From NCBI RefSeq assembly GCF_013280595.1, contig NZ_JAAATY010000014.1, forward strand, positions 106,723-170,722: a DNA stretch of 64,000 nucleotides, in the 5' to 3' direction. A program made the translations under genes and the position numbers. This document shows positions 1 through 64,000 of the stretch, piece by piece; the first letter of the stretch is position 1, and each line of letters starts with the position of its first letter. The notes under the pieces were generated by a model. It saw only the letters and a list, made by a program, of their open reading frames with translations, did no database searches and was not told the origin of the DNA. The DNA comes from Kibdelosporangium persicum. GTDB taxonomy: Bacteria; Actinomycetota; Actinomycetes; Mycobacteriales; Pseudonocardiaceae.

Positions 1-892
1 CGAACGCCCCACGGGCCCACCTTCGCTGCTGCCTGAGATACGCGCGCCAATCGTCGGGAGGTAACCCGCGTGCCAGGTGCTCCGAAACGAAGGCCGACCG
101 CCAGCCCAGGCTGTGGAGCCGGAGCGACGTATGGACGTCCTCGGTCTGGCTTCCGCTGTACACTCCGCCGATTTGTTCCAGAGCTGCCCGCCTGAAGACG
201 ACGTTGGTGCCAACGCAGATCGCCGCGCCCCGTCTCGCCTTCCCAGGCATGACGTGCTTGTAGAAGGGATACTGCGCCTCCTTGGCGCCGCGGGCAACCA
301 ATGTCCTGCGTGCGGCGTAGCTTTGCGGCGTCTGCACGAACGCCAGTTTTTCATCGGCGAAACGGCCGACGGTCTTCCTGAGAAAACTGCGGTCGGGCCG
401 GTGGTCCGCATCGAAGACCGCCACGAGCTCACCCTGCGTGCGGGCGAGCGCGTAGTTCACATTCCCGGCCTTTCCGTGGCTCCTGCTGGGGCGCGAGAAA
501 TAGCCCACGCCTTCTGCCTGGCACCAGTCGCGCAACTCCTGGCTCGGACCGTCGTCGAGCACCCACGTTTCATGGGCGAGGTCCATGTCCCGAGCGGCCC
601 GAATCACGGGAATCAGAACGTCGATCGGCTCGCCACACACGGTTATGAAGACGTCGATACCACCGCTCCACCGCTCGGAGCCCGGCGGTGACACCGGATC
701 GGGTCCGCGGGTGGTCAACCACGCGACGCTCGTGTGCCAGATGACAACGAGTTGCAGAGCGACCATTCCGAGCCAGAGAAGGAACTCCGCCGTCGAAGCC
801 GTCCTGCCGAAGAACAGCAGAACGGCTTCGAAAGCCAATGCGTGCTGTAGTGCCAGTAACAAAGCGACGCTGCCGAAGCGGTGCTTTTTCAT
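1..892 (-). CDS. Processive family 2 glycosyltransferase (cellulose/hyaluronan-synthase type), 3' end outside window
   Basis: Reading frame of about 297 codons from an ATG at 892 to the window edge with no stop. Two hydrophobic segments (residues ~8-28 and ~38-55) precede a GT-A glycosyltransferase domain. Visible motifs are VLDDG, the DADHRP metal-binding motif (DxD-like), TEDVHTSLRLH (the TED base motif) and QQRRW, which is the QxxRW motif of processive enzymes. Enzymes of this family polymerise a beta-linked polysaccharide from a UDP-sugar and usually export it through C-terminal membrane helices, which would lie outside the window. A GGG-containing weak Shine-Dalgarno precedes the start. 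The sugar and product cannot be told from this part: cellulose-like, hyaluronan-like and other beta-glycans are all possible. Family assignment is strong, product unknown. Confidence 0.85.
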   Translation of the reverse strand, partial: MKKHRFGSVALLLALQHALAFEAVLLFFGRTASTAEFLLWLGMVALQLVVIWHTSVAWLTTRGPDPVSPPGSERWSGGIDVFITVCGEPIDVLIPVIRAARDMDLAHETWVLDDGPSQELRDWCQAEGVGYFSRPSRSHGKAGNVNYALARTQGELVAVFDADHRPDRSFLRKTVGRFADEKLAFVQTPQSYAARRTLVARGAKEAQYPFYKHVMPGKARRGAAICVGTNVVFRRAALEQIGGVYSGSQTEDVHTSLRLHSLGWRSAFVSEHLARGLPPDDWRAYLRQQRRWARGAF

Positions 893-1203
893 GTGACGAC
901 CCTTGGCATGCCCTCGGGTGGAGGGTGACGGGCCGACCTGGCGCTGGGGAGTGATCGCCTGCATATGATGGACGTGGCGGGTCAGACGAAGTGACCTGCC
1001 GCGGCAACATGTCGCGACGGGTGTGCGGATGACGCACTTCTGAAGCCGTTGTCCTTACCAGAAATAATCATGAAAAACATCCCCCCGGATCTGCACTGCC
1101 CGTGTGGCCACAACCTTCGCGGCAGGCGGCCACACATTATTCTCTGCTGGAGAAACGGAAGGAGTCCCCGTCGGATCGGGCCGACGGGGATCTCCTCACC
1201 AGC
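893..1203. other. Intergenic region without a convincing gene
   Basis: About 310 bases between the glycosyltransferase start and the end of the small secreted protein gene. It holds an AT-rich patch around 1055-1080 that could carry a promoter for the leftward glycosyltransferase, and the hairpin listed at 1161-1195. Short open frames across it have no ribosome binding site and show no family resemblance. Confidence 0.5.
1161..1195 (-). terminator. Hairpin terminator of the small secreted protein gene
   Basis: TCCCCGTCGG (1165-1174) pairs perfectly with CCGACGGGGA (1181-1190) around a 6-nt loop, and flanking GGAG/CTCC can extend the stem. It lies just past the stop codon at 1204 of the leftward gene. 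There is no long T-tract, as is common in actinobacteria. Confidence 0.6.
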
Positions 1204-1437
1204 TCAGGCGTAGAGGTCCCACGGCCACCAGGCGTGGCCCGAGTGGCTGCAGCTGTACGAGCGCCACTTGCCGGCCAGCACGCCGCTCTCACCGGCGTCG
1301 ATGCAGCCGAACTGGGTCGTGTAGGAGCCCCTCTTCGTCGGGAAGGCCACACCGGCCGAAGCCGGCTGGGCCAGCGTGAGCGTGGCCGCCACGGCGACCC
1401 CGGCCGCGACCAGCCCGGTGCGAATCCTCTTTCCCAT
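1204..1437 (-). CDS. Small secreted protein, 77 aa, unknown function
   Basis: Begins MGKRIRTGL followed by a hydrophobic stretch ending at an AXA-type site (QPASAG), so a Sec signal peptide of about 28 residues is expected. The mature part of about 49 residues has two cysteines (FGCIDAG and YSCSHSG), probably one disulfide, and is rich in Gly, Ser and Trp. The start at 1437 is preferred over the ATG at 1443 because a GGGGG Shine-Dalgarno sits six nt upstream of the former. It resembles the many small exported proteins of actinomycetes that lack a defined function. I do not recognise the family. Confidence 0.7.
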   Translation of the reverse strand: MGKRIRTGLVAAGVAVAATLTLAQPASAGVAFPTKRGSYTTQFGCIDAGESGVLAGKWRSYSCSHSGHAWWPWDLYA

Positions 1438-1624
1438 GAGCATCCCCCTGTTCCACGCGACCGACCGTCGATCGCGACCGCAACGTACATCAGGTCGCGA
1501 TCTGCGTGGGGCGGATTCAGCGGAGACGAAAACGTGCTCCGCCCCGGCGAAACCCGCGCCCACAGCCGATCCGCGGACGGCCCCCGGCCCGGGACCGTCT
1601 GTTGTGGACGTATCCGGCCCGGAT

Positions 1625-2110
1625 TCAGTCCTTCATGGCGGCGAGCATGCCGGGCTCGTAGGAGCCTGCCGGGTTGCGCACGATCACGTTCATCCGGTTC
1701 GCCGCGTTGATCAGGCCCACCAGGAAGACCAGTGCGGCGATCTGGTCGTCGTCGTAGTGCTTGCGGACCTGGGCCCAGGTCTCGTCGGACACGCCCTCGT
1801 GGGCGTCGGCGAGCCGGGTGCCTTCTTCGGCCAGTGCCAGCGCGGCCCGCTCGGCCTCCGTGAACACGGTCGCTTCGCGCCAGGCGGCGACCAGGTTGAG
1901 CCGGACCGACGTCTCCCCGGCCGCCGCGGCTTCCTTGGTGTGCATGTCGATGCAGAACGCGCAGCCGTTGATCTGGCTGGCGCGCAACGACACCAGCTCC
2001 TGAGTGGACTGCGGCAGCGACGACTGGTGGAGCACCGTGCTGAGACCGGCGAACCGCTTGCTGACCTTCATGGCGAACTCGTTGCCGAACATGTTGAAGC
2101 GGGGTTCCAT
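1625..2110 (-). CDS. Carboxymuconolactone decarboxylase / AhpD-like protein
   Basis: 161 residues with the AhpD signature E-x11-C-x2-C-x3-H: Glu38, Cys50, Cys53 and His57 (CAFCIDMH). Members act as alkylhydroperoxidase-type thiol reductants or as decarboxylases; the CxxC plus His arrangement points to the peroxidase-like group. It is divergent from an ECF41-type sigma factor gene, the usual genomic partner of this sigma group, and both genes carry a matching promoter in the 165-bp gap. The ATG at 2110 follows a GAGGACG-like ribosome binding site. The true substrate is unknown. Confidence 0.9.
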   Translation of the reverse strand: MEPRFNMFGNEFAMKVSKRFAGLSTVLHQSSLPQSTQELVSLRASQINGCAFCIDMHTKEAAAAGETSVRLNLVAAWREATVFTEAERAALALAEEGTRLADAHEGVSDETWAQVRKHYDDDQIAALVFLVGLINAANRMNVIVRNPAGSYEPGMLAAMKD

Positions 2111-2149
2111 GACTTCGTCCTCACCTGTGGTGTTGCATGACGACCACGA

Positions 2150-2176
2150 GATGCCGGTGGCGCCGTCCTTGTGACA
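2150..2176 (-). promoter_or_regulatory. ECF41-type promoter of the AhpD-like gene
   Basis: On the minus strand TGTCACA (2170-2176) is followed after exactly 16 nt by CATC (2150-2153). The reported ECF41 target is TGTCACA-N16-CGTC, so the -35 is perfect and the -10 has one mismatch. The start codon lies 40 nt further on. Confidence 0.65.
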
Positions 2177-2211
2177 GCACGGCGACCGTGACGAGCGCCA
2201 CAACGGTTGGA

Positions 2212-2238
2212 CGTCACAGCGCGGCGGCGGCCGGCGTC
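2212..2238 (+). promoter_or_regulatory. ECF41-type promoter of the sigma factor gene itself
   Basis: CGTCACA (2212-2218) is followed after exactly 16 nt by CGTC (2235-2238), one mismatch from the ECF41 consensus. The sigma gene starts at 2276, giving a leader of roughly 30 nt. This implies autoregulation. Confidence 0.65.
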
Positions 2239-2275
2239 TGGTGGGAAACACACCGCGAGCCAAGGGGAGCGAACC

Positions 2276-3178
2276 ATGTCCGGCACCGAAGACCGCCCGG
2301 ATGCCGCCACCGAGGCGTTCCTCACGCACCGCAGCCTGCTGTTCACGGTCGCCTACGAGATGCTCGGCTCGGCTGCCGACGCGGAGGACGTGCTGCAGGA
2401 GACGTGGCTGCGGTGGGTCGGTGTCGACCTCGACACCATCGAGAACCAGCGGGCGTACCTGGTCCGGATCACCACACGGCAGGCGCTCACGCGGCTGCGC
2501 ACGCTCAGCCGCCGCAAGGAGTCCTACGTCGGCCCTTGGCTGCCTGAGCCGCTGCTCACGGCGCCCGACGTGGCCGAGGACGTCGAACTGGCCGACAGCG
2601 TTTCGATGGCGATGATGCTGGTGCTGGAGACGCTCACGCCGACCGAGCGGGCGGTGTTCGTGCTGCGTGAGGTGTTCGACATGGCTTACGAGGAGATCGC
2701 CGAGGCCGTCGGCAAGAACCCGGCCGCGGTCCGTCAGATCGCGCACCGGGCACGGGCGCACGTCACGGCACGCCGCCCGCGCGGGGTCGTGTCCGCGGCG
2801 GAGACCCGAGACGCGCTCGACGCGTTCCAACGGGCGACCACGACAGGCGATCTTCAGGGCCTGCTCGACATCCTCGCGCCGGACGTCGTCTTCCTGGGCG
2901 ACGGCGGCGGAGTCAAGCAGGCCGTCCCACGGCCGGTCGTGGGTGCCGAAAAGGTGGCTCGCCTGCTGGCCGGCGGGCTCAGCAAGGTCGGCGACGACGC
3001 CTGGTCGCTGCGACCGGCGCAGGTCAACGGTTACCCGGCGTTGATCTTCCAGCTGCACGGCGAGCTCGACACCGTTCTGGCCGTGCGCATCGACGACGGG
3101 CTCATCACCGGGCTTTACGCCGTACGCAATCCGGAGAAGCTGTCACACATGGACCAGGAAACCGCCCTGCGTCGCTGA
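2276..3178 (+). CDS. ECF sigma factor of the ECF41 / SigJ type
   Basis: 300 residues. Region 2 (DAEDVLQETWLRW) lies at about 40-60 and region 4 (LTPTERAVFVLREVFDMAYEEIAEAVG) at about 125-150. A C-terminal SnoaL-like (NTF2-fold) extension of ~120 residues follows, with DDA..SLRPAQVNGYPAL and the terminal NPEKLSH. In ECF41 factors this extension, rather than a separate anti-sigma factor, modulates activity, and the NPDKL-type motif is characteristic. The ATG at 2276 has an AAGGGGAG ribosome binding site. The divergent AhpD-like gene is the probable target, supported by the two promoters in between. Confidence 0.92.
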   Translation: MSGTEDRPDAATEAFLTHRSLLFTVAYEMLGSAADAEDVLQETWLRWVGVDLDTIENQRAYLVRITTRQALTRLRTLSRRKESYVGPWLPEPLLTAPDVAEDVELADSVSMAMMLVLETLTPTERAVFVLREVFDMAYEEIAEAVGKNPAAVRQIAHRARAHVTARRPRGVVSAAETRDALDAFQRATTTGDLQGLLDILAPDVVFLGDGGGVKQAVPRPVVGAEKVARLLAGGLSKVGDDAWSLRPAQVNGYPALIFQLHGELDTVLAVRIDDGLITGLYAVRNPEKLSHMDQETALRR

Positions 3179-3199
3179 ATCGCCAGGACCGCCGGGCTC

Positions 3200-3466
3200 T
3201 TACCGGTCGAAGTCCTCGTCGGGGACCTCGATCTGCTGGTCGACGACGTCCGCTTCGGAGGCCTCCCAGCCGGCGTCGCTCATCCCGAGCGGGCCGTGGC
3301 CGGGCCGGTCGCCCGCGTCCATCGCCTGCTCGGCGACGTCGGCCTCCGAGGCCTCGGCCGGGACCGGGGAATCCGGGCCGCCGGACACGTCGGGGCGGTC
3401 GTCGCCGACCGGAATCCGCTGCTCGACGACGTCCTCGATGGGGGCTTCGGCTCCGAATTCGGGCAT
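3200..3466 (-). CDS. Small acidic repeat protein, 88 aa, unknown function
   Basis: The start at 3466 follows a strong GGAGGAAGC ribosome binding site. The protein is very acidic, has no cysteine, signal or membrane segment, and contains three imperfect copies of a short unit: IEDVVEQRIPV, EADVAEQAMDA and EADVVDQQIEV. Each unit would form a short amphipathic helix in an otherwise disordered chain. Similar small proteins are common in Pseudonocardiales with no assigned role. It is convergent with the ECF41 sigma gene, 21 bp away. Confidence 0.75.
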   Translation of the reverse strand: MPEFGAEAPIEDVVEQRIPVGDDRPDVSGGPDSPVPAEASEADVAEQAMDAGDRPGHGPLGMSDAGWEASEADVVDQQIEVPDEDFDR

Positions 3467-3629
3467 GCTTCCTCCGCGACGCTGGTGATCTCCTCCGCCC
3501 AGGGTTCCCCGCCGCGGCCCGTTCCAGTCATCCGCGCTGATTCTTTCCGCTCGGCACTGTCGACCCGTGGGGACACCACTTCGGCATGACCGGTGCGCTC
3601 CGGAGCCAACACGCGTGAAGCGCATCGAT

Positions 3630-3710
3630 CGTTCTCGATAGATCAGCCAACTTGAGCTGATGTGCTCGACATCTCTGCGCACATATCGCACTGTTCGTTC
3701 TCAATAGAGC
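3630..3710. promoter_or_regulatory. Pair of direct repeats upstream of the SDR-TetR operon (candidate operator)
   Basis: CGTTCTCGATAGATC (3630-3644) recurs as CGTTCTCAATAGAGC (3696-3710), 13 of 15 identical and 66 bp apart centre to centre. The second copy ends 36 bp before the SDR start. Placement suggests binding sites for the TetR-family regulator encoded second in the operon. Confidence 0.4.
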
Positions 3711-3746
3711 TATCCTGGCCGCAGGAGAGAGACAGGAAGGACGATC

Positions 3747-4418
3747 ATGGACTTCGAGAGGACCGTCGCGGTGGTCACCGGAGCGAACCGCGGCCTGGGC
3801 CGTCAGTTCGCGCAGCAGCTGGTCGAGCGCGGTGCCAAGGTGTACGCGGCCGTACGCCGGCCGGAAAGCGCCGACATCCCCGGCGTCACGCCGATCAGGT
3901 TCGACCTCACGGACCCGGCCTCGATCGAGGAAGTGGCCAAGGTCGCGAGCGACGCCACACTGTTGGTCAACAACGCGGGGATCTCGACGCACACGTCGCT
4001 GCTGACGGGCGACTTCGACAACGTCCGGCTGGAGATGGAGACGCACTACTTCGGCACGCTCGCCACGACGCGGGCGTTCGTGCCGGTGATCGAACGCAAC
4101 GGCGGCGGTGCGGTGCTGAACGTGCATTCCATCCTGAGCTGGGTGCACATCGGAGGTGCCTACAGCGCGGCCAAGGCAGCCGGATGGGCGATGAGCAACG
4201 CGCTGCGCCAGGAACTCGCGCCCAAGGGCATCGGGCTCACGGCGCTGTACGTGGCCTACATGGACACTGACATGGCGTCCTTTGTGGCCCCTGAGGAAAA
4301 GGTCGACCCGGCCGCCGTCGCCAAAGCGGCCCTCGATGGTGTCGCGGCGGGCACGGCCGAGGTGCTCGGCGACGACAGGACGAGGTCGGCCAAGCAGAAC
4401 CTGAGCGCCGCGCTCTAG
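3747..4418 (+). CDS. Short-chain dehydrogenase/reductase
   Basis: 223 residues, classical SDR size. Visible are the cofactor motif TGANRGLG (residues ~11-18), the NNAG motif, the catalytic Ser in HSILSW and YSAAK (Tyr and Lys). An Arg in the second strand (AAVRRPES) suggests NADPH. The start has AAGGA about six nt upstream. A TetR-family gene follows after 26 bp and is probably co-transcribed, so the pair is likely a self-regulated unit. The substrate is unknown. Confidence 0.9.
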   Translation: MDFERTVAVVTGANRGLGRQFAQQLVERGAKVYAAVRRPESADIPGVTPIRFDLTDPASIEEVAKVASDATLLVNNAGISTHTSLLTGDFDNVRLEMETHYFGTLATTRAFVPVIERNGGGAVLNVHSILSWVHIGGAYSAAKAAGWAMSNALRQELAPKGIGLTALYVAYMDTDMASFVAPEEKVDPAAVAKAALDGVAAGTAEVLGDDRTRSAKQNLSAAL

Positions 4419-4444
4419 GCTCTTCTCGGGGAAAGGAGCGATTC

Positions 4445-5014
4445 GTGGCGCGGCACAAGGAGTTCGATCCGGATGTCGCCCTTGACCGGGCGATGGAGAT
4501 GTTCTGGGAGCGCGGCTACGAAGCCACCTCGGTGCAGGACCTGGTCGAGGGGATGGGCGTCGGGCGGCGCAGCCTGTACGACACGTTCGGCGACAAGCAC
4601 GCGCTGTTCATGCGGGCGGTCAACCGGTACATCGAACTCCAGGAGGAGAGGGCGGCGACGGTGGCGAAGGCCCGCACCGCCCGTGACGCCATTCGCGAGC
4701 TGATCTCCGCCGTGCTGGTGCCCAACGCCCACCTCAAGGGCTGCATGCTGGTCAACGTCGCGACGGAGGTCGCCCCGCGCGACAGCCAGGCCGCACACCA
4801 GGTGGACCGGCACATGGTCAAGACCCGCGATTTTCTGCTCGACCTCGTCCGGCGTGGCCAGCAGGACGGCAGCGTCGGCAGCACCGCCAAGCCGGAGGCG
4901 TTGACCACCATGCTGGTCAACGCCTGGCTCGGGCTGCGGGTCGCCGTACGGTCCGGAGTGGACCGCAAACGCCTGCGCAAGGACATCGACGAGATCATCA
5001 GCCTGCTTGACTAG
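4445..5014 (+). CDS. TetR/AcrR family transcriptional regulator
   Basis: 189 residues from a GTG start with GGAAAGGAG upstream. The N-terminal helix-turn-helix (TSVQDLVEGMGVGRRSLYDTFGDK, residues ~28-51) is typical; the C-terminal ligand domain contains GCMLVNVATEVAPRD, seen in regulators of the group with a conserved Gly-Cys. It follows the SDR gene in the same operon and probably represses it through the upstream repeats at 3630-3710. The ligand is unknown. Confidence 0.9.
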   Translation: MARHKEFDPDVALDRAMEMFWERGYEATSVQDLVEGMGVGRRSLYDTFGDKHALFMRAVNRYIELQEERAATVAKARTARDAIRELISAVLVPNAHLKGCMLVNVATEVAPRDSQAAHQVDRHMVKTRDFLLDLVRRGQQDGSVGSTAKPEALTTMLVNAWLGLRVAVRSGVDRKRLRKDIDEIISLLD

Positions 5015-5036
5015 GCGCCCTGTAAGGCGCCTAGTC
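5009..5036. terminator. Bidirectional hairpin terminator between convergent genes
   Basis: GACTAGGCGCC (5009-5019) pairs perfectly with GGCGCCTAGTC (5026-5036) around a 6-nt loop. The TetR stop codon lies inside the left arm and the GH55 stop is 7 nt beyond the right arm, so one hairpin can serve both genes. Confidence 0.8.
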
Positions 5037-5042
5037 TTCGTG

Positions 5043-6914
5043 CTACGGGTACTGCTTGATGTAGACCGGCTGGCCGACCTTGGTCATGTCCGCCGCGTCC
5101 CCGACGCCGTTGACCACGTGGTCGATGATCCCGGCGCTGAGGTTGACGGTCATGATGTGGTGCAGCTTCACACCAGGCGTGTTCGGCACCTCGAACCCGT
5201 TCTCCGTGTGGATCTGCGGGTTGTTCTGGTTGAACACGTAGACGCCACCGCCGTGCAGTGTGTGGGTGCGGACCTTGTCGCCGACCTTGTACCCGGCGTA
5301 GCCCTCGACGCTGCCGTTCATCCAGTCGGCCTGCGTCGGCGGGTCGTACGGCAGTTCGTTCTGGTACAGGATCGTGGTGCCGTTCTCGCCGTTCCACGTG
5401 GTGTTGTGCTGCTGGAAGTGCTCGACGAACAGGCCGGTGGCGGTCACGTTGTCGCCGTTGACGACCGCGCCCTTGCGACCGGTGTTGGTGTTCCACCGCT
5501 GGGTGTCGGTGAAGCCCTCGACGCCGTGGTCAGCACGCCACACCCACGTGTGGTCGATCAACACGTTGTCACTGTTGATCTCCAGGGCGGTGTCGGTCTT
5601 GCCGACGTGCGGCCCGCCGACCCGGAAGTACACATCGGACAGCGTGGTCGGGTTCGACGGCGAGCTCCAGCCCCAGCCGTGCCGCTTGCCCACGCGCAGC
5701 AAGGCGGGCGATTCCCGCAGGCCCGCGTCGATCGTGACACCCGCGATCACGACACCGGGGACGTCACCGACCTCGAGCGGGACCGCGCCGCGCACAGCGG
5801 TGAGAGTGGCGTGACCGAGGCCGAGCACGACCGTGTTGGGCCACCTGACCTCGATGCTCCGGGCGATGTCGTACAGACCCGGCGTGAGCAGCAAGTTCTT
5901 GCCCAGCGCCAGATGCGCGTTGATCGTGTGCACGGAGTCGCCCGGCTTGGCGACGTAGAAGTCGCTGAGCGGGATCGTACGGCCGGGCGTCATGCCGTTG
6001 GCCCAGGAGACGCCACTGGTGTTCTTCTGGGCGTAGGGCACGCGCACGTTGTACTTGCCCTTGGCGTCGACGAACAGGTACGGCTTCTCACGGCTGACCG
6101 GTGTCTTCTCGATCGTCGTGTACGGCGGCGCCGGGAAGGCCGAGTCGTCCGGGGCGCCGACCACGCCGGAGAACACCTGGTTCCACACGCCGTTCGACCA
6201 GCTGGCGACCTCGCTGTTACGGGTCAGCCACTGCTGCTGCGAGCCGTTCGTCGTGGCGGGCAGCCTGGAGTCGGCGATGAACCCGCCGCTGGCGTACTGC
6301 GGGCCGTCGGTGCAGTAGTCCATCAGCGACAGACCGCCGCCCGCGATGTTCACCCGCCGCACGGACACGGCCTGGGAGACCGCCCAGAAGTTCGCCGACG
6401 AGCGGCAGCCGTCCTGGCCCTTGGCGTTGATGTTGAGCGACAGGTTGGACAGCGTGCGCCAGAAGTTGACCAGCGCGAGGCAGTTCGGGCCGGCGTTGTT
6501 CAGGCAGCGGTTGTAGACCTCGATCTTGCCGTTGATCACGACATCGGTCGGGGACGCGCCGAGACCGGAGACCTCGGTGTAGTAGCCGACCTTGATCTGC
6601 AACGGCTTGTCCGCGGTGCCGTACGTGCCGGGCCTGAAGAGGTAGGCGTACCGCGTGGTGCCCATCTCGTTGTCGACCTGCTTGGCATGCGTGGCGTCCA
6701 GAGTCGCCTGGATCTGCTCGACCGGCATGCTCGGGTCGAAAATGGTGACGTTGGGACCGAAGTCCACCGCGCCGCCGCGCCGTTCGGTCCGCGGGTCCGC
6801 TCCGGCGGCGGTGCCCGCGGCGGTGACGAGGGCGAGGCCGAGCACCAGCGCCCGGCCCAGTCTGGATAAGTGCGTGTGAGCGCTCCCACGCGCCCGGTGG
6901 TGCACGACCGTCAT
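5043..6914 (-). CDS. Secreted exo-beta-1,3-glucanase, glycoside hydrolase family 55
   Basis: 623 residues with an N-terminal signal (hydrophobic ~20-38). The rest matches the GH55 double beta-helix enzymes such as the Streptomyces laminarinase SacteLam55A: VDFGPNV near residue 50, NGVWNQVFSG near 245, the loop PPYTTIEKTPVSREKP near 263-278, and IDHTWVWRADHG near 453. The general acid corresponds to Glu510 in WNGENG. These enzymes release glucose or short products from laminarin and fungal or algal beta-1,3-glucan outside the cell. The next gene leftward-transcribed upstream is a GH16 glucanase and both carry LacI-type operators, suggesting a shared beta-glucan regulon. Confidence 0.92.
   Translation of the reverse strand: MTVVHHRARGSAHTHLSRLGRALVLGLALVTAAGTAAGADPRTERRGGAVDFGPNVTIFDPSMPVEQIQATLDATHAKQVDNEMGTTRYAYLFRPGTYGTADKPLQIKVGYYTEVSGLGASPTDVVINGKIEVYNRCLNNAGPNCLALVNFWRTLSNLSLNINAKGQDGCRSSANFWAVSQAVSVRRVNIAGGGLSLMDYCTDGPQYASGGFIADSRLPATTNGSQQQWLTRNSEVASWSNGVWNQVFSGVVGAPDDSAFPAPPYTTIEKTPVSREKPYLFVDAKGKYNVRVPYAQKNTSGVSWANGMTPGRTIPLSDFYVAKPGDSVHTINAHLALGKNLLLTPGLYDIARSIEVRWPNTVVLGLGHATLTAVRGAVPLEVGDVPGVVIAGVTIDAGLRESPALLRVGKRHGWGWSSPSNPTTLSDVYFRVGGPHVGKTDTALEINSDNVLIDHTWVWRADHGVEGFTDTQRWNTNTGRKGAVVNGDNVTATGLFVEHFQQHNTTWNGENGTTILYQNELPYDPPTQADWMNGSVEGYAGYKVGDKVRTHTLHGGGVYVFNQNNPQIHTENGFEVPNTPGVKLHHIMTVNLSAGIIDHVVNGVGDAADMTKVGQPVYIKQYP
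6875..6888. promoter_or_regulatory. CebR/LacI-type operator inside the 5' end of the GH55 gene
   Basis: TGTGAGCGCTCCCA differs at one position from the CebR/CelR operator TGGGAGCGCTCCCA of Streptomyces and Thermobifida. It lies within the signal-peptide codons of the GH55 gene, 26-39 bp after the start, a typical roadblock position. Confidence 0.6.
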
Positions 6915-6951
6915 CGACCTGCCTGTTCTCCAGGCCCGCTCGGCGGCTGAC

Positions 6952-6967
6952 GAGAGAGCGCTCTCTC
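6952..6967. promoter_or_regulatory. Perfect palindrome upstream of the GH55 gene (LacI-type operator)
   Basis: GAGAGAGCGCTCTCTC is a 16-bp perfect palindrome centred on GCGC, 38 bp upstream of the start codon. Its AGCGCT core is shared with the sites at 6875 and 8123. Confidence 0.6.
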
Positions 6968-7160
6968 ACGCTGGCCGTCGTGCCGGGCGACGGATGGAGG
7001 GAATGGATATTTCTACCCCGTGGATCGGTTCGGCGCCATGCCCCGATGGGCCGTTTGTGGTCGACGAGATCGGTCGCGCGTCCGGTGGAAACCGGCAACC
7101 GCACTGTCCACTGTGTCCGCCGGTGGCCCGGTCCCCGGACGGGGGCCGGGCCCGCGGATG

Positions 7161-8081
7161 TCAGGGTCGTGTCCACACCGCGACGTAGTCGACCACCATC
7201 GGCCGTCCCGGCGTGGTCTCCGGCACCGGAGTCCCCCGTCCCGCGACACCGTTGGGGAACGCGCCGCCCATCGCGACGTTCAGCAGGATGAAGTAGCCCT
7301 GATGGGACGTCATGTTGTTCCAGGACGTGGCATCCATCTGGTCCTGCCGCACAGTGTGGTACTGCTGGCCGTCGACGTACCACCGCAGCTGGTTCGGGCT
7401 GACCGACCGGTCCCACTCGAACCGGTACGTGTGGAAGGTGCTCTGGCACGTGCTGCCAGGGCACGCACGGGAGGCGCCGAGGCCGTTGGTCTCGTTGCAC
7501 GGACCGCCCGGGTTCACGCCGCAATGCAGCACGCCCCAGACACTGTTGATGCCGTTGACGTTCTCCATGACGTCGAACTCGCCGATCGACGGCCAGTTCC
7601 AGTAGTTGCCGCGGTACGGGGCGCCAAGGGCCCAGAACGCGGGCCAGTAACCGAGCGCGGCCGTGCCCGTGATGTCGGGCATCTGGATACGGCCCTCCAT
7701 GCGCAGGATTCCGCCCGCGGGCGCCTTGAAGTTCGACCGCCGGGTCTCGATGCGCGCGGACGTCCACTCGCCGCTGCCCGACCGCTGCGGGGTGATCCGC
7801 AGGTTGCCGGTGCCGTCAAGGCGGAGATTGGCGATGTCGGCGGTGTAGCGCTGGATCTCGCCGGTGCCCCAGTTGCCCGGGCCGCCCGGGTAGCCGTGAC
7901 CCAGGTCGATGATCCACTCGTTCTGGTTGGGCAACGTGTTGTTCGGGCCGGTGAAGTCGTCGCCCCACGCCAGCGTCCAGCCGGGCGGGGTCGGCGGGAT
8001 CGCCGCCTGCGCCGGGCCCGCCAGCGGGACGACCAGCAGGATCGCGGCGCTCAGCAAGGCCAGCCGTGATTTTCGAGCCAT
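7161..8081 (-). CDS. Secreted endo-beta-glucanase (laminarinase type), glycoside hydrolase family 16
   Basis: 306 residues with a Sec signal peptide ending near AQAA (residue ~27). The GH16 active-site motif ExDxxE is present as EFDVME (Glu168 nucleophile, Asp170, Glu173 acid/base), preceded by the Trp-rich GYWPAFWALG segment. The C-terminal beta-strand VDYVAVWTRP is typical of bacterial GH16 lichenase/laminarinases. A start at 8081 is preferred because AGAGG lies seven nt upstream. There is no carbohydrate-binding module. With the adjacent GH55 exo-enzyme it would provide endo-plus-exo degradation of beta-1,3-glucan. Confidence 0.93.
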   Translation of the reverse strand: MARKSRLALLSAAILLVVPLAGPAQAAIPPTPPGWTLAWGDDFTGPNNTLPNQNEWIIDLGHGYPGGPGNWGTGEIQRYTADIANLRLDGTGNLRITPQRSGSGEWTSARIETRRSNFKAPAGGILRMEGRIQMPDITGTAALGYWPAFWALGAPYRGNYWNWPSIGEFDVMENVNGINSVWGVLHCGVNPGGPCNETNGLGASRACPGSTCQSTFHTYRFEWDRSVSPNQLRWYVDGQQYHTVRQDQMDATSWNNMTSHQGYFILLNVAMGGAFPNGVAGRGTPVPETTPGRPMVVDYVAVWTRP

Positions 8082-8122
8082 GATTGACCTCTCTGTCATT
8101 CGTGGCTTGCAGGGTCCGTCCA

Positions 8123-8136
8123 TGGAAGCGCTCTCA
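8123..8136. promoter_or_regulatory. CebR/LacI-type operator upstream of the GH16 gene
   Basis: TGGAAGCGCTCTCA has two mismatches to TGGGAGCGCTCCCA and lies 42-55 bp before the GH16 start, the same placement as the palindrome upstream of the GH55 gene. Confidence 0.55.
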
Positions 8137-8199
8137 CCGCCGGATGTCAACGTGACGGCGGAACCGACGGCTGGAACTCGTCGGATTCCTGCTGTTCGG

Positions 8200-8799
8200 T
8201 CAGACGATGGAACACCCGCGCAACTCCCGCAGCAGGCTGGCAGCCACAACCCATTGGATCGCCGGATCATCGAAGCCGACGGTCCGCTTCCCCGTGGGGA
8301 TGGGGGACGGGTGGCCGCTCCTGTACACCATGCCGTAGACGCCGACCACCGGTGATTCCTTGGCGAGAACCACGACGGAGCTTTTTCGCAATGCCGGGCA
8401 GAGGCGGTTCGATGTCGCAACGCACGGCAGACAGACAGGTGGTTCGGTCACGGCCATCCGCTCGGGCCAGTCTGTCCAGTCTTCACGGTGGTCCTGGAGC
8501 AGCCAGAGCGCGCCATCTCTGGAGCATGTCGATGGGCCACCGCATACCTGGCAGAGCATCCGGCGCATCGCTCGGCGTTGCCGGTATGGATGAACTCTGC
8601 CGAACAATGGCCGTCCTTCTCGAGGACGTGACTTCGTGCGAAGCCAGAGAACGTGGTCGTCATCCCGGTCGACGACTGATTCATCCGCGTAGGCGATGCC
8701 GAAACCCCGCCGCTCGACCAGGTCATGGTCCAGGCAAGACTCTTCACTCCATTCGGTGATGTATGGCGCGACGATGCCCGGTTGGGCGACAGACGTCAT
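8200..8799 (-). CDS. Hypothetical protein with a split four-cysteine (zinc-ribbon-like) motif
   Basis: 199 residues. The start at 8799 has a strong GGAGGGG ribosome binding site; the open frame continues far upstream but only as a shadow of the divergent regulator gene. Two CxxC pairs, Cys83/Cys86 (CQVCGG) and Cys123/Cys126 (CLPC), could bind one zinc ion. No signal peptide or membrane segment. Proteins of this look are found in multiple copies in Pseudonocardiaceae and Streptomyces next to XRE regulators, as here, where the regulator is divergent. The function is unknown. Confidence 0.8.
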   Translation of the reverse strand: MTSVAQPGIVAPYITEWSEESCLDHDLVERRGFGIAYADESVVDRDDDHVLWLRTKSRPREGRPLFGRVHPYRQRRAMRRMLCQVCGGPSTCSRDGALWLLQDHREDWTDWPERMAVTEPPVCLPCVATSNRLCPALRKSSVVVLAKESPVVGVYGMVYRSGHPSPIPTGKRTVGFDDPAIQWVVAASLLRELRGCSIV

Positions 8800-8859
8800 T
8801 CTTCCCCTCCTTGACCTGTGGCTGGTCCGAGGACGATAAGGAACGAAATTCGGTGTCAC

Positions 8860-8876
8860 CCCAACAAATTGTTGGG
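8860..8876. promoter_or_regulatory. Palindrome between the XRE regulator and the four-Cys protein gene
   Basis: CCCAACAA-A-TTGTTGGG has two perfect 8-bp arms and sits 17 bp before the XRE regulator's start, beside its likely -10 region. It is a good candidate for the regulator's own operator and could act on both divergent genes. Confidence 0.55.
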
Positions 8877-8892
8877 TCGCTACGCTGGATGT

Positions 8893-10128
8893 ATGCGGCT
8901 TGATGACGACACCACTGTCGGCGAGCGGATCGCCTACTACCGCAAGCGGCGAGGCATGACGCAACAGGTGCTGTGTGGTCTCGTCGGTGGGCGGTCGACC
9001 GAATGGTTGCGGCAGATCGAGAACGGTCAACGGCAGGTTGACAAACTGTCGACGATCGTCGCGGTCGCGGCGGCGCTCAAGATCAGCCCTTCCGCGCTGT
9101 TGCCGGGCCCGTTCCGGTCTCGGCCCACTGGTGGCGGATCTGTCGGAACGGCTCCGGACTACGTTCCGGAAATTGAAGCCGCGATGTTGCGCTACGACGG
9201 TATCGCTACTTTGATCGGTGTGTCGGACCATCAGGTCTCGTCCGCGGAGCACCTTCGAATGCGCGTCGAGCGGGCATTCGTCTGTTCGCAGACCGAGCAG
9301 TGGTCGGATATGGCCCCGATGATTCCGGACATGATCGCCGACGCCTGGCACCTGGTGCACGCCGCCCGAACCGAAGAGGACCGAGTGCGGGCCTACGAGT
9401 TGCAAGCCCTGGTGTACCGGGTGACGTCGGGGATGCTGGATCGCCTTGGTGAGACGCATCTGCCGTGGGTGGCCGCGGAGCGGTCCATGTACGCCGCGGA
9501 GCAGACTGGGGACCCGTTGCTGATCGCTGGCGGCGCTTGGCGGCTCGCGGTCGTGTTGCGACATGCGGGCCGGTTGATGGAATCGACCGATGCTCCCCTT
9601 GCTGCCGCCGATGCGTTGCGGTCCACACTCGACACACCGCAGGCGTACAGCGTCTACGGTGCCTTGATGCTCAAAGGCGCGGTCGGTGCGGCCACCTTGG
9701 GTGATCACCGGGGAGCCAACGACTACCTGGCGGAAGCCTCGAAGGCGGCGGACGTCATCGGCGACCGCAACGACCACTGGTTCGCCTTCGGCCCGACGAA
9801 CATCGCGATTCATCGGGTGTGGTTGTCTCTGGAGCTCGGTGATCCGCGGCGTGCGATCGAGCAGGCCGCCGTCGTGCCGCACGAACGGCTTCCCCGCGAG
9901 CTGGCCGAGCGGCGGACCTCGCACCTGATCACCGTGGCGTGGGCGCACTACCTGCGTAAGCACGACCGGGAGGCGCTGAGCGCGTTGCAGGCGGCACGGT
10001 CGGCGGCGCCCGAGCAACTGCTGTTCACCCGGCGAGTTCATTCCATGGTGCGGGACATGCTCCGCCGTGAACGGCGATCGGTGCGGGTTGATCTGCGGGA
10101 ACTTGCCGGGTTCGTCGGAGTGGCGTGA
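8893..10128 (+). CDS. XRE-family regulator with TPR-like C-terminal half
   Basis: 411 residues. An HTH_XRE domain occupies about 10-75 (GERIAYYRKRRGMTQQVLCGLVG...STEWLRQIENGQRQ). The remaining ~330 residues are helical, with repeated Ala/Leu-rich segments such as AAEQTGDPLLIAGGAWRLA and AAADALRSTLDTPQA, consistent with degenerate tetratricopeptide repeats. Such proteins are abundant actinobacterial regulators, often sensing a peptide or small ligand through the TPR part. It is divergent from the four-Cys protein gene and converges, 5 bp apart, with the MarR gene. The start ATG at 8893 lacks a clear ribosome binding site. Confidence 0.88.
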   Translation: MRLDDDTTVGERIAYYRKRRGMTQQVLCGLVGGRSTEWLRQIENGQRQVDKLSTIVAVAAALKISPSALLPGPFRSRPTGGGSVGTAPDYVPEIEAAMLRYDGIATLIGVSDHQVSSAEHLRMRVERAFVCSQTEQWSDMAPMIPDMIADAWHLVHAARTEEDRVRAYELQALVYRVTSGMLDRLGETHLPWVAAERSMYAAEQTGDPLLIAGGAWRLAVVLRHAGRLMESTDAPLAAADALRSTLDTPQAYSVYGALMLKGAVGAATLGDHRGANDYLAEASKAADVIGDRNDHWFAFGPTNIAIHRVWLSLELGDPRRAIEQAAVVPHERLPRELAERRTSHLITVAWAHYLRKHDREALSALQAARSAAPEQLLFTRRVHSMVRDMLRRERRSVRVDLRELAGFVGVA

Positions 10129-10133
10129 GCCGC

Positions 10134-10601
10134 TCAGTGGTCTTCGGTGCGGGCGATGATCTTGTCGGAGGCTGCCTTGATGGCGTCGAGGGCCGATTTG
10201 TCGAGGGCGTCGATGACGAGGGTGCGGACGGCCGTCACGTGGCCGGGGGCCGCGCGGACGAGGTGTTCCCAGCCGGCGTCGGTCAGGATCGCGTTGGTGT
10301 ACCTGCCGTCGGTGGGGTCGGGCTCGCGGCGGACCAGGCCGCGCTTCTCCAGGCGCTTGATCAGGTGTGACATCCGGGACAGCTCCGCGTTGACGAACAC
10401 CGCCAGCTCGCTCATCCGCATCGTGCGGTTCGGCGACTCGGACAGGCCGGCCAGTGCGTAGTACTCGACGAAGCTGAGCTGGGAGTCGCGTTGTAACTGG
10501 CTGTCCAGTGCCGTCGTCAGCCTGGACATCATCAGCGAGAACGACCGCCAGGCCTGTAGCTCGTCCGGGTTCAGCCAGCGCGGCTCGGGTGTGGCGGGCA
10601 T
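10134..10601 (-). CDS. MarR family transcriptional regulator
   Basis: 155 residues. The winged helix lies at about 60-115, with MRMSELAVFVNAELSRMSHLIKRLEKRGLVRRE and the wing DPTDGRYTNAILTDAG. N- and C-terminal helices would form the dimer interface. It is divergent from an FMN-reductase gene, with an 81-bp gap carrying a palindrome. MarR proteins in this arrangement usually repress the divergent oxidoreductase and release on binding a phenolic compound or on oxidation. There is no Cys, so thiol sensing is unlikely. Confidence 0.9.
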   Translation of the reverse strand: MPATPEPRWLNPDELQAWRSFSLMMSRLTTALDSQLQRDSQLSFVEYYALAGLSESPNRTMRMSELAVFVNAELSRMSHLIKRLEKRGLVRREPDPTDGRYTNAILTDAGWEHLVRAAPGHVTAVRTLVIDALDKSALDAIKAASDKIIARTEDH

Positions 10602-10620
10602 GACACCAGTGTACGGTTCG

Positions 10621-10634
10621 CTTGAACTTTCAAG
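10621..10634. promoter_or_regulatory. MarR-type palindromic operator
   Basis: CTTGAACTTTCAAG has CTTGA/TCAAG arms and lies in the gap between the divergent marR-like and reductase genes, 20 bp from the former's start. A related half-site, AGTTCAACT, follows at about 10656. Confidence 0.55.
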
Positions 10635-10682
10635 TCATGCTACGTTTTGGGTGAGAGTTCAACTATCGATGGGGATTTTCCG

Positions 10683-11264
10683 ATGAGTGATCTCAAGATC
10701 GCGGTCATCCTGGGCAGCACCCGCCCCGGCCGCAACGGCAAAGCTGTCGCCGACTGGGTCATCGAGCAGGCCGGGACCCGGGCCGACGCCGACTACGAGC
10801 TGATCGATCTGCTCGACTACCCGTTGCCGCACATGGACGAGGCCATTCCGCCGTCCATGGGGCAGTACACCAACGAGCACACCAAGGCGTGGGCCGCGAA
10901 GATCGACTCGTACGACGGCTTCGTCTTCGTCACGCCCGAGTACAACCACTCCACATCCGGTGTGCTGAAGAACGCCCTGGACTACCTCTACGCCGAGTGG
11001 AACAACAAGGCGGCCGCGTTCGTGAGCTACGGCTCGCTGGGCGGCGCGCGGGCGATCGAGCACCTGCGGGCTGTATCCAGCGAGCTGCAGCTGGCGCACG
11101 TCCGTCAGCAGCTCAGCTTCTCGCTGTTCACCGACTTCGAGAACTTCTCCGTCTTCCGCCCGGCCCCGCTGCACAACAACAGCGTTCAGGTCATGTTCGA
11201 CCAGCTGGAGTCATGGACGCGGGCGATGAAGAGCGTGCGCCAGTCCGCTGCCGCTGTGGCCTAG
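10683..11264 (+). CDS. NAD(P)H-dependent FMN reductase (flavodoxin-like)
   Basis: 193 residues. The FMN phosphate loop is GSTRPGRNGK near the N-terminus, and TPEYNHSTSGVLKNALDYL (residues ~80-98) is the signature of the NADPH-dependent FMN reductase/azoreductase family. It is cytosolic and probably reduces quinones, azo compounds or nitro-compounds. The ATG at 10683 follows GGGGA at about eight nt. Its TAG stop codon lies within the duplicated CTAG target of the MITE that starts there. Confidence 0.92.
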   Translation: MSDLKIAVILGSTRPGRNGKAVADWVIEQAGTRADADYELIDLLDYPLPHMDEAIPPSMGQYTNEHTKAWAAKIDSYDGFVFVTPEYNHSTSGVLKNALDYLYAEWNNKAAAFVSYGSLGGARAIEHLRAVSSELQLAHVRQQLSFSLFTDFENFSVFRPAPLHNNSVQVMFDQLESWTRAMKSVRQSAAAVA

Positions 11265-11424
11265 GCCGTGTTTCAAATGCCCGATCGCGATAGCCGGGCC
11301 GGATGCGGCCCCTGACGCCACCGCGGGACCGCCCAAAGACAACCAGTATTCGCGGCGATCCCGCGGCGACGCCAGGAACCGCCCCGATCCCGACTCTCAT
11401 CGACCGGGACATTCGAAACACGAC
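11265..11424. mobile_element. MITE with IS5-like ends and CTAG target duplication
   Basis: The left end GGCCGTGTTTCAAATG and the inverted right end GGTCGTGTTTCGAATG match at 14 of 16 positions, then CCCG on both sides. CTAG flanks each end (11261-11264 and 11425-11428), the 4-bp target duplication expected for IS5-group transposition. The 160-bp interior has no gene. Both converging genes (reductase on the left, ABC-F on the right) take their TAG stop from the flanking CTAG. The autonomous parent is not in this window. Confidence 0.7.
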
Positions 11425-13029
11425 CTAGACCGGACCGGTTTCGGTGAGCCTGCCGTCGGCCATCCGCAGCCAACGGTTCACGCCCACGTCGGCGAGGAAC
11501 CGGTCGTCGTGGCTGACCACGATGAAGGCGCCCTGGTAGGCGTTGAGCGCACTGGTCAGTTGCTCGACGCTGACCAGGTCGAGGTTGTTGGTCGGCTCGT
11601 CGAGCAACAGCAGTTGCGGTGCGGGTTCGGCGCGCAGCACGCACAACAGCGTCGCCCGCAGGCGTTCACCACCGGACAGCGCCCTGACCGGGAGGTTGGC
11701 ACGCTCGCCGCGGAACAGGAAGCGGGCCAACAGGTTCATCATGTCCGAGCGTGGCAGTTGTGGCGCGAAGGACTGCAGGTTGTCCATGGTGGACCTGTCG
11801 AGGTCGAGCAGGTCCAGCTTCTGCGACAGGTACGCCACCCGGCCTTCGGCGCGGGTCATCAGTCCGCCGTCCGGCGTGAGCAGCCCGGCGATCAGGCGCA
11901 GTAATGTCGATTTGCCGACGCCGTTGGCGCCGGTCAGCGCGATGCGTTCCGGGCCGCGGATCGACAGATCCACGCCGTCGTCGCCGAACAGTGAACGGAC
12001 CTGCATGCGCTGGCCGTGGAACACGGTCCTGCCCGCGGGAACCGTCGTGTCGGGCAACGACAGGGCGATGGTCTGGTCCTCCCGCAACGCCCGGTCCGCC
12101 TCGTCCACTTTGGCTTTGGCGGCGTCGAGCCGTTGTGAGTGCATGATGTCCGCTCGGCCCGCGGACTCCTGCGCCCGTCGTTGCAGGCCGCCCTTGATGA
12201 TTCGCGGGATGTCCTGATTGGTCCGTGCGCCGGTCGCGGCCCGGCGCGCGGCACGTTCCCGGGCCTGCTGCAACTCCCGCTTCTCCCGCTTGAGCTCCTG
12301 CTCGGCGTTGCGCAGGTTCTTCTCCGCGATTTCCCGCGCCGCTTGCCTGGCGGCCTCGTAGTCACTGAAGTTGCCGCCGTGGAAGCGCAGCTCGCCGTGG
12401 TGCAGTTCGGCGATCCGCTCCATCCGGTCGAGCAGTGTCCGGTCGTGGCTGACCAGCAGCAGGCAGCCCTTCCAGTCGCCGAGCACGTCGGTCAACCGGC
12501 GCCGGGCGTCCCGGTCGAGGTTGTTCGTCGGCTCGTCCAGCAGCAGCACGTCTGGTTGTTTCAGCAGTTGCGCGGCCAGGCCGAGGGAGACGATCTGGCC
12601 GCCGGACAACGTGCCGATCCGCCGGTCGAGCGACACGTCACCCAGGCCGAGCCGGTCGAGTTCGGCGCGGGCCCGTTCCTCGATGTCCCAGTCGTTGCCG
12701 ATGACGGTGAAGTGCGCCTCGCTGGGGTCACCCGATTCGATGGCCCTCAGGGCGTGCACGACCGGCGCGATCTCGAGCACCTCCGCCACAGTCGGCTCGC
12801 CGGTCAGCGGCAGCGTCTGCGGCAGGTACCCGAGCACGCCGTCGACCGCGACCGATCCGCTGAGCGGCTCGTACTCGCCGGCGATCAGTTTGAGCAGGGT
12901 GCTCTTGCCCGCGCCGTTCGGCGCGACCAGGCCGGTGCGGCCGGATCCGACGGTGAAACCCAGGTCCTGGAACACCGGGGTGCCGTCGAACCAGGAAAAG
13001 GACAGGGCAGAGCAAACGATCTTGGACAT
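11425..13029 (-). CDS. ABC-F family ATPase (ribosome-acting, possible antibiotic-resistance type)
   Basis: 534 residues with two ABC domains and no membrane segment. Domain 1: Walker A GAGKST (~38-43), signature LSGGQ and DEPTNNLD. Domain 2: GVGKST, signature LSGGE and a second DEPTNNLD. Between them is a basic coiled-coil linker of roughly 80 residues, the part that reaches into the ribosome in ABC-F proteins. The linker's length and the actinomycete host fit antibiotic-resistance ABC-F proteins, but a housekeeping EttA-like role is not excluded. The start MSKI at 13029 is chosen; a GTG at 13089 in the same frame is an alternative. A hairpin in the leader suggests attenuation control. Confidence 0.88.
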   Translation of the reverse strand: MSKIVCSALSFSWFDGTPVFQDLGFTVGSGRTGLVAPNGAGKSTLLKLIAGEYEPLSGSVAVDGVLGYLPQTLPLTGEPTVAEVLEIAPVVHALRAIESGDPSEAHFTVIGNDWDIEERARAELDRLGLGDVSLDRRIGTLSGGQIVSLGLAAQLLKQPDVLLLDEPTNNLDRDARRRLTDVLGDWKGCLLLVSHDRTLLDRMERIAELHHGELRFHGGNFSDYEAARQAAREIAEKNLRNAEQELKREKRELQQARERAARRAATGARTNQDIPRIIKGGLQRRAQESAGRADIMHSQRLDAAKAKVDEADRALREDQTIALSLPDTTVPAGRTVFHGQRMQVRSLFGDDGVDLSIRGPERIALTGANGVGKSTLLRLIAGLLTPDGGLMTRAEGRVAYLSQKLDLLDLDRSTMDNLQSFAPQLPRSDMMNLLARFLFRGERANLPVRALSGGERLRATLLCVLRAEPAPQLLLLDEPTNNLDLVSVEQLTSALNAYQGAFIVVSHDDRFLADVGVNRWLRMADGRLTETGPV

Positions 13030-13073
13030 GGTGCGGCTCTCGTCTACGAGTGTGAAGAGGACATGGCTGAGCA

Positions 13074-13094
13074 CCGCGGTGTGCCCCACCGCGG
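13074..13094 (-). promoter_or_regulatory. Leader hairpin of the ABC-F gene (possible attenuator)
   Basis: On the minus strand CCGCGGTG-GGGCA-CACCGCGG forms a perfect 8-bp stem 45 nt before the ABC-F start. A -10-like TACATT (13175-13180) would begin a transcript with a leader of about 140 nt containing it. Confidence 0.4.
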
Positions 13095-13198
13095 ATCAGG
13101 CTCCGCTCACCCTGAGATGTCGTCCTCGACCACGAGCACGCCCGTGACTCCTCACATCGTCCGACTGATCATCGAATGTAGCAGCCACGAGGCCACCA

Positions 13199-13246
13199 CC
13201 TCGTGAGTGTTTATCCGGGTTAGAACACCGACAAACGCTCACGAGG
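13199..13246. repeat. Dispersed ~47-bp palindrome, copy A (degenerate)
   Basis: Outer arms CTCGTGAG and CTCACGAG are intact, while the inner arm has several mismatches (TTATCCGG against CCGACAAA). It lies between the ABC-F leader and the alpha/beta hydrolase promoter, the only copy at the 5' ends of two divergent genes. Confidence 0.8.
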
Positions 13247-13340
13247 GAACCTGCGCAGGTCGGTGGGGCTATGACCTGAATTACATCGTGCACGACCTTT
13301 CCTGCGGCGACCCTGGGTGCTAACTTCAGTCGTGTACAAC

Positions 13341-13359
13341 TTAGTTGGGCACAAACTAA
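13341..13359. promoter_or_regulatory. Operator-like inverted repeat before the alpha/beta hydrolase gene
   Basis: TTAGTT (13341-13346) and AACTAA (13354-13359) are inverted arms around a 7-bp centre, ending two bp before the ribosome binding site. The TTAGTT...AACTAA pattern is common among MarR- and TetR-type operators; no adjacent regulator gene identifies the binder. Confidence 0.45.
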
Positions 13360-13374
13360 TTGGAGGGCATTGAG

Positions 13375-14184
13375 ATGGGCAAGATCAAGAGGTTCGTGGC
13401 GATGGGTGCGGCCGCTGTCTTCGCCACGGCGGTCCTGCTGCCGCTGGCCGCTTCGGCCGCGCCGATGGAGAACAAGGCGCCGAAGCCGACGGTGGTCCTG
13501 GTGCACGGTGCCTTCGCCGAGTCGTCGAGCTGGAACGGGGTCATCGCTCGGTTGCAGCGGCGCGGTTACCAGGTCGTCGCGGTGGCGAACCCGTTACGCA
13601 GCCTGCACGGCGACGCGGACTACCTGCGGAACGTGCTGGCGGGCATCGAAGGCCCGGTCGTCCTGGCTGGACACTCGTACGGCGGACAGGTCGCCACTGA
13701 GGCTGCGGCAGGCAACGCGCAGGTCAAGGCGCTGGTGTACGTGGCGTCCTTCGCGCCGGAGATCGGTGAGTCCGCGCTGGAGCTGTCCAACAAGTTCCCG
13801 GGCAGCACGCTCGGCCCGACCCTGAACTCGATCCCGCTGGGTGACGGCAGCAACGACCTGTCGATCAAGCCGGACAAGTTCCGCGCCCAGTTCGCCGCGG
13901 ACGTCGACAAGGACGAGGCCGCCCTGATGGCCGCGACCCAGCGGCCGATCCGGGACGTGGCCCTGTCGGAGGGCGCGCACAAGGCCGCCTGGAAACAGAT
14001 CCCGTCGTGGTTCCTGATCCCGGCCGCCGACAAGAACATCCCGGCCGCGGCGCAGCACTTCATGGCCGACCGGGCCGAGGCGCGTGACGTCGTCGAGGTG
14101 CGGGGCGGCTCGCACGCCATCGCCGTGTCCGAGCCTGGGGTGGTGGCGGACGTGATCCTCGACGCCGCCAAGTCTGTCCGATAA
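13375..14184 (+). CDS. Exported alpha/beta hydrolase
   Basis: 269 residues with a signal peptide (hydrophobic 8-28, ASAAP). The alpha/beta-hydrolase oxyanion motif HGAF follows at ~44, the nucleophile elbow is GHSYGG, and the late His is in GGSHAIAVSEP. The protein most resembles the esterase/EstC-like group (VVLVHGAFAESSSW) that in other bacteria are intracellular; here a leader exports it. The ATG at 13375 has GGAGGG seven nt upstream; an in-frame TTG at 13360 is less likely. A strong terminator follows at 14197. Substrate unknown. Confidence 0.9.
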   Translation: MGKIKRFVAMGAAAVFATAVLLPLAASAAPMENKAPKPTVVLVHGAFAESSSWNGVIARLQRRGYQVVAVANPLRSLHGDADYLRNVLAGIEGPVVLAGHSYGGQVATEAAAGNAQVKALVYVASFAPEIGESALELSNKFPGSTLGPTLNSIPLGDGSNDLSIKPDKFRAQFAADVDKDEAALMAATQRPIRDVALSEGAHKAAWKQIPSWFLIPAADKNIPAAAQHFMADRAEARDVVEVRGGSHAIAVSEPGVVADVILDAAKSVR

Positions 14185-14196
14185 GGACACTTGGCA

Positions 14197-14227
14197 GGGG
14201 TCCGTGCGCAGGCACGGGCCCCTTTTT
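14197..14227 (+). terminator. Rho-independent terminator after the alpha/beta hydrolase gene
   Basis: GGGGTCCGTGC (14197-14207) pairs with GCACGGGCCCC (14212-14222) with one mismatch and is followed by TTTTT. It separates this gene from the kinase cluster. Confidence 0.85.
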
Positions 14228-14361
14228 CACGCCGGGCCCGGCCGTACGGCGCCGAGGAATCGCCGGCCGGACCGTCGACCACGAGGTCAGCGGCGTGGGG
14301 CACGCGGCCGCATCCGGAGGTCACGTCCCCCTTTCACACATCAGTCGTAAGAGGTGGTAGG

Positions 14362-14374
14362 TACATTGCTTTTG
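14362..14374 (+). promoter_or_regulatory. Leaderless promoter of the kinase-FN3-MoxR cluster
   Basis: TACATT (14362-14367) is a good -10 and the GTG start codon at 14374 lies exactly where the transcript should begin. No ribosome binding site precedes it at a suitable distance. Confidence 0.5.
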
Positions 14375-16005
14375 TGACTGAGGGCGAGGGGAAGCTCGTC
14401 GGCGGGCGTTATCGCTTGGCGAAGGAGCCGATCGGCCATGGCGGTATGGGTGCCGTGTGGCGTGCGCACGACGAGTACCTGCACCGTGACGTGGCGATCA
14501 AGGAACTCACGCTGCGCGAGTCGTACGGACCCGGCGAGTCCGAGTCGGCCGTGCGGCGGATGCTCCGTGAGGCGAGAGCCGCGGCGAAACTCAGGCACCC
14601 GGGCATCGTCACCGTGCACGACGTGGTGACCGAGGACGGCCTGCCGTGGATCGTGATGGAACTGATCGAGGGCCGGTCCCTCGCCGACATCCTCAACACC
14701 GACGGGCCGCTGCCGATCGAGCAGGCCGCGCAGGTGGGGCTGCAGGTGCTGCGGGCGCTGGACGCCGCGCACCAGCGGGGCGTGCTGCACCGGGACGTCA
14801 AACCCGGCAACATCATGATCGACGGCGAACGGGTCGTGCTGACCGACTTCGGGATCGCGGTGATGGACGGCGCGTCCGCGCTGACCGGCACCGGGCAGAT
14901 GCCCGGTTCGCCGGAGTTCATCGCGCCGGAACGAATCGACGGGCGCGAAGCCACGCGAGCGGCGGACATCTGGTCCGTGGGCGTCACGTTGTACAGCGCG
15001 GTGGTCGGCCGGTCCCCGTTCAAGCGCAACGACATCCAGAGCACCCTGGCCGCGGCGGCGTCGCGTGAGCCGGACCCGGACCCGCGGATCGGCCGGTTGT
15101 GGCCGGTCATCCAGGGCCTGCTGCGCAAGCAACCGGCCGAGCGGATGGCGGCGACCGACGCGATCGACCGGCTGGTCAAGATCGCCGGCCCGATGACCGT
15201 GCGCACCGACCAGCCGAAGGCCCCTGCCGGACCCGAGACCTGGATCGACGTCCCGTCCGACCAGATCACGATCGTGGACGAGACCACGCCGAACACCCGG
15301 ACCGCGCCGCCGCTGCTGCCCGTCTACCAGGCACCGGCCGTGCACGGGGACATCACGCTCGATCCCATTCCGCTGAAGCCGCCCAGGAAGCACCGCGGGC
15401 TCGTGATCAGCCTCGGTGCGTTGCTCGTGGTGGCGATCGCGGTCGTCGTGGTCGCGTTGACCGGCAAGCCGCCGCCCGTGGCGCAGGAGAAGCCGCAACA
15501 GCCGACCTCGACCACGCCACCACGGCCGAAAGTGCCCCTTGTCGAGCAGCGGGAGGTGCTGGGCTTCACGATCGGCGTGCCGGCGGACTGGACCCGCAGC
15601 GACTCGACGCAGGACACGCTGAGCGACGTGCTGTACGTCGGGAAGACGTCCGACCCGAAGGTCGGCGCGCCGGAGATCCAGATCCGGCGGGACAACGCCG
15701 GCGGTACGGCGACGCCCAAGGCGTACATCGAGGCGCTGGAGAAGAACGTCGCCACGGCCCGGGAGAACCTCGACTTCCAGCCCCACTTCAAGAACGACAA
15801 CCAGTTGGAGTACGAGTACCGGACCGCGTCGGGTGACGTCTGGTTCCACGTCATGATCCGGGTCGCGGGTCAGAAGGACGGTGCGCTGTACATACTGCGG
15901 TTCACCCAGCACGCCGCCGACCGCAACACGTTGCGGGCCGCGTGGGACTCGGTTCGGCCGGTCGCCGTCGAGATGTTCGACAGCTTCCGCCTCAACACGA
16001 CCTGA
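14374..16005 (+). CDS. Membrane Ser/Thr protein kinase (PASTA-less, with extracellular domain)
   Basis: 543 residues. The catalytic domain (10-270) is complete: glycine loop GHGGMG (21-26), Lys43 in VAIK, HRDVKPGN (139-146) and DFG (158-160), so it should be active. A Pro/Thr-rich juxtamembrane segment precedes one transmembrane helix at 342-363; the outer ~180 residues form a globular domain rather than PASTA repeats. The GTG at 14374 is chosen because a -10 lies directly upstream and the frame's upstream part has no support. It heads a seven-gene cluster (FN3, MoxR, DUF58, transglutaminase-like, pseudokinase, FHA) and is the natural kinase for the FHA protein. Confidence 0.92.
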   Translation: MTEGEGKLVGGRYRLAKEPIGHGGMGAVWRAHDEYLHRDVAIKELTLRESYGPGESESAVRRMLREARAAAKLRHPGIVTVHDVVTEDGLPWIVMELIEGRSLADILNTDGPLPIEQAAQVGLQVLRALDAAHQRGVLHRDVKPGNIMIDGERVVLTDFGIAVMDGASALTGTGQMPGSPEFIAPERIDGREATRAADIWSVGVTLYSAVVGRSPFKRNDIQSTLAAAASREPDPDPRIGRLWPVIQGLLRKQPAERMAATDAIDRLVKIAGPMTVRTDQPKAPAGPETWIDVPSDQITIVDETTPNTRTAPPLLPVYQAPAVHGDITLDPIPLKPPRKHRGLVISLGALLVVAIAVVVVALTGKPPPVAQEKPQQPTSTTPPRPKVPLVEQREVLGFTIGVPADWTRSDSTQDTLSDVLYVGKTSDPKVGAPEIQIRRDNAGGTATPKAYIEALEKNVATARENLDFQPHFKNDNQLEYEYRTASGDVWFHVMIRVAGQKDGALYILRFTQHAADRNTLRAAWDSVRPVAVEMFDSFRLNTT

Positions 16006-16019
16006 CGTGCGAAGACGAC

Positions 16020-16041
16020 GGTTCGGGAGCCCTCCCGAACC
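16020..16041 (+). promoter_or_regulatory. Hairpin immediately before the FN3 gene's ribosome binding site
   Basis: GGTTCGGGAG (16020-16029) and CTCCCGAACC (16032-16041) are perfect arms. Such a hairpin between kinase stop and FN3 start could be a partial terminator or processing site that sets the relative expression of the two genes. Confidence 0.5.
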
Positions 16042-16053
16042 CCGGGAGGTAGC

Positions 16054-17901
16054 TTGCGAACCGTGCTGAAGCGGAGCCGGTCATACGCGCTTGTCGCCGC
16101 GCTGGTCGCGGGCGCGCTCGTCGCCGCCCTGACCGGGGCGGCCACGCCGTTGCCCGGCGGCCAGTTTTCCCTGAGCGGTCACTGGGTGTTCAACTCGCTG
16201 TTGCAGGTGGCGTTCCACATCGACGGCGCGACCACGAACATCGACGCCCACGCCGAGGTGCAGGGCGAGCCGGGCAGCCAGGTCGTGCAGGGCGACACCC
16301 ACGGGTACGTCGTGGGGCCCGCCACGATCACCCAGTTCGACAAGGCGACTCTGGCGTCACAGCAGAGCATCAGCCCGCCCGCCAACGAACAGCCGGTCGG
16401 CATCGAGGTCGTCGGCGGACCGTACCTGGTCTACCGCAACGCCGGGAAAATCGTGCGGCTCGGTGACCCGCCGACGATCATCACGGTCGGTGGCGCGGTC
16501 AGCACGCCCGTCGTCACCTCCGACGGCACGATGTGGCTGCACCGCCAGGATGTCGGCCAAATCTGCACGCTCGCCAAGGACGCGGGCCAGATCGCCGGCT
16601 GCCCGATCGGTGTCCCGGCCGGACACCCCGGCGCGCTGACCATCGTGGACGAAAAGCCCGTGTTCGTGGACACGTTCGGCGGGACACTGCACGTCATCGA
16701 CGGTGGCAAGCTCGGCGCGGGCGTGCCGGTCGGAGCGCCGCTGTCGCCCAACGCGCGGGCGGCCACGCACGATCTCGGCGGGCGTGCGGCCATTCTGGAC
16801 CCACAGCGGCAGACCCTGCTGCTCGCGGACACACGGAACCCGCCAGGCAAGCCGGTCACGGTCGCGTTGCCCACCGGCGACTACGACGGCCCGGTGTCGA
16901 CAGGTGACGTGGTCGTCCTGGTGGACAGGCAAAGCGGCAACGTGTTGACGTACACGCCCGAAGGCGTCCGCAAGGACACCAAGCCCGTCACGCGCAAGAG
17001 TGGACAGCCGCGGCTGAGCCGTGGTGAGGACAACCGGGTGTACGTCGAGGACAGTGACGGCACTCAGGTTCTGGTGGTGGCCAAGGACGGCGACGTCCGG
17101 GACGTGTCCACGGCACAACGACAGGAACCGACGGGACCACCCGCGCCTCCGCCGCCGACCCCCGGTACGTCGACGGAAGCTCCTGTCGCGGCACCGCCAC
17201 CCGCGCCGCCCACGCAACAGCAACCACCGAGGCAGCAGCAGCCCCCGAGGCAACAACAACCGCCCAGGCAGCAGACGGAAAGGCCACGCCAACCGGCGCC
17301 GCCTCCGCCGATCCCGGCGGGTCGCCCTGGTGCCCCGGCTTCGGTGTCGGCCGCGGCAGGCAACGGTTCCGCGACGGTGAACTGGGGCGCCGCACCGGAC
17401 AACCGGGCGAACATCACGGCATACCAGGTGACTTGGCGCGGCAGCACAGGTCAGACTGGGTCCATGACCGTGGGTGGGGGAGCGCGCCGGACCACCGTGA
17501 ACGGCCTGAGCAACGGCGTGAGCTACGTGTTCACCGTCGCCGCGACCAACAGGGTGGGCACCGGTCCGGGTGCGTCGGCTGCCGCCGTGACACCGACCGC
17601 GCCTGTCTCCGTTGCCGAGGCACCTGGCAACTTGAAGGCGACCTACGACGTGGACGACCGGCCGACCCGGGACGTGACGCTCACCTGGCGGCGGCCGGCC
17701 CTCAACGGCGGCACTCTGCTGTACTACCAGGTCACCGCGACCGGGTACGCCACCCAGCAGGTGCAGGGGACCTCGGTGACGTTCGATCAGGTCGAGGCGA
17801 GCAAGGTTGTTACCTTCACGGTCCGGGCGATCACCAGGGCCCCGGACGGCCGGACGCTGACCGGCCGGGCCGCGACCGCGGTCCACCGGGACTCGCAGTG
17901 A
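16054..17901 (+). CDS. Exported protein with beta-propeller-like region and two fibronectin type III domains
   Basis: 615 residues. A signal/anchor (11-30) is followed by ~320 residues of short beta-rich repeats resembling a propeller (TPVVTSDGTMWLH, PVFVDTFGG). Then comes a Pro/Gln linker (about 355-425) with repeated QQQPPRQ units, and two FN3 domains (about 430-520 and 525-612). In the bifidobacterial PFNA cluster the FN3 protein is the surface adhesin-like component. The start is taken as TTG at 16054 with GGGAGGT just upstream; GTG at 16063 is an alternative. The kinase lies 48 bp upstream and the MoxR gene follows. Confidence 0.85.
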   Translation: MRTVLKRSRSYALVAALVAGALVAALTGAATPLPGGQFSLSGHWVFNSLLQVAFHIDGATTNIDAHAEVQGEPGSQVVQGDTHGYVVGPATITQFDKATLASQQSISPPANEQPVGIEVVGGPYLVYRNAGKIVRLGDPPTIITVGGAVSTPVVTSDGTMWLHRQDVGQICTLAKDAGQIAGCPIGVPAGHPGALTIVDEKPVFVDTFGGTLHVIDGGKLGAGVPVGAPLSPNARAATHDLGGRAAILDPQRQTLLLADTRNPPGKPVTVALPTGDYDGPVSTGDVVVLVDRQSGNVLTYTPEGVRKDTKPVTRKSGQPRLSRGEDNRVYVEDSDGTQVLVVAKDGDVRDVSTAQRQEPTGPPAPPPPTPGTSTEAPVAAPPPAPPTQQQPPRQQQPPRQQQPPRQQTERPRQPAPPPPIPAGRPGAPASVSAAAGNGSATVNWGAAPDNRANITAYQVTWRGSTGQTGSMTVGGGARRTTVNGLSNGVSYVFTVAATNRVGTGPGASAAAVTPTAPVSVAEAPGNLKATYDVDDRPTRDVTLTWRRPALNGGTLLYYQVTATGYATQQVQGTSVTFDQVEASKVVTFTVRAITRAPDGRTLTGRAATAVHRDSQ

Positions 17902-17944
17902 CCGCGGGCGGCGGCAAGACGAGAGCATGTGTCTGGAGGAGTGG

Positions 17945-18895
17945 ATGAGCGTGTCGGCGGGCGAGGTCTACGAGCGGGTCGCGGCCAACGTGCAGCGCGT
18001 CCTACGGGGCAAGCCGCAGGTCGTCCGGCTGGCGGTGGCCGCGCTGCTCGGTGAGGGACACCTGCTCATCGAGGACGTCCCCGGTCTGGGCAAGACCACC
18101 CTGGCCCGGTGCCTGGCGCGCAGCGTCGGCGGCAGCTGGAACAGGATCCAGTTCACGCCCGACCTGCTGCCCGGCGACATCACGGGCGTGCAGGTGTACC
18201 ACCAGAACGACGAGAAGTTCGCGTTCCACCCCGGTGGCGTGTTCGCCAACATCGTGCTGGCCGACGAGATCAACCGCGGGACGCCGAAGACCCAGTCGGC
18301 GTTGCTGGAGGTGATGGCCGAGCGGCGGGTCACCGTCGACTCGGTGCGGCACGAGGTGCCGCGGCCGTTCCTGGTGATCGCGACGCAGAACCCGATCGAG
18401 ATGGCCGGGACGTACCGGCTGCCGGAGGCGCAGCTGGACCGGTTCCTGATGCGGCTGCAGATCGGCTACCCGGACCTCGCGTCCGAGGTGATGGTGATCC
18501 TGAGCGACTGCGCCGGGGTCGATCCGGACGAACTGCCCGCGGTGGTGGACATCCCGACGTTGCAGGCGGCCGTCGCCGAGGTGCGGGCGGCACGTGTGCA
18601 CACCGCTGTCGTCGAGTACGCGGCGACGATCGCGGCCGCGACCCGTCAGCACGGGGATCTGCGTTACGGCGCAAGCCCTCGCGGCAGCATCGCGTTGGTG
18701 CGTGCGGCGCAGGCTCTCGCGGCGACGTACGGGCGCGGCTACGTGACTGTCGACGACATCAAGGAAGTCGCGCATCCCGTGCTCGAACACCGGCTCATCC
18801 TGACTCCGGACGCCGAGCTGCGGCAGCGCCGGGCCGAGGACATCGTGCGGGAGTTGCTGAACGAGATCCCCGTGCCGGTCAACACAGGGGCCTGA
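17945..18895 (+). CDS. MoxR-family AAA ATPase
   Basis: 316 residues. Walker A is DVPGLGKTT (44-52), Walker B IVLADEIN (103-110), followed by sensor 1 ATQNPIE and the arginine-finger region LPEAQLDRFLMR. MoxR ATPases act as chaperones that mature or activate partner complexes and nearly always neighbour a DUF58 protein, as here. ATG 17945 follows GGAGGAG. The next gene starts two bp after the stop. Confidence 0.95.
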   Translation: MSVSAGEVYERVAANVQRVLRGKPQVVRLAVAALLGEGHLLIEDVPGLGKTTLARCLARSVGGSWNRIQFTPDLLPGDITGVQVYHQNDEKFAFHPGGVFANIVLADEINRGTPKTQSALLEVMAERRVTVDSVRHEVPRPFLVIATQNPIEMAGTYRLPEAQLDRFLMRLQIGYPDLASEVMVILSDCAGVDPDELPAVVDIPTLQAAVAEVRAARVHTAVVEYAATIAAATRQHGDLRYGASPRGSIALVRAAQALAATYGRGYVTVDDIKEVAHPVLEHRLILTPDAELRQRRAEDIVRELLNEIPVPVNTGA

Positions 18896-18897
18896 CG

Positions 18898-20034
18898 ATG
18901 CGCTTGACCCGGCGTGGAATCGCCACCCTCGCCGCCGCGGCCGTTCTGATCGGGGCGGGCGCGGTGCTGGGTTACGCGGTGCTGCTCGCACTCGGGGCGA
19001 TCGGGGTCGGCGCCGTTCTGGCGGCTCTCGCCGTCGCGGGCCGCAAACCGCGGGTGGACGTGGCCAGGGACGTGTACCCCGACCGGGTCGAACGCGGGAA
19101 GCGGGCCGGTATCACCCTGCGCGTGCACAACCCGGGCACCCGGCGGCAGCCCGGCTTCACGGCGGTGGATCGCTTGGGCGCCAGCACATTGCGGATCGCG
19201 GTGCGGTCGCTGGCCCCGGGTGCCGAACAGTCCTACCTGAACGAACTGCCGACCTGGCAGCGCGGCAGGCACGAGGTCGGGCCGTTGACCCTGCGCCGCA
19301 GTGACGCGCTCGGCCTGGGGCACAACGAGGTTTTCATCGGGACGACCGCGACCTTGTGGGTCTACCCGAGAACACACCCGGTGCGCTCGGTCGCCGGCGG
19401 TCTTCCGTTGCACCACCACGAAGGCGCGGCGAACGAGACGTCACCGCGCGGTTCGTTGGACATCCGTGAGGTCCGCGAGTACGTGCCCGGCGACGAAGTG
19501 CGTCACCTGCACTGGAAAGCGACCGCGCGGACCGGGCAGCTGATGATCCGCGACTACGCCGACCCGCAGCAGCCGCAGTTCACGGTCCTGCTGGACAACC
19601 GCCCGGTCATCCCGGCCGAGCCGGAGTTCGAGGAGGCCGTCGAAGTCGCGGCGTCACTGGTGGTGGCCGCGGCCAAGGCGGACAACCGTTGCCAGCTGGT
19701 CACTCCGGGTGGTCTGGACGTCACCACGACACCCGGGGCGGCCGCCGTCCGGCGACTGCTGGACGAATTGTGTGTGCTGGAGCGCGCTTCGACCACCCAT
19801 CTCCCGCTTGTGCCGACCGCGTTGGCGCAGTCGTGGGGCGGGCAGTTCGTCGTGATCTCGTCCGCGGTGTCGGCCGCCGACCAGGCCGCGTTGGCCAGGC
19901 TGCGCGGGCGTTACGCGGATCTCGTGGTGATCACGTTGGGTCACAGTGCTGTCGCGGTGCCCGGCGGCAAGATTCTGAAAGCGACGGACGCTGTGGACGC
20001 GACCCGGCAATGGCAGACGGTGATCGCCAGATGA
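18898..20034 (+). CDS. DUF58 membrane protein, MoxR partner
   Basis: 378 residues. Two closely spaced transmembrane helices (10-45) precede a beta-rich part and the DUF58 core near 190-215 (REVREYVPGDEVRHLHWKATART), then a von Willebrand factor A-like region (VLLDNR). DUF58 proteins are membrane partners of MoxR ATPases. The gene overlaps the next by 4 bp (ATGA), so translation is coupled. Confidence 0.92.
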   Translation: MRLTRRGIATLAAAAVLIGAGAVLGYAVLLALGAIGVGAVLAALAVAGRKPRVDVARDVYPDRVERGKRAGITLRVHNPGTRRQPGFTAVDRLGASTLRIAVRSLAPGAEQSYLNELPTWQRGRHEVGPLTLRRSDALGLGHNEVFIGTTATLWVYPRTHPVRSVAGGLPLHHHEGAANETSPRGSLDIREVREYVPGDEVRHLHWKATARTGQLMIRDYADPQQPQFTVLLDNRPVIPAEPEFEEAVEVAASLVVAAAKADNRCQLVTPGGLDVTTTPGAAAVRRLLDELCVLERASTTHLPLVPTALAQSWGGQFVVISSAVSAADQAALARLRGRYADLVVITLGHSAVAVPGGKILKATDAVDATRQWQTVIAR

Positions 20035-22025
20035 GAATCCGTGCACTGTGGGTGTTGCTCGCCTCGGCGATCCCCGGTCTGCTGTTCGCGCCGGTCTTCG
20101 GCCTGCGGCCCTTGCTGCTGCCGATCGCTGTCGTCCTCGTGGCCTGCTACGCCGCGGTCGAACTGTGCATCCGGGTCAAGGTTCTGCAGGCATGGCGGCC
20201 GTTGATCACGGCGGTCCTGGGCCTGGTGGCGTTGACCTTCGTGCTGTTCGGTGCGCCGAGCGTGAGCGGTGTGGTCGCAGGCTTGACGGAGTCGTGGCAG
20301 CTCACCCTGCAGTCGACGTGGCCCGTGCGGCCGGACGCCGAACTGATGGTGTTCGTGCCGATCCTCGTGTTGCTGGCCGCCGTGCTCGGCCTCGAACTGC
20401 TGCGCTGGCCCGCTCTCGCGCTGCTGCCCAGCATCGCGGTGCTCGTCCTGAGCCAGACGTTCGTCGCCCTGTCCGGAACGACCGCCGTCCTGGCGGCTCT
20501 GGGATTCGCCGTGGTGGCCGCGGGCTTGTACATGCCGGTGCGGCCGGGCCTGATCCTCGTGCCGACGGTCGTCCTCGGTCTGGTCGGCGCGGCCGTGGCC
20601 GCGTTGATCGACACGGGTGAGCCGTACTCGTTGCGGCAGAGTGATTCCGCGCTGGTTCCGTTGCCGCGGACGATCAGCCCGCTGAGTGAGGTGGGGGCCA
20701 GGCTGGCGAAACCGGAGACGCCGGTCTTCAGCTACACCAGCAGCGGACCGGTCGACCGCTGGCGGCTGGTCGTGCTGACCGAGTTCAACGGCGTCACCTG
20801 GGAGCCCGCCAACGAGTACCGCAGGTTCGGGTCGCAGCTCGATTCGCCGGTCAGCGCCCCGGCGACACGCTACTCGGCGAAGATCCAGGCACCGGACGGG
20901 CAGTGGCTGCCCAGCCAGGCGATGCCGGCGTCGGTCACCGGCACCGCGCCGCTCGTCGACCCGTCAACGGGCGCGCTGCTGCTGCCCGAACGCCGGGGCG
21001 CGGTGTCGTACGAGCTGAACTGGTGGGAACCGCAGGCCGGCGACAATCTCCAGGACGCCGCCCTGACGTCGACCGGCCAGCCCGGCGGTCTCGGCGTGAT
21101 CCCACCGGGCATCGCCGAACTGGCCACCAGGGCCACCGCGGGGATGCGGCCGTCGTTCCGGACCGCGCTGGTGCTGGAGCAGTACCTCCGCCAGAACTAC
21201 AACACCGCGACCGGCGGGGACCTGCCGACCGGTAGCGGCTGGCCGCAGTTGCGCAGGTTCCTGCTGGAGACCAAGCGGGGCACGAGCGAGCAGTTCGCCG
21301 CGTCCTATGTGGCCCTGGCCAGGATCGTGGGCATCCCGGCGCGGCTCGCGGTGGGATACCGCGCGCCGCGGACGCCGGTCGGCGCGGACACCGTCGTGCA
21401 CAACCGCGATGTCTATGTCTGGCCCGAAGTCTCGGTCGCCGGAGTCGGGTGGGTGCCGCTTGATCCGATGGGCGGGGCGAGTGGTGCCGGACCGGCGCCG
21501 TCCCGGCTGGCGCAGGTGACCGCGAAGGCCCGGGCCGAGTTGCCGCCGACGAACCAGTTGCCCGATCCGCCGCTGCCCGCCTCGGAGACCGACGACGACA
21601 ACGGCGGCGGACCGGCCGTCTGGCAGGTGGCGCTGCTGGTCGTGCTCGGTCTCGTGGCGTTGCTTGTCCTTGCTGTGCTCGCTGTTCCGCTGGTCAAGGT
21701 GTTCCGGACGCTGCGGCGCAAACGGCAGACCGGGACGCAGGGAGTCGTGGCCGCGTGGCTGGAGGCCAAAGACCTCATGCGGGCGTACGGAACCCGTGTC
21801 ACACCGGGGATGACCGCCCGTGACCTGGCCAGAGCGACCTCCGATCGTTCTATTGTGGACAGCCTGACCGGACTGGCCGGACAGCTCGATGTGGCCCTGT
21901 GGTCCGGTGCGGGGGCGACCGACGGTGCGGTCGCCGAGGCGTGGACCTCCGTCCGGCGGATCCGCAGAACGTTGGCCGGTCGCTCGTGGGGTGCGAGACT
22001 CCGGGCGGTGTTCGTGATCCGATGA
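20031..22025 (+). CDS. TgpA-like membrane protein with apparently inactive transglutaminase domain
   Basis: 664 residues. About six transmembrane helices (8-195), a periplasm/wall-facing part, a transglutaminase-like core (370-480) and a last helix (~548-570) with a cytoplasmic tail. The core is recognisable (EQFAASYVALARIVGIPARLA), but the catalytic Cys position is Ser419 (RGTSEQFA) and the His position is Tyr462 (VYVWPEV); only Asp478 remains. A classic Cys-His-Asp transglutaminase/protease reaction is therefore unlikely, and a structural or binding role is more probable. It is coupled by 4-bp overlaps to the genes on both sides. Confidence 0.9.
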   Translation: MRIRALWVLLASAIPGLLFAPVFGLRPLLLPIAVVLVACYAAVELCIRVKVLQAWRPLITAVLGLVALTFVLFGAPSVSGVVAGLTESWQLTLQSTWPVRPDAELMVFVPILVLLAAVLGLELLRWPALALLPSIAVLVLSQTFVALSGTTAVLAALGFAVVAAGLYMPVRPGLILVPTVVLGLVGAAVAALIDTGEPYSLRQSDSALVPLPRTISPLSEVGARLAKPETPVFSYTSSGPVDRWRLVVLTEFNGVTWEPANEYRRFGSQLDSPVSAPATRYSAKIQAPDGQWLPSQAMPASVTGTAPLVDPSTGALLLPERRGAVSYELNWWEPQAGDNLQDAALTSTGQPGGLGVIPPGIAELATRATAGMRPSFRTALVLEQYLRQNYNTATGGDLPTGSGWPQLRRFLLETKRGTSEQFAASYVALARIVGIPARLAVGYRAPRTPVGADTVVHNRDVYVWPEVSVAGVGWVPLDPMGGASGAGPAPSRLAQVTAKARAELPPTNQLPDPPLPASETDDDNGGGPAVWQVALLVVLGLVALLVLAVLAVPLVKVFRTLRRKRQTGTQGVVAAWLEAKDLMRAYGTRVTPGMTARDLARATSDRSIVDSLTGLAGQLDVALWSGAGATDGAVAEAWTSVRRIRRTLAGRSWGARLRAVFVIR

Positions 22026-23200
22026 CGCCGACCTTGCTCGGCCGCGGCCCGGTCGCCGTGGTCTACGCCAGCACCGCCGCGGGACGGCCCGTGGCGGTGA
22101 AGGTGTTTCCCGGCAAGTTCGACCGCAAGACCCTGGCCGTGATCGAACGGGAACGCCAGAAGCTGGTCGAACTCGCGGCGTCGGTGCCGGTCCTGCCGAT
22201 CGACGCCCTCGGCCAGTGGGAGGACAAGCACGCGCTGCGGATGGAGTTGTGCCCCGAGTCGCTGACCACCCGGGTGAAGCGCAGCGGTGCGCTGGACGTC
22301 GAGGACGTCGTCGAACTGGGATACGGCCTGGCGTCCGCGCTGGCCGCGGCGCATGCGGCCGGCGTGCTGCACGGTGGTGTCAGCCCGGACAACGTGCTGT
22401 TCCGTTCCTCCGGGCAACCGGTGCTGTCGGACTTCGGAGTCGCGACCCGGCAGGCATTTCGCCGGAACCCGTTGCACGCTGTGGAGTTCGTGCCGCCGGA
22501 GACGCTGCGGACCGGCGCCGCGGACGAACGTACCGACGTCTACGGCCTGGGCGCCGTGCTGCACTTCGCGCTGACCGGCGAGTCGCCGCACCCGAGCCGG
22601 ATCGGGGAGCAGCCGGGCGAGCGTGTGCTGCGGGTGCTCGGCGACCCGGTCCCGGCCATCAGCAGGCCGGACGTCCCGATCGAACTGTCCACGATGGTCG
22701 CGCGGATGCTCACGCCCGAAGCGGCACGCCGGCCGGACAAGGCGACGTGGGCGTTGGAACGCCTGGGCGCCATGCTGCCTCGGCCCGTCATGAACATCAC
22801 CGTCCCGGCGCCCAGACGGAAGTCGCGGATCGGCTACTTCGTGGCGGGCGGCGTTCTCGCTGCCGGGCTCGCGGCCGTGCCGTTCCTGTGGCCCGAGTCG
22901 GACGCGGCCGCACCGCAACCGTTGCCGCCCCAGCCGATCACTGTGGAGCTGGCTGAGCCGGTCGACCAGACCGACCATGTGGTGCTGACGTGGACGACTT
23001 CCCAGACGCTGGACGGCGTCGTGGTCGTGACGCCGGACGGACAGCCCGCCCGGCACGTGTTCTTCGAACGCGGCCAGACCACGATGCGGGTTCCCGTCGA
23101 GCCGAAGCGCGGGTACTGCTTCCAGATTCGGGGAACCAACAGCGAGCGGGTCTTCGAGAGCAGGCCGAAGCCGGTTCGAGGGGCGGTGTGCCAGAGGTGA
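22022..23200 (+). CDS. Membrane pseudokinase of the Ser/Thr kinase family
   Basis: 392 residues. The fold is clear (VAVK with Lys27, DFG at 137-139, YGLGAVLHFALTGESP), but the catalytic loop reads HGGVSPDN (117-124) instead of HRDxKxxN. The catalytic Asp is Gly119 and the following Lys is Ser121, so phosphotransfer should fail. The glycine loop is also altered (GRGPVA). One transmembrane helix (~262-280) precedes an FN3-like extracellular part. Nucleotide binding may persist. It probably acts as an allosteric or scaffold partner of the active kinase at 14374. The ATG overlaps the upstream stop. Confidence 0.88.
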   Translation: MTPTLLGRGPVAVVYASTAAGRPVAVKVFPGKFDRKTLAVIERERQKLVELAASVPVLPIDALGQWEDKHALRMELCPESLTTRVKRSGALDVEDVVELGYGLASALAAAHAAGVLHGGVSPDNVLFRSSGQPVLSDFGVATRQAFRRNPLHAVEFVPPETLRTGAADERTDVYGLGAVLHFALTGESPHPSRIGEQPGERVLRVLGDPVPAISRPDVPIELSTMVARMLTPEAARRPDKATWALERLGAMLPRPVMNITVPAPRRKSRIGYFVAGGVLAAGLAAVPFLWPESDAAAPQPLPPQPITVELAEPVDQTDHVVLTWTTSQTLDGVVVVTPDGQPARHVFFERGQTTMRVPVEPKRGYCFQIRGTNSERVFESRPKPVRGAVCQR

Positions 23201-23217
23201 CGCCAGGAGGTCGGAAC

Positions 23218-24015
23218 GTGAACCCTGAGTTGAGATACGCGGGCGGACTGCTGTTGCCGCAGGGACATGACAGCCTGGTCCACGGGGTCGGCCGCGCGGT
23301 GTCCGGATCGGTGCACGCGCTGGCGCTCGGCGGCGGCTACTCGGTCGGCCCGAGCGAGGGCCGGATAGTCTACTTCGGACGCAACCGGCCCGAGGTGCAC
23401 GTCTGCATCGGCGAGGACGACCGCCAGGTCAGCCGCAGGCACGGCGAACTGCGGCACTGGCAGGGCCGCTGGTGGCTGCGCAACACCGGCCGCCGCCCGA
23501 TCCGGCTGCCGCGATCCCAGTGGCTGTTCGCCGACGAGGACGCGATTCCCCTGGCGGAGGGCTACACACCGCTGCACGTCCCGGGTTCCCGCGAGCGCGA
23601 GCACCTGCTCGAAGTGTTCGTGACGGGTTCGGACGGCAGCAAACCGGCGTCGCGGCACACCGAGCGGACCGACATGCCCCGGCGGTACGAGCTGAGCGAC
23701 GAGGAGCAGATCGTCCTTGTCGTGCTGGGACAACGGTATCTGCTGCACGACCCGACGGCGCGACCGCTCACGTGGCACCAGGCGGCCGAACAGTTGGCCG
23801 AACTGCGCCCGGAGATCGCGTGGACGGCCAAGAAGGTCGAACACCGGGTGAAGGTCGTGCGGGAACGGCTGTCGCGCGACGGCGTGCCCGGCCTGACCCG
23901 GGAGGAGGTCGGCGAGCCGGTCGGCAACGCCCTGAACGACAACCTGATCAGGGAACTGCTGCGCTCGACGACCCTGGTGCCCCGGGACCTCGCCATGCTC
24001 GAAAACCCCTCGTGA
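23218..24015 (+). CDS. FHA-domain protein
   Basis: 265 residues from a GTG with a perfect AGGAGG seven nt upstream. The FHA domain (about 35-115) has the phosphothreonine-binding signature FGR, SRRH and N (RNTGRRP). The rest is helical: a region ~155-225 (LSDEEQIVLVVLGQRYLL, EHRVKVVRERL) resembles a winged-helix-type segment, perhaps DNA- or RNA-binding. It closes the seven-gene cluster and should recognise a phosphothreonine made by the first kinase. Its last codon and stop (TCG TGA) lie inside repeat copy B. Confidence 0.88.
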   Translation: MNPELRYAGGLLLPQGHDSLVHGVGRAVSGSVHALALGGGYSVGPSEGRIVYFGRNRPEVHVCIGEDDRQVSRRHGELRHWQGRWWLRNTGRRPIRLPRSQWLFADEDAIPLAEGYTPLHVPGSREREHLLEVFVTGSDGSKPASRHTERTDMPRRYELSDEEQIVLVVLGQRYLLHDPTARPLTWHQAAEQLAELRPEIAWTAKKVEHRVKVVRERLSRDGVPGLTREEVGEPVGNALNDNLIRELLRSTTLVPRDLAMLENPS

Positions 24016-24055
24016 GTGTTTATCAGGGTTAGAACCCGGATAAACACTCACGAGG
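24008..24055. repeat. Dispersed ~47-bp palindrome, copy B
   Basis: CCTCGTGAGTGTTTATC and GATAAACACTCACGAGG are near-perfect arms around AGGGTTAGAACCC. It overlaps the stop codon of the FHA gene and ends 55 bp before the next gene. Confidence 0.9.
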
Positions 24056-24109
24056 GAATTGGGGAATACCCGCTCAGCGGGCGGCGTGTTTGGTGTAGCG
24101 TTCCGGCCC

Positions 24110-24418
24110 GTGAAGAAGCTTGCTATCGCATTCGCCGGGGCCGTACTCGGTTGTCTGGCCATCGCTCCGAGCGCGGGAGCCGTCGAAAACTCGTCGGCCG
24201 GTGTTCAGACGTTCTACGACTGCGGATTCGTGCCCGCGTACAAGACGCCCAACAATCGTGCGCTGTACAACCACTGTGGCAGCGGCCCTGTCAAGATCAT
24301 CGTCGAGAACATCTGGTTCGTGGACAGGGAAAGGTGTGTCTCGGTGGGTCTGACCGACATCGAGTACTACAGCGGCGGCTACACGACGCGTGACGCCTGG
24401 CACGTCGGCAACTGCTGA
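24110..24418 (+). CDS. Small exported protein, DUF6355-like
   Basis: 102 residues from GTG at 24110 with a TAGCGT -10 just before it, so probably leaderless. A signal peptide (hydrophobic 3-24, cleavage near AGAV) is followed by a mature part with four cysteines: YDCGF, NHCGSG, ERCVS and VGNC, giving two likely disulfides. The pattern (NHCGSG, then RCV...L, then AWHVGNC) recalls DUF6355 proteins, short exported proteins found beside natural-product genes. No role can be assigned. Confidence 0.75.
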   Translation: MKKLAIAFAGAVLGCLAIAPSAGAVENSSAGVQTFYDCGFVPAYKTPNNRALYNHCGSGPVKIIVENIWFVDRERCVSVGLTDIEYYSGGYTTRDAWHVGNC

Positions 24419-24789
24419 AACCTGTATCCACCATAAATGAACCCGGCGGCCCACTCGGGCCGCCGGTTTCGGCATTTTCTCGGCTGATTCAACCCATTTC
24501 AGCGGTGCCTTAAACCCCCTGCTGAGGGATTGTTTCAGGGCTCTGTGAAGGCCCTTTTACGGCGGTTTTGACGGAGCGGTGGGCCGGAATTGAGATGGTG
24601 GTCGAACGGCCTTCGTCCACCCAGCCGCCGCGTTCGTCCGGCACGTTGCCGAGGTGGCCGTCCTGCCGACCGTGGTACCAGATCTCCGCGATCCTCGGCG
24701 CGTCCCATGGCCGCGGTATGCACTTCGCATGGTGGAAAGATGACATCTCGCGGGTACGGGTTGTGCGGCCCGGACCGCACGCTCAGTAC
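24419..24789. other. Intergenic region with terminator and no gene
   Basis: About 370 bases between the DUF6355-like gene and the next membrane protein. It starts with the terminator at 24442-24469. An open frame continues upstream of the membrane protein's ATG from about 24568 but has no ribosome binding site or family resemblance; an in-frame ATG at 24718 is a second possible start. Confidence 0.5.
24442..24469 (+). terminator. Hairpin terminator after the DUF6355-like gene
   Basis: CGGCGGCCC (24444-24452) and GGGCCGCCG (24457-24465) form a 9-bp stem with a 4-nt loop, followed by GTTTC. Confidence 0.7.
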
Positions 24790-25596
24790 ATGACTCAAGC
24801 ACTGAACCTCAACGGGCGGTTCGCCCGGCATTACGTCGAGATGGTCGTCGCGATGGTCGCGGGGATGCTGCTGTTCGCTCCGGTGTGGACGATCGCGCTG
24901 AGCTGGTGGTCGCCGCTGACCCGGCCGGACGTCGAAGCGCTGGTGATGGCCACGAACATGACGGCCGGCATGTCGATCTGGATGCGGGTCCGTGGCCACG
25001 GCTGGCCGGCCGTCGCGGAGATGGGCGCGGCGATGTACGTGCCGTTCCTGCTGTTGCTCGGTCCCTACTGGTTCGGCCTGGTCTCCGCCGACGTGGTGAT
25101 GATCGGCGGGCACGTGCTGATGTTGCCGGCGATGCTCGTCGCGATGTTGCTTCGTCGCACCGAGTACACCGTCCACCACCACCGTGAGGCAGCACCGTCG
25201 GGCAAGTTCGTCATGGCGTTGAAGCACCGGTGGCCGACGTGGCTGGCGTTGCTCGTGACGATCGAGACCTGGATCGATCCGCTGTACCCGCCGGCCGTCG
25301 TGATGATGATCCTGCCCACCGCGTACCTGGCGATCGGCGCGTTCCGCAAGCGTTTGCGGGAACCCGGCGTGCTGCCCCTCCAGCTCGCCGGATTCGCCGC
25401 CTACCTGGTGCTCGTCGGCGTGGCCCTCTCGGTTCCGGACGAGGTGGCCAAGTACCTGATCGGCGTGGGCTGGCTGGCCCACGGGATCTGGGACTACTTC
25501 CACCACCGCTTCGACAAGGTCGTGCCGCGGGCGTTCGCCGAATGGTGCGGCGTGGTCGATGTCGTCATCGGCGTCACGGTCATCCTGATGGTGTGA
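24790..25596 (+). CDS. Multi-spanning membrane protein, unknown
   Basis: 268 residues with about seven hydrophobic segments, including MVVAMVAGMLLFAPVWTIAL, YVPFLLLLGPYW and VMMILPTAYLAIG. A cluster of His and charged residues (VHHHR at ~135, GIWDYFHHRFD at ~237) lies at membrane edges. No transporter or enzyme motif is recognised. The ATG at 24790 is chosen though no good ribosome binding site is visible. Its 3' end overlaps the converging SDR gene by 17 bp. Confidence 0.75.
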   Translation: MTQALNLNGRFARHYVEMVVAMVAGMLLFAPVWTIALSWWSPLTRPDVEALVMATNMTAGMSIWMRVRGHGWPAVAEMGAAMYVPFLLLLGPYWFGLVSADVVMIGGHVLMLPAMLVAMLLRRTEYTVHHHREAAPSGKFVMALKHRWPTWLALLVTIETWIDPLYPPAVVMMILPTAYLAIGAFRKRLREPGVLPLQLAGFAAYLVLVGVALSVPDEVAKYLIGVGWLAHGIWDYFHHRFDKVVPRAFAEWCGVVDVVIGVTVILMV

Positions 25597-26497
25597 CCGC
25601 GGCCGGGATCGGCGGCATGACCATCTTGCGGCCCGCCGAATCGCCGCCGTCCACGTGCACGCAGGCGCCGGTCATGAAGGGGAAGTCCCCCGACGCCAGC
25701 CCGAGCACGGCGGCGGCGATCTCGTCGGCGGTGGCCATCCGCTCCATCCCGCCCACGTTCAACGGGCCCCACAGGGCCTTGAACCGCTCCCAGTCCGGGT
25801 CGGGAATGCCGGGCGGACGGCTGAACGGCGTGTCCGTCGTGCCCGGCATGATCGCGTTGATCCGGATCCCCTGCGTGGCATACGCCAGCGCGACCGCCTT
25901 CACCAGCCCGTTGATCCCCGCCTTGCTCGCCGAGTAGGCCGCGCCGTCGGGCCGTGCCCGCTCGGCGGACAAGGACGAGGTGCACACGATCACGCCGCCC
26001 TTGTTCCTGAGCATGTGCGGCACCTCGTGCTTGATCGCCAGGAAGGTGCCGCGCGTGTTGGTGTTCAGGACGTCGTCCCACTCCGCCAGCTTGACCTCGT
26101 GCGGCAGTCCAGGGCCACGGATGCCCGCGTTGTTGACGGCGATGTCCAACCGGCCGTACCGCGCCACGATCTGGTCGACGAACGACTTCACCTGGTCCTC
26201 GTGCCGGACGTCCGCCTGGACGTAGTGCGCCTCGCCGCCCGCCCGCCGGATCTGCGCCACGACCTCGTGACCCAGCTGTGTTCGCCGGCCGCAGAACCCC
26301 ACTTTGGCGCCCTGGGCCGCGAAAGCCAGGGCCGTCGCCCTGCCGATGCCGGACGTCGCCCCGGTGATCACGACGACCTTGCCGTGGAAACGGCGTTTCG
26401 ACTCCCTGGCCCCGTGCTCGGCGGCGGCCGGCGTCCCGGCGAGCATCGCGGCGGTCGTCCCGCCTGCCGCGGCCGTGAGCAGAGTGCGCCTGTTCAT
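25580..26497 (-). CDS. SDR oxidoreductase with Tat-type leader
   Basis: 305 residues. The first ~30 residues look like a twin-arginine signal: NRRTLLTAAAGG with a hydrophobic stretch ending in PAAAEH. The SDR part has TGATSGIG, NNAG, the catalytic Ser in TSSLS, YSASK, and a C-terminal HVDGG typical of 3-oxoacyl-ACP-reductase-like SDRs. If exported through Tat it would carry its folded cofactor to the outside, which is unusual for a classical SDR. The substrate is unknown. An alternative is that the leader is a tethering helix. Confidence 0.88.
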   Translation of the reverse strand: MNRRTLLTAAAGGTTAAMLAGTPAAAEHGARESKRRFHGKVVVITGATSGIGRATALAFAAQGAKVGFCGRRTQLGHEVVAQIRRAGGEAHYVQADVRHEDQVKSFVDQIVARYGRLDIAVNNAGIRGPGLPHEVKLAEWDDVLNTNTRGTFLAIKHEVPHMLRNKGGVIVCTSSLSAERARPDGAAYSASKAGINGLVKAVALAYATQGIRINAIMPGTTDTPFSRPPGIPDPDWERFKALWGPLNVGGMERMATADEIAAAVLGLASGDFPFMTGACVHVDGGDSAGRKMVMPPIPAAVTPSG

Positions 26498-26625
26498 CCT
26501 CGATCCCTCCCGATGTGGTCTCGCGGATCACTCTGGCCCGGCGGGACACCGCCGCGGATCCGCCCAGTGGCCGGGATTCCGGCCAGTCGGGGGAGTTCTC
26601 AGCTTCGCCCGGCTACCGTGCTCGC

Positions 26626-27687
26626 GTGGTGCCCGCATGGCTTGACCAGTTCTTCGACCGACGTGCCATCCCGCTGCGGCTGCTCGTCCTTGTGGCCGTC
26701 GCCACGAGCTACTTCCTGTTCATGAGCACGCCCAACGGGCTTGACCTGGTGCTCGTTTCGTTGGCGGTCACGGCCATGGCGGCCGGCCCACGGTGGCCGT
26801 TGGCTGTTGTGCTGACACAGGCAGGTTTGCTCGCGTTGGCGACCTCGGCGGACGCCAGTCACCTAACCTTGAAGGTCCTGGCCGGTGTCGCGCTCTTCGA
26901 GCTGGCGATGCGCCGGTCCGGCTGGCCGCTGCTCGTGGCGGCCGTGGCCGTGACCGCGGTGTACGGGCTGTACCGTCCCGATGACGTGCCAGGGCTGGTG
27001 TTCCGTGCGGTGATGGTCATCGGCGGCCCGATTCTGCTTGGCACGTATGTGCGTTCCGTGCGGCAGTTGGCTCAGGCCGAGGTCCGCACGTCCGTCGCCC
27101 GCGAGTTGCACGACCTTGTCGCGCATCACGTGTCGTCCATCGTCCTGCGCGTGAAGGTGGCCCGGCAGGTCCTGGCGCCTTCGGACGAGCGGCTCCGCCA
27201 GGTTCTGGACGACGTGCACGAGACGGGCGTGGCCGCGTTGGCTGATCTTCGGCAGTTGGTGACGGTGTTGCGTGACCCGGATCAGACCTTCGTCGACCCG
27301 GAGTCGTTGCCTTCGGCTGTCGAGGCCGCGGTCGCCCGTGCCCGGAAGGCCGGGCTGCGCGTCGACGCGTCGGTTGACCCAGCGCTTGCTCAACTCGACC
27401 CGACTCGTGGCCTCACGGTGTTGCGGTTCGCCCAGGAAGGTCTGGCCAATGTGGCCAAACATGCCGGAACCGCGGCCAGGACCCGGTTGGCGACGTCGGT
27501 CAGCGGCGAGGTGGTGCGGCTGGAGATCCGGGATGACGGCGGTGACTTCTCTGTGGCTGGGCGCGACGAGCCGGGGCACGGGTTGACGGGTCTGCGAGAG
27601 CGGGTGGAGATGCTGGGAGGAACGTTGGAGGCAGGCGCGCACGGGCACGGATGGCGTCTGCTGGCAGTCATGCCGGTGCACTCGTGA
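26626..27687 (+). CDS. Two-component sensor histidine kinase (NarL-type partner)
   Basis: 353 residues from GTG at 26626, with TACCGT eight nt upstream, so probably leaderless. About five or six hydrophobic helices form the sensor (15-140). The HisKA_3 box is ELHDLVAHHVSSIV (His near 163) and the HATPase domain ends with GHGLTGLRERVEMLGG. It overlaps the response-regulator gene by 4 bp (GTGA). The signal is probably membrane-related because there is no extracellular domain. Confidence 0.9.
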   Translation: MVPAWLDQFFDRRAIPLRLLVLVAVATSYFLFMSTPNGLDLVLVSLAVTAMAAGPRWPLAVVLTQAGLLALATSADASHLTLKVLAGVALFELAMRRSGWPLLVAAVAVTAVYGLYRPDDVPGLVFRAVMVIGGPILLGTYVRSVRQLAQAEVRTSVARELHDLVAHHVSSIVLRVKVARQVLAPSDERLRQVLDDVHETGVAALADLRQLVTVLRDPDQTFVDPESLPSAVEAAVARARKAGLRVDASVDPALAQLDPTRGLTVLRFAQEGLANVAKHAGTAARTRLATSVSGEVVRLEIRDDGGDFSVAGRDEPGHGLTGLRERVEMLGGTLEAGAHGHGWRLLAVMPVHS

Positions 27688-28322
27688 TCCGGATACTGCT
27701 GGTGGACGACCAGAAGCTGGTGCGTGCCGGTCTGCGAATGCTGTGCGGCGCGGCTGACGACCTGTCCGTGGTGGGGGAGGCCGCCAACGGGCAGGAAGCG
27801 GTGCGGCTGGTCGAACGTGTCCATCCCGACGTCGTCCTGATGGACCTACGGATGCCCGGCATGGACGGGATCGTTGCGACCAAACGCGTTCTCGGCGCGC
27901 GTCCGGCCGTCCGAGTGCTTGCGTTGACGACTTTCGACGATGACAACCACCTGTATCCGGCTCTTGCCGCGGGTGCTTGTGGCTTCCTGGTCAAGGATTC
28001 CGAGCCGGACGAGTTGCTGGCCGGAATCCGCCGCGCCTTCGCCGGGGACAGCCCGTTCAGTCCTCCGGTGCTGCGCCGGCTTGTCTCGCGGGCGTTGCGG
28101 GCCGAAGGTGGTGGGCCCGCGCTCCCGGAGATGACTGCCCGGGAACGGGAAGTGCTGGCGTTGGTGGGGGCGGGCTTGTCCAACGGCGAGATCGCGAGGC
28201 AGTTGCACGTCGGGGTGACCACGGTGAAGACGCACGTCGCCAGCCTGCTGGCCAAGACGGGATGTCCTAACCGGATTCGGCTGGCGGTGCTGGCCGCCCA
28301 GGCCGGCCTGGCCCCCTCGTGA
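27684..28322 (+). CDS. NarL/LuxR-type response regulator
   Basis: 212 residues. The receiver has the acidic pair (VDDQ) and phospho-acceptor Asp in VVLMDLRMPG, with Thr in ALTTFD and Lys in LVKD. The LuxR HTH lies at ~145-205 (LTAREREVLALVG-type sequence, GLSNGEIARQLHVGVTTVKTHV). It is translationally coupled to the kinase gene. The last codon TCG and the stop TGA are supplied by repeat copy C. Confidence 0.93.
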   Translation: MIRILLVDDQKLVRAGLRMLCGAADDLSVVGEAANGQEAVRLVERVHPDVVLMDLRMPGMDGIVATKRVLGARPAVRVLALTTFDDDNHLYPALAAGACGFLVKDSEPDELLAGIRRAFAGDSPFSPPVLRRLVSRALRAEGGGPALPEMTAREREVLALVGAGLSNGEIARQLHVGVTTVKTHVASLLAKTGCPNRIRLAVLAAQAGLAPS

Positions 28323-28362
28323 GTGTTTGTCCGTGTTCTAACCCTGATAACCACTCACGAGG
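28315..28362. repeat. Dispersed ~47-bp palindrome, copy C
   Basis: Outer arms CCTCGTGAGTG and CACTCACGAGG are intact; the inner part differs (TTTGTCCGTG against CCTGATAAC). It lies between the converging response-regulator and AHSA1 genes and includes the regulator's stop codon. Confidence 0.88.
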
Positions 28363-28379
28363 GTTTACCAGGGGGTTTG

Positions 28380-29234
28380 TCAGGGCTCGGGGAGGTCTGT
28401 GGTGAGGGGGTTCCAGTTCGGGCCGAGTTCGTGCATGCGCTTCAGTTCCGCCAGGCCGCTGAACCAACCCGCCTCGTGCTGGGCCGCGCTGTCGAGCTCG
28501 TCTTCGCCGTATCCACTTTGGACGAACGTCAGGTAGGTCTTTCCTTCCGTTCCTTCCAGTTCCCAGTGGACCACAGCGCCTTCCTCGTCGCCGTAGACCA
28601 GTTTCCGGTTCGGTTCGAACTCGAAGATCCTGCCGTCGACGCCCATGGTCATCCTGCCGCCGACCCGGGGTTCGACTTCGGCTTCCCAGCCGAACCAGCG
28701 CTGGATCGCCGCGGGATCGGTCAGGCTGGCGAACACTTCCGGCGGCGGTGCCGCGATGGTCACCGTGGCCCTGATCTCCGAAGACCTCGCCGGGCCGAAG
28801 TCCGCCTTGACCGGCTGGGGCCTGCCGTCCAGGTATTCCGCCAGGTTGGCCAGGGCCAGGCCCCAGAAGGTGTGCATCGAGTGCCTGCCGTCCCGGCGGC
28901 CGGGCGGGTTCATCAGTTCTTCGAGCGTGGGCAGGTTGGTCTGCTGCAGGCGCAGAGTCGTTCCCGTGTCCGTTGCGGTCAGGTCGATCGAGACCGTCGT
29001 CTCCTCGGAGTCGAGGATCCACGTGAAGGTCAGCGGGGACGCGGACACGAGCTTCTGCGCCGGTTGGGCACCCTGGGGTGTGTACTTGCCCCAGAACGTG
29101 AACTGGTTGTCCGGCAACGACACTTCGGCGTGTTCGGCGAACCAGACGCGCATCGCCGCCGGGTCTGTCAGCGCCGTGTGGACCTTGGCGGGTGGATGGG
29201 ACAGGTGGGCTTCCAGCCTCAGGACGTCACTCAT
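28380..29234 (-). CDS. Tandem AHSA1/SRPBCC-domain protein
   Basis: 284 residues containing two AHSA1 (activator of Hsp90 ATPase-like, START-fold) domains, about 5-130 and 150-275, with repeated SRPBCC signatures (PAKVHTALTDPAAMRVWF and PPEVFASLTDPAAIQRWF). Such proteins bind hydrophobic ligands. The gene overlaps the upstream ArsR-type gene by 8 bp, a common arrangement (ArsR-AHSA1) in which the regulator controls its own operon. The start at 29234 is fixed by this overlap. Confidence 0.92.
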   Translation of the reverse strand: MSDVLRLEAHLSHPPAKVHTALTDPAAMRVWFAEHAEVSLPDNQFTFWGKYTPQGAQPAQKLVSASPLTFTWILDSEETTVSIDLTATDTGTTLRLQQTNLPTLEELMNPPGRRDGRHSMHTFWGLALANLAEYLDGRPQPVKADFGPARSSEIRATVTIAAPPPEVFASLTDPAAIQRWFGWEAEVEPRVGGRMTMGVDGRIFEFEPNRKLVYGDEEGAVVHWELEGTEGKTYLTFVQSGYGEDELDSAAQHEAGWFSGLAELKRMHELGPNWNPLTTDLPEP

Positions 29235-29772
29235 CGGCTGCCTCCTTGGGATAGCAGGCCACGGCCAGCCGGTAGGCGTCCCCCTCGGCCCCGCCGTGGC
29301 GGGCGAACAGCTCCTGCAAGGTGGTGCGTAGGTCGTCCAGGAACGCCTTACGGTTGCCCGCCGGCAGGCGAATCTCGCCGGACACGCCCAGCGTCGGCCC
29401 GTGCTCGATCTTCGCGAGGTCGTCGTGGACTTCCTCGACGAGAGTGAGCAGGTAACCGAGGCTGAGCTCGTCCTGCACCTTCCGTGCCCCGACCGTGCCG
29501 ACCAGATGGGGCGAGAGCCAGTACGACTGTGCGCTGGCCTGGTACACGCCTTCCTGGATGCCTCGCACGCGGCGTTCACTGACCTGCGTCACCAGACCGG
29601 CGTCCACCAGCTTCTTCACGTGGTAGTAGACCCGCTGCGGTGACTGCCCCAGCACGCTTCCGACTTCCGTGCACGACTTCGGTGCGGCCAGTTGCCGGAG
29701 CACTTCGACGCGCTGGGGCTTGAGCAGGGCTTCCGCCTGCTCGAAGCGGTCAATGTAAAACACCTCTTTCAT
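29227..29772 (-). CDS. ArsR-type winged-helix regulator
   Basis: 181 residues. The winged helix is near 15-70: LLKPQRVEVLRQLAAPKSCTEVGSVLGQSPQRVYYHVKKLVDAGLV is the pattern of ArsR/HTH_20 regulators. No Cys cluster for metal binding is seen. It is the first gene of a two-gene operon with the AHSA1 protein. Two TTTTAC-containing direct repeats (near the start and about 20 nt upstream) could be its operator. The start at 29772 has no ribosome binding site and may be leaderless. Confidence 0.88.
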   Translation of the reverse strand: MKEVFYIDRFEQAEALLKPQRVEVLRQLAAPKSCTEVGSVLGQSPQRVYYHVKKLVDAGLVTQVSERRVRGIQEGVYQASAQSYWLSPHLVGTVGARKVQDELSLGYLLTLVEEVHDDLAKIEHGPTLGVSGEIRLPAGNRKAFLDDLRTTLQELFARHGGAEGDAYRLAVACYPKEAADE

Positions 29773-29806
29773 GATAAGACGAGCTTGAACGTAAAAAGGT
29801 TCTTTG

Positions 29807-31273
29807 TCAATGCTCCGGTGGCAGCTCGTGTGAACACGTCGGAGCGCCTGCGGCTCGGGCTTGGCGGTAGCCGGGGTACGGTCCCGCGATCTCGGAGCGG
29901 GGCACGTCGGCCAACGCCAACACGGTGTCGCCCGCGGCGAGAACCTGGGCGCGCATCCGGGCGAAATCGATCGCGGCCTCGCCGAACGACGGCGCCCACA
30001 ACGACCATGGGCCGGAGATCACCGCCATGGTCGGGACCAGGTGGCTGTGGAAGTGCGTGCCCAGGCCACCGAAGGAGCACTGCGGTGGTACGCGTCCGGG
30101 CACCGGCAAGTCGATGCCCGGCAGCACGAACACGCGGTCGAGGCCGTGCCGGGCGATCGCGTTCTCGGCCGCGGCGGCGAGGACCGGGCTTCCGGCGAAC
30201 CAGCCGAAGGTCTCGCTCAAGCCGGTCGGCCGCAGGGTCTGGCCAACGCGCACGTACTCACGGGTACCTAGGTGTTCCAAGGCGAACGCGAACGCCACGG
30301 TTCCGTTGTCGTACTCGGCATCGAGCTTGCGCGCGTACAACTCCGTGCCCTCGGCGGGCCGATGCAGGTGACCGGTGGCGAACACGAACTCGATCGTGCG
30401 CGGACGGCACCGCGAAGGCTGGTGCGAGAAGTACTTCGCCAGGGCGAGCAGGCCGGCGTTGGCGTTCTCCTGCACCCAGGTGTTGCCGTCGGTGTTGGCG
30501 TCGAAGACGATCTTCTCCTTGCTCCGCCCCGGAAGAGTCGCGATCACCGACCGGGTCGTGGCCTGGCCGGTGACCGCCAGGACCGCGAGGTTCGCCCGGC
30601 GGCCGGCCATGTTCTTGAGGGCTTGGGCTTCGGCGCCGCCGACGAACACGCCGGGGACGCCGTAGTGCGTGCCGGTGTGCGGGTCGTAGTACCCCTTCAC
30701 CTGCGATCGGGGGAAGTCGAACGCGACGATCAAGCCTGCGGCGCCTGCCTGTGCAGCCGCGACGAGGTCCCGGTCGAGGGCGGCTTCGGCGAGATAACCC
30801 CGGTCCACGGCCGGGAAGTCGCGGATGACGACCTTGCCGCGTGCGTTCGCCGCGGTGATCGGGTCACGCAGGTGGACCAGTTCCCCCGAGCTGTACAACG
30901 TCGGCTTGCTGTACGGGATCGCGCCCGCGATGGGAACAGGGTGGCCGTCGGCGAAAAGCAGGCCCGTCGACGCGAGGTCACCGGTGATCGGCAGCCAGCG
31001 GGTGATCCGGGACGTCTCCGATCGAGTGGTGATCCCGGGATTGCGCCGGACCTGGCCTTCCAGCCAGTCGACCAGCCGCCGGTGGGCCGGGCTCGCGGTG
31101 GTCCGCAGGCCGAAACCCGCGATGGTCGCGTTCAGGTGCCGCAACTCGGCTTCACTGGTGAACGCGGTCGAATCGATCACGCCGGCGCAGCCAGGTTCTC
31201 CAGTGGCTGGTGCGGCGGCAGTGACGGTGTGCGTGAGCAGAACGGCCACGAGGGCGCAGACAGATGCTCGCAT
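29807..31273 (-). CDS. Exported M28-like peptidase-fold protein with PA domain
   Basis: 488 residues with a signal peptide (1-20). A PA (protease-associated) domain is seen at about 120-225 (GKVVIRDFPAV, AGAAGLIVAFDFPRS, GVPGVFVGGAEA), then an M28-like aminopeptidase core. Usual zinc ligands of M28 are not all present: FDANTDGN stands where AHxD is expected, and GHLH where the Glu pair lies, though GTHFHSH near the end keeps a His. So it may have a different metal site or be inactive. It is divergent from the GH94-like gene with only 19 bp between starts. Confidence 0.65.
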   Translation of the reverse strand: MRASVCALVAVLLTHTVTAAAPATGEPGCAGVIDSTAFTSEAELRHLNATIAGFGLRTTASPAHRRLVDWLEGQVRRNPGITTRSETSRITRWLPITGDLASTGLLFADGHPVPIAGAIPYSKPTLYSSGELVHLRDPITAANARGKVVIRDFPAVDRGYLAEAALDRDLVAAAQAGAAGLIVAFDFPRSQVKGYYDPHTGTHYGVPGVFVGGAEAQALKNMAGRRANLAVLAVTGQATTRSVIATLPGRSKEKIVFDANTDGNTWVQENANAGLLALAKYFSHQPSRCRPRTIEFVFATGHLHRPAEGTELYARKLDAEYDNGTVAFAFALEHLGTREYVRVGQTLRPTGLSETFGWFAGSPVLAAAAENAIARHGLDRVFVLPGIDLPVPGRVPPQCSFGGLGTHFHSHLVPTMAVISGPWSLWAPSFGEAAIDFARMRAQVLAAGDTVLALADVPRSEIAGPYPGYRQARAAGAPTCSHELPPEH

Positions 31274-31292
31274 GAACTGCAATGCTGGCAGT

Positions 31293-33215
31293 GTGAGCGC
31301 GTTCGGGGAATGGACTCGTGCGGAGGATCTGCCCGCGTTCGCGTACACGGCCGGCCCGCGACCCTGGGATCCCCTGCTCGACCCGCCGTCGACGACCCAT
31401 CGCGTGCACGTGGGCAACCGCCGGATCACCCTGGTGGCCGACACCGATGGGCTTTGTGGCATCTGGGACGAACACGCCGACTGCCGCTGGATCGCCGAGC
31501 ACACCGGGATGAGCGCGCTCACCGGCCTGGCCGCCCAGCCGAAGATCCTTTTTGGTCCGACGTTCGTCCGGCACACCACGGCCGACGACGACGTGGAGCT
31601 GGTCCGCACGGTGCTGTGCCCGGAAGGCGAGTCGCCGTGGGTGCTGATCCGGGTGGACATCACCGGCAGGACCGCACTGCGGCGCACTCTGACCGAGCAC
31701 TGGGAGGTCCGGCCGCGCCTGGTCGATCTGGAGTTCGGGCCGCCACGCGACGAACGGCCGCCGGACATGCCCGCGATCGTGCTGGAGGAGATCGGCGGCC
31801 CGCGCGTCGCGACCGGCAACGGCCCGCTCACACTGGACAAGCACGTGGAAGCCGCGCCCGGGGAAACCACCACCGTGTGGTTCCGGTTCGGGATCGACGA
31901 CGGGCCGGTGGATACCGCCGTCTACGCGAACAGTCTGCGAAAACTGCGTGAACGTCTGCCTCGCGCCCGGTCGGACCTCGCGCCGGAAGCCGAAATCGAG
32001 ATCCCCTGGCACGCGGCGATGGTGACCGGAGCCGCGTGTGTCGACGGAGTGCTCGGCGGCCACACCCTGGACCAGGGTTCGGCCTATTCGTTCCGGCACG
32101 GCTTCAACGGTGCGGCCAGAGATCCCCTCCAGCATGCGCTTCCGTTGGTCTACTGTGAACCGGACCTCGCGTTGTCGGTGCTGCGCAACACGTGTGCGTG
32201 GGGCAGCCCGGACGGCGACCTCCCGTACGCTCTCGATGGCCGCAAACAGCCGTGGACCAGGCTTTTCCGGCCGTCCGACCAGAACCTCTGGGCGCTCTGG
32301 CTGGCCGCCGAGTACGCGTCGGCGACCGGTGATCTCGACGCGTTCGACCAAGTGGTGCCGTACCACCCGGTCCACGGCGCGGATCCGGTGCCGTTACGGG
32401 AGAACCTGCGCAGGCAGTTCCGGTTCTTCGTCGACCACATCGGGCTGGGCGAGCACGGGCACGTCCGCATCCTCAACGCGGACTGGAACGACCTGGCGAT
32501 CGTCGAGTCCGGTGTGGACCGTGAGTGGATGGTCGAGCACGGCGAATCGGTGCTCAACTCCGCGATGGCCGCGTGGGTCCTGCCGGTGTACGCCGGACTC
32601 GCCGACCCGGACACGGCCGCCGAGGCCCGGCGGCTCGCGGCGGACCTGCGGGCCCGGGTGGCGGACGAGTGGAACGGCCGCTGGTTCCGTCGTGCTTACG
32701 GCACCGGGCCGATCGGTGACGACGACCTGTGGCTGGAGGTCCAGCCGTGGGCGATCCTGTGCGGTGCATGCGAGCCGGAACAGGCCAGGGACCTGCTGCG
32801 GACGATCGACGAGACCTGTCGGGCCGGATCGCCGCTCGGCGCCAGGGTTCGCTGGCCGGCTCCGGGTCCGGTGTGGTTCTCGGTCAACATGACGCTCATC
32901 TGGGCCGCTGCCCGGCACGATCCCGGGCTGGCCTGGGACGAGTGGCGACGGATGAGCCTGCACGCGCACGCGGCCGCGTATCCGGACATCTGGTCGGGCA
33001 CGGTGTCAGGACCGGACGCGTATCTGCCGCCCGAGAGCGACCGTCCCGGTGAGACATGGGCGATGCCGGACATGGGCGTGGCGATGCAGGCCTATCCCGT
33101 GGCCAATCTGCACAGTCACGCTCAGCCGTTGCTGGCCTATCTGCGGTTGCTGGGCGTGGAACCCGGCACGAAAGGTCCCCTGCCCGGCGGCACCTTTCAC
33201 TCGATGGTGCGCTGA
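31293..33215 (+). CDS. GH94-like (alpha/alpha)6-barrel carbohydrate-active protein
   Basis: 640 residues from a GTG at 31293, exactly where a transcript from the AATGCT at 31281-31286 would start. The N-terminal ~240 residues are a beta-sandwich; the helical barrel resembles cellobiose/chitobiose phosphorylases of GH94: FRHGFNGAARDPLQHALPLV, PSDQNLWALWLAAEYASATGDLDAFD and NADWND, the last carrying the expected catalytic Asp. No signal peptide, so cytosolic. It could phosphorolyse or hydrolyse a disaccharide. Substrate is unknown. Its 3' end overlaps the converging DJ-1 gene by 19 bp. Confidence 0.8.
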   Translation: MSAFGEWTRAEDLPAFAYTAGPRPWDPLLDPPSTTHRVHVGNRRITLVADTDGLCGIWDEHADCRWIAEHTGMSALTGLAAQPKILFGPTFVRHTTADDDVELVRTVLCPEGESPWVLIRVDITGRTALRRTLTEHWEVRPRLVDLEFGPPRDERPPDMPAIVLEEIGGPRVATGNGPLTLDKHVEAAPGETTTVWFRFGIDDGPVDTAVYANSLRKLRERLPRARSDLAPEAEIEIPWHAAMVTGAACVDGVLGGHTLDQGSAYSFRHGFNGAARDPLQHALPLVYCEPDLALSVLRNTCAWGSPDGDLPYALDGRKQPWTRLFRPSDQNLWALWLAAEYASATGDLDAFDQVVPYHPVHGADPVPLRENLRRQFRFFVDHIGLGEHGHVRILNADWNDLAIVESGVDREWMVEHGESVLNSAMAAWVLPVYAGLADPDTAAEARRLAADLRARVADEWNGRWFRRAYGTGPIGDDDLWLEVQPWAILCGACEPEQARDLLRTIDETCRAGSPLGARVRWPAPGPVWFSVNMTLIWAAARHDPGLAWDEWRRMSLHAHAAAYPDIWSGTVSGPDAYLPPESDRPGETWAMPDMGVAMQAYPVANLHSHAQPLLAYLRLLGVEPGTKGPLPGGTFHSMVR

Positions 33216-33787
33216 CGCTCACGCCAGACCGGACCGCGGCGCTCGAACTCGATCACCTGCTGGGCCATCAGGGCGGTGTCGATCCCGAAGAACCGCTCGA
33301 CAAGCCAGAGACCGAGGTCGAGCCCGGACGTCACGCCACCGGCCGTGACCAGGTCACCGTCATCGACGACCCGGCTGCTGACGACCGTCGCGCCCATGGC
33401 CCTGAGATCCTCCAGAGCCGCGTGATGAGTCGTACACGGGCGCCCGGAGACGATCTCACCCAGCAGCAATGTGCCCGTGCACACCGATCCCACAACCATG
33501 CCGGGGCGTTGTGCGGCTTGGACAGCTTTCGCGATGGCGCCTCGGCGGACCTCCCTGTCCACTGGGGAGCCTTCGCCGTAACCGCCTCCGGGAACCAGGA
33601 TCACGTCGGCCTCCGACCACAGGTCGCGGACCGCGATGTCGAAACCCGCCGAAGTGGTCACCGTGCCGGGGCCGTCGACGCCGACGTACCGGCATTCGAC
33701 GCCGTCGGCGACCTCCAAGGCCGTGATCGGCCCGATGAAGTCCTGCGGTTCGACGCCTTCGTAGAGAACTGTCCGTACACGGAGCAT
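33197..33787 (-). CDS. DJ-1/PfpI family protein
   Basis: 196 residues. The DJ-1/PfpI signature is clear: PGGGYGEG near 68, and GSVCTGTLLLGEIVSGRPCTTHHAA with the nucleophilic-elbow Cys. It resembles isonitrile hydratase/GATase1-like members. It is divergent from a GlxA-type regulator gene (72-bp gap) that carries the same domain, so the regulator probably controls it. The start at 33787 is provisional; an in-frame start further upstream would run into the regulator. Confidence 0.88.
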   Translation of the reverse strand: MLRVRTVLYEGVEPQDFIGPITALEVADGVECRYVGVDGPGTVTTSAGFDIAVRDLWSEADVILVPGGGYGEGSPVDREVRRGAIAKAVQAAQRPGMVVGSVCTGTLLLGEIVSGRPCTTHHAALEDLRAMGATVVSSRVVDDGDLVTAGGVTSGLDLGLWLVERFFGIDTALMAQQVIEFERRGPVWRERQRTIE

Positions 33788-33859
33788 GGCTTGATTCTTC
33801 GGCCGCCCGACGCCCGCAACCAGTGGCACGAAGGCCCATGATGCGTAATATCGAGCCAT

Positions 33860-34801
33860 ATGCACGTGGTTGCGGTTCTCGCGCTGGACGGCGTGGTGGG
33901 GTTCGATCTGACGATTCCGTGTCAGGTGTTCTCGTCGGCACCTGGCTACGAGGTGCGGGTGTGCGCGGAACGCTCGGTCACGGCGACCGCGCACGGCGAG
34001 GAGTCGTTCCGGATCTCCTCGCGCTACGGCCTTTCCGACGCGCGAGACGCGGACACGATCATCGTGCCGGGCATCTCACCCGACCAGCAGCCTGCCGAGC
34101 GGGCGTTGGACCTGTTGCGCGAGAGGGCTTCGAGCGGAGCCCGGATCGCGTCCATCTGCACGGGCGCGTTCGTGTTGGGGCGGGCGGGTTTGCTCAGTGG
34201 CCGTCGTGTGACGACCCATTGGGTTGTCGCCGGCCAGTTGGCCGCGATGTTTCCCGATGCGACCGTGGATCCGTCGGTGTTGTTCGTCGACGAAGGACAG
34301 ATCCTGACTTCGGCGGGCATCGCGGCCGGGCTGGACCTCTGCCTGCACATGGTCCGGCTGGACCACGGTGCCGCGGTGGCGGCCGACACCGCGCGGGTGA
34401 TCGTCATGCCTCCGCAACGGTCCGGCGGCCAGGCGCAGTTCATCGATCACCCTGAGCCGGACGTGGACACGTACGACCTTGGGCCCGTTCTGCACTGGAT
34501 GCAGGACAACCTGCATGCTCCGTTGACGATCGCCGACATCGCCGCGAAGGCGACCATGAGCACTCGGAACCTGTCCCGGCGGTTCCGTGCCCAGACCGGC
34601 ACCACTCCGCTGCGGTGGCTGCTTGACCGTCGTGTACAGCGGGCAAGGGAACTGCTGGAGACGACCGGGCTGCCGGTCGACCGGATCGCGCAGACGTGTG
34701 GGTTCGGCTCGCCCGAGACGCTGCGGCACCACTTCGCGAAGCACGTCGGCACCACGCCCCGGGCTTACCGGGCGACGTTCCAGCAGTCAGGCGAGCGGTA
34801 G
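33860..34801 (+). CDS. GlxA-type AraC regulator (DJ-1 domain plus HTH)
   Basis: 313 residues. The N-terminal DJ-1/PfpI-like domain (1-180) contains VPGIS and ASICTGAFVLGRAGLL. A double AraC helix-turn-helix follows (220-310: LTIADIAAKATMSTRNLSRRFRAQTGTTPLRWLLDRRVQRARELLE and IAQTCGFGSPETLRHHF). The ATG at 33860 has TAATAT eight to nine nt upstream, so it is likely leaderless. It probably activates or represses the divergent DJ-1 gene. The 3' end overlaps the next convergent gene by 15 bp. Confidence 0.92.
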   Translation: MHVVAVLALDGVVGFDLTIPCQVFSSAPGYEVRVCAERSVTATAHGEESFRISSRYGLSDARDADTIIVPGISPDQQPAERALDLLRERASSGARIASICTGAFVLGRAGLLSGRRVTTHWVVAGQLAAMFPDATVDPSVLFVDEGQILTSAGIAAGLDLCLHMVRLDHGAAVAADTARVIVMPPQRSGGQAQFIDHPEPDVDTYDLGPVLHWMQDNLHAPLTIADIAAKATMSTRNLSRRFRAQTGTTPLRWLLDRRVQRARELLETTGLPVDRIAQTCGFGSPETLRHHFAKHVGTTPRAYRATFQQSGER

Positions 34802-35356
34802 CAGAACCTCCCGGAGCGCGGCCGTCGTGCCGGTGAACCGATGGGACGCCAGCACGTGTGTCTCGGTGAGTGGTTCCCACAGTGGTTCGCTCACCCGGAT
34901 CTGGGTGATCACCAGGTGGAACGGCTTCACCGGGCGGCCGAGTTCCGCTTCCAGAGCGCGGACGACCTCGTCGACCGGAATGGCGGGCGCGTGGCTCAAC
35001 GTCGCGTGATACCGGGCCGCGGGGACGGTCAGCGCGGCGAGCGCGGCACGCATGGCGGGCCGATTGGCCAAAGCGGGTGACGTCTCCACCATCGGCGCGT
35101 GGGACAGCGCCTGCGGGCCCGGGACTTCGGTACGGGACCACGCCAGCACGTCGGCCCACCAGTCCGGCCATTCCAGGGCCACTGCCGTGCGGTCGACGTT
35201 CTCGGGGACGAAGACGGGCACGGAGGGATCGAGGCTCGCGATATGCGGCCGAGTGTCCACGGACAGAGCCAACGTGTCCCGGATGTACAGCGCGACATCC
35301 ACGGCGAGCGAGCCGCCGTAGCTCACGCGCCACGACTGCGTGCCACCCGGGTGCAT
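34787..35356 (-). CDS. Hypothetical protein, possibly 2H-phosphoesterase-like
   Basis: 189 residues, no signal or membrane segment. One HxT-type motif (RYHATLSHAP) and a strand PFHLVITQIRVSEPLWEPL resemble one half of the 2H phosphoesterase (2'-5' RNA ligase-like) fold, but I cannot see the second motif clearly. The gene starts 9 bp after the rho-like gene and is probably co-transcribed with it. The function is unknown. Confidence 0.7.
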   Translation of the reverse strand: MHPGGTQSWRVSYGGSLAVDVALYIRDTLALSVDTRPHIASLDPSVPVFVPENVDRTAVALEWPDWWADVLAWSRTEVPGPQALSHAPMVETSPALANRPAMRAALAALTVPAARYHATLSHAPAIPVDEVVRALEAELGRPVKPFHLVITQIRVSEPLWEPLTETHVLASHRFTGTTAALREVLLPLA

Positions 35357-35365
35357 ACCGCCAGT

Positions 35366-36421
35366 CTACGGCCGCAATTGGCTGAGGAACTCCGCGTTGG
35401 TCTGCGTCCGGCGCAGAGTGTCCAGCAGAGCCGTGATGTCCCGGCCGTGCAGTGCGCGGCGCAGCAGCCGGGTCGCCGCGTTCTCGGCCGGAGTGAGCAG
35501 GAGATCCTCCCTGCGTGTGCCGGTCCGGGTGTGGTCGATCGCCGGGAAGATCCGCCTGCCGGCGATCTTGCGATCCAGCCGGACCTCGGCGTTGCCGGTG
35601 GACTTGTACTCCTCGAACATCAGGCTGTCGCCGACCGAACCGGTCTCCACCAGGGCGGTGGCGATGATCGTGACCGAGCCCGCGTTCTCCAGGTTGCGGG
35701 CCGCGCCGAGCAGGCGTTTGGGATGGACGAGGGCGCCGGAGTCCACACCACCGGTCAGGATCCGGCCGGAGTTCGGCGCGGCCAGGTTGTACGCGCGGCC
35801 GAGCCGGGTCAGCGAGTCCAGGATGACCACGACGTCCTTGCCGGTCTCAGCCAGGCGTTTGGCCCGTTCGACGGCCAGTTCGGCGATCGCCACGTGCTCG
35901 CCGGGCGGCTGGTCGAAGGTGGCGGCGATCACCTCGCCGGGCACCGCCCTGGCGAAGTCCGTGACCTCCTCGGGACGTTCGCCGACCAGCAGCAGCATCT
36001 GGTGGCATTCCGGGTGGTTCTTCGCGACGCCGTGCGCGATCGCCTGCAGCGCGGTGGTCTTGCCGGCCTTGGGCGGGGCCACGACCAACGCCCGCTGGCC
36101 CTTGCCGACCGGCATCAACAGGTCGATCGCGCGGGTGGTCAGCTCGTGCTGCTCGGTCTCCAGCCGCAGCCTTTCGTGGGGGTAGAGCGAGACCAGATCG
36201 GTGAACACGGGCCTTGGCCTGGGTGGCAGGCCGTTGACCAGCATGACTTCGGTCAGTCTGGAGCCGTCGGCGACACCCGAGACGGTGTCGCCGCGACGCA
36301 GTCCGTGCTTGCGGACGAGTCCCGATGGGACTGGGACGTCGCCCGGGCCGGGCAGGTAGCCCTCCGCCCGGACGTGTGCCCGTCCGTCCACAATGTCCAG
36401 TATTCCGGTTGTTTCGTGCAT
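35366..36421 (-). CDS. Compact transcription termination factor Rho paralogue
   Basis: 351 residues, shorter than E. coli Rho (419) and much shorter than usual actinobacterial Rho. The RNA-binding OB domain begins at residue ~5 (GILDIVDGRAHVRAEGYLPG). The ATPase has PKAGKT (117-122), VILDS (199-203), LTRLGRAYN (204-212), the Q-loop region and R-loop RRIFPAID. The N-terminal helical domain and long insert of housekeeping Rho are absent. Three positions lining or near the bicyclomycin pocket differ: Gly147 (E. coli Asp210), Phe156 (Met219) and Ser274 (Gly337). It may be an accessory or drug-insensitive Rho. It likely forms an operon with the downstream hypothetical gene. Confidence 0.9.
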   Translation of the reverse strand: MHETTGILDIVDGRAHVRAEGYLPGPGDVPVPSGLVRKHGLRRGDTVSGVADGSRLTEVMLVNGLPPRPRPVFTDLVSLYPHERLRLETEQHELTTRAIDLLMPVGKGQRALVVAPPKAGKTTALQAIAHGVAKNHPECHQMLLLVGERPEEVTDFARAVPGEVIAATFDQPPGEHVAIAELAVERAKRLAETGKDVVVILDSLTRLGRAYNLAAPNSGRILTGGVDSGALVHPKRLLGAARNLENAGSVTIIATALVETGSVGDSLMFEEYKSTGNAEVRLDRKIAGRRIFPAIDHTRTGTRREDLLLTPAENAATRLLRRALHGRDITALLDTLRRTQTNAEFLSQLRP

Positions 36422-36589
36422 GATGGGTCCTCAGAGGTGGGTATGCCGGAAGAACGTCCGGCGAAGGTGGTGAAGAAACTCCGTGGGAGGCGTTCCGCCC
36501 GCATCCACAGGAGGGAGATGCCCCCGAGGCTACCCACCCGCCGTCCGGGCCGCAACAGCGTTCGGTCGCGCCTGTGGCTAAATGGATGT

Positions 36590-37150
36590 ATGGGCAGGTT
36601 GAGTCGGACGGACCGACGTCGGCAGTTGCTGGATTCGGCGATGGAGATCATCCGGGCCGACGGCACCAACGCGTTGACGTTGGTCACGCTCGCCGAACGG
36701 GCAGGGGTGTCCCGGCCGGTCGTGTACGACCACTTCGCGACCCGGGAGGTGCTGCTGGTCGAGCTGTACCGGGACTACGACCAGCGGGTGCTGGCGACCA
36801 TGCGTGACGCGTTGCAGCAGCGGGCGCGGTCGCTGGGAGCCGTCGCCTCGGTGCTGAGCACGGCGTACATCGACGGCGTCGTGGACGCGGGGGAGGAGTG
36901 CGAAGAGGTCTTCGCGGCGCTCGCGGGCAGTCCGTCGACCCGGCAGGTGTTGCGGGATTCGCGGGACTTCTACATCGCCGAGTTCCGGCGGGCGCTCGAA
37001 CCGTTCGCGCGGCTGGGCCTGCCCGCGCTGACCGGGATCTTCAGCGCCGTCGAGGGCTTGGCGCGGGCCGCCGCGGAGAAGCGGATCGCACGCCAGGACG
37101 CGATCGCCACCGCCAGTCTGATCGTGAAGCGGGTTGCGGCGGCGGGCTAA
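36590..37150 (+). CDS. TetR family regulator of the imine-reductase-like gene
   Basis: 186 residues; ATG at 36590 with a TGGCTAAAT-type -10 just upstream, so probably leaderless. The helix-turn-helix is NALTLVTLAERAGVSRPVVYDHFATRE (residues ~27-53). It is followed 19 bp later by the imine-reductase-like gene, and the gap is filled by a perfect 19-bp palindrome, evidently its operator. The stop codon lies inside that palindrome. Confidence 0.92.
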   Translation: MGRLSRTDRRRQLLDSAMEIIRADGTNALTLVTLAERAGVSRPVVYDHFATREVLLVELYRDYDQRVLATMRDALQQRARSLGAVASVLSTAYIDGVVDAGEECEEVFAALAGSPSTRQVLRDSRDFYIAEFRRALEPFARLGLPALTGIFSAVEGLARAAAEKRIARQDAIATASLIVKRVAAAG

Positions 37151-37167
37151 CCTACATAATGTAGGTT
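37149..37167. promoter_or_regulatory. TetR operator overlapping the -10 of the imine-reductase-like gene
   Basis: AACCTACAT-A-ATGTAGGTT is a perfect inverted repeat with 9-bp arms. A -10-like CATAAT (37155-37160) lies in its centre and the ATG is at 37170, so binding would block the promoter of a leaderless transcript. Confidence 0.75.
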
Positions 37168-37169
37168 CC

Positions 37170-37937
37170 ATGCGAACGGTGATGGTGGGGGCGAATCCCC
37201 GGGGCAAGGCGATCGCGGCTGTGCTGGGCGCGTCGGAATCCGGACTCCAGCAAGCGGACCTGGTGGTCCTCTGCGTCGAGGACTACGCACAAATCCCGGA
37301 GCTGCCGCCGGGGCCGGACGTCGTGAACCTCACGTCCGGTACGAGCGAGCAGGCCGTCGAGGCCGGGATCCGGTTCGGGGCAAGGTATCTGGACGGCGCG
37401 CTGATGGCGCATCCGGAACATGTCGGCCGCCCCGAGACCGTGCTTGTCTACAGTGGATCGCGGGAGGTCTTCGACCGGCACTCGGAACTGCTCGCCCGCC
37501 TGGGCAGGACAACGTATCTGGGCCCGGACCCGGGGACTGCGTCGCTGTACGACGCGGCGATGCTGAACTTCGCGTGGGCCACACTGATCGGCTACCTGCA
37601 GACGGCGACCCTGCTGGGGACCGCCTCGGTCAGGGCCGAGACGTTCACGCCCTTGCTGACGGACTGGCTGAAGTCGACCGTGGTGGACGTCATCTCGGAC
37701 TACGCCGGTCAGATCGACGCTGGGCGCTATCCGGGCGACGAGGAATGGCTCGAACTCGACGCGCCGCTGATGCGGCACCTGATCACCGCGACCGAGCAGC
37801 GCGGACTGGACTCCGCGCTGCCCCGGCTGATCGAATCGTTGACCGCACGGGGAATCGCGGCCGGTCGTGGTGCGGAGAGCTTCGCCAGTCTCGTGGAGGT
37901 GATCCGTGGTGGCGGACCTCGGCCCGCCACCACGTGA
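37170..37937 (+). CDS. Imine-reductase-family NADPH oxidoreductase with shortened Rossmann domain
   Basis: 255 residues, below the ~290 usual for imine reductases. The family features are present: DLVVLCVEDY, VVNLTSGTSEQA, DGALMAHPE, VLVYSGSRE and TYLGPDPG, followed by the helical dimerisation domain with YAGQIDAGRYPGDEEWLELD. The N-terminus goes from GANPRGKAIA to the DLVVL strand in about 20 residues where ~45 are normal, so a beta-alpha unit of the NADPH fold appears missing. It could still be active or could be a binding protein. It is controlled by the adjacent TetR. Confidence 0.85.
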   Translation: MRTVMVGANPRGKAIAAVLGASESGLQQADLVVLCVEDYAQIPELPPGPDVVNLTSGTSEQAVEAGIRFGARYLDGALMAHPEHVGRPETVLVYSGSREVFDRHSELLARLGRTTYLGPDPGTASLYDAAMLNFAWATLIGYLQTATLLGTASVRAETFTPLLTDWLKSTVVDVISDYAGQIDAGRYPGDEEWLELDAPLMRHLITATEQRGLDSALPRLIESLTARGIAAGRGAESFASLVEVIRGGGPRPATT

Positions 37938-37942
37938 TCAGG

Positions 37943-38343
37943 TCACGGGCAAGTGGGTTCGCCTGACTGCGCGGGGACGCTCACCGCGTTCCACGCCGCC
38001 TTGGTGGCGTCGAACTCGGTGCAGCCAGTGGGGAACAGGGGGTCTTGGCCGCCTGCAACGTCGCGACCCGCGCACGGGCGTGGGTCCACGTCGTGGTCTT
38101 GCGCAACAGGCCGTTGTAGAAAATCTGGCCCGCCTTCTGGATCCCGATGCCTGCGATCGTCGAGTTGTCGCACGTCGGGCTGACCGGCTGCCGCCGCCCG
38201 GGTTCGTGCCCTCAGCCAGCAGGTAGAACCAGTGGTTCTGCGGGCCCGCCGCGGCGTGCACCTCGGTGTTCGGGATGGACGAGCTGTAGCAGTCCGGGTG
38301 GTTGCGCAACGAAGGCTGGTGCATGTAACGGATCGGGCCGTTG
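37943..38343 (-). pseudogene. Decayed C-terminal part of a secreted M4 metallopeptidase
   Basis: Three frame-shifted segments together read like the C-terminal domain of thermolysin-type peptidases: first [14 protein letters not shown] and [13 protein letters not shown], then after a frameshift near 38190 [19 protein letters not shown], then after another near 38045 [15 protein letters not shown] and a stop at 37943. The catalytic N-terminal part is missing; similarity begins immediately after the threonine-synthase-like stop codon, so an internal deletion or rearrangement ends there. It shows no ribosome binding site and is certainly non-functional. Confidence 0.75.
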
Positions 38344-38348
38344 CCGAC

Positions 38349-39545
38349 TCAGCCGAGCCGGTCACCTGGGTCGAGCGTCGGGACATCGACCTCGGCCGGG
38401 TACTTCAGGCCCGAGCCGGTGTTGAGCACGACGACCTCCTCGGTTTCCTTGATCCAGCCGGAATCGCGGAGCCGCCGGACGGCGGCGAGCGTGGCGGCGC
38501 CCTCGGGGCAGATGAACGTGCCTTCGAGGCGGGCGCACAACGCCTGGGTGGCAAGGGTGTCGGTGTCGTCCACGGCGATGGCCGTGCCGTTGGTGGCGTA
38601 TAACGCTTCCAGGATCAGGAAATCGCCGAGCGGTTTGGGCACGGTGATGCCAAACGCGACAGTCTTCGGGTTCGGCCACGCCGTGCTCTCGGTCGCGCCC
38701 GCCTCGAAAGCCGCCACGATCGGGGCGCATCCGCCGGCCTGCACGGCCACCAGGCGCGGCAGCGGCCCGGTCAGCCAGCCGAGTTCCCGCATCTCCCGCA
38801 GTGCCTTGTAGATCCCGATCAGGCCGACACCGCCGCCGGTCGGGTAGACGATCACGTCCGGGCTGCGCCAGCCGAGCTGTTCGACGATCTCGTAGCCCAT
38901 CGTCTTCTTGCCTTCGATGCGGTACGGCTCCTTCAACGTCGACGCGTCGAACAGTTCGCCGTTCGAGCGCGCGATCAAGGCGCCGATCATCTGGCCGCAG
39001 TCGCCGATGTGCCCGCGGACCAGATACAGCTGGGAACCGGTGATTGCCGATTCCGTCCGGTTGATCAGCGGGGCCGATTCGGGCATCGCGACGACGCTGC
39101 GCATGCCCGCCCGCGCGCCGTAAGCGGTCCAGGCCGCGCTGGCGTTTCCGTTGCTGGGCATGGCGAACGCCCGCACCCCGAGCTCGGCCGCGCGGGACAC
39201 GCCGACGGCCGCACCGCGTGCCTTGAACGATCCGGTGGGGAACAGGCCGTCGTCCTTCATCAGCAGACCCGGGACGCCGAACTCCCGGCCCAACGCCGGC
39301 AGTGGCAGCAGTGGGGTCATGCCTTCGCCCATGCTGATCACGCGTTCGCGTACCGGCAGCACCTCGTGGTAGCGCCACAAGGTCGGCGGGCGCCCCGAAA
39401 TGTCCGCGGGGCCGACGGTGACCGAACCGAGGTCGTATCGGGCGAGCAGGGGCGAGCCGCATACGCACAGGTTGTGGATCTCGTCGGCGTCGTACCGCTC
39501 GGCGCAGCGCGAACAGTCCAAATGAGACAGATGGCTGAAGCTCAT
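38349..39545 (-). CDS. Threonine synthase-like PLP-dependent enzyme
   Basis: 398 residues. A short N-terminal zinc-ribbon-like part (CSRC ... CVCG, residues ~8-28) precedes the fold-type II PLP domain: GEGMTPLL, the PLP-lysine motif GSFKARGA, SNGNASAAW and the TGGGVGLIG phosphate loop. This fits threonine synthase paralogues of the type found outside the thr operon; other beta-replacement reactions are possible. The ATG at 39545 has AGGA five nt upstream. Confidence 0.9.
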   Translation of the reverse strand: MSFSHLSHLDCSRCAERYDADEIHNLCVCGSPLLARYDLGSVTVGPADISGRPPTLWRYHEVLPVRERVISMGEGMTPLLPLPALGREFGVPGLLMKDDGLFPTGSFKARGAAVGVSRAAELGVRAFAMPSNGNASAAWTAYGARAGMRSVVAMPESAPLINRTESAITGSQLYLVRGHIGDCGQMIGALIARSNGELFDASTLKEPYRIEGKKTMGYEIVEQLGWRSPDVIVYPTGGGVGLIGIYKALREMRELGWLTGPLPRLVAVQAGGCAPIVAAFEAGATESTAWPNPKTVAFGITVPKPLGDFLILEALYATNGTAIAVDDTDTLATQALCARLEGTFICPEGAATLAAVRRLRDSGWIKETEEVVVLNTGSGLKYPAEVDVPTLDPGDRLG

Positions 39546-39943
39546 GATCCTCATCATCGGTGTTCGCGGCCGGGAAGACGAGACAAGTGGGACCACTGTC
39601 CGCAAATTCACAGAACCCCGGGAGTGGCTTTGTCAAGCTGAGCCGTTCAATGTTCCGCGATGCAGCGCATGCCCTCTTTCAAGGAAGGTTCGTCCCGCGC
39701 GCCGAGGGCGGTGTTGCCGTGAATTTCACGACGCGGAATGACGGCGGAATGTGTGCCCGTACCCGTCCGGTAACGAGCCCCCAGGAGCAGCGGGAATTCG
39801 CCATCTCTTGACCGATACGTCGGACGTTAGTATGGTCTAGACCACAAACCCCTGCAGGTCTTGTGTTTGGTATCGGTACCCGGCGGAGGGACCGGTCGGC
39901 GCGCGACACCGGACCGCAGCTCGTCGTGACGAGGAGCTGAAAA
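39546..39943. other. Intergenic region holding the LPMO promoter and dre site
   Basis: About 400 bases between two divergent genes. The only firm features are the sigma70-type promoter and the dre palindrome at 39808-39846, leaving a ~100-nt leader before the LPMO. Short frames in the rest have no ribosome binding site. Confidence 0.6.
39808..39846 (+). promoter_or_regulatory. LPMO promoter with overlapping DasR-type dre site
   Basis: TTGACC (39808-39813), 17-bp spacer, TATGGT (39831-39836). The palindrome TGGTCTAGACCA (39833-39844) covers the -10 to +1 and matches the DasR responsive element ACTGGTCTAGACCACT in its core, so GlcNAc-phosphate-relieved repression is expected. Confidence 0.8.
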
Positions 39944-40456
39944 ATGAAGCGCAAGTTCATCGCAGCCGTGGTCGGTGCGCTGGTCGCCCCGCTGCTCACG
40001 GTGGTCCTGCCGGCCGGAACGGCCAGTGCGCACGGCTGGATCGTCAGCCCGTCCAGCCGTCAGGACCAGTGCAAGCGTGGTGTCGTCGCGTGCGGCGACA
40101 TCAAGTACGAGCCGCAGAGCGTGGAGGGCCCGAAGGGGCTGCGCAACTGCCACGGCAACGTGGGCAGGTTCGCCGAGCTGAGCAACGACGGCAAGGCCTG
40201 GCAGGTCCAGAACGTCAGCCCGGTCCAGACGTTCACCTGGAACCTGACCGTTCGCCACCGCACCAGCACGTGGGAGTACTTCATCGGCGGCACCCGCGTG
40301 TGGTCGCAGAACGACAACGGTGCCCAGCCGGCTGCCACCGTCACGCACAACGTGAACCTCGGAAGCTTCCGTGGTCGCCAGAAGCTGCTCGCCATCTGGA
40401 ACATCTCGGACACGGCGAACGCCTTCTACGCGTGCGTCGACGTCAACATCCGCTGA
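39944..40456 (+). CDS. AA10 lytic polysaccharide monooxygenase (chitin/cellulose-active)
   Basis: 170 residues, single-domain secreted LPMO. The signal peptide ends at AS-A before HGW, leaving His30 as the copper-binding N-terminal residue; His105 (VRHRTST) is the second ligand and Phe161 (NAFYACVDV) the axial residue. Four cysteines could form two disulfides. Such enzymes oxidatively cleave chitin or cellulose. The dre site in its promoter and the family pattern favour chitin. The ATG follows GAGGAG about seven nt upstream. No carbohydrate-binding module. Confidence 0.95.
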   Translation: MKRKFIAAVVGALVAPLLTVVLPAGTASAHGWIVSPSSRQDQCKRGVVACGDIKYEPQSVEGPKGLRNCHGNVGRFAELSNDGKAWQVQNVSPVQTFTWNLTVRHRTSTWEYFIGGTRVWSQNDNGAQPAATVTHNVNLGSFRGRQKLLAIWNISDTANAFYACVDVNIR

Positions 40457-40619
40457 CGTCGGGCAGGACCGGTCCCGGGCCGGTGGCGAGTCCACGCCAC
40501 CGGCCCGGGATCTTTCACATCGGGTGTTCCGGCCGCCGCTCGACCGTCCACTGTGTCCTTTGGCCGGCCACCGGGCCGCGCGAGTATGGTGCTTGAAGTC
40601 ACACGAACTGGGGAGCACC

Positions 40620-42143
40620 ATGAAAAGACTCTTCGGCGCCATGGTGGCGCTCGTTTCGGCGACAGCGTTGGTGACCACGCCTGCTGTCGCGTACGCCGCG
40701 CAGGGATGTGCCGCGGTGAACAGACCGACGGTGCCCGGCGCCGACGTCGTGTCGGTGACCGCTGTCGAAAAGCCCGGCGGGTCCGTCGAATATCCGCCTG
40801 AGTTCCAGCTTCCGCCGGTTACGAACGTCCCGCCGTACTGCGACGTGACGGTCGTCCTGACGCACCCGGGCGTGGGCGACAAGGTCGCCGTGAAGGTGTG
40901 GTTGCCGATCTCCGGGTGGAACGGCCGGTTCCAGGGCGTCGGTGGCGGCGGCTACTCCATGGCGGTCTGGGACGCCGGTCTGGCTGAGCAGATCAAGCTC
41001 GGTTACGCGGCCGCGACCACCGACGGCGGCGTGGACACCAACACCGGCAGCCCGGCCAAGTGGGCGCTGGACGCCGACGGCGACGTCAACACCGAACTGC
41101 TGAAGAACTTCGCGTCCCGGTCGTTGCACGACATGGCCGTCGCGGGCAAGGCCGTGACCACGCAGCACTACGGGCGCGCGGCGAACTACTCGTACTGGAA
41201 CGGCTGCTCGACAGGCGGACGCCAGGGGCTGATGAACGCGCAGCGCTACCCGGACGACTACGACGGCATCAACGCGGCGGCGCCCGCGATCAACTGGGAC
41301 CGGTTCCTGGTCGCGGACCTGTGGCCGCAGGTCGTCCAGACCTCCGAGCGCAACCGGATGTCGCTGTGCGAGCAGGACGCGTTCGAGAAGGCCGCGCTCG
41401 ACGCGTGCGACACGATCGACGGCGTGGCCGACCGGGTGGTCAACGACCCGCGCAAGTGCCACTACAACCCGTACGACCTGGTCGGCACCAAGATCGTCTG
41501 TGCCGGCCAGGAAGTGGTCATCTCCCGGGCCGACGCCGAGGTGATCCGCGAGATCTGGGACGGCCCGCACGGCTGGTACGGCTTCAACCGCGGCATGGAC
41601 ATCGGCTGGCTCGCCGGGGATCCGCCGTTCGAGATCAGCGCGACCTGGGTGCAGTACTTCATCAAGCAGAACCCGGCCTACGACATCGCGAAGATGACGT
41701 ACGCCGACTACTACCGCGTCTTCGCCGAGTCGCGGGCCCGCTACAACAGCGTCATCGGCACCGACGACCCGGACCTGACGGCGTTCCGGAGGTCCGGCGG
41801 CAAGATGATCACCTGGCACGGCACGGACGACGTGTTGATCCAGTACCAGGGCACCGTCGACTACCGCGAGCGCGTCGGCCGCAGGATGGGCGACGTGAAC
41901 GACTTCTACCGCGTGTTCCTGGCCCCCGGTGCGGACCACTGCGGCGGCGGCCTGGGCGCGTCCCCGGTGGACCCGATGGCGGCGCTGGTCGACTGGGTCG
42001 AGAAGGGCAAGGCCCCGGAAACCCTGCCCGCCCGGACCGCCGACGGCACAGCGACCCGCGACCTGTGCCTCTATCCGTTGGTGCCCAAGTACAAGGGCGG
42101 TGACCCCAACTCGGCGGCCAGCTTCACCTGCCGCCGGGCCTGA
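40620..42143 (+). CDS. Secreted tannase/feruloyl esterase family hydrolase
   Basis: 507 residues with a signal peptide (1-27). The family CS-D-HC motif is complete: CSTGGRQG (Cys196-Ser197), WHGTDDVLI (Asp) and DHCGGG (His-Cys). The N-terminal PYCDVTVVLTHPG and GGGGYSM segments are typical. Members release gallate or hydroxycinnamates from plant polyphenols or arabinoxylan esters. The ATG has GGGGAG six nt upstream. Next to an LPMO and near two glucanases, it fits a saprotrophic polymer-degrading lifestyle. Exact substrate unknown. Confidence 0.9.
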   Translation: MKRLFGAMVALVSATALVTTPAVAYAAQGCAAVNRPTVPGADVVSVTAVEKPGGSVEYPPEFQLPPVTNVPPYCDVTVVLTHPGVGDKVAVKVWLPISGWNGRFQGVGGGGYSMAVWDAGLAEQIKLGYAAATTDGGVDTNTGSPAKWALDADGDVNTELLKNFASRSLHDMAVAGKAVTTQHYGRAANYSYWNGCSTGGRQGLMNAQRYPDDYDGINAAAPAINWDRFLVADLWPQVVQTSERNRMSLCEQDAFEKAALDACDTIDGVADRVVNDPRKCHYNPYDLVGTKIVCAGQEVVISRADAEVIREIWDGPHGWYGFNRGMDIGWLAGDPPFEISATWVQYFIKQNPAYDIAKMTYADYYRVFAESRARYNSVIGTDDPDLTAFRRSGGKMITWHGTDDVLIQYQGTVDYRERVGRRMGDVNDFYRVFLAPGADHCGGGLGASPVDPMAALVDWVEKGKAPETLPARTADGTATRDLCLYPLVPKYKGGDPNSAASFTCRRA

Positions 42144-42246
42144 CCTGCCCCCGGCTGGGTCCGGTGGTGCTCGTGCCACCGGGCCCGGTCGTACCATCGA
42201 CGGCGTCTGGACGTCCGGCCCGGGGGACGGGCCGGGAAGCCCTTGA

Positions 42247-42259
42247 GATAATCGCGGAG
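42247..42259 (+). promoter_or_regulatory. -10 element of leaderless htpG
   Basis: GATAAT (42247-42252) is followed by six bases and then the GTG start codon (42259), the layout of a leaderless actinobacterial mRNA. Confidence 0.5.
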
Positions 42260-44127
42260 TGGACACCCAGATGGAAACGCTCGAGTTTCAGGCCGAGGCA
42301 CGCCAGCTCCTGCAGTTGATGGTCCATTCGATCTACTCGAACAAGGACATCTTCCTGCGTGAGCTGATCTCCAATGCCTCCGACGCGCTCGACAAGGTGC
42401 GGCTCGCCGCGTTCCAGGACAAGGACCTGAACGCGGAGACCAGTGACCTGCACATCGAGCTCGAAGCGGACAAGCAACAGCGCACTCTCACCGTTCGTGA
42501 CAACGGTATCGGGATGTCCCGTGACGAGGTCGTCGACCTGATCGGCACCATCGCCAAGTCCGGTACCGCCGAACTGCTGCGCAAGCTCAAGGAGAGCAAG
42601 GACAGTTCCGCCGATCTGATCGGCCAGTTCGGTGTCGGTTTCTACTCCAGTTTCATGGTGGCCGACAAGGTCACGCTGGTGACCAGGAAAGCGGGCCAGA
42701 GCCAGGGCACCCGGTGGGAGTCCGAGGGCGAGGGCACGTACACCATCGATTCGGTCGACGACGCCCCGCAGGGCACTTCCGTCACGCTGCACCTCAAGCC
42801 CGAGGACGCCGAGGACCACCTTTTCGACTACACCGCCGAGTACAAGATCCGCGAGATCGTCCGGCGGTATTCCGACTTCATCACCTGGCCGGTCCGGCTC
42901 AAGGTCGAGAAGACCGAGAACGACGAGACGAAGACCGAGTTCGAGACCATCAACTCGATGAAGGCGCTCTGGGCCCGGTCGAAGGACGAGGTCGCCGAGG
43001 ACGAGTACAAGGAGTTCTACCGGCACATCAGCCACGACTGGACCGATCCGCTCGAGATCATCCAGATGCAGGCCGAGGGCACGTTCGAATACCAGGCGCT
43101 GCTGTTCATCCCGTCACGCGCGCCGCTCGACCTGTTCATGCGGGAAAGCAAGCGCGGGCCTCAGCTCTACGTCAAGCGCGTGTTCATCATGGACGAGTGC
43201 GAGGCCCTGATGCCGGAATACCTCCGGTTCGTCAAGGGCGTCGTCGACGCGCAGGACCTTTCGCTGAACGTCTCCCGGGAAATCCTGCAGCAGGACCGTC
43301 AGATCCAGCTGATGCGCCGCCGCCTGGTCAAGAAGATCCTCTCCACCATCAAGTCGATGGACGCGGAAAAGTACCAGACGTTCTGGAAGGAATTCGGCGC
43401 GGCGGTCAAGGAAGGCCTCGTCAACGATTTCGACAACCGCGAGAGCATTCTGGAGATCGCGTCGTTCGCCTCGACGCACGACCCGGAGAAGCCGACGACG
43501 CTCAAGGGATACGTCGAGCGGATGAAGGACGGCCAGGAGCACATCTACTACCTGACCGGCGCGTCCCGTTCCATCATCGAGAACTCGCCGCACATGGAGG
43601 CCTTCAAGGCCAAGGGCTACGAGGTGCTGATCCTCACCGACGCGATCGACGAGATGTGGGTCGGCTCGGTGCCCGAGTTCGACGGCAGGCAGTTCCAGTC
43701 CGTCGCCAAGGGCCAGGTCGACCTGGACACCGGCAGCGACACCGAGGAGAAGTCGAAGGACTTCGCCGGCCTGCTGTCGTGGATGACCGAGACGCTGAAG
43801 GACAACATCAAAGAGGTCCGGCTGTCCTCCCGGCTGACCACGTCGCCCGCCTGCATCGTGGGTGACTCGAACGACGTCACCCCGACGCTGGAGAAGATGT
43901 ACCGCGCGATGGGCCAGGAACTGCCGCCGATCAAGCGGATCCTGGAGCTCAACCCGGACCACGCGCTGGTCACCAGCCTGCGCAAGGCCCACGAGGAGAA
44001 CAAGGAAGGCGCGGCCGAGACCGCGGAACTGCTCTACGGCATCGCCCTGCTGGCCGAAGGCGGCGAACTGGCCGACGCTCCGCGCTTCACCCGCCTGCTC
44101 GCCGACCGCCTCGCCCAAGCCCTCTGA
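42259..44127 (+). CDS. htpG: Hsp90-family chaperone HtpG
   Basis: 622 residues, full length. The GHKL ATPase domain has ELISNASDALDK, DNGIGM and GQFGVGFYS; the middle domain has LYVKRVFIMDECEALMPEYLRFVKGVVD and NVSREILQQ. Bacterial HtpG is a dimeric cytosolic chaperone active in stress. Translation starts at GTG 42259, with no ribosome binding site. Repeat copy D follows the stop by 3 bp. In actinobacteria htpG often stands alone, as here. Confidence 0.97.
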   Translation: MDTQMETLEFQAEARQLLQLMVHSIYSNKDIFLRELISNASDALDKVRLAAFQDKDLNAETSDLHIELEADKQQRTLTVRDNGIGMSRDEVVDLIGTIAKSGTAELLRKLKESKDSSADLIGQFGVGFYSSFMVADKVTLVTRKAGQSQGTRWESEGEGTYTIDSVDDAPQGTSVTLHLKPEDAEDHLFDYTAEYKIREIVRRYSDFITWPVRLKVEKTENDETKTEFETINSMKALWARSKDEVAEDEYKEFYRHISHDWTDPLEIIQMQAEGTFEYQALLFIPSRAPLDLFMRESKRGPQLYVKRVFIMDECEALMPEYLRFVKGVVDAQDLSLNVSREILQQDRQIQLMRRRLVKKILSTIKSMDAEKYQTFWKEFGAAVKEGLVNDFDNRESILEIASFASTHDPEKPTTLKGYVERMKDGQEHIYYLTGASRSIIENSPHMEAFKAKGYEVLILTDAIDEMWVGSVPEFDGRQFQSVAKGQVDLDTGSDTEEKSKDFAGLLSWMTETLKDNIKEVRLSSRLTTSPACIVGDSNDVTPTLEKMYRAMGQELPPIKRILELNPDHALVTSLRKAHEENKEGAAETAELLYGIALLAEGGELADAPRFTRLLADRLAQAL

Positions 44128-44130
44128 CCC

Positions 44131-44177
44131 CCTCGTGAGTGGTTATCGGGGTTAGAACCCTGATAACCACTCACGAG
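44131..44177. repeat. Dispersed ~47-bp palindrome, copy D
   Basis: CCTCGTGAGTGGTTATC and GATAACCACTCACGAG are near-perfect arms around GGGGTTAGAACCCT. It lies exactly between the converging htpG and aldo/keto reductase genes. Confidence 0.9.
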
Positions 44178-44180
44178 TGT

Positions 44181-45161
44181 CTACCAGCGGTGATGGACCT
44201 GGGCGCGGATGCGGTTGTCGTAGAGGTCCTCGATCGCCGCGAGCGTCTCCGCTGACAGGGGCGCGACACCGGCCGCGGCCGAGTTGGCCTGGGCCTGCGA
44301 GACGTTCCGTGCGCCGGGGATCACTGTGCTGACACCGGGCTGCTGCACGACCCAGCGCAGCGCCAGCTGGGCCGGGGTCACTCCGGACGGCGCGAGAGCC
44401 GCGAACTCCTGGGCGGCCTGGACACCGGTCTCGTAGTCGACGCCGGAGAACGTCTCGCCGACGTCGAACGCCTCGCCGTGCCGGTTGTAGTTGCGGTGGT
44501 CGTTCTCGGGGAACGTCGTGTCGGCCCGGTAGCGGCCGGACAGCAGGCCGGACGCCAACGGCACCCGCGCGATGATCCCGACCCCGGCCGCCGCGGCGGC
44601 GGGCAGGACTTCCTCCAAAGGCTTGCGGCGGAAAGCGTTCAGGATGATCTGGATGGTCGCCACGCCGGGCCTGGCGATCGCGGCCAGAGCTTCGGCACAG
44701 GTCTCGACGCTCACGCCGTACGCGGCGATCCGCTGTTCGGCGACCAACGTGTCGAGGCCGTCGAAGACCTCGTCCGAGTCGATCACCGACCGCGGTGGGC
44801 AGTGCAGCTGGACCAGGTCCAGCACGTCCATGCCGAGGTTCTTGCGTGACCGGTCGGTCCACGCCCGGAAGTTGTCGAGGGTGTAGTTGCCGGGCTCCTG
44901 GGCCATCCGGCGGCCCATCTTGGTCGCCACGAACGGGCGGTCCGAGCGGCCGGCGACGTACTTGGCGATCAGCTGCTCGCTGCGCCCGTCGCCGTAGACG
45001 TCCGCGGTGTCCAGGAAGGTCACTCCGGACGAGACGGCCGCGTCGAGCACGGCCAGCGCGTCCTTCTCGTTGACCTCGCCCCAGTCCGCGCCCAGTTGCC
45101 ATGTGCCGAGGCCGATCACCGAGACGTCGCGGCCGAGCCTTCCCATGCTGCGTTGTTCCAC
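44181..45161 (-). CDS. Aldo/keto reductase
   Basis: 326 residues, the TIM-barrel size. The catalytic tetrad is present: Asp and Tyr in LDTADVYGDGRSE, Lys in VATKMG, His in VQLHCPP. The NADPH part is near IPGARNVSQAQANSAA. The GTG at 45161 is chosen as start (MEQRSMGRLG); ATG at 45146 is possible. The enzyme reduces an unknown aldehyde or ketone in the cytosol. Confidence 0.93.
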   Translation of the reverse strand: MEQRSMGRLGRDVSVIGLGTWQLGADWGEVNEKDALAVLDAAVSSGVTFLDTADVYGDGRSEQLIAKYVAGRSDRPFVATKMGRRMAQEPGNYTLDNFRAWTDRSRKNLGMDVLDLVQLHCPPRSVIDSDEVFDGLDTLVAEQRIAAYGVSVETCAEALAAIARPGVATIQIILNAFRRKPLEEVLPAAAAAGVGIIARVPLASGLLSGRYRADTTFPENDHRNYNRHGEAFDVGETFSGVDYETGVQAAQEFAALAPSGVTPAQLALRWVVQQPGVSTVIPGARNVSQAQANSAAAGVAPLSAETLAAIEDLYDNRIRAQVHHRW

Positions 45162-45243
45162 GCCCCGATCCTCGCACTGAACACCCGCGGCCGCGAAATC
45201 AAGACGATTTGCCCCTCCCGCCGCCACTTTTCGTCGGGTAGTT

Positions 45244-47046
45244 ATGTACCGCATGGCCCCCTTACGTGTCTTAGTCTCAGCCGTGGCGTGCTCCGCCATG
45301 GCGCTCGCGGTGCTCGCCGTGCCGAGCGCCGCCCTGCCGGACCGCAAGCCCGCGGAGCCGCCCGCCCCGGCCATTCCGCAGCGTTACCTGGACCAGCCGA
45401 TCCAGTGGGCACCGTGCTCCTTCGACGCGAGCATCAAGCAGCAGTACCCGCAGGCCCCGACCACCAACTGCGCCACGGTCAAGGTGCCGATGGACTGGCA
45501 CAACCCGGACGCGCACCCGGACATCAAGGTGGCGATCTCGCACAGCAAGGCCACCGGCCCGGTCCGCGGCCTGCTGACCAGCAACCCGGGCGGCCCTGGG
45601 GGCGCCGGGCTGAACCTGACGGCCACGCTCGCGGTGTCCCGGCCGCAGATGTTCCGGGACTTCGACCTGCTGGGCTTCGACCCCCGCGGCTTCGGCCAGA
45701 GTGAGGCACTGCGCTGCCTGACCACGACCGAGGAGCTGGCGGCGCTGCCGACCACGCCGGACTACCGCGTGCGTGACGAGCAGACCCACCGCACCGAGAT
45801 CGCGGAAGCAAGGCTGCAGGCCAAGGCGTGTGCCGCGACCGAGTTCGGCCGGTTCGTCAGCAGCCAGCAGACCGTGTACGACATGGACTTCCTGCGGGCG
45901 CTGCTCGGCCACCGGCTGCTGAACTTCGTCGGATACAGCTACGGCACGTGGCTCGGCGGCTGGTACGCCGACACGTACCCGCAGCGTGTCGGCCGGTTCG
46001 TCCTGGACTCCAACATGGACTGGACGCACTCGCAGTGGGACAACGTCAACTTCGACCCGTGGTCGTACCAGCGCCGGTTCGACACGCAGTTCAAGCCGTG
46101 GGTCGCCAGGCACGCCGACCAGATCACCGGTCCCCTGGGCACCACGGCCGACGAGGTCCAGCGGACCTACGACAGCATCCGGGGCAAGCTGTCCGAGCTG
46201 CACCGGGCGGGCACGACCGACGTCCGTGCGGACGACCTCGACTTCAGGGTGCTCGGGGTGATCGGCAACAACCGCCGGTTCATCCGCGCGACCATCGACA
46301 TCCTGGTGCACGACGAGCTGGTGAAGGCCCCGGCCGCGCGGATCCAGGCCGGTCACGTCGAGGGCGCCTGGGGCAGGCTCGCGCCCGCTCTGCAGGCGTT
46401 CGACTCGTTGGCGGCGATCAAGTCCCGGTACGGCGTCCCGGCCGTCGCCACGGCTGCCGCGGAGGTCAACCTCGGTGCGATCTCCACGACCGTGCGCTGC
46501 AACGACACCGCGTGGAACAAGGACCCGCGGTTCTACACGCGTGAAGCCGACCGGATGGCCAAGCGCTACCCGTGGGCCGGTTACCTCAACGGCGTGCCGA
46601 TGTGCGCGTTCTGGCCGTACCCGCCGCAGGACCGCAACCTGGACCTGAAGGGCGCGCCGCGGATGCTGTTGGTGCACAGCGAGCTTGACCCGCAGACCGC
46701 GTACGAGGGTGCTTTGCGGACGTACAAGGACATCACGCATGCCGCGCGGCTCGTGTCCATCGACGACGAAGGCCAGCACGGCCAGTACATCCTTGGCCCG
46801 TCGGCGTGCGTGCAGCAGTTCGGTGACCGGTTCCTGTTCAACGGGGAACTGCCCGGCCGCAACGAGATCTGCGGTACCTCACCGCTTCCCGAGGACGGTT
46901 CGGTCTACGAGGTCAGGGGCCCGCTCGACGGCAAGGCGGTTCCGTTGCCGCGCAGCCTGTTGAGCTCCGCCGCTGACGCGAACCCGTTGCTGCAGGAGAT
47001 CTTCGACCAGGCGGCCGAGCAGCCGTTGAAGGCGCTCAACCGGTAG
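45244..47046 (+). CDS. Secreted alpha/beta hydrolase of the tripeptidyl-aminopeptidase (SlpD/E, S33) type
   Basis: 600 residues with a signal peptide (hydrophobic ~6-28). The S33 oxyanion segment GLLTSNPGGPGGAG, the nucleophile elbow GYSYGT, SELDPQT (Asp) and EGQHGQYI (His) form the expected catalytic set; eight or so cysteines could form disulfides. These actinomycete enzymes release N-terminal tripeptides from secreted proteins or peptides. The start may be ATG 45244 or ATG 45253; TAGTTA just before favours a leaderless start at 45253. A hairpin terminator follows. Confidence 0.9.
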   Translation: MYRMAPLRVLVSAVACSAMALAVLAVPSAALPDRKPAEPPAPAIPQRYLDQPIQWAPCSFDASIKQQYPQAPTTNCATVKVPMDWHNPDAHPDIKVAISHSKATGPVRGLLTSNPGGPGGAGLNLTATLAVSRPQMFRDFDLLGFDPRGFGQSEALRCLTTTEELAALPTTPDYRVRDEQTHRTEIAEARLQAKACAATEFGRFVSSQQTVYDMDFLRALLGHRLLNFVGYSYGTWLGGWYADTYPQRVGRFVLDSNMDWTHSQWDNVNFDPWSYQRRFDTQFKPWVARHADQITGPLGTTADEVQRTYDSIRGKLSELHRAGTTDVRADDLDFRVLGVIGNNRRFIRATIDILVHDELVKAPAARIQAGHVEGAWGRLAPALQAFDSLAAIKSRYGVPAVATAAAEVNLGAISTTVRCNDTAWNKDPRFYTREADRMAKRYPWAGYLNGVPMCAFWPYPPQDRNLDLKGAPRMLLVHSELDPQTAYEGALRTYKDITHAARLVSIDDEGQHGQYILGPSACVQQFGDRFLFNGELPGRNEICGTSPLPEDGSVYEVRGPLDGKAVPLPRSLLSSAADANPLLQEIFDQAAEQPLKALNR

Positions 47047-47054
47047 TCCCCGAC

Positions 47055-47084
47055 GTCCGGGGCCTCCTGAGCGGGGCCCCGGAC
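47055..47084 (+). terminator. Hairpin terminator after the S33-type hydrolase gene
   Basis: GTCCGGGGCC (47055-47064) pairs perfectly with GGCCCCGGAC (47075-47084). It is GC-only with no T-tract. Confidence 0.7.
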
Positions 47085-47151
47085 CCGGCCCGGTCCGTCG
47101 ATCCCGGGCGGCCGGGCGCTTCTGTTGTTGGGCACCAAGCGAAATGTGCGG

Positions 47152-47640
47152 TCAGGCGTCCGGGCGTTCGCGTAACCGGGTGAGGATCAGCCCGGCCAAG
47201 GCGATCAGGAAATTCGACGTCGCGGGCTGCAGACCGTTCCACTGCTGCGACTGCCACATGGCGAACCACTCGCCGCCGATCGCGATGAAACCCGCGCCGA
47301 ACAACAACATCATCATCAGGAACCCGACCGTCCCGAAGGGACGCGCCCGGGGGTTGTCACGGACGCCCATGACGAACCCGATGCCGAGGACGATCGCGGT
47401 GAGCGCCTCCCAGACGATGATCGCGATGTAGACGATCAGCGCGACCGCGGGGCTGGTGATCGCCCGCCACATGGTGTTCGGCGACTTGAACGTGGTGTCC
47501 ATCGCGAGCACGTGCTCGACAAACGCCCGGTTGGTGGGGAAGTCGGTGATGTTGTTGACCGTGACGAGCGCCATGTAGAGGGCGGCGATGCCGGTGGCCA
47601 CCGCGATGGCCGTACGCAGGCTGCCGAGCCGGGTGATCAT
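47152..47640 (-). CDS. DUF2165 small integral membrane protein
   Basis: 162 residues with four hydrophobic segments. The DUF2165 signature NNITDFPTNRAFVEHVLAMDTTF lies between the first two helices and GGEWFAMWQSQQWNG near the last. The role of this family is unknown. The start at 47640 is an ATG; the gene diverges from the GDPD/PLC-like gene. Confidence 0.85.
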   Translation of the reverse strand: MITRLGSLRTAIAVATGIAALYMALVTVNNITDFPTNRAFVEHVLAMDTTFKSPNTMWRAITSPAVALIVYIAIIVWEALTAIVLGIGFVMGVRDNPRARPFGTVGFLMMMLLFGAGFIAIGGEWFAMWQSQQWNGLQPATSNFLIALAGLILTRLRERPDA

Positions 47641-47740
47641 GGGCGGGACTGTAACAGACCGGCTACACTGCGAAGTGGTTGTTTTCCTCTTCGCCAGTTA
47701 TTCATGTCCGCTCAGGTCAACCCGGCTTAGGGTGATCCAC

Positions 47741-48568
47741 ATGCGGGTATTGACGGTTGTTCTGAGCGTTTTCGCGCTCGTCTTCGGTGCGTCCACAGTC
47801 GCCTCGGCCACCCAGGTGCGGCCCTTGCCGCAAGCGCACGCGCACAACGACTACGAGCATGCGCGTCCCTTGTTCGACGCGCTCGACCACGGCTTCACGA
47901 GCGTGGAGGCCGACATCTACCTGGTGGACGGTCAGCTGCTCGTCGGCCATGATCCGGAGGACCTGACGCCGGACCGGACGTTGCAGTCGCTGTACCTCGA
48001 TCCGTTGGCCCGCCGGGTGAAGGTCAACCATGGCAAGGTCTACCGCGGCAAGCCGGCCGCGTTCCAGTTGCTGATCGACATCAAGACCAACGGCGTGGCC
48101 GCGTACACCGCGCTGGACAAGGTGCTCCGGCAGTATCCGTCGCTGTTCACCCAGTACGTCAACGGTTTTGTGCTCCGCGGCCCGGTGACCGCGGTGATCT
48201 CCGGCGACCGCCCGCGTGACCTGATGGCGTCGCAGCGGCACCGGTTGGCGTTCTACGACGGCCGCATCGCCGACCCGGCCGACCTCGGCCCGGGCTCCGA
48301 CGCCCGGCTCACCCCGCTGGTGTCCGACAACTGGACCAAGCTGTTCACGTGGACAGGCGCCGGTGAATTCCCCGCCGCGGAACGGGAACGACTCACCCGG
48401 ATCGTCTCGGCGGCGCACCAGGCCGGTCAGCGGGTCCGGTTCTGGGCGACGCCGGACGCCCCGGGTGCCGCCCGGGACGCGATCTGGACCGAGCTGCGCA
48501 AGGCGGGCGTGGACCACATCAACACCGACGACCTCGCCGGCCTGCAGTCCTTCCTCACCCGCCGCTGA
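47741..48568 (+). CDS. Exported glycerophosphodiester/phosphatidylinositol phosphodiesterase-like protein
   Basis: 275 residues. A signal peptide (1-22) precedes a PLC-like TIM barrel with the catalytic HAHNDYEH (first His), SVEADIYL (metal-binding Glu/Asp) and LVGHDPED (second His). TAGGGT seven to eight nt before the ATG suggests a leaderless mRNA. Enzymes of this group hydrolyse glycerophosphodiesters or phosphoinositides. Two adjacent members of the superfamily cannot be told apart from this alone. Repeat copy E follows. Confidence 0.88.
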   Translation: MRVLTVVLSVFALVFGASTVASATQVRPLPQAHAHNDYEHARPLFDALDHGFTSVEADIYLVDGQLLVGHDPEDLTPDRTLQSLYLDPLARRVKVNHGKVYRGKPAAFQLLIDIKTNGVAAYTALDKVLRQYPSLFTQYVNGFVLRGPVTAVISGDRPRDLMASQRHRLAFYDGRIADPADLGPGSDARLTPLVSDNWTKLFTWTGAGEFPAAERERLTRIVSAAHQAGQRVRFWATPDAPGAARDAIWTELRKAGVDHINTDDLAGLQSFLTRR

Positions 48569-48573
48569 TCAAA

Positions 48574-48621
48574 CCTCGTGAGTGTTTATCAGGGTTCTAA
48601 CCCTGATAAACACTCACGAGG
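48574..48621. repeat. Dispersed ~47-bp palindrome, copy E
   Basis: CCTCGTGAGTGTTTATC and GATAAACACTCACGAGG flank AGGGTTCTAACCCT, the most symmetrical copy. It lies between the converging GDPD-like and lipoprotein genes. Confidence 0.9.
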
Positions 48622-48624
48622 GGG

Positions 48625-49035
48625 TCAGGGTTCGTTGGGCTTGTAGCAGCTGGTGAAGCCGTCGGGTTTGCGGCTGGCGTCGGCGAACATGCTCTCCACC
48701 TGAGCTCGCCGGAGGTTCTCGGGAAAACCGGGCCAGTCCGGTTCCTGGCCGTTGACGTGCAGCTCGTCCAGCCAGTAGCCGGACTGGCCGGAGACCTTCT
48801 CGAACTCCAGCTCGCAGCCCTTCACCCGGACGACCGCCTCGAGCACCTTCGTGCTCGACTTCACCGTCCTGCCACCGACCTTCTTGGTCTTCTTCTCCGT
48901 CTCCGAGGTCGGCTGCACCGTGCCGAACCCGGCGGCCTTGAGTTCCTCGGCGAACTTCGACTCGCTGCTCGAGCACGCCGACAGCGTGCCCGCGGTGCCC
49001 GCGACGGCCAGGACGAGTGCGATCTTGTTCCTCAC
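48625..49035 (-). CDS. Small lipoprotein
   Basis: 136 residues from GTG at 49035. The signal ends in a lipobox (TLSAC, Cys at residue ~21), predicting lipid modification on the outer side of the membrane. The mature part is hydrophilic with a Lys-rich segment (EKKTKKVGG) and two Cys (KGCELEF and TSCYKP) that could bond. No known domain. It converges with the GDPD-like gene through repeat E. Confidence 0.85.
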   Translation of the reverse strand: MRNKIALVLAVAGTAGTLSACSSSESKFAEELKAAGFGTVQPTSETEKKTKKVGGRTVKSSTKVLEAVVRVKGCELEFEKVSGQSGYWLDELHVNGQEPDWPGFPENLRRAQVESMFADASRKPDGFTSCYKPNEP

Positions 49036-49255
49036 CCGCGCAGCAAAGCCGAAAGATCAACGGCGTAACGCCGATTCGACGGAATAGTTATCCGGCCGTT
49101 AGCGAACTCGTTGCGCCGAGTGGAGTATTACCGGCGCGTCCCGGAATCGGTTCGCCACCCACGGTATTTCTTCGAAAAAACCCGGAAAGTCGCGTAAGTG
49201 GGAACGTTTCCGTCAGTCACACCCCTGACTGGTCGCGCGATCCCGGGGAGACGTC

Positions 49256-49729
49256 ATGAGTCTCGGAGCCATCGTTCTCGGAACGATCAAGCCTGTCGTG
49301 GTGCGGTACTGCCGTGCCCGGATCGGACGGCGGGACGGATCGTTCGCCGTCGCCGATCTCGTTGCGACGGAGGCGTTGCACGCGGTGCTCCGGGCGCTGC
49401 CGGCCGAGCGGGAACCGTTGTTGGCCGTCACTTACCGAATAGCTTCGGAAAAAGTGAACGAGGAACTGAACGGCGAGCCGGGCTGTGCCGACACCGACCT
49501 CGACGTGGCCATACTGCCAGGTCACGAGCGGGAGATCATCATCCTGCGCGCGCTGTGCGGGCTGACCGCCGAACAGACCGCCGAGGCGATCGGCAGTACT
49601 CCGCCGGTCGTCCGGCTCGCCCAGCACCGGGCGCTGGAAAAACTTCGGAAAAGGCCCCAAGTGGACAGCCAAGTGACACGATTCGATCACGTCCCGGGAG
49701 CGAAAACGCTCAGTGAGCGCTGCCGCTGA
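49256..49729 (+). CDS. Degenerate ECF sigma-like protein (SigD-type remnant)
   Basis: 157 residues. Region 2-like RYCRARIG...VATEALHAVLRALP resembles the SigD-type segment (YCRARxG, DDVAQEVxxAVLxALP), but the conserved DDVAQEV has become ADLVATEA, so core binding may be weakened. Region 4 (LCGLTAEQTAEAIGSTPPVVRLAQHRALEKLR) remains. The ATG at 49256 follows GGGGAG. It precedes the YqiJ-flotillin-ATPase operon by 61 bp and could regulate it, or be vestigial. Confidence 0.75.
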   Translation: MSLGAIVLGTIKPVVVRYCRARIGRRDGSFAVADLVATEALHAVLRALPAEREPLLAVTYRIASEKVNEELNGEPGCADTDLDVAILPGHEREIIILRALCGLTAEQTAEAIGSTPPVVRLAQHRALEKLRKRPQVDSQVTRFDHVPGAKTLSERCR

Positions 49730-49790
49730 GTTATAGTCGCCCGGCCGGGCCGATGGGGAGGCAGGCGATTTCGGCGTCTTGGGGGGCGGG

Positions 49791-50381
49791 TTGGCCGAGT
49801 TCTTGCAGGCAACGCTGGCTTTCCCGGCCGTGCTGTGCACGTTTCTGCTCGTCGTGTGCGTCGGTTACTGGTTGCTGACCTTGTTCGGCGCCGTCGACGT
49901 GGACGAGGACGCGGGCGATCTGCTCGGCGCGCTCGGATTCGGTGGCGTGCCACTGACCATCGCGCTCACGCTGACGATCGTCGTCTCCTGGTTTCTCAGC
50001 CTGGTCGGCACGGTCCTGTTGGCCGGCACCGGAACCGTCACCAGGATCGTCCTCGGCACGGTGGTCCTGCTGGTCGCCGTCGTCCTGGCGCTGCTGGTGA
50101 CCAGGCTGCTCGTGACACCGCTGCGCAAGGTGTTCCACACCGGACCGGGTGCGTCACGCGCCGATTTCGTCGGCCGCACGTGCGTGATCAGGACCGGCAC
50201 CGTGACAGGCGACTTCGGCCAGGCCGAAGTGCACGCCGAGGACGGGTCCTCGGCCATCGTCCAGGTCCGGCAGGCCGGCGAGGACGACCTGCGCGCCGGC
50301 CGGACGGCGCTCATCTACGACTACGACACCGATGGCGAGTTCTTTTGGGTCGCCCCGGTCGAGACTCACCTGAAGGACTGA
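49791..50381 (+). CDS. YqiJ/NfeD-like membrane protein, flotillin partner
   Basis: 196 residues from TTG at 49791 (an in-frame TTG at 49779 is the alternative). Three hydrophobic helices (5-110) are followed by a cytoplasmic OB-fold (130-195: GRTCVIRTGTVTGDFGQAEV...GRTALIYDYDTDGEFFWVAP). The size and layout match E. coli YqiJ, whose gene lies beside the flotillin yqiK. The stop is 3 bp before the flotillin gene. It probably anchors or modulates the flotillin. Confidence 0.85.
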   Translation: MAEFLQATLAFPAVLCTFLLVVCVGYWLLTLFGAVDVDEDAGDLLGALGFGGVPLTIALTLTIVVSWFLSLVGTVLLAGTGTVTRIVLGTVVLLVAVVLALLVTRLLVTPLRKVFHTGPGASRADFVGRTCVIRTGTVTGDFGQAEVHAEDGSSAIVQVRQAGEDDLRAGRTALIYDYDTDGEFFWVAPVETHLKD

Positions 50382-50384
50382 GAC

Positions 50385-52454
50385 ATGGACGTTGTCGGAA
50401 TCGGGGCGGGCGTGCTGATCGGCGTCGTGCTGCTGGTCATCCTGGTCATCCTCTTCGTGGTCAGCAGGCTGTTCCGCAAGATCGAGCAGGGCAAGGCACT
50501 GATCATCTCCAAGGTGCGCAAGGTGGACGTCACCTTCACCGGCGCGGTCGTGCTGCCGGTGCTGCACCGCGCGGAGGTCATGGACATCTCGGTGAAGACC
50601 ATCGAGATCAACCGGGCCGGTCAGGAAGGCCTGATCTGCAAGGACAACATCCGCGCCGACATCAGGATCACGTTCTTCGTGCGGGTCAACAAGACCGCGG
50701 AGGACGTCATCAAGGTGGCACAGGCCATCGGCACCGCGCGGGCCAGCGACGAGGCCACGCTGCAGGCGCTGTTCAACGCCAAGTTCTCCGAGGCGCTCAA
50801 GACCGTCGGCAAGCAGCTGGACTTCGTCGACCTGTACACCAAGCGCGACGAGTTCCGGGACCAGATCATCCGGGTGATCGGCACCGACCTGAACGGCTAC
50901 AGCCTTGAGGACGCCGCGATCGACTACCTCGAGCAGACCCCGATGAGCCACCTCGACCCGGCCAACATCCTTGACGCGCAAGGCATCCGCAAGATCACCG
51001 AGCTGACCGCGATCGAGCACGTGCGGACCAACGAGTACCAGCGCAACGAGGAGAAGGAGATCACGCGGCAGAACGTCGACGCCCGTGAGCAGATCCTCGA
51101 ACTGGAGCGGCGCAAGGCCGACGCGGAGGTCAAGCAGCGCCGCGAGGTCGAGACGATGAAGGCCCGCGAGGAGGCCGAGATCGCCAAGGTGCAGGCCGAG
51201 GAGCGGCTCAAGGCGCACACCGCGCACCTGCGCACCGAGGAGCAGCTGGGCATCCAGGACCAGAACCGGGCCCGCGAGGTCGCCGTGGCGGAGAAGAACC
51301 GGGAACGGGTCATCGCGATCGAGACCGAGCGGATCGAGAAGGACCGCCAGCTCGAGGTGATCGCCCGCGAGCGGGAGACCGAGCTGTCCAAGATCAGCAA
51401 GGACAAGGAGATCGAGGGCGAGAAGCGCGCGATCGCCGAGGTGGTCCGGGAGCGGATCGCGGTGGACAAGACCGTCGCCGAACAGGAGGAGACGATCAAG
51501 CGGCTGCGCGCGGTCGAGGAGGCCGAGCGGATGCGCCAGGCGCTGGTCATCCAGGCCGAGGCCGAGGCCCAGGAGAAGCTGGTCAAGGACATCAAGGCGG
51601 CCGAGGCCGCCGAGCAGGCCGCGAAGCACGACGCACGCCGCGAGCTCGCGCTGGCCGAGGCCCGTCAGCAGGCGGCCGAACTGGAGGCCCGCGCCAAGAT
51701 CCGGCTCGCCGAGGGCACCCAGGCCCAGGCTGCGGCGGAAGGCCTGGCCGGCGTGCAGGTCCGGGAACGCGACGCGGACGCCATCGAGAAGGTGGGCCGC
51801 GCGGAGGCCGCGGTCGAGCGGGAGAAGGCGTTGGCCAAGGCCGAGGCCACCGAGAAGATCGGCCTCGCCCAGGCCGGGGTGGACCGCGAGAAGGCCGTCG
51901 CGGTCGCGGACGCGTTGCGGGAGAAGCTGAAGGGCGAGGCGGAGGGTCTCACCGAGAAGGCCGCCGCGCTGGCCGCGATGAGCGACGCGACCCGCGAGCA
52001 CGAGGAGTACCGGTTGCGGCTGGAGATGGAGAAGGACATCCGGCTGGCCGGCCTGGACGCGCAGCGCAAGGTGGCCGAGTCGCAGGCGTCGGTCATCGCG
52101 GCGGGCCTGGAGAAGGCCGACATCGACATCGTCGGCGGCGAGTCGATGTTCTTCGACCGCCTGGTCGGCGCGGTGTCGATGGGCAAGAGCATCGACGGGT
52201 TCGTCGAGCACTCGGCGACCGCGCGGACGCTGGCCAGGCCGTGGCTCAACGGCGAGCAGAGCTTCACCGAGGACATCGGCCGGATCCTCGGCGGCATCAG
52301 CACCGCCGACGTGCAGAACCTGACCGTGTCGGCGTTACTGCTCAAGCTGATCGGTTCCGGCGGCAAGGAAGCGGCCAAGCTGCAGGAGCTGCTGGACACC
52401 GCGAACCGGCTCGGTATCGGTGAGCACTCGGTGGCGGGCCTGCTGCCCCGATGA
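50385..52454 (+). CDS. Flotillin-like SPFH protein (YqiK type)
   Basis: 689 residues, longer than most flotillins. An N-terminal helix (5-27) anchors it, the SPFH/band-7 domain follows (about 30-220, DISVKTIEINRAGQEGL and DAAIDYLEQTPMSHLDP), then a ~370-residue charged coiled coil with repeats of ERE/KAEAE, and a globular C-terminus. Flotillins oligomerise at ordered membrane patches. The gene is embedded between the NfeD-like and ATPase genes, overlapping the latter by 4 bp. Confidence 0.92.
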   Translation: MDVVGIGAGVLIGVVLLVILVILFVVSRLFRKIEQGKALIISKVRKVDVTFTGAVVLPVLHRAEVMDISVKTIEINRAGQEGLICKDNIRADIRITFFVRVNKTAEDVIKVAQAIGTARASDEATLQALFNAKFSEALKTVGKQLDFVDLYTKRDEFRDQIIRVIGTDLNGYSLEDAAIDYLEQTPMSHLDPANILDAQGIRKITELTAIEHVRTNEYQRNEEKEITRQNVDAREQILELERRKADAEVKQRREVETMKAREEAEIAKVQAEERLKAHTAHLRTEEQLGIQDQNRAREVAVAEKNRERVIAIETERIEKDRQLEVIARERETELSKISKDKEIEGEKRAIAEVVRERIAVDKTVAEQEETIKRLRAVEEAERMRQALVIQAEAEAQEKLVKDIKAAEAAEQAAKHDARRELALAEARQQAAELEARAKIRLAEGTQAQAAAEGLAGVQVRERDADAIEKVGRAEAAVEREKALAKAEATEKIGLAQAGVDREKAVAVADALREKLKGEAEGLTEKAAALAAMSDATREHEEYRLRLEMEKDIRLAGLDAQRKVAESQASVIAAGLEKADIDIVGGESMFFDRLVGAVSMGKSIDGFVEHSATARTLARPWLNGEQSFTEDIGRILGGISTADVQNLTVSALLLKLIGSGGKEAAKLQELLDTANRLGIGEHSVAGLLPR

Positions 52455-55400
52455 CCACGACCGCCGCTCCTGTCTCGCTGGACGAGGGCACGTACGAGCT
52501 GTTGCGAGCGCGGCTGGCGGGCCACGCCGCCGCGCTCACGGCCCGTGCCGAAGAGCTGAACACCAAGCGCCTCGAGGTGTTCGGCAGCACCGAGTTGCGG
52601 CTGATCGGCACCGAACGGATCCGGACCGAGAACAACTGCGTGCCGCGGGACGTCGTACCCGTCAACGGCTCGATGTTGTTCGGGTACAACGTGTTCATCG
52701 GGCTGCGACCGGAGACCGAGGTCGACGACGTCTTCTCGCTGCACTCGTTCGTCCGGGACGGCGACGCGTTCCGGTTCGACGACGCCGCCGTGCCGGGCCT
52801 GATCGACGACCCGCGGTTCGTGCACGACTTCGCCGAGTTGTACCGGTACTACAAGGAAACCCGGCTGCTGCAGCTGCGCCGCGTGGAAGGCAGGCTGCTC
52901 GCGGTCTTCCAGACGGGCGCGTCGGCGTCCGACATCAGGGTGATGCGCTGGAAGATCACCACGGACGGCACTGTGTCCTATGAGGACAACCGTGGTGAAC
53001 GTGACCACGTCTTCCCGCCGTCGCACGACTTCGAGTGGGTCGAGACGACCCGGGAGGACCACGTCCTCGGCAGGCACCCGCACATCTCGATCCAGAACGA
53101 GGTGTTCATCGAGTCGGTCGGCGGCGACCTGACCATCAAGCTGGAGAACAACACCGAGACCGGCGAGGGCGTCTACGCCGAGCCGGTGACCGAACCGCTG
53201 CAGAGCCTGGCCGACGCCGACGTGCACTACGCCCGCGTCGGCGCGTTGATCCTGCTGAAAATCCGGCCGTACAAGGAAACCGACTGGCGTCACCTGGTCT
53301 TCAACACCCAGACCAAGGGCGTCGCGCGGCTGGACGGCATCGGGCAGGCGTGCCAGCGGTTGCCCGAGGACCAGGGCGTCATCTTCCCCGGTGGCTACTA
53401 CCTGGCCACAGGTGCCGCGAAGACGTTCGACACGGACGTGGCGGGCCTGGAGTTCGAGCGGACGATCCGGTCGACCAACGGCGAGGACGTGCTCTACGTC
53501 TTCCACGCCCGCGCAGCCGGCCGGTACCTGTTGTTGCCGTACAACGTGATCCGCAAGGAAGTCGGGACGCCGATCCCGTGCCACGGGTGGTCGTTGTTCG
53601 ACGACGGCACGCTCGTGGTGTTCCGTGCCGTTTCCGACGAACCGACCCGCGTGCATCCCATGCAGGTGTGGCAGACGCCGTACCTGTCCGACACGTACGC
53701 GGCCGCGCAGGAAACCGGCGAAGGCCCGCTGGGCCGAGTCGGCAACGCCGAACTGGTCAGGGGAATCTCGGACTGCCTGTCCGTTTCCCGGATGGTGGGC
53801 GAGATGGCACCGTCCACTGAGGTCTTCGAGGCGTTGATCGCGGCCTGTGACCGGGCGTTCGACCACTATCACTGGCTCGGCGAGCAGGACCTGTGCGACC
53901 TGCGCACACCGCTCGCCGACGTGCGCGCCACCGCCGAGCAGGTGCTCGACGAGTTCGAAGGCGTGCAGGCACTGACCAACCAGGCCGCGACCGCGCTGGC
54001 GGAGTCCGATCGGGACATCGCCTCGCTCGTGCGCAAGGTTCGTGGTGAGGCGCCGAAGACCGCGGACGCCTGGGTGTCGCAGCTGGCCGACCTGCGCAAG
54101 GCGCAAGGCCACCTGATCACGTTGAAAGAGATGCGGTACATCGACCTCGCCCGCATCGGCTCGTTGAACGACCTGCTGACAACCGAGCTCGACACCGCGG
54201 CGCAGCGCGCGGTCGCGTTCCTCAGCGGGGAGAACGCGTTCGCCGGGTACCACGAGCAGGTCGAGCGCCTGGTCGCGGAGGGCGCGGCGATCAAGACCGT
54301 GGCCGAGGCCGCGCCGGTCCAGCGACGTCTCACCGACCAGGCCGAAGGGCTCGAACTGCTCACCCAGGTGGTCAGCTCGCTCGACATCGCCGATGCCACG
54401 GTCCGTACCGGAATCCTGTCGCGCGTCGGTGAGGTCCTCGGCGGGATCAACCGCGCACGCGCCACTGTGGACGGACGGCGCCGGGAACTCGCGGCCAGCG
54501 AGGGCCGTGCCGAGTTCGCGGCCGAATTCGCGTTGGTGGGGCAGGCGATCACCGGTGCGCTGGCGGTCGCGGACACGCCACAGAAGTGCGACGAGGGACT
54601 CGGCCGGCTGATGCTCCAGCTGGAGAACCTGGAGTCGCGGTTCGGCGAGTTCGACGACTTCATGGCCGAGTTAGGCGCCAAACGCACCGACGTCTACGAG
54701 GCGTTTTCCGCGCGCAAGCAGGCTTTGCTGGACGAACGGGCCCGGCGCGCGGACCGTCTGGTGGAGTCCGCGAGCCGGATTCTGGGCAGTGTGCGGCGCC
54801 GGGCAGGTCAGCTGGAGACGCTGGACGACGTCAACACGTACTTCGCGGGCGACCCGATGGTGGCCAAGCTCCGCGCGGTCGCCGACGACCTGCGAGCCCT
54901 GGGCGACCAGGTCCGTGCGGAGGAACTGGACGGCCGGATCAAGGCCGCGCGCCAGGAAGCGGGCCGGTCGCTGCGGGACCGGCTGGACCTCTACGCCGAC
55001 GGCGGCGAGACGATCAAGCTGGGCAGGCACGTGTTCGCGGTGAACACGCAGGCCATGGACCTGACTCTGGTGCCGAGCGACGACCGCCTGGCGATCGGGA
55101 TCACCGGAACGGACTTCCGTGACCCGGTCGTCGACCCCGAGTTCGAGACCACCAGGCCGTTCTGGAACCAGCTGCTGGTGTCCGAGACGCCCGAGGTCTA
55201 CCGCGGCGAATACCTCGCCACCGTCGCGCTTCCGTCCGCACCTCTGGACGAAAGCGCTGTGCTGGAGCATGTGCGCGAGGTCGCCGAGACCCGTTACGAC
55301 GAAGGCTACGAGCGCGGCGTGCACGACCACGACGCCGCCAAGATCCTTGAAGCGATCCTGCGGCTGCGTGCCGGCGCGGGAGTGCTGCGGTACACGCCGC

Positions 55401-57301
55401 AGGCACGTGCGGCCGCGACGATCTTCTGGGCGTTCGGGCCGGACGAGGCCGCGAAGACGGTGTGGTCCCGCCGGGCCGGGTCGCTGGCTCGCGCCCGGAC
55501 CGCGTTCGGCCACACGTCCGCGATCGACGAGCTCACCGCCGAACTGACCGGGGAGATCACCGCCTTCCTTGCCGCGCAGGGGCTCGAAGGTGACCCGTTG
55601 GCGGGGGAGTACCTGTTCGAAGAGCTGGCCAGGGCGCCCTTCGGCTTCGCCACCAGCGCGGGCGCACGCTCGTTGGCCGACAGGTTCCGCCGTGCTCTGG
55701 GCACAGCCAAGGAGTTCGACGACGACCTGCGGGCGATCGACGGCGTGGCCGAGCGGCACCAGTTGATCTCCGCCTGGCTGACGGCGTACTTGGCCAGCGT
55801 CGGGGAAACCAGTGCCGACCTGCCCGAGGCGATCGCCCTTGAGCTGTGCCGTGATGTGCCGCGGCACGACTCCTCGGCCGCGCTAGAGGCGACCGTCGAA
55901 GGCCTGCTGGGCACACATCCGAGGATCGTGGACCGGAAACTGACCTTCCGCCTGGACGAACTGCTCGCCCGGACCCGCCGGTTCCACACCGAACGGGTCC
56001 CGGCTTTCCGCGCGTACCAGAAGAAGCGTGCCGACCTTGTCACGGCTTCGCGGCAGGCGCTGCGGTTCGACGAGTTCCAGCCGAAGGTGATGAGCGCGTT
56101 CGTGCGCAACGGCCTGCTCGACGAGGTCTACCTGCCGCTGATCGGTGACAACCTGGCCAAACAACTCGGCACCGCGGGCGATTCGAAGCGCACCGACCAG
56201 ATGGGACTGTTGCTGCTCATCTCCCCGCCCGGGTACGGCAAGACGACGTTGATGGAGTACGTCGCCAACCGGCTCGGCCTGGTGTTCGTGAAGGTCAACG
56301 GGCCCGCCCTCGGCCACTCCGTGACCTCCGTCGACCCGGCCGAAGCGCCGAACGCGACCGCACGCCAGGAGATCGAGAAGATTTCGTTCGCGCTGGAGAT
56401 GGGCAGCAATGTGCTGCTGTACCTGGACGACATCCAGCACACGTCGCCGGAGTTGCTGCAGAAGTTCATCTCGCTCTGCGACGCCCAGCGCCGGATGGAG
56501 GGCGTCTGGAAAGGCAGGACCAAGACGTACGACCTGCGCGGCAAGCGGTTCGCGGTGTGTATGGCAGGCAACCCGTACACCGAGTCCGGTCAGCGCTTCC
56601 GGATTCCGGACATGCTAGCCAACCGGGCGGACGTGTGGAACCTCGGCGACGTGCTGTCCGGCAAGGAAGACCTGTTCGCCCTGAGTTTCATCGAGAACTC
56701 GTTGACGTCCAACGCCGTGCTGGCCCCACTGTCCACACGCGAGCGTGCCGACGTGCCGAAGCTGGTGCGGCTGGCCAAGGGCGACCCGGCGATCCGGCCG
56801 GACCAGTTGACGCACCCGTACTCGTCGGTCGAGCTCGACCAAGTGCTGTCCGTGCTGCGCAAGCTGTTGACGGTGCAGAAGGTCGTGCTCGCCAACAACC
56901 AGGCGTACATCGCGTCAGCCGCCCAGTCGGACGCTTCCCGGACCGAACCGCCGTACCAGCTCCAAGGTTCGTACCGGAACATGAACAAGCTGGCGGAGAA
57001 GATCGTCCCGGCGATGAACGACGCGGAGCTGGCGGCCCTGATCGACGATCACTACATGGCCGAGGCGCAGACGTTGACCTCAGGCGCGGAAGCCAACCTG
57101 CTCAAACTCGCCGAGCTGCGGGGAACCCTCACGGCGGCCCAGGCTTCGCGGTGGGCCGAGGTGAAGGCGGCCTACGTGCGTGACCTCGCGCTGGGCGGCG
57201 ACTCGGAAGACCCGATGAGCCGCGCGGTGGGGGCGGTCGGGCTCCTGGCCGACCAGGTGGGCTCGATCGCCTCGGTGCTCAGAGATTCGCGAGGTGACTG
57301 A
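52451..57301 (+). CDS. Giant AAA ATPase of the 'DNA repair ATPase' type, 1616 aa
   Basis: 1616 residues, no membrane segment. An N-terminal beta-rich region of ~450 residues (GSMLFGYNVFIGL, GRHPHISIQNEVFIES) is followed by a long helical/coiled region (~480-1200) and one AAA domain: Walker A PPGYGKTT (1259-1266), Walker B VLLYLDD (1321-1327), then sensor region VCMAGNPYTESGQRFRIPDM. This resembles proteins labelled 'DNA repair ATPase' (DUF3686-like), a label without biochemical support. Translation is coupled to the flotillin gene (ATGA). The neighbourhood implies a membrane-associated mechanical or remodelling role. Confidence 0.85.
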   Translation: MTTTAAPVSLDEGTYELLRARLAGHAAALTARAEELNTKRLEVFGSTELRLIGTERIRTENNCVPRDVVPVNGSMLFGYNVFIGLRPETEVDDVFSLHSFVRDGDAFRFDDAAVPGLIDDPRFVHDFAELYRYYKETRLLQLRRVEGRLLAVFQTGASASDIRVMRWKITTDGTVSYEDNRGERDHVFPPSHDFEWVETTREDHVLGRHPHISIQNEVFIESVGGDLTIKLENNTETGEGVYAEPVTEPLQSLADADVHYARVGALILLKIRPYKETDWRHLVFNTQTKGVARLDGIGQACQRLPEDQGVIFPGGYYLATGAAKTFDTDVAGLEFERTIRSTNGEDVLYVFHARAAGRYLLLPYNVIRKEVGTPIPCHGWSLFDDGTLVVFRAVSDEPTRVHPMQVWQTPYLSDTYAAAQETGEGPLGRVGNAELVRGISDCLSVSRMVGEMAPSTEVFEALIAACDRAFDHYHWLGEQDLCDLRTPLADVRATAEQVLDEFEGVQALTNQAATALAESDRDIASLVRKVRGEAPKTADAWVSQLADLRKAQGHLITLKEMRYIDLARIGSLNDLLTTELDTAAQRAVAFLSGENAFAGYHEQVERLVAEGAAIKTVAEAAPVQRRLTDQAEGLELLTQVVSSLDIADATVRTGILSRVGEVLGGINRARATVDGRRRELAASEGRAEFAAEFALVGQAITGALAVADTPQKCDEGLGRLMLQLENLESRFGEFDDFMAELGAKRTDVYEAFSARKQALLDERARRADRLVESASRILGSVRRRAGQLETLDDVNTYFAGDPMVAKLRAVADDLRALGDQVRAEELDGRIKAARQEAGRSLRDRLDLYADGGETIKLGRHVFAVNTQAMDLTLVPSDDRLAIGITGTDFRDPVVDPEFETTRPFWNQLLVSETPEVYRGEYLATVALPSAPLDESAVLEHVREVAETRYDEGYERGVHDHDAAKILEAILRLRAGAGVLRYTPQARAAATIFWAFGPDEAAKTVWSRRAGSLARARTAFGHTSAIDELTAELTGEITAFLAAQGLEGDPLAGEYLFEELARAPFGFATSAGARSLADRFRRALGTAKEFDDDLRAIDGVAERHQLISAWLTAYLASVGETSADLPEAIALELCRDVPRHDSSAALEATVEGLLGTHPRIVDRKLTFRLDELLARTRRFHTERVPAFRAYQKKRADLVTASRQALRFDEFQPKVMSAFVRNGLLDEVYLPLIGDNLAKQLGTAGDSKRTDQMGLLLLISPPGYGKTTLMEYVANRLGLVFVKVNGPALGHSVTSVDPAEAPNATARQEIEKISFALEMGSNVLLYLDDIQHTSPELLQKFISLCDAQRRMEGVWKGRTKTYDLRGKRFAVCMAGNPYTESGQRFRIPDMLANRADVWNLGDVLSGKEDLFALSFIENSLTSNAVLAPLSTRERADVPKLVRLAKGDPAIRPDQLTHPYSSVELDQVLSVLRKLLTVQKVVLANNQAYIASAAQSDASRTEPPYQLQGSYRNMNKLAEKIVPAMNDAELAALIDDHYMAEAQTLTSGAEANLLKLAELRGTLTAAQASRWAEVKAAYVRDLALGGDSEDPMSRAVGAVGLLADQVGSIASVLRDSRGD

Positions 57302-57857
57302 ACTCGTTCCGCCACTTCGCGTACCACTCCTCGAACCACGGAAACCCTTGGCTGAGCGGCACGATCGTGCGCACGGTCTCCAGGTAGTACTTCTGTTGCT
57401 TCGCTGGCTTGGGATGTGTGTTCAACCGCTGTACGTTGCTGAGCCGGTCGGCGAGCTTGACCGTCAGGGCGTCCTTCGGCGCGTTCTTCAGGTTTTCCAG
57501 GTACGCCTCGCGGTCCTCACCCTTGGTCACCCAGTTGACCAGTTCCGCGACCCTGTCCCCGAACTGCGCCCGGACGGTCTCCAGGTCGCAGTCGGTGTCC
57601 TCGACGACGTCGTGCAGCACACCCGCCCTCAGCACGTCGATGTCCGTCACGCCCACACCTTCGGCGAGGACGGTCACCACTTCCAGCAGGTGCTCGACGT
57701 AGGGTTCGCCCGCGGGCCTGGTCTGATCCCCGTGCCACCGCACGGCGAACTCGACGGCCTCGTCCAGCAGGTGCAGGTCGGGCACGCGCCCGTTCAGCCG
57801 CTGCCGCAGCGCCGGCCAGCCGTCCTTGGCCTCGAACGTCTCAAGTGGATGCACCAT
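57279..57857 (-). CDS. HD-domain small alarmone hydrolase (MESH1/RelA-hydrolase type)
   Basis: 192 residues, hydrolase part only. Motifs match the RelA/SpoT HD domain: FAVRWHGDQTRPAGEPYVEHLLEV, GVLHDVVEDTD (His-Asp), FGDRVAELVNWVTK and VKLADRLSNV. There is no synthetase, TGS or ACT domain. The start ATG at 57857 lies exactly 7 nt after TATAAG (minus strand), so leaderless. It probably degrades (p)ppGpp-like nucleotides. Its 3' end overlaps the giant ATPase gene by 23 bp. Confidence 0.88.
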   Translation of the reverse strand: MVHPLETFEAKDGWPALRQRLNGRVPDLHLLDEAVEFAVRWHGDQTRPAGEPYVEHLLEVVTVLAEGVGVTDIDVLRAGVLHDVVEDTDCDLETVRAQFGDRVAELVNWVTKGEDREAYLENLKNAPKDALTVKLADRLSNVQRLNTHPKPAKQQKYYLETVRTIVPLSQGFPWFEEWYAKWRNEFSHLANL

Positions 57858-57864
57858 TCGAACC

Positions 57865-58557
57865 TTATACCTTGTGTCTTGGGATGACCGACCTTCGACC
57901 ACCCGTCCGTTTCGCCGGTCGGGCCGCGTCGGTGATCGACAGCGCGGGCACCAACCGCGGCACTGCCGGCAGGGGCGAGGCCACGGGCGAGGCTTGGAAC
58001 GCCTGGATCGCGAGCGCGGCGAAGCGCCGGGAGGCCGCGACCCGGGCCGCCGGTGACGCGGCGCGGATGCCGCTGTTGGCCATGAGCATGAGGATCAGGT
58101 CGTCCAGGACGAAGTCGGGACGCAGACGGCCGGCGGCTTTGGCGCGACGGGCGAGTTCGGCGATCGCGTTCAGCGAGTAGGTCCGGATCGCGGCGAAGTC
58201 CATCGCGTGCGGAAACGTCGACGTGAAGGCCGCGGTGAAGCCCCGGTCGCGGGCGTGCAACTCACAGATCCTCTCGACCACGAGCCGGAAGCCGTGCCAC
58301 GGATCAGGATCGGCCAGCCCTTCGTCGACGATCGACTGGCAGGCCAGCATCTGGTCCGTGAACGCCTCGGTGACCAGCGTCTCCTTGGTCGGGAAATGGC
58401 GGTAGAGGGTGGCGGGGCCGACTCCGGCGCGCCGGGCGATCTCCCGCAGCGGCGCGTTCAGACCTTCCGCGGCGAACACCGCGCGAGCCGCGTCGAGGAT
58501 GCGTGCACGGTTGTCCCGGGCGTCGGAGCGCGGCCGGTGAGGCAAACGATCGGTCAC
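57865..58557 (-). CDS. TetR family regulator, divergent from a quinone oxidoreductase
   Basis: 230 residues from GTG at 58557, with TAAAGT seven nt before (leaderless). The helix-turn-helix is APLREIARRAGVGPATLYRHFPTKE (residues ~34-58). The C-terminal domain is of the SbtR-like type (QMLACQSIVDEGLADPDPWHGF). It is divergent from the oxidoreductase gene with a perfect palindrome between them. Confidence 0.9.
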   Translation of the reverse strand: MTDRLPHRPRSDARDNRARILDAARAVFAAEGLNAPLREIARRAGVGPATLYRHFPTKETLVTEAFTDQMLACQSIVDEGLADPDPWHGFRLVVERICELHARDRGFTAAFTSTFPHAMDFAAIRTYSLNAIAELARRAKAAGRLRPDFVLDDLILMLMANSGIRAASPAARVAASRRFAALAIQAFQASPVASPLPAVPRLVPALSITDAARPAKRTGGRRSVIPRHKV

Positions 58558-58574
58558 CGCTCTCACTTTAGCCA

Positions 58575-58594
58575 AACGGACGGGGGCGTCCGTT
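58575..58594. promoter_or_regulatory. TetR operator in the TetR/oxidoreductase gap
   Basis: AACGGACG-GGGG-CGTCCGTT has perfect 8-bp arms and lies directly upstream of the regulator's -10 element. It should control both divergent genes. Confidence 0.7.
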
Positions 58595-58633
58595 AACGTC
58601 GGCCCGGTTGATCCCGGAACGAGGAGACGGACA

Positions 58634-59608
58634 GTGAAGGCAGTTGCGGTTCAGGCGTTCGGAAGTCCCGAGGGCCTCGCGGTCGTCGACGTCGTCGACC
58701 CGAGTCCCGCCGAGGGACAGGTGCTGATCACCACCGAGGCGATCGGCGTCGGCGGTGTCGACGCCGTGATCCGAAGCGGTGCGCTCGCCGCCTACGGCTT
58801 CTCCGAAGGGCACATTCTCGGTGGCGAGATCGCGGGCACCGTGGCCGCGGTGGGCGAGGGCGTCGACCCGTCATGGATCGGTCAGCGCGTGTGGGCGTTC
58901 ACTGGCGTAGGTGGCGGTTACGCCGAGCAAGCGATCGCCTCGGCCGAGACGCTCATCCCCTTGGCGGCGACCGTGTCGGCTGTCGACGCGGTGACGCTCG
59001 GGAGTTCCGGCGCGGTGGCCCACTTCGGCCTTCGCCATGCCCGCTTCGCTCCGGGCGAGTCGGTGCTGGTGCGCGGCGCGGCCGGCGGCATCGGGATCAT
59101 GGCGGTCCAGCTCGCGGTTCGCGGTGGCGCCGGTGCGGTGGCGGTCACGACCTCCTCACCCGAGCGTGGTGACCGTCTGCGCAAACTCGGCGCCACCCAT
59201 GTGCTGGACCGCACCGGCGAGGGAGACAAGGACGCGCCCACCGGCTACGACGTCATCATCGACATCGTCGCCGGCACGGCCCTGCCTTCGTTTTTCGCCA
59301 AGCTCAACCCGAACGGTCGCATGGTCGCCGTCGGCGCGGTCGCGGGCGAGCCGCCGGCGGACTTCGCGACGGAGATGTTCGCGGCGTTCCAGAAGTCGCT
59401 GTCGTTCGCGACTTTCAGCGCCAACACCGTGCCCGTGTCCGACCGGCGCGCCGTGACCGCCGAACTGTTCGCTGCCGCGAGCCGCGGTGAGCTGGAAACC
59501 GTCGTGCACGAGGTGCTGCCTCTGGAGCAAGCCGCACTGGCTCACCAGAAAATGGCGGCAGGTGAGGTGTTCGGCAGAATCGTGCTCACGCCATCGGCGA
59601 CCGGGTGA
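58634..59608 (+). CDS. NADPH quinone oxidoreductase-like MDR protein
   Basis: 324 residues from GTG with GAGGAG about eight nt upstream. Medium-chain dehydrogenase fold: GroES-like N-terminal half (GHILGGEIAGTVAAVGEGVD), Rossmann motif VRGAAGGIGIMAVQLA and FGRIVLTP at the end. No zinc-binding Cys, so the zinc-free quinone-reductase group is likely. The divergent TetR probably induces it with an electrophile or quinone. Confidence 0.9.
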   Translation: MKAVAVQAFGSPEGLAVVDVVDPSPAEGQVLITTEAIGVGGVDAVIRSGALAAYGFSEGHILGGEIAGTVAAVGEGVDPSWIGQRVWAFTGVGGGYAEQAIASAETLIPLAATVSAVDAVTLGSSGAVAHFGLRHARFAPGESVLVRGAAGGIGIMAVQLAVRGGAGAVAVTTSSPERGDRLRKLGATHVLDRTGEGDKDAPTGYDVIIDIVAGTALPSFFAKLNPNGRMVAVGAVAGEPPADFATEMFAAFQKSLSFATFSANTVPVSDRRAVTAELFAAASRGELETVVHEVLPLEQAALAHQKMAAGEVFGRIVLTPSATG

Positions 59609-59826
59609 CTCACTGGGCCGGGGCGGGCGTGTCGTCTGTGCCGGCAAGTCGGAGTTGGCCGCGTGGAGGCTGCCGGAACACCAGAAAGCGACGCTGGTCT
59701 CGGGCGGAGTGCCGTTGCTCGAAGGCGTTGTTGTTCTGGAGGGAGGCGTAGAGCCCCTGCCACGACCGTTGATCGGGCCGCTTCAGCGCCAAGGCCTGTC
59801 GCAGTGCGTCAGCACCGCCCTGGGGT

Positions 59827-60375
59827 TCAACCGGCACCACCGCTCACGACGCGGGGCATGGCGGAAGAGTTGCGCCGGCGCCGGTAGGCAAGCGCCAAGG
59901 CCACGACGAGTGGTCCCCAGGCCAGCCAAGGGATGTAGAGCGCCATCACGGACGGCCCGGGCGTGGGCAGGCCGTTGTCGTCGCCGATCAGTATCACACC
60001 GCGTTCGACGAAACCGAACAGCGTGTTGAGCACCCAGTACAGACAGATGACGATCACTAGCACGCCTCCGGCCAGCGCGGGGATCACCGCCGCTCGGACC
60101 GGGATGTTCCGCCCACCGACGAGCGGAACCCACCGAGGGATGCGTTCGCCCCAGCGGTGCACAAGGCCCAAGGTGAGCAGCGCGGCACCCATGGAAAGCC
60201 CAGTGAGCAGCAGGAGGTACCAACCACCGCTGACAAGACCGACCTCTTGCGTGAACGCTTCTCCGGTCCGCCACACCGCCGACAGAAGTACGCACAACGG
60301 CACGGCGTAGGCCGCCCACACCGCCCAACGCGGCACGGTCGCCACTGAGGCTCCATCAGTTGGCGAACTCATCAT
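59827..60375 (-). CDS. Four-helix membrane protein, unknown
   Basis: 182 residues with four hydrophobic helices (17-37, 50-70, 95-118, 145-165). A basic tail (YRRRRNSS) ends it. The start is one of two adjacent ATGs at 60375/60372, with GGGGACAGGG just before. No recognised domain; it resembles DUF3995-like small membrane proteins only loosely. Confidence 0.7.
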   Translation of the reverse strand: MMSSPTDGASVATVPRWAVWAAYAVPLCVLLSAVWRTGEAFTQEVGLVSGGWYLLLLTGLSMGAALLTLGLVHRWGERIPRWVPLVGGRNIPVRAAVIPALAGGVLVIVICLYWVLNTLFGFVERGVILIGDDNGLPTPGPSVMALYIPWLAWGPLVVALALAYRRRRNSSAMPRVVSGGAG

Positions 60376-60573
60376 CCCTGTCCCCGCTTCGATCCGGTGT
60401 CCTTGCAGGACGGAAGCTATTGCACGCGACCTGACATCTCTCTCAGTAGCCGACTATCCCGGCTGTGCTGTACCCAGCGGGCAGTGCCAGACCGGCTGAG
60501 CCGCTTTCGGCGCCACCGCGCAGAAGACCACTCAGGTAGGCCGTTGGCCGCTCCGCAGCACCCGACGGCGGAT

Positions 60574-60609
60574 TTGACAGCGCATATAGATAACGGTTAT
60601 CTATATGCG
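60574..60609 (+). promoter_or_regulatory. PadR operon promoter with 29-bp palindromic operator
   Basis: TTGACA (60574-60579), 17-bp spacer, TTATCT (60597-60602). CGCATATAGATAAC (60581-60594) and GTTATCTATATGCG (60596-60609) are perfect 14-bp arms, filling the spacer and -10. The regulator gene starts 22 bp downstream, so this is an autoregulatory site. Confidence 0.8.
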
Positions 60610-60630
60610 TCTACGCGGAGGGTGTGACGG

Positions 60631-61161
60631 GTGCAGGACGTGGTGCTGGCCATGTTGGCGAAGGAGCCGGCGCATGGGTACGAGCTGCGCAGCCGGATGC
60701 GTGACGCGCTCGGCCCGCTCGGCGACGCCATGAACGCAGGGCAGATCTACGTGACGCTGACCCGGCTGGCGAAGGCGGGAATGGTGACCTCGCAACGTTC
60801 CGAGGGCCTGCCGGACCGGCCCGACCGCCGGGTCTACGCGCTGACCCCGGCCGGGCAGGAACGGGTCTCCTCCTGGCTGGCCGAGGTGAGCTGGCCGAAG
60901 CCGGACCTGACGGAGTTCCATCTCAAACTGGTGGCCGCCGCGACCGCACGGCTGGCCGACCCCGTGGCACTGGTCGACGCTCAGCGGCGCGAGGTGCTGC
61001 GCCGGCTGCGAGACGCCCAGCGGGCCGCGCTGGACAGATCGGTGGACCCGGTTGCCGGGCTGCTGCTGGAGGGCGTCGTGCTGCGGCTGCGGGCCGACCT
61101 GGAGTGGCTGGAGGCGTGCGAGCGCATGTGGACCGGCCGAAATCGGAAGGCGGGGGCATGA
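60631..61161 (+). CDS. PadR family transcriptional regulator
   Basis: 176 residues from GTG with GGAGGG about eight nt upstream. The PadR winged helix occupies ~1-75 (MLAKEPAHGYELRSRM, GQIYVTLTRLAKAGMV, wing DRRVYALTPAG) and a helical C-terminal dimerisation part follows. It overlaps the ABC ATPase gene by 4 bp, so it regulates this transporter operon, a common arrangement for multidrug or lipid transporters. Confidence 0.92.
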   Translation: MQDVVLAMLAKEPAHGYELRSRMRDALGPLGDAMNAGQIYVTLTRLAKAGMVTSQRSEGLPDRPDRRVYALTPAGQERVSSWLAEVSWPKPDLTEFHLKLVAAATARLADPVALVDAQRREVLRRLRDAQRAALDRSVDPVAGLLLEGVVLRLRADLEWLEACERMWTGRNRKAGA

Positions 61162-61886
61162 CCGGGTCGACGCTGCTGGCGGCGCGTGGGCTGACCAGGC
61201 GGTATGGCCGGGGTAGCGGGCTGGTGCGCGCGGTCGACGAGGTCGACCTGTCGGTACCGGCCGGGCAGACGTTGGCGGTCATGGGCCCAAGTGGCTGTGG
61301 CAAGTCCACCCTGCTGCATCTGCTCGGTGGCCTGCAACGACCTACCGGTGGGAAGGTGTGGCTGGCCGGCCGCCGGATCGACATGATGAGCGAACGGGCG
61401 CTGGCCCGGCTGCGACGGGACAGCGTCGGGTTCGTCTTCCAGTCCTTCCACCTCATGGACGAGCTGACCGCGGTGGAGAACGTCGAGCTGTCCGCGCTGC
61501 TGGCCGGGCAGTCACCCCGCCGGGCCCGGCAGCGCGCCATGCACCTGCTGGACCGGGTCGGGCTCGTCGACCGCGCCGACCACCTGCCCTCGGCACTGTC
61601 CGGCGGCCAGCGCCAACGGGTCGCCATCGCCCGCGCGCTGAGCAACCAGCCGCTCGTCGTACTGGCCGACGAACCCACCGGCAACCTGGACAGCGCCGCC
61701 ACCTTGGAGGTGCTGCGGCTGTTCGACGACCTGCGCACCGCGGGGCAGACCCTCGTGGTGGTCACCCACGACACCCGCATCGCCGCGGTCGCCGACCGGA
61801 TGATCACCATGCGCGACGGGGTGTTCGTCGACGACAGCCGCCTCGCCAGTGCCGCCACCGGCCCTGTCCACGACGGGCGGCGCTGA
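61158..61886 (+). CDS. ABC transporter ATPase, LolD/MacB type
   Basis: 242 residues. Walker A GPSGCGKST, signature LSGGQRQRVAIARAL, Walker B VVLADEPTGNLDS and H-loop VVTHD. The sequence class (EPTGNLD, QSFHLMDELTAVENV) is the MacB/LolD group paired with FtsX-like permeases. The permease gene follows after 1 bp. Confidence 0.95.
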   Translation: MTGSTLLAARGLTRRYGRGSGLVRAVDEVDLSVPAGQTLAVMGPSGCGKSTLLHLLGGLQRPTGGKVWLAGRRIDMMSERALARLRRDSVGFVFQSFHLMDELTAVENVELSALLAGQSPRRARQRAMHLLDRVGLVDRADHLPSALSGGQRQRVAIARALSNQPLVVLADEPTGNLDSAATLEVLRLFDDLRTAGQTLVVVTHDTRIAAVADRMITMRDGVFVDDSRLASAATGPVHDGRR

Positions 61887-61887
61887 C

Positions 61888-63684
61888 GTGGCCGGCCGCC
61901 TGTTGCTCGTGTGCCGGGTCCTGGTGCGGGACCTGCGTCGGCGCCCGACCGAAACCGTGCTGTTGTTGATCGCCATCACCGCCGCGACCGGCACGCTGAC
62001 CCTCGGTCTCGCCCTCAACGAGATCGCCACCCAGCCGTACCAACAGACCCGGACCGCCACCGCAGGGCCAGACGTGGTGGCGGCGCCCCGAGCCACCGGC
62101 CCGGACGCCTTGGCCGCTCTCGCACCGCTGACCACAGCGGCCGGAGTCACCGCCCACAGCGGCCCGTATCCGGTCGCCTTCCTGGTGCTGACCGCCCACG
62201 GCAAGACCGCGCACGCCGTCGTCGAGGGCCGAGACAACGCACCAGCACCTCTCGACCGGCCCGCGGTAACCGACGGCACCTGGGTACGCCCCGGCGGCGT
62301 GGTCCTCGAGCGCGCGTTCGCCGACGCCCTCGGTGTGCACACCGGCGACACCGTCAGTGTCGACGGCCGCGCGCTGCGCGTGCTCGGAACGGCGGTGACC
62401 GCCGCCAGGACCACATATCCGTACGCGGGGTGGACCTCCCCGGACAGTGCTCTGACCGAGCGCGGCGGCCTGGTCTGGGTCGACCGCGGCGACATCGCCG
62501 CGCTCGCAGGCGAGCAGCCGCTGTCGTACACCCTGAACCTCAAGCTCGCCGACCCGGAGGCCAGCACGGCGTTCGTCGACACGGCGACCACCTCGCCCCG
62601 CCGCACTGTCCACGGTGGTGAGCTCACCACCTGGCAGGACATCGCCGAGGCCGACGGCAGGCCGGTCGCACAGGCACAGGCGGTCCTGCTGGTCGGCAGC
62701 TGGCTGCTCACCGTCCTCGCGATCGCCGGCGTCACCGGCGTTGTCGCGGTGCGGGTCAGCGGCCAGCGCCGCCGAGTCGGGTTGCTCAAAGCCGTCGGCG
62801 CCGGGCCCGCCATGGTCGCCGTCGTCCACCTCGCCGAATACCTCGTGATCGGGCTTGCCGCCGCCGGCACCGGCCTAGCCGCCGGCCTGCTCGCCGCGCC
62901 CACGCTGATCCAGCCCAGCGCCGGACTCCTCGGCTCCGTCAACACCCAGCCACCCGCGTTGTACATGGTGGTCGCGGCCACGACGCTCGCCCTCACGATC
63001 GCCGTGGCGGCGACCCTGGCACCGGTGGTGCGCGCCGCCGCCACCAGCACCGTCCACGCGCTGGCCGACGCCGCTACGCCGCCGCGCCGCCGTCGGTGGC
63101 GCATCTGGTTGTCCCGTCGACTGCCCGCCGCCCTGCTGATCGGGATACGCATCAACGCACGCCGGCCGCGCCGCGCCCGGCTCGTCACGATGAACACCCT
63201 GATCACCACGACCGTGCTCGTCGCGATGCTCATGAACCACGCGCAGGACAAGCCGTTCGACCTCGGCTACTCGGAACTTGTCGACCCCCGGGCCGAGCGA
63301 ACCGACCAGGCCATGCTCGTCCTCACCGTCGTGCTGTGCGTCCTCGCGCTCCTCAACGCCGCCGTCAACACCTGGACCGCCGTCCTCGACGCCCGGCGGC
63401 CGCTGGCTGTCGCGCGCACGCTCGGTGCCACGCCCGCGCAGGCCGGCGTAGGCCTGGCGGTGGCGCAACTGCTCCCCGCCGTACCCGGCGTCGCCGCCGG
63501 GATACCGGCCGGCCTCGGGCTGTACACGGTCGCCAGCCGCGGTGGCATCCAGTACCCACCCGATTCCTGGCTACTCGCCACGGCACTCGGAGTCCTGCTC
63601 GCCATCACCGCACTCACCGCCATCCCTGCGATGGCCATCGCACAGCGCCCTGTCGCGGACACACTCCGGTCCACACCGACCTGA
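61888..63684 (+). CDS. FtsX-like ABC transporter permease
   Basis: 598 residues. One helix near the N-terminus, an extracellular ~230-residue MacB-type part (residues ~45-260), three helices (~270-385) and a second permease unit near the end (~440-590), so it is a double FtsX-type permease. Start GTG 61888 follows the ATPase stop by 1 bp. It probably extrudes a hydrophobic compound or lipid, rather than mediating ATP-driven import. Confidence 0.92.
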   Translation: MAGRLLLVCRVLVRDLRRRPTETVLLLIAITAATGTLTLGLALNEIATQPYQQTRTATAGPDVVAAPRATGPDALAALAPLTTAAGVTAHSGPYPVAFLVLTAHGKTAHAVVEGRDNAPAPLDRPAVTDGTWVRPGGVVLERAFADALGVHTGDTVSVDGRALRVLGTAVTAARTTYPYAGWTSPDSALTERGGLVWVDRGDIAALAGEQPLSYTLNLKLADPEASTAFVDTATTSPRRTVHGGELTTWQDIAEADGRPVAQAQAVLLVGSWLLTVLAIAGVTGVVAVRVSGQRRRVGLLKAVGAGPAMVAVVHLAEYLVIGLAAAGTGLAAGLLAAPTLIQPSAGLLGSVNTQPPALYMVVAATTLALTIAVAATLAPVVRAAATSTVHALADAATPPRRRRWRIWLSRRLPAALLIGIRINARRPRRARLVTMNTLITTTVLVAMLMNHAQDKPFDLGYSELVDPRAERTDQAMLVLTVVLCVLALLNAAVNTWTAVLDARRPLAVARTLGATPAQAGVGLAVAQLLPAVPGVAAGIPAGLGLYTVASRGGIQYPPDSWLLATALGVLLAITALTAIPAMAIAQRPVADTLRSTPT

Positions 63685-64000
63685 CAGCCGATCGGGTGGT
63701 TGCGGTTTGGTGGGCGGCTCCGACAGCTCGAAACACGACAAAGAGGACGGACCGCTGTGCTGCGACACCAGCGCGAAAGCCGAAAGCAAGACCGACGCGG
63801 CCCGCTGGCAGGCGACGGTGTTGCCCGTCGAACGGCGCCGGACCAGACGGCGCCCAGCGGTCAGCGCGGCTCTGGCCCGCACACCTCAATGAACGCGTTC
63901 TTCCGCCGCTGACCGGTAGGTCAGTCCGGCGAACCAGCACTGAGCCGCGTGGCATCGCGAGGCGGCCCCTGCCTCACAACGAGTTCCTGCTTTGACAAGA
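63685..64000. other. Region without a recognisable gene at the window edge
   Basis: About 315 bases after the permease stop. Short frames on both strands lack ribosome binding sites and family resemblance. It may be intergenic or the 3' part of a gene beyond the edge. Confidence 0.4.

What the first reader, a model, noticed from the sequence alone, without database searches (positions are those of the whole stretch)
14374..24015. PFNA-like kinase/FN3/MoxR cluster with a built-in pseudokinase and an inactive-looking transglutaminase
Seen: the genes run kinase, FN3, MoxR ATPase, DUF58, transglutaminase-like protein, second kinase, FHA; from DUF58 through the second kinase they overlap by 4 bp. 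The second kinase has HGG for HRD and Ser for the catalytic-loop Lys; the transglutaminase domain has Ser419 and Tyr462 at the Cys and His positions. Known: bifidobacteria carry a PFNA cluster (kinase, FN3, AAA ATPase, DUF58, transglutaminase-like), and pseudokinases often regulate active kinases. Inference: here one active kinase signals through a pseudokinase, an FHA reader and a non-catalytic wall-facing protein. Two predicted pseudoenzymes in one operon make a scaffold-like sensing complex more likely than wall remodelling.
Basis: partly seen in the sequence, partly recalled or inferred. Interest (0 to 1): 0.8.

Follow-up and report, generated by a model that had tools for sequence, protein, structure and literature searches.

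The report
Double pseudo-enzyme PFNA-like gene cluster
A soil actinobacterium carries a seven-gene membrane-protein cluster in which a kinase-like protein and a transglutaminase-like protein both lack the residues needed for catalysis, and relatives across the bacterial family show the same losses, so the two are probably working non-enzymatic parts and not recent mutations.

Summary
Seven genes (14374-24015, +): kinase PK1, FN3, MoxR, DUF58, TgpA-like transglutaminase (TG), second kinase PK2, FHA. The lesions are not local. In 54 distinct PK2 proteins of the bacterial family, HRD-Asp and the loop Lys are absent (0/54), while VAIK-Lys, loop Asn and DFG-Asp are invariant (54/54). TG relatives carry Ser (rarely Thr or Arg) for Cys and a non-His for His. 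PK2 and this TG co-occur in 42 of 150 family genomes (3 PK2 only, 3 TG only, 102 neither). PK2 is one clade with HGDx[ST] relatives beside it; PK1 belongs to another. The proposed relay PK1-PK2-FHA is not general: PK1 is in 6 of 40 PK2 neighbourhoods, FHA in 9, and two loci have PK1 without PK2. PK2 travels with TG, FN3, MoxR and DUF58. Best reading: a PFNA-type MoxR-DUF58 membrane complex built on a non-catalytic papain-like domain and a probably ATP-binding, non-phosphorylating pseudokinase; active kinase and FHA are an add-on in one lineage. By residues and architecture PK2 fits none of the seven bacterial pseudokinase families in the review read (no family models tested). Function is untested.

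The parts
14374..16005 (+). PK1: intact Ser/Thr kinase (VAIK, LHRDVKPGN, DFG); TM segment and extracytoplasmic C-terminal domain by eye
   Evidence: GTG start, 543 aa
16054..17901 (+). FN3 protein: N-terminal hydrophobic segment and long middle region (by eye, not modelled), FN3 domains near the C-terminus
   Evidence: fn3 63.8 bits, two stretches; start codon uncertain
17945..18895 (+). MoxR AAA+ ATPase (VPGLGKT by eye, IVLADE)
   Evidence: (AAA_3 206 bits, AAA_lid_2); start 17945 or 17927
18898..20034 (+). DUF58 protein (vWA-like)
20031..22025 (+). TgpA-like multi-pass protein with a non-catalytic-looking transglutaminase core (S419, Y462, D478)
   Evidence: 4-bp overlaps on both sides
22022..23200 (+). 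PK2: pseudokinase (K27, E44, N124, D137 kept; HRD Asp and Lys lost), hydrophobic segment near residues 270-290 (by eye), extracytoplasmic beta-sandwich with C366 and C390
23197..24015 (+). FHA protein with a helical C-terminal domain that looks HTH-like (by eye)
   Evidence: (G61, R62, S79, R80, N96 invariant in 11 of 11)
24008..24058 (.). 51-nt near-palindrome that contains the FHA stop codon; candidate operon end
   Evidence: high-copy in the genome

Best explanation
This is a PFNA-type envelope complex of the Pseudonocardiaceae. MoxR and DUF58 (chaperone and co-chaperone) act on a multi-pass TgpA-like protein whose extracytoplasmic papain-like domain no longer catalyses but serves as a binding or structural module, with FN3 as an outer partner. 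PK2 is a single-pass pseudokinase: its cytoplasmic domain keeps the Lys, Asn and Asp that hold Mg-ATP but has lost the catalytic base and the loop Lys, so it most likely binds ATP (or a nucleotide signal) and changes conformation without phosphorylating anything, linking its extracytoplasmic beta-sandwich to the MoxR-DUF58 machine inside. In the lineage of the window (Kibdelosporangium, a Saccharothrix and relatives) an active kinase (PK1) and an FHA reader share the operon and may tune it. Shown: gene content, residues, their conservation, co-occurrence, phylogeny. Inferred: complex formation, nucleotide binding, direction of signalling, role of PK1 and FHA.
For: 54 distinct PK2 proteins: HRD Asp 0/54, loop Lys 0/54; K27, N124 and D137 54/54; E44 E in 47, D in 6, Q in 1; C366 and C390 54/54. 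dN/dS (NG86) to a congeneric orthologue (L060): PK2 0.21, TG 0.21, FHA 0.10; PK2 to a second, more distant congener (L061) 0.46: purifying selection. PK2 versus TG in 150 same-family genomes: 42 both, 3 PK2 only, 3 TG only, 102 neither; Fisher p 6e-30, with cut-offs I chose after seeing the lists and genomes that are not independent. 35 of 40 PK2 neighbourhoods hold MoxR, 30 TG, 30 FN3. The 44 HG[GASR] pseudokinases form one clade (SH-aLRT 100); relatives with HGDx[ST] lie next to it. TG core: the 47 rows of the clade that holds the window lack Cys and His. Among TG loci drawn by TG alone, a kinase or FN3 lies in the same stretch in 23 of 30 rows lacking Cys and/or His and in 0 of 11 with both (hand count from the tree). 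Confident kinase fold with a short activation segment, 24 residues from DFG to the E of PPE.
Against: No biochemistry. ATP binding is inferred from residues; G7 of the G-loop is replaced in 13 of 54 and gapped in 2, and the DFG Gly is replaced in 4 of 54. In 5 of 40 neighbourhoods PK2 has none of TG, MoxR, DUF58 or FN3 in the stretch, though four of those five genomes have TG elsewhere. PK2 is convergent to TG in 19 of the 30 neighbourhoods that hold both, so co-transcription is not general. Two loci run with PK1 and no PK2, so PK2 is not indispensable. The dN/dS of 0.46 to L061 shows PK2 evolves fast. That the beta-sandwich is FN3-like is only weakly supported.
Confidence: 0.5

Rival explanations
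1. One reading: PK1 phosphorylates PK2, and the FHA protein docks on the phosphorylated PK2 and carries the signal on, as in the mycobacterial PknB - MviN pseudokinase - FhaA module.
For: All three sit in one operon here, and PK1, PK2 and FHA occur together in 6 of 40 neighbourhoods; the FHA residues G61, R62, S79, R80 and N96 are invariant in 11 of 11; a complex of the FhaA FHA domain with the intracellular domain of Rv3910 (MviN) is in the Foldseek list (PDB 3oun; the phospho-Thr mechanism is recalled).
Against: 34 of 40 PK2 neighbourhoods show no intact kinase motif; 31 of 40 have no FHA; PK1 loci without PK2 exist; no shared Thr in the PK2 linker in seven PK2s from such clusters; FHA paralogues occur widely without PK2 (both 23, PK2 only 22, FHA only 21, neither 84 of 150).
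Confidence: 0.15
2. PK2 is an enzyme of another kind: it uses the retained Mg-ATP site for a non-phosphoryl reaction, as SelO does (AMPylation).
For: Selection has kept K27, N124 and D137 in 54 of 54 while the catalytic Asp is gone; the loop HGGVSPDN superficially resembles SelO's HGVMNTDN (PMC12599244, Table 1, section 4).
Against: The residue before the Asn is variable in PK2 (G 21, H 13, A 5, N 4, T 3, S 3, D 2, Y 2, R 1 of 54), whereas in SelO it is an Asp that I recall as functional; the best sequence matches among solved structures are PknB/PknA-type kinases.
Confidence: 0.13
3. PK2 keeps weak kinase activity without the canonical Asp.
For: Some eukaryotic pseudokinases do (recalled); the ATP-site residues are intact.
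Against: Both the base (Asp) and the loop Lys are missing in 54 of 54; the segment between DFG and APE is short and has no conserved Thr in the 40 rows looked at.
Confidence: 0.07
4. The TG domain is an enzyme that uses Ser419.
For: Position 419 is Ser in most relatives and Asp478 is kept in the relatives of the same family.
Against: The His position is Leu, Tyr, Phe, Val, Glu, Thr, Gln, Ala or Met in relatives; two relatives have Arg at position 419 (L166, L234).
Confidence: 0.05

Closest known systems
PFNA operon of Bifidobacterium (pkb2-fn3-aaa-atp-duf58-tgm, optional prpC, hypothetical, fha)
   Same: Same five core genes in the same order, with an FHA gene at the end (PMC8430577, abstract and passages).
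   Different: The window has an extra pseudokinase between tgm and fha and no prpC; Pkb2 is a working kinase and tgm is described as a transglutaminase-like enzyme. Bifidobacterium sequences were not reached here, so the state of their catalytic residues was not checked.
TgpA locus of Pseudomonas aeruginosa (PA2875-2873)
   Same: TgpA_N plus transglutaminase core; profile match to TgpA 6g49 (E 5.4e-11). That the two neighbours are MoxR and DUF58 is recalled.
   Different: TgpA has an intact triad, transglutaminase activity and is reported as essential (PMC3507681, passages); here Cys and His are lost.
Bacterial pseudokinase families ActPs1-3, GLW, DYD, DLHK, CP1 (PMC12599244)
   Same: Kinase-fold proteins with lost catalytic motifs; several of these families are actinobacterial or membrane-linked. 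Some CP1 members, like PK2, lose one motif only (the Leptospira example VLIK/Hkslcpgn/DFS in Table 1 shows the same residue pattern).
   Different: As described in the passages and sections read, ActPs1-3, GLW, DYD and DLHK lose the ATP Lys (with or without the metal-binding motif), while PK2 keeps both in 54 of 54; CP1 lacks TM regions and is fused to a COG3899 domain, PK2 is not. The review names 42 kinase families in all; whether PK2 falls into one of the other 35 was not tested.
MviN pseudokinase - FhaA (Mycobacterium)
   Same: Pseudokinase and FHA protein in one envelope pathway.
   Different: MviN (VALT/Lsidhpsr/Y-- in PMC12599244, Table 1) is degenerate at all motifs; 31 of 40 PK2 loci have no FHA neighbour.

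Membership tests
PFNA cluster | Core genes kinase, fn3, MoxR ATPase, duf58, transglutaminase-like in this order | tested here: met
PFNA cluster | Optional FHA gene at the end | tested here: met
PFNA cluster | Optional prpC phosphatase gene | tested here: not met
   The seven genes between 14374 and 24015 are not phosphatases; the feature is optional in bifidobacteria (PMC8430577)
PFNA cluster | First kinase catalytically competent by sequence | tested here: met
   PK1 VAIK Lys / LHRDVKPGN / DFG
PFNA cluster | Kinase phosphorylates the MoxR ATPase; cluster is one transcript | not testable with these tools
   Reported for B. longum (PMC8430577, passages)
TgpA-type transglutaminase | TgpA_N plus Transglut_core architecture | tested here: met
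TgpA-type transglutaminase | Cys-His-Asp triad | tested here: not met
   S419, Y462, D478
Active Ser/Thr kinase (PK2) | HRD Asp and HRDxK Lys | tested here: not met
   0 of 54
Pseudokinase (PK2) | Kinase fold lacking at least one of VAIK Lys, HRD Asp, DFG Asp | tested here: met
ActPs1-3, GLW, DYD, DLHK pseudokinase families | Loss of the ATP Lys (as described in PMC12599244) | tested here: not met
   K27 in 54 of 54; no sequence models of these families were on hand
CP1 pseudokinase family | No TM region, fused to a COG3899 domain (PMC12599244, section 10) | tested here: not met
   PK2 has a hydrophobic segment (by eye) and a beta-sandwich tail; no other Pfam domain than kinase-like ones
SelO AMPylase | Non-phosphoryl nucleotidyl transfer | not testable with these tools
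   Only the loop was compared

The most novel reading that the evidence does not exclude
A bacterial envelope sensing machine in which both the kinase-fold and the transglutaminase-fold partner are ancestral pseudo-enzymes: an ATP-binding pseudokinase acts as a nucleotide-gated (or alternatively catalytic, non-phosphorylating) transmembrane switch on a MoxR AAA+ chaperone that remodels a dead-transglutaminase receptor. If so, the bifidobacterial 'transglutaminase' should also be tested as a receptor and not only as an enzyme.
Probability: 0.25. Interest if true: 0.75.

Novelty: new variant of a known kind. Interest (0 to 1): 0.5.

Why it matters
Bacterial pseudokinases are largely uncharacterised, and most of the families in the review I read lose the ATP site. 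Here catalysis was lost in one clade while the ATP-site residues were kept in every sequence examined, which separates 'binds ATP' from 'phosphorylates' and makes the role of nucleotide binding directly testable. It also argues that part of the actinobacterial MoxR-DUF58-transglutaminase loci, the PFNA-like ones, are not enzymes at the wall. The HGDIK, HGDx[ST] and HGGx[ST] forms may be stages for tracing how a kinase turned into a pseudokinase.

Tried and rejected
DUF58 as a third pseudo-component: its vWA metal motif is D[TND]R instead of DxS in the window's type, but similar forms occur in loci with an intact Cys-His transglutaminase (for example L131, L141, L144), so it does not separate the kinds.

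A local-mutation or pseudogene reading: rejected by conservation and dN/dS.

PK2 as a decayed duplicate of PK1: rejected by the kinase tree (quick method, SH-aLRT only, root at the midpoint, so the order of losses is inference).

Anti-phage defence: kinase-level matches to PADLOC models for PK1 and PK2; none of the other five proteins matched at 1e-5; not pursued.

Bifidobacterium comparison: a 16S primer pattern found no genome in 394 sampled, so the catalytic residues of its TGM were not checked.

PK2 tail as a true FN3 domain: profile comparison weak (best E 0.0032, probability 9.9; control between the two FN3 domains probability 97).

A phospho-Thr site for FHA in the PK2 linker: none shared by the seven compared.

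Against a clean series of intermediates: of the four HGD relatives, L229 (a gene near a contig start) reads Ser at the VAIK Lys and GFE for DFG in the alignment, and G263 (HGDIK) scores 221 bits against 211 for the next ordinary kinase.

Corrected on checking: my notebook (entry 2) says that no reviewed pseudokinase family keeps VAIK and DFG while losing HRD; section 10 and Table 1 of PMC12599244 show that some CP1 members may.

Rows left out: A1 left out four PK2 proteins over 700 aa (L068, L070, L073, L075) and those of L048, L051 and L052, which fell under the script's threshold. L068 and L070 belong to the same contigs as L151 and L154, which are in A4 and so in the 54. Searches show loops without Asp in L073, L075, L048 and L052. 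The loop of L051 was not resolved. L109 and L168 (HGD) were set aside from the 54. The samples behind 54 and 40 overlap in species.
Full report
1. What is there. Seven genes on the + strand run from 14374 to 24015: PK1, FN3, MoxR, DUF58, TG, PK2, FHA. Three junctions overlap by 4 bp (DUF58/TG, TG/PK2, PK2/FHA). A 51-nt near-palindrome follows and contains the FHA stop codon; a second copy lies at 13199-13249.

2. The two lesions. PK2 reads LHGGVSPDN where an active kinase such as PK1 reads LHRDVKPGN; K27, E44, N124 and D137 remain. TG reads S419 and Y462 where TgpA has its Cys and His, with D478 kept. PK2 is modelled as a confident kinase fold (mean pLDDT of blocks mostly above 90 over residues 11-250), a low-confidence linker that includes the hydrophobic stretch, and a confident beta-sandwich at about 305-386. 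The best Foldseek matches are bacterial PknB, Stk1 and PknA kinases, followed by eukaryotic kinases.

3. Are they local? No. In 150 genomes of the same family, 45 hold PK2 at E 1e-40 or better (hand list used). Over 54 distinct PK2 sequences from these genomes and from the named genomes: HRD Asp 0/54, loop Lys 0/54; K27, N124, D137, G9 and H117 54/54; E44 47 E, 6 D, 1 Q; DFG Phe 45/54, DFG Gly 50/54. Named carriers (motifs): Kibdelosporangium, Saccharothrix, Actinophytocola, Amycolatopsis, Lentzea, Prauserella, Saccharopolyspora and Crossiella; of the 20 loci L149-L168, 19 lack the Asp and one, Pseudonocardia sp. CNS-139, has HGDVT. The other 60 of the 80 returned loci show HRD (two with Asn for the loop Lys). 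For TG, the 47 rows of the clade that holds the window lack Cys and His (one is a fragment that shows only the Cys position), with Ser in most, Thr in L058 and L109 and Arg in L234; L166, not in that tree, also has Arg.

4. Origin. In a tree of 99 kinase domains with the loop columns removed, 44 pseudokinases form one clade (SH-aLRT 100). Four relatives with HGDx[ST] (L109, L168, L229, L230) lie next to it within a set at 95; three of these four sit beside a Ser- or Thr-type TG; the fourth, L168, shows none in its stretch. L229 is further eroded in the alignment (Ser for the VAIK Lys, GFE). PK1 is in a separate set at 99. In 296 genomes of the class one genome outside the family stands out, G179 (354 bits, HGDVT). 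G263 (221 bits, next best 211) is notable only because it aligns over the whole profile and reads HGDIK, with Asp and Lys kept. Of the 30 loci read, one is the window, two are these, 26 carry HRDxK and one gave no readable motif. No HGG form was seen outside the family in that sample; the sample held one other genome of the family, without a match. Degenerate kinases near Ser-type TG also occur in another family (L117, L127, L137), apart from PK2 in the tree, which suggests parallel loss; L113 and L123 are too long-branched to place.

5. Who travels with whom. PK2 and TG by genome: 42 both, 3 PK2 only, 3 TG only, 102 neither. Of the TG-only genomes, two have a divergent HGD gene beside TG and one has PK1; of the PK2-only genomes, one has a TG fragment next to PK2 on a short contig (L237) and two show none in the stretches read (L235/L045, L236). 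In 40 neighbourhoods of PK2, 35 hold MoxR, 30 TG, 30 FN3, 9 FHA and 6 PK1; 16 are scored convergent with TG, 9 co-directional, 2 divergent, 13 not scored; three of the unscored (L048, L051, L052) are convergent by the table. Five have PK2 beside MoxR without TG in the stretch; in one such genome (G055) FN3, DUF58 and TG lie about 12 kb away without MoxR. Two loci have PK1-FN3-MoxR-DUF58-TG (L232 also FHA) and no PK2. The ten TG rows whose loci carry PK1, the window among them, form one set (SH-aLRT 93).

6. TG in the class. From a search of 196 genomes of the class by TG alone I read 40 stretches, taken mainly from the top of its list; 39 of 40 show MoxR, DUF58 and TG, and L110 lacks MoxR near a contig start. 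Rows with Cys and His form one clade of 11 (SH-aLRT 99) with no kinase or FN3 detected in the stretch. Of the 30 rows from these stretches lacking Cys and/or His, 23 have one or both (hand count from the tree; threshold 50 bits, anywhere in the stretch). The window's genome has three more such loci above the cut-off, none with Cys.

7. FHA. G61, R62, S79, R80 and N96 are invariant in 11 of 11; that these are phosphothreonine-binding positions is recalled. The model gives an FHA fold plus a helical C-terminal domain. Calling that domain HTH-like is by eye. FHA relatives are found in 44 of 150 family genomes with a looser tie to PK2 than TG has (23 both, 22 PK2 only, 21 FHA only, 84 neither; p 3e-4).

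8. Literature. PFNA: PMC8430577 (abstract and passages), PMC6803598 (passages), PMC12067865 (passages); none of the passages seen describes the cluster in Pseudonocardiaceae or a pseudokinase in it. Pseudokinase families: PMC12599244 (outline, passages, sections 4, 6, 10 and 14). It classes 42 bacterial kinase families, seven of them entirely or largely pseudokinases; six lose the ATP Lys as described, CP1 varies but is cytosolic with other domains. TgpA: PMC3507681 (passages). Papain-like proteins: PMC10318531 (passages), which names inactive transglutaminase-core proteins such as EPB42. MoxR-vWA systems: PMC7159879 (passages). The listings of searches (each capped at 8 to 25 rows) showed no paper on this pseudokinase; subscription journals are mostly not held.

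9. Judgement. The pseudo-enzyme calls are solid at sequence level. The mechanism (ATP-gated pseudokinase working with MoxR-DUF58 on a non-catalytic TG receptor) is inference.

Noticed in passing
window 13199-13249 and 24008-24058: A 51-nt near-palindrome flanks the cluster (90% identical copies). The own genome has 346 forward and 337 reverse matches to a 27-nt part with up to 3 mismatches (a palindromic copy may count on both strands), against 0 for the reversed control: a very abundant palindromic repeat, perhaps a bidirectional terminator.
   Followed up: partly
L112, L119, L124 (own genome C3, C33, C22): Three further MoxR-DUF58-TG loci in the same genome, with Ala at the Cys position; none has Cys.
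   Followed up: partly
L163 and L167 (Amycolatopsis): Two pseudokinase genes in tandem beside the cluster, one with HGR and DFE motifs.
   Followed up: no
L117, L127, L137; also L113, L123: Degenerate kinases near Ser-type TG outside the order, with the VAIK and DFG motifs eroded in most (L137 keeps K and reads DAG); apparently independent of PK2.
   Followed up: partly
L041 and L242 (genome G055): MoxR and PK2 sit together about 12 kb from FN3-DUF58-TG, as if the two had moved as a pair.
   Followed up: no
L111 / L249 (genome G263): A kinase with HGDIK (Asp and Lys kept, Arg lost) that aligns to PK2 over its whole length, in a stretch with a Ser-type TG: possible picture of the ancestral active form.
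   Followed up: partly
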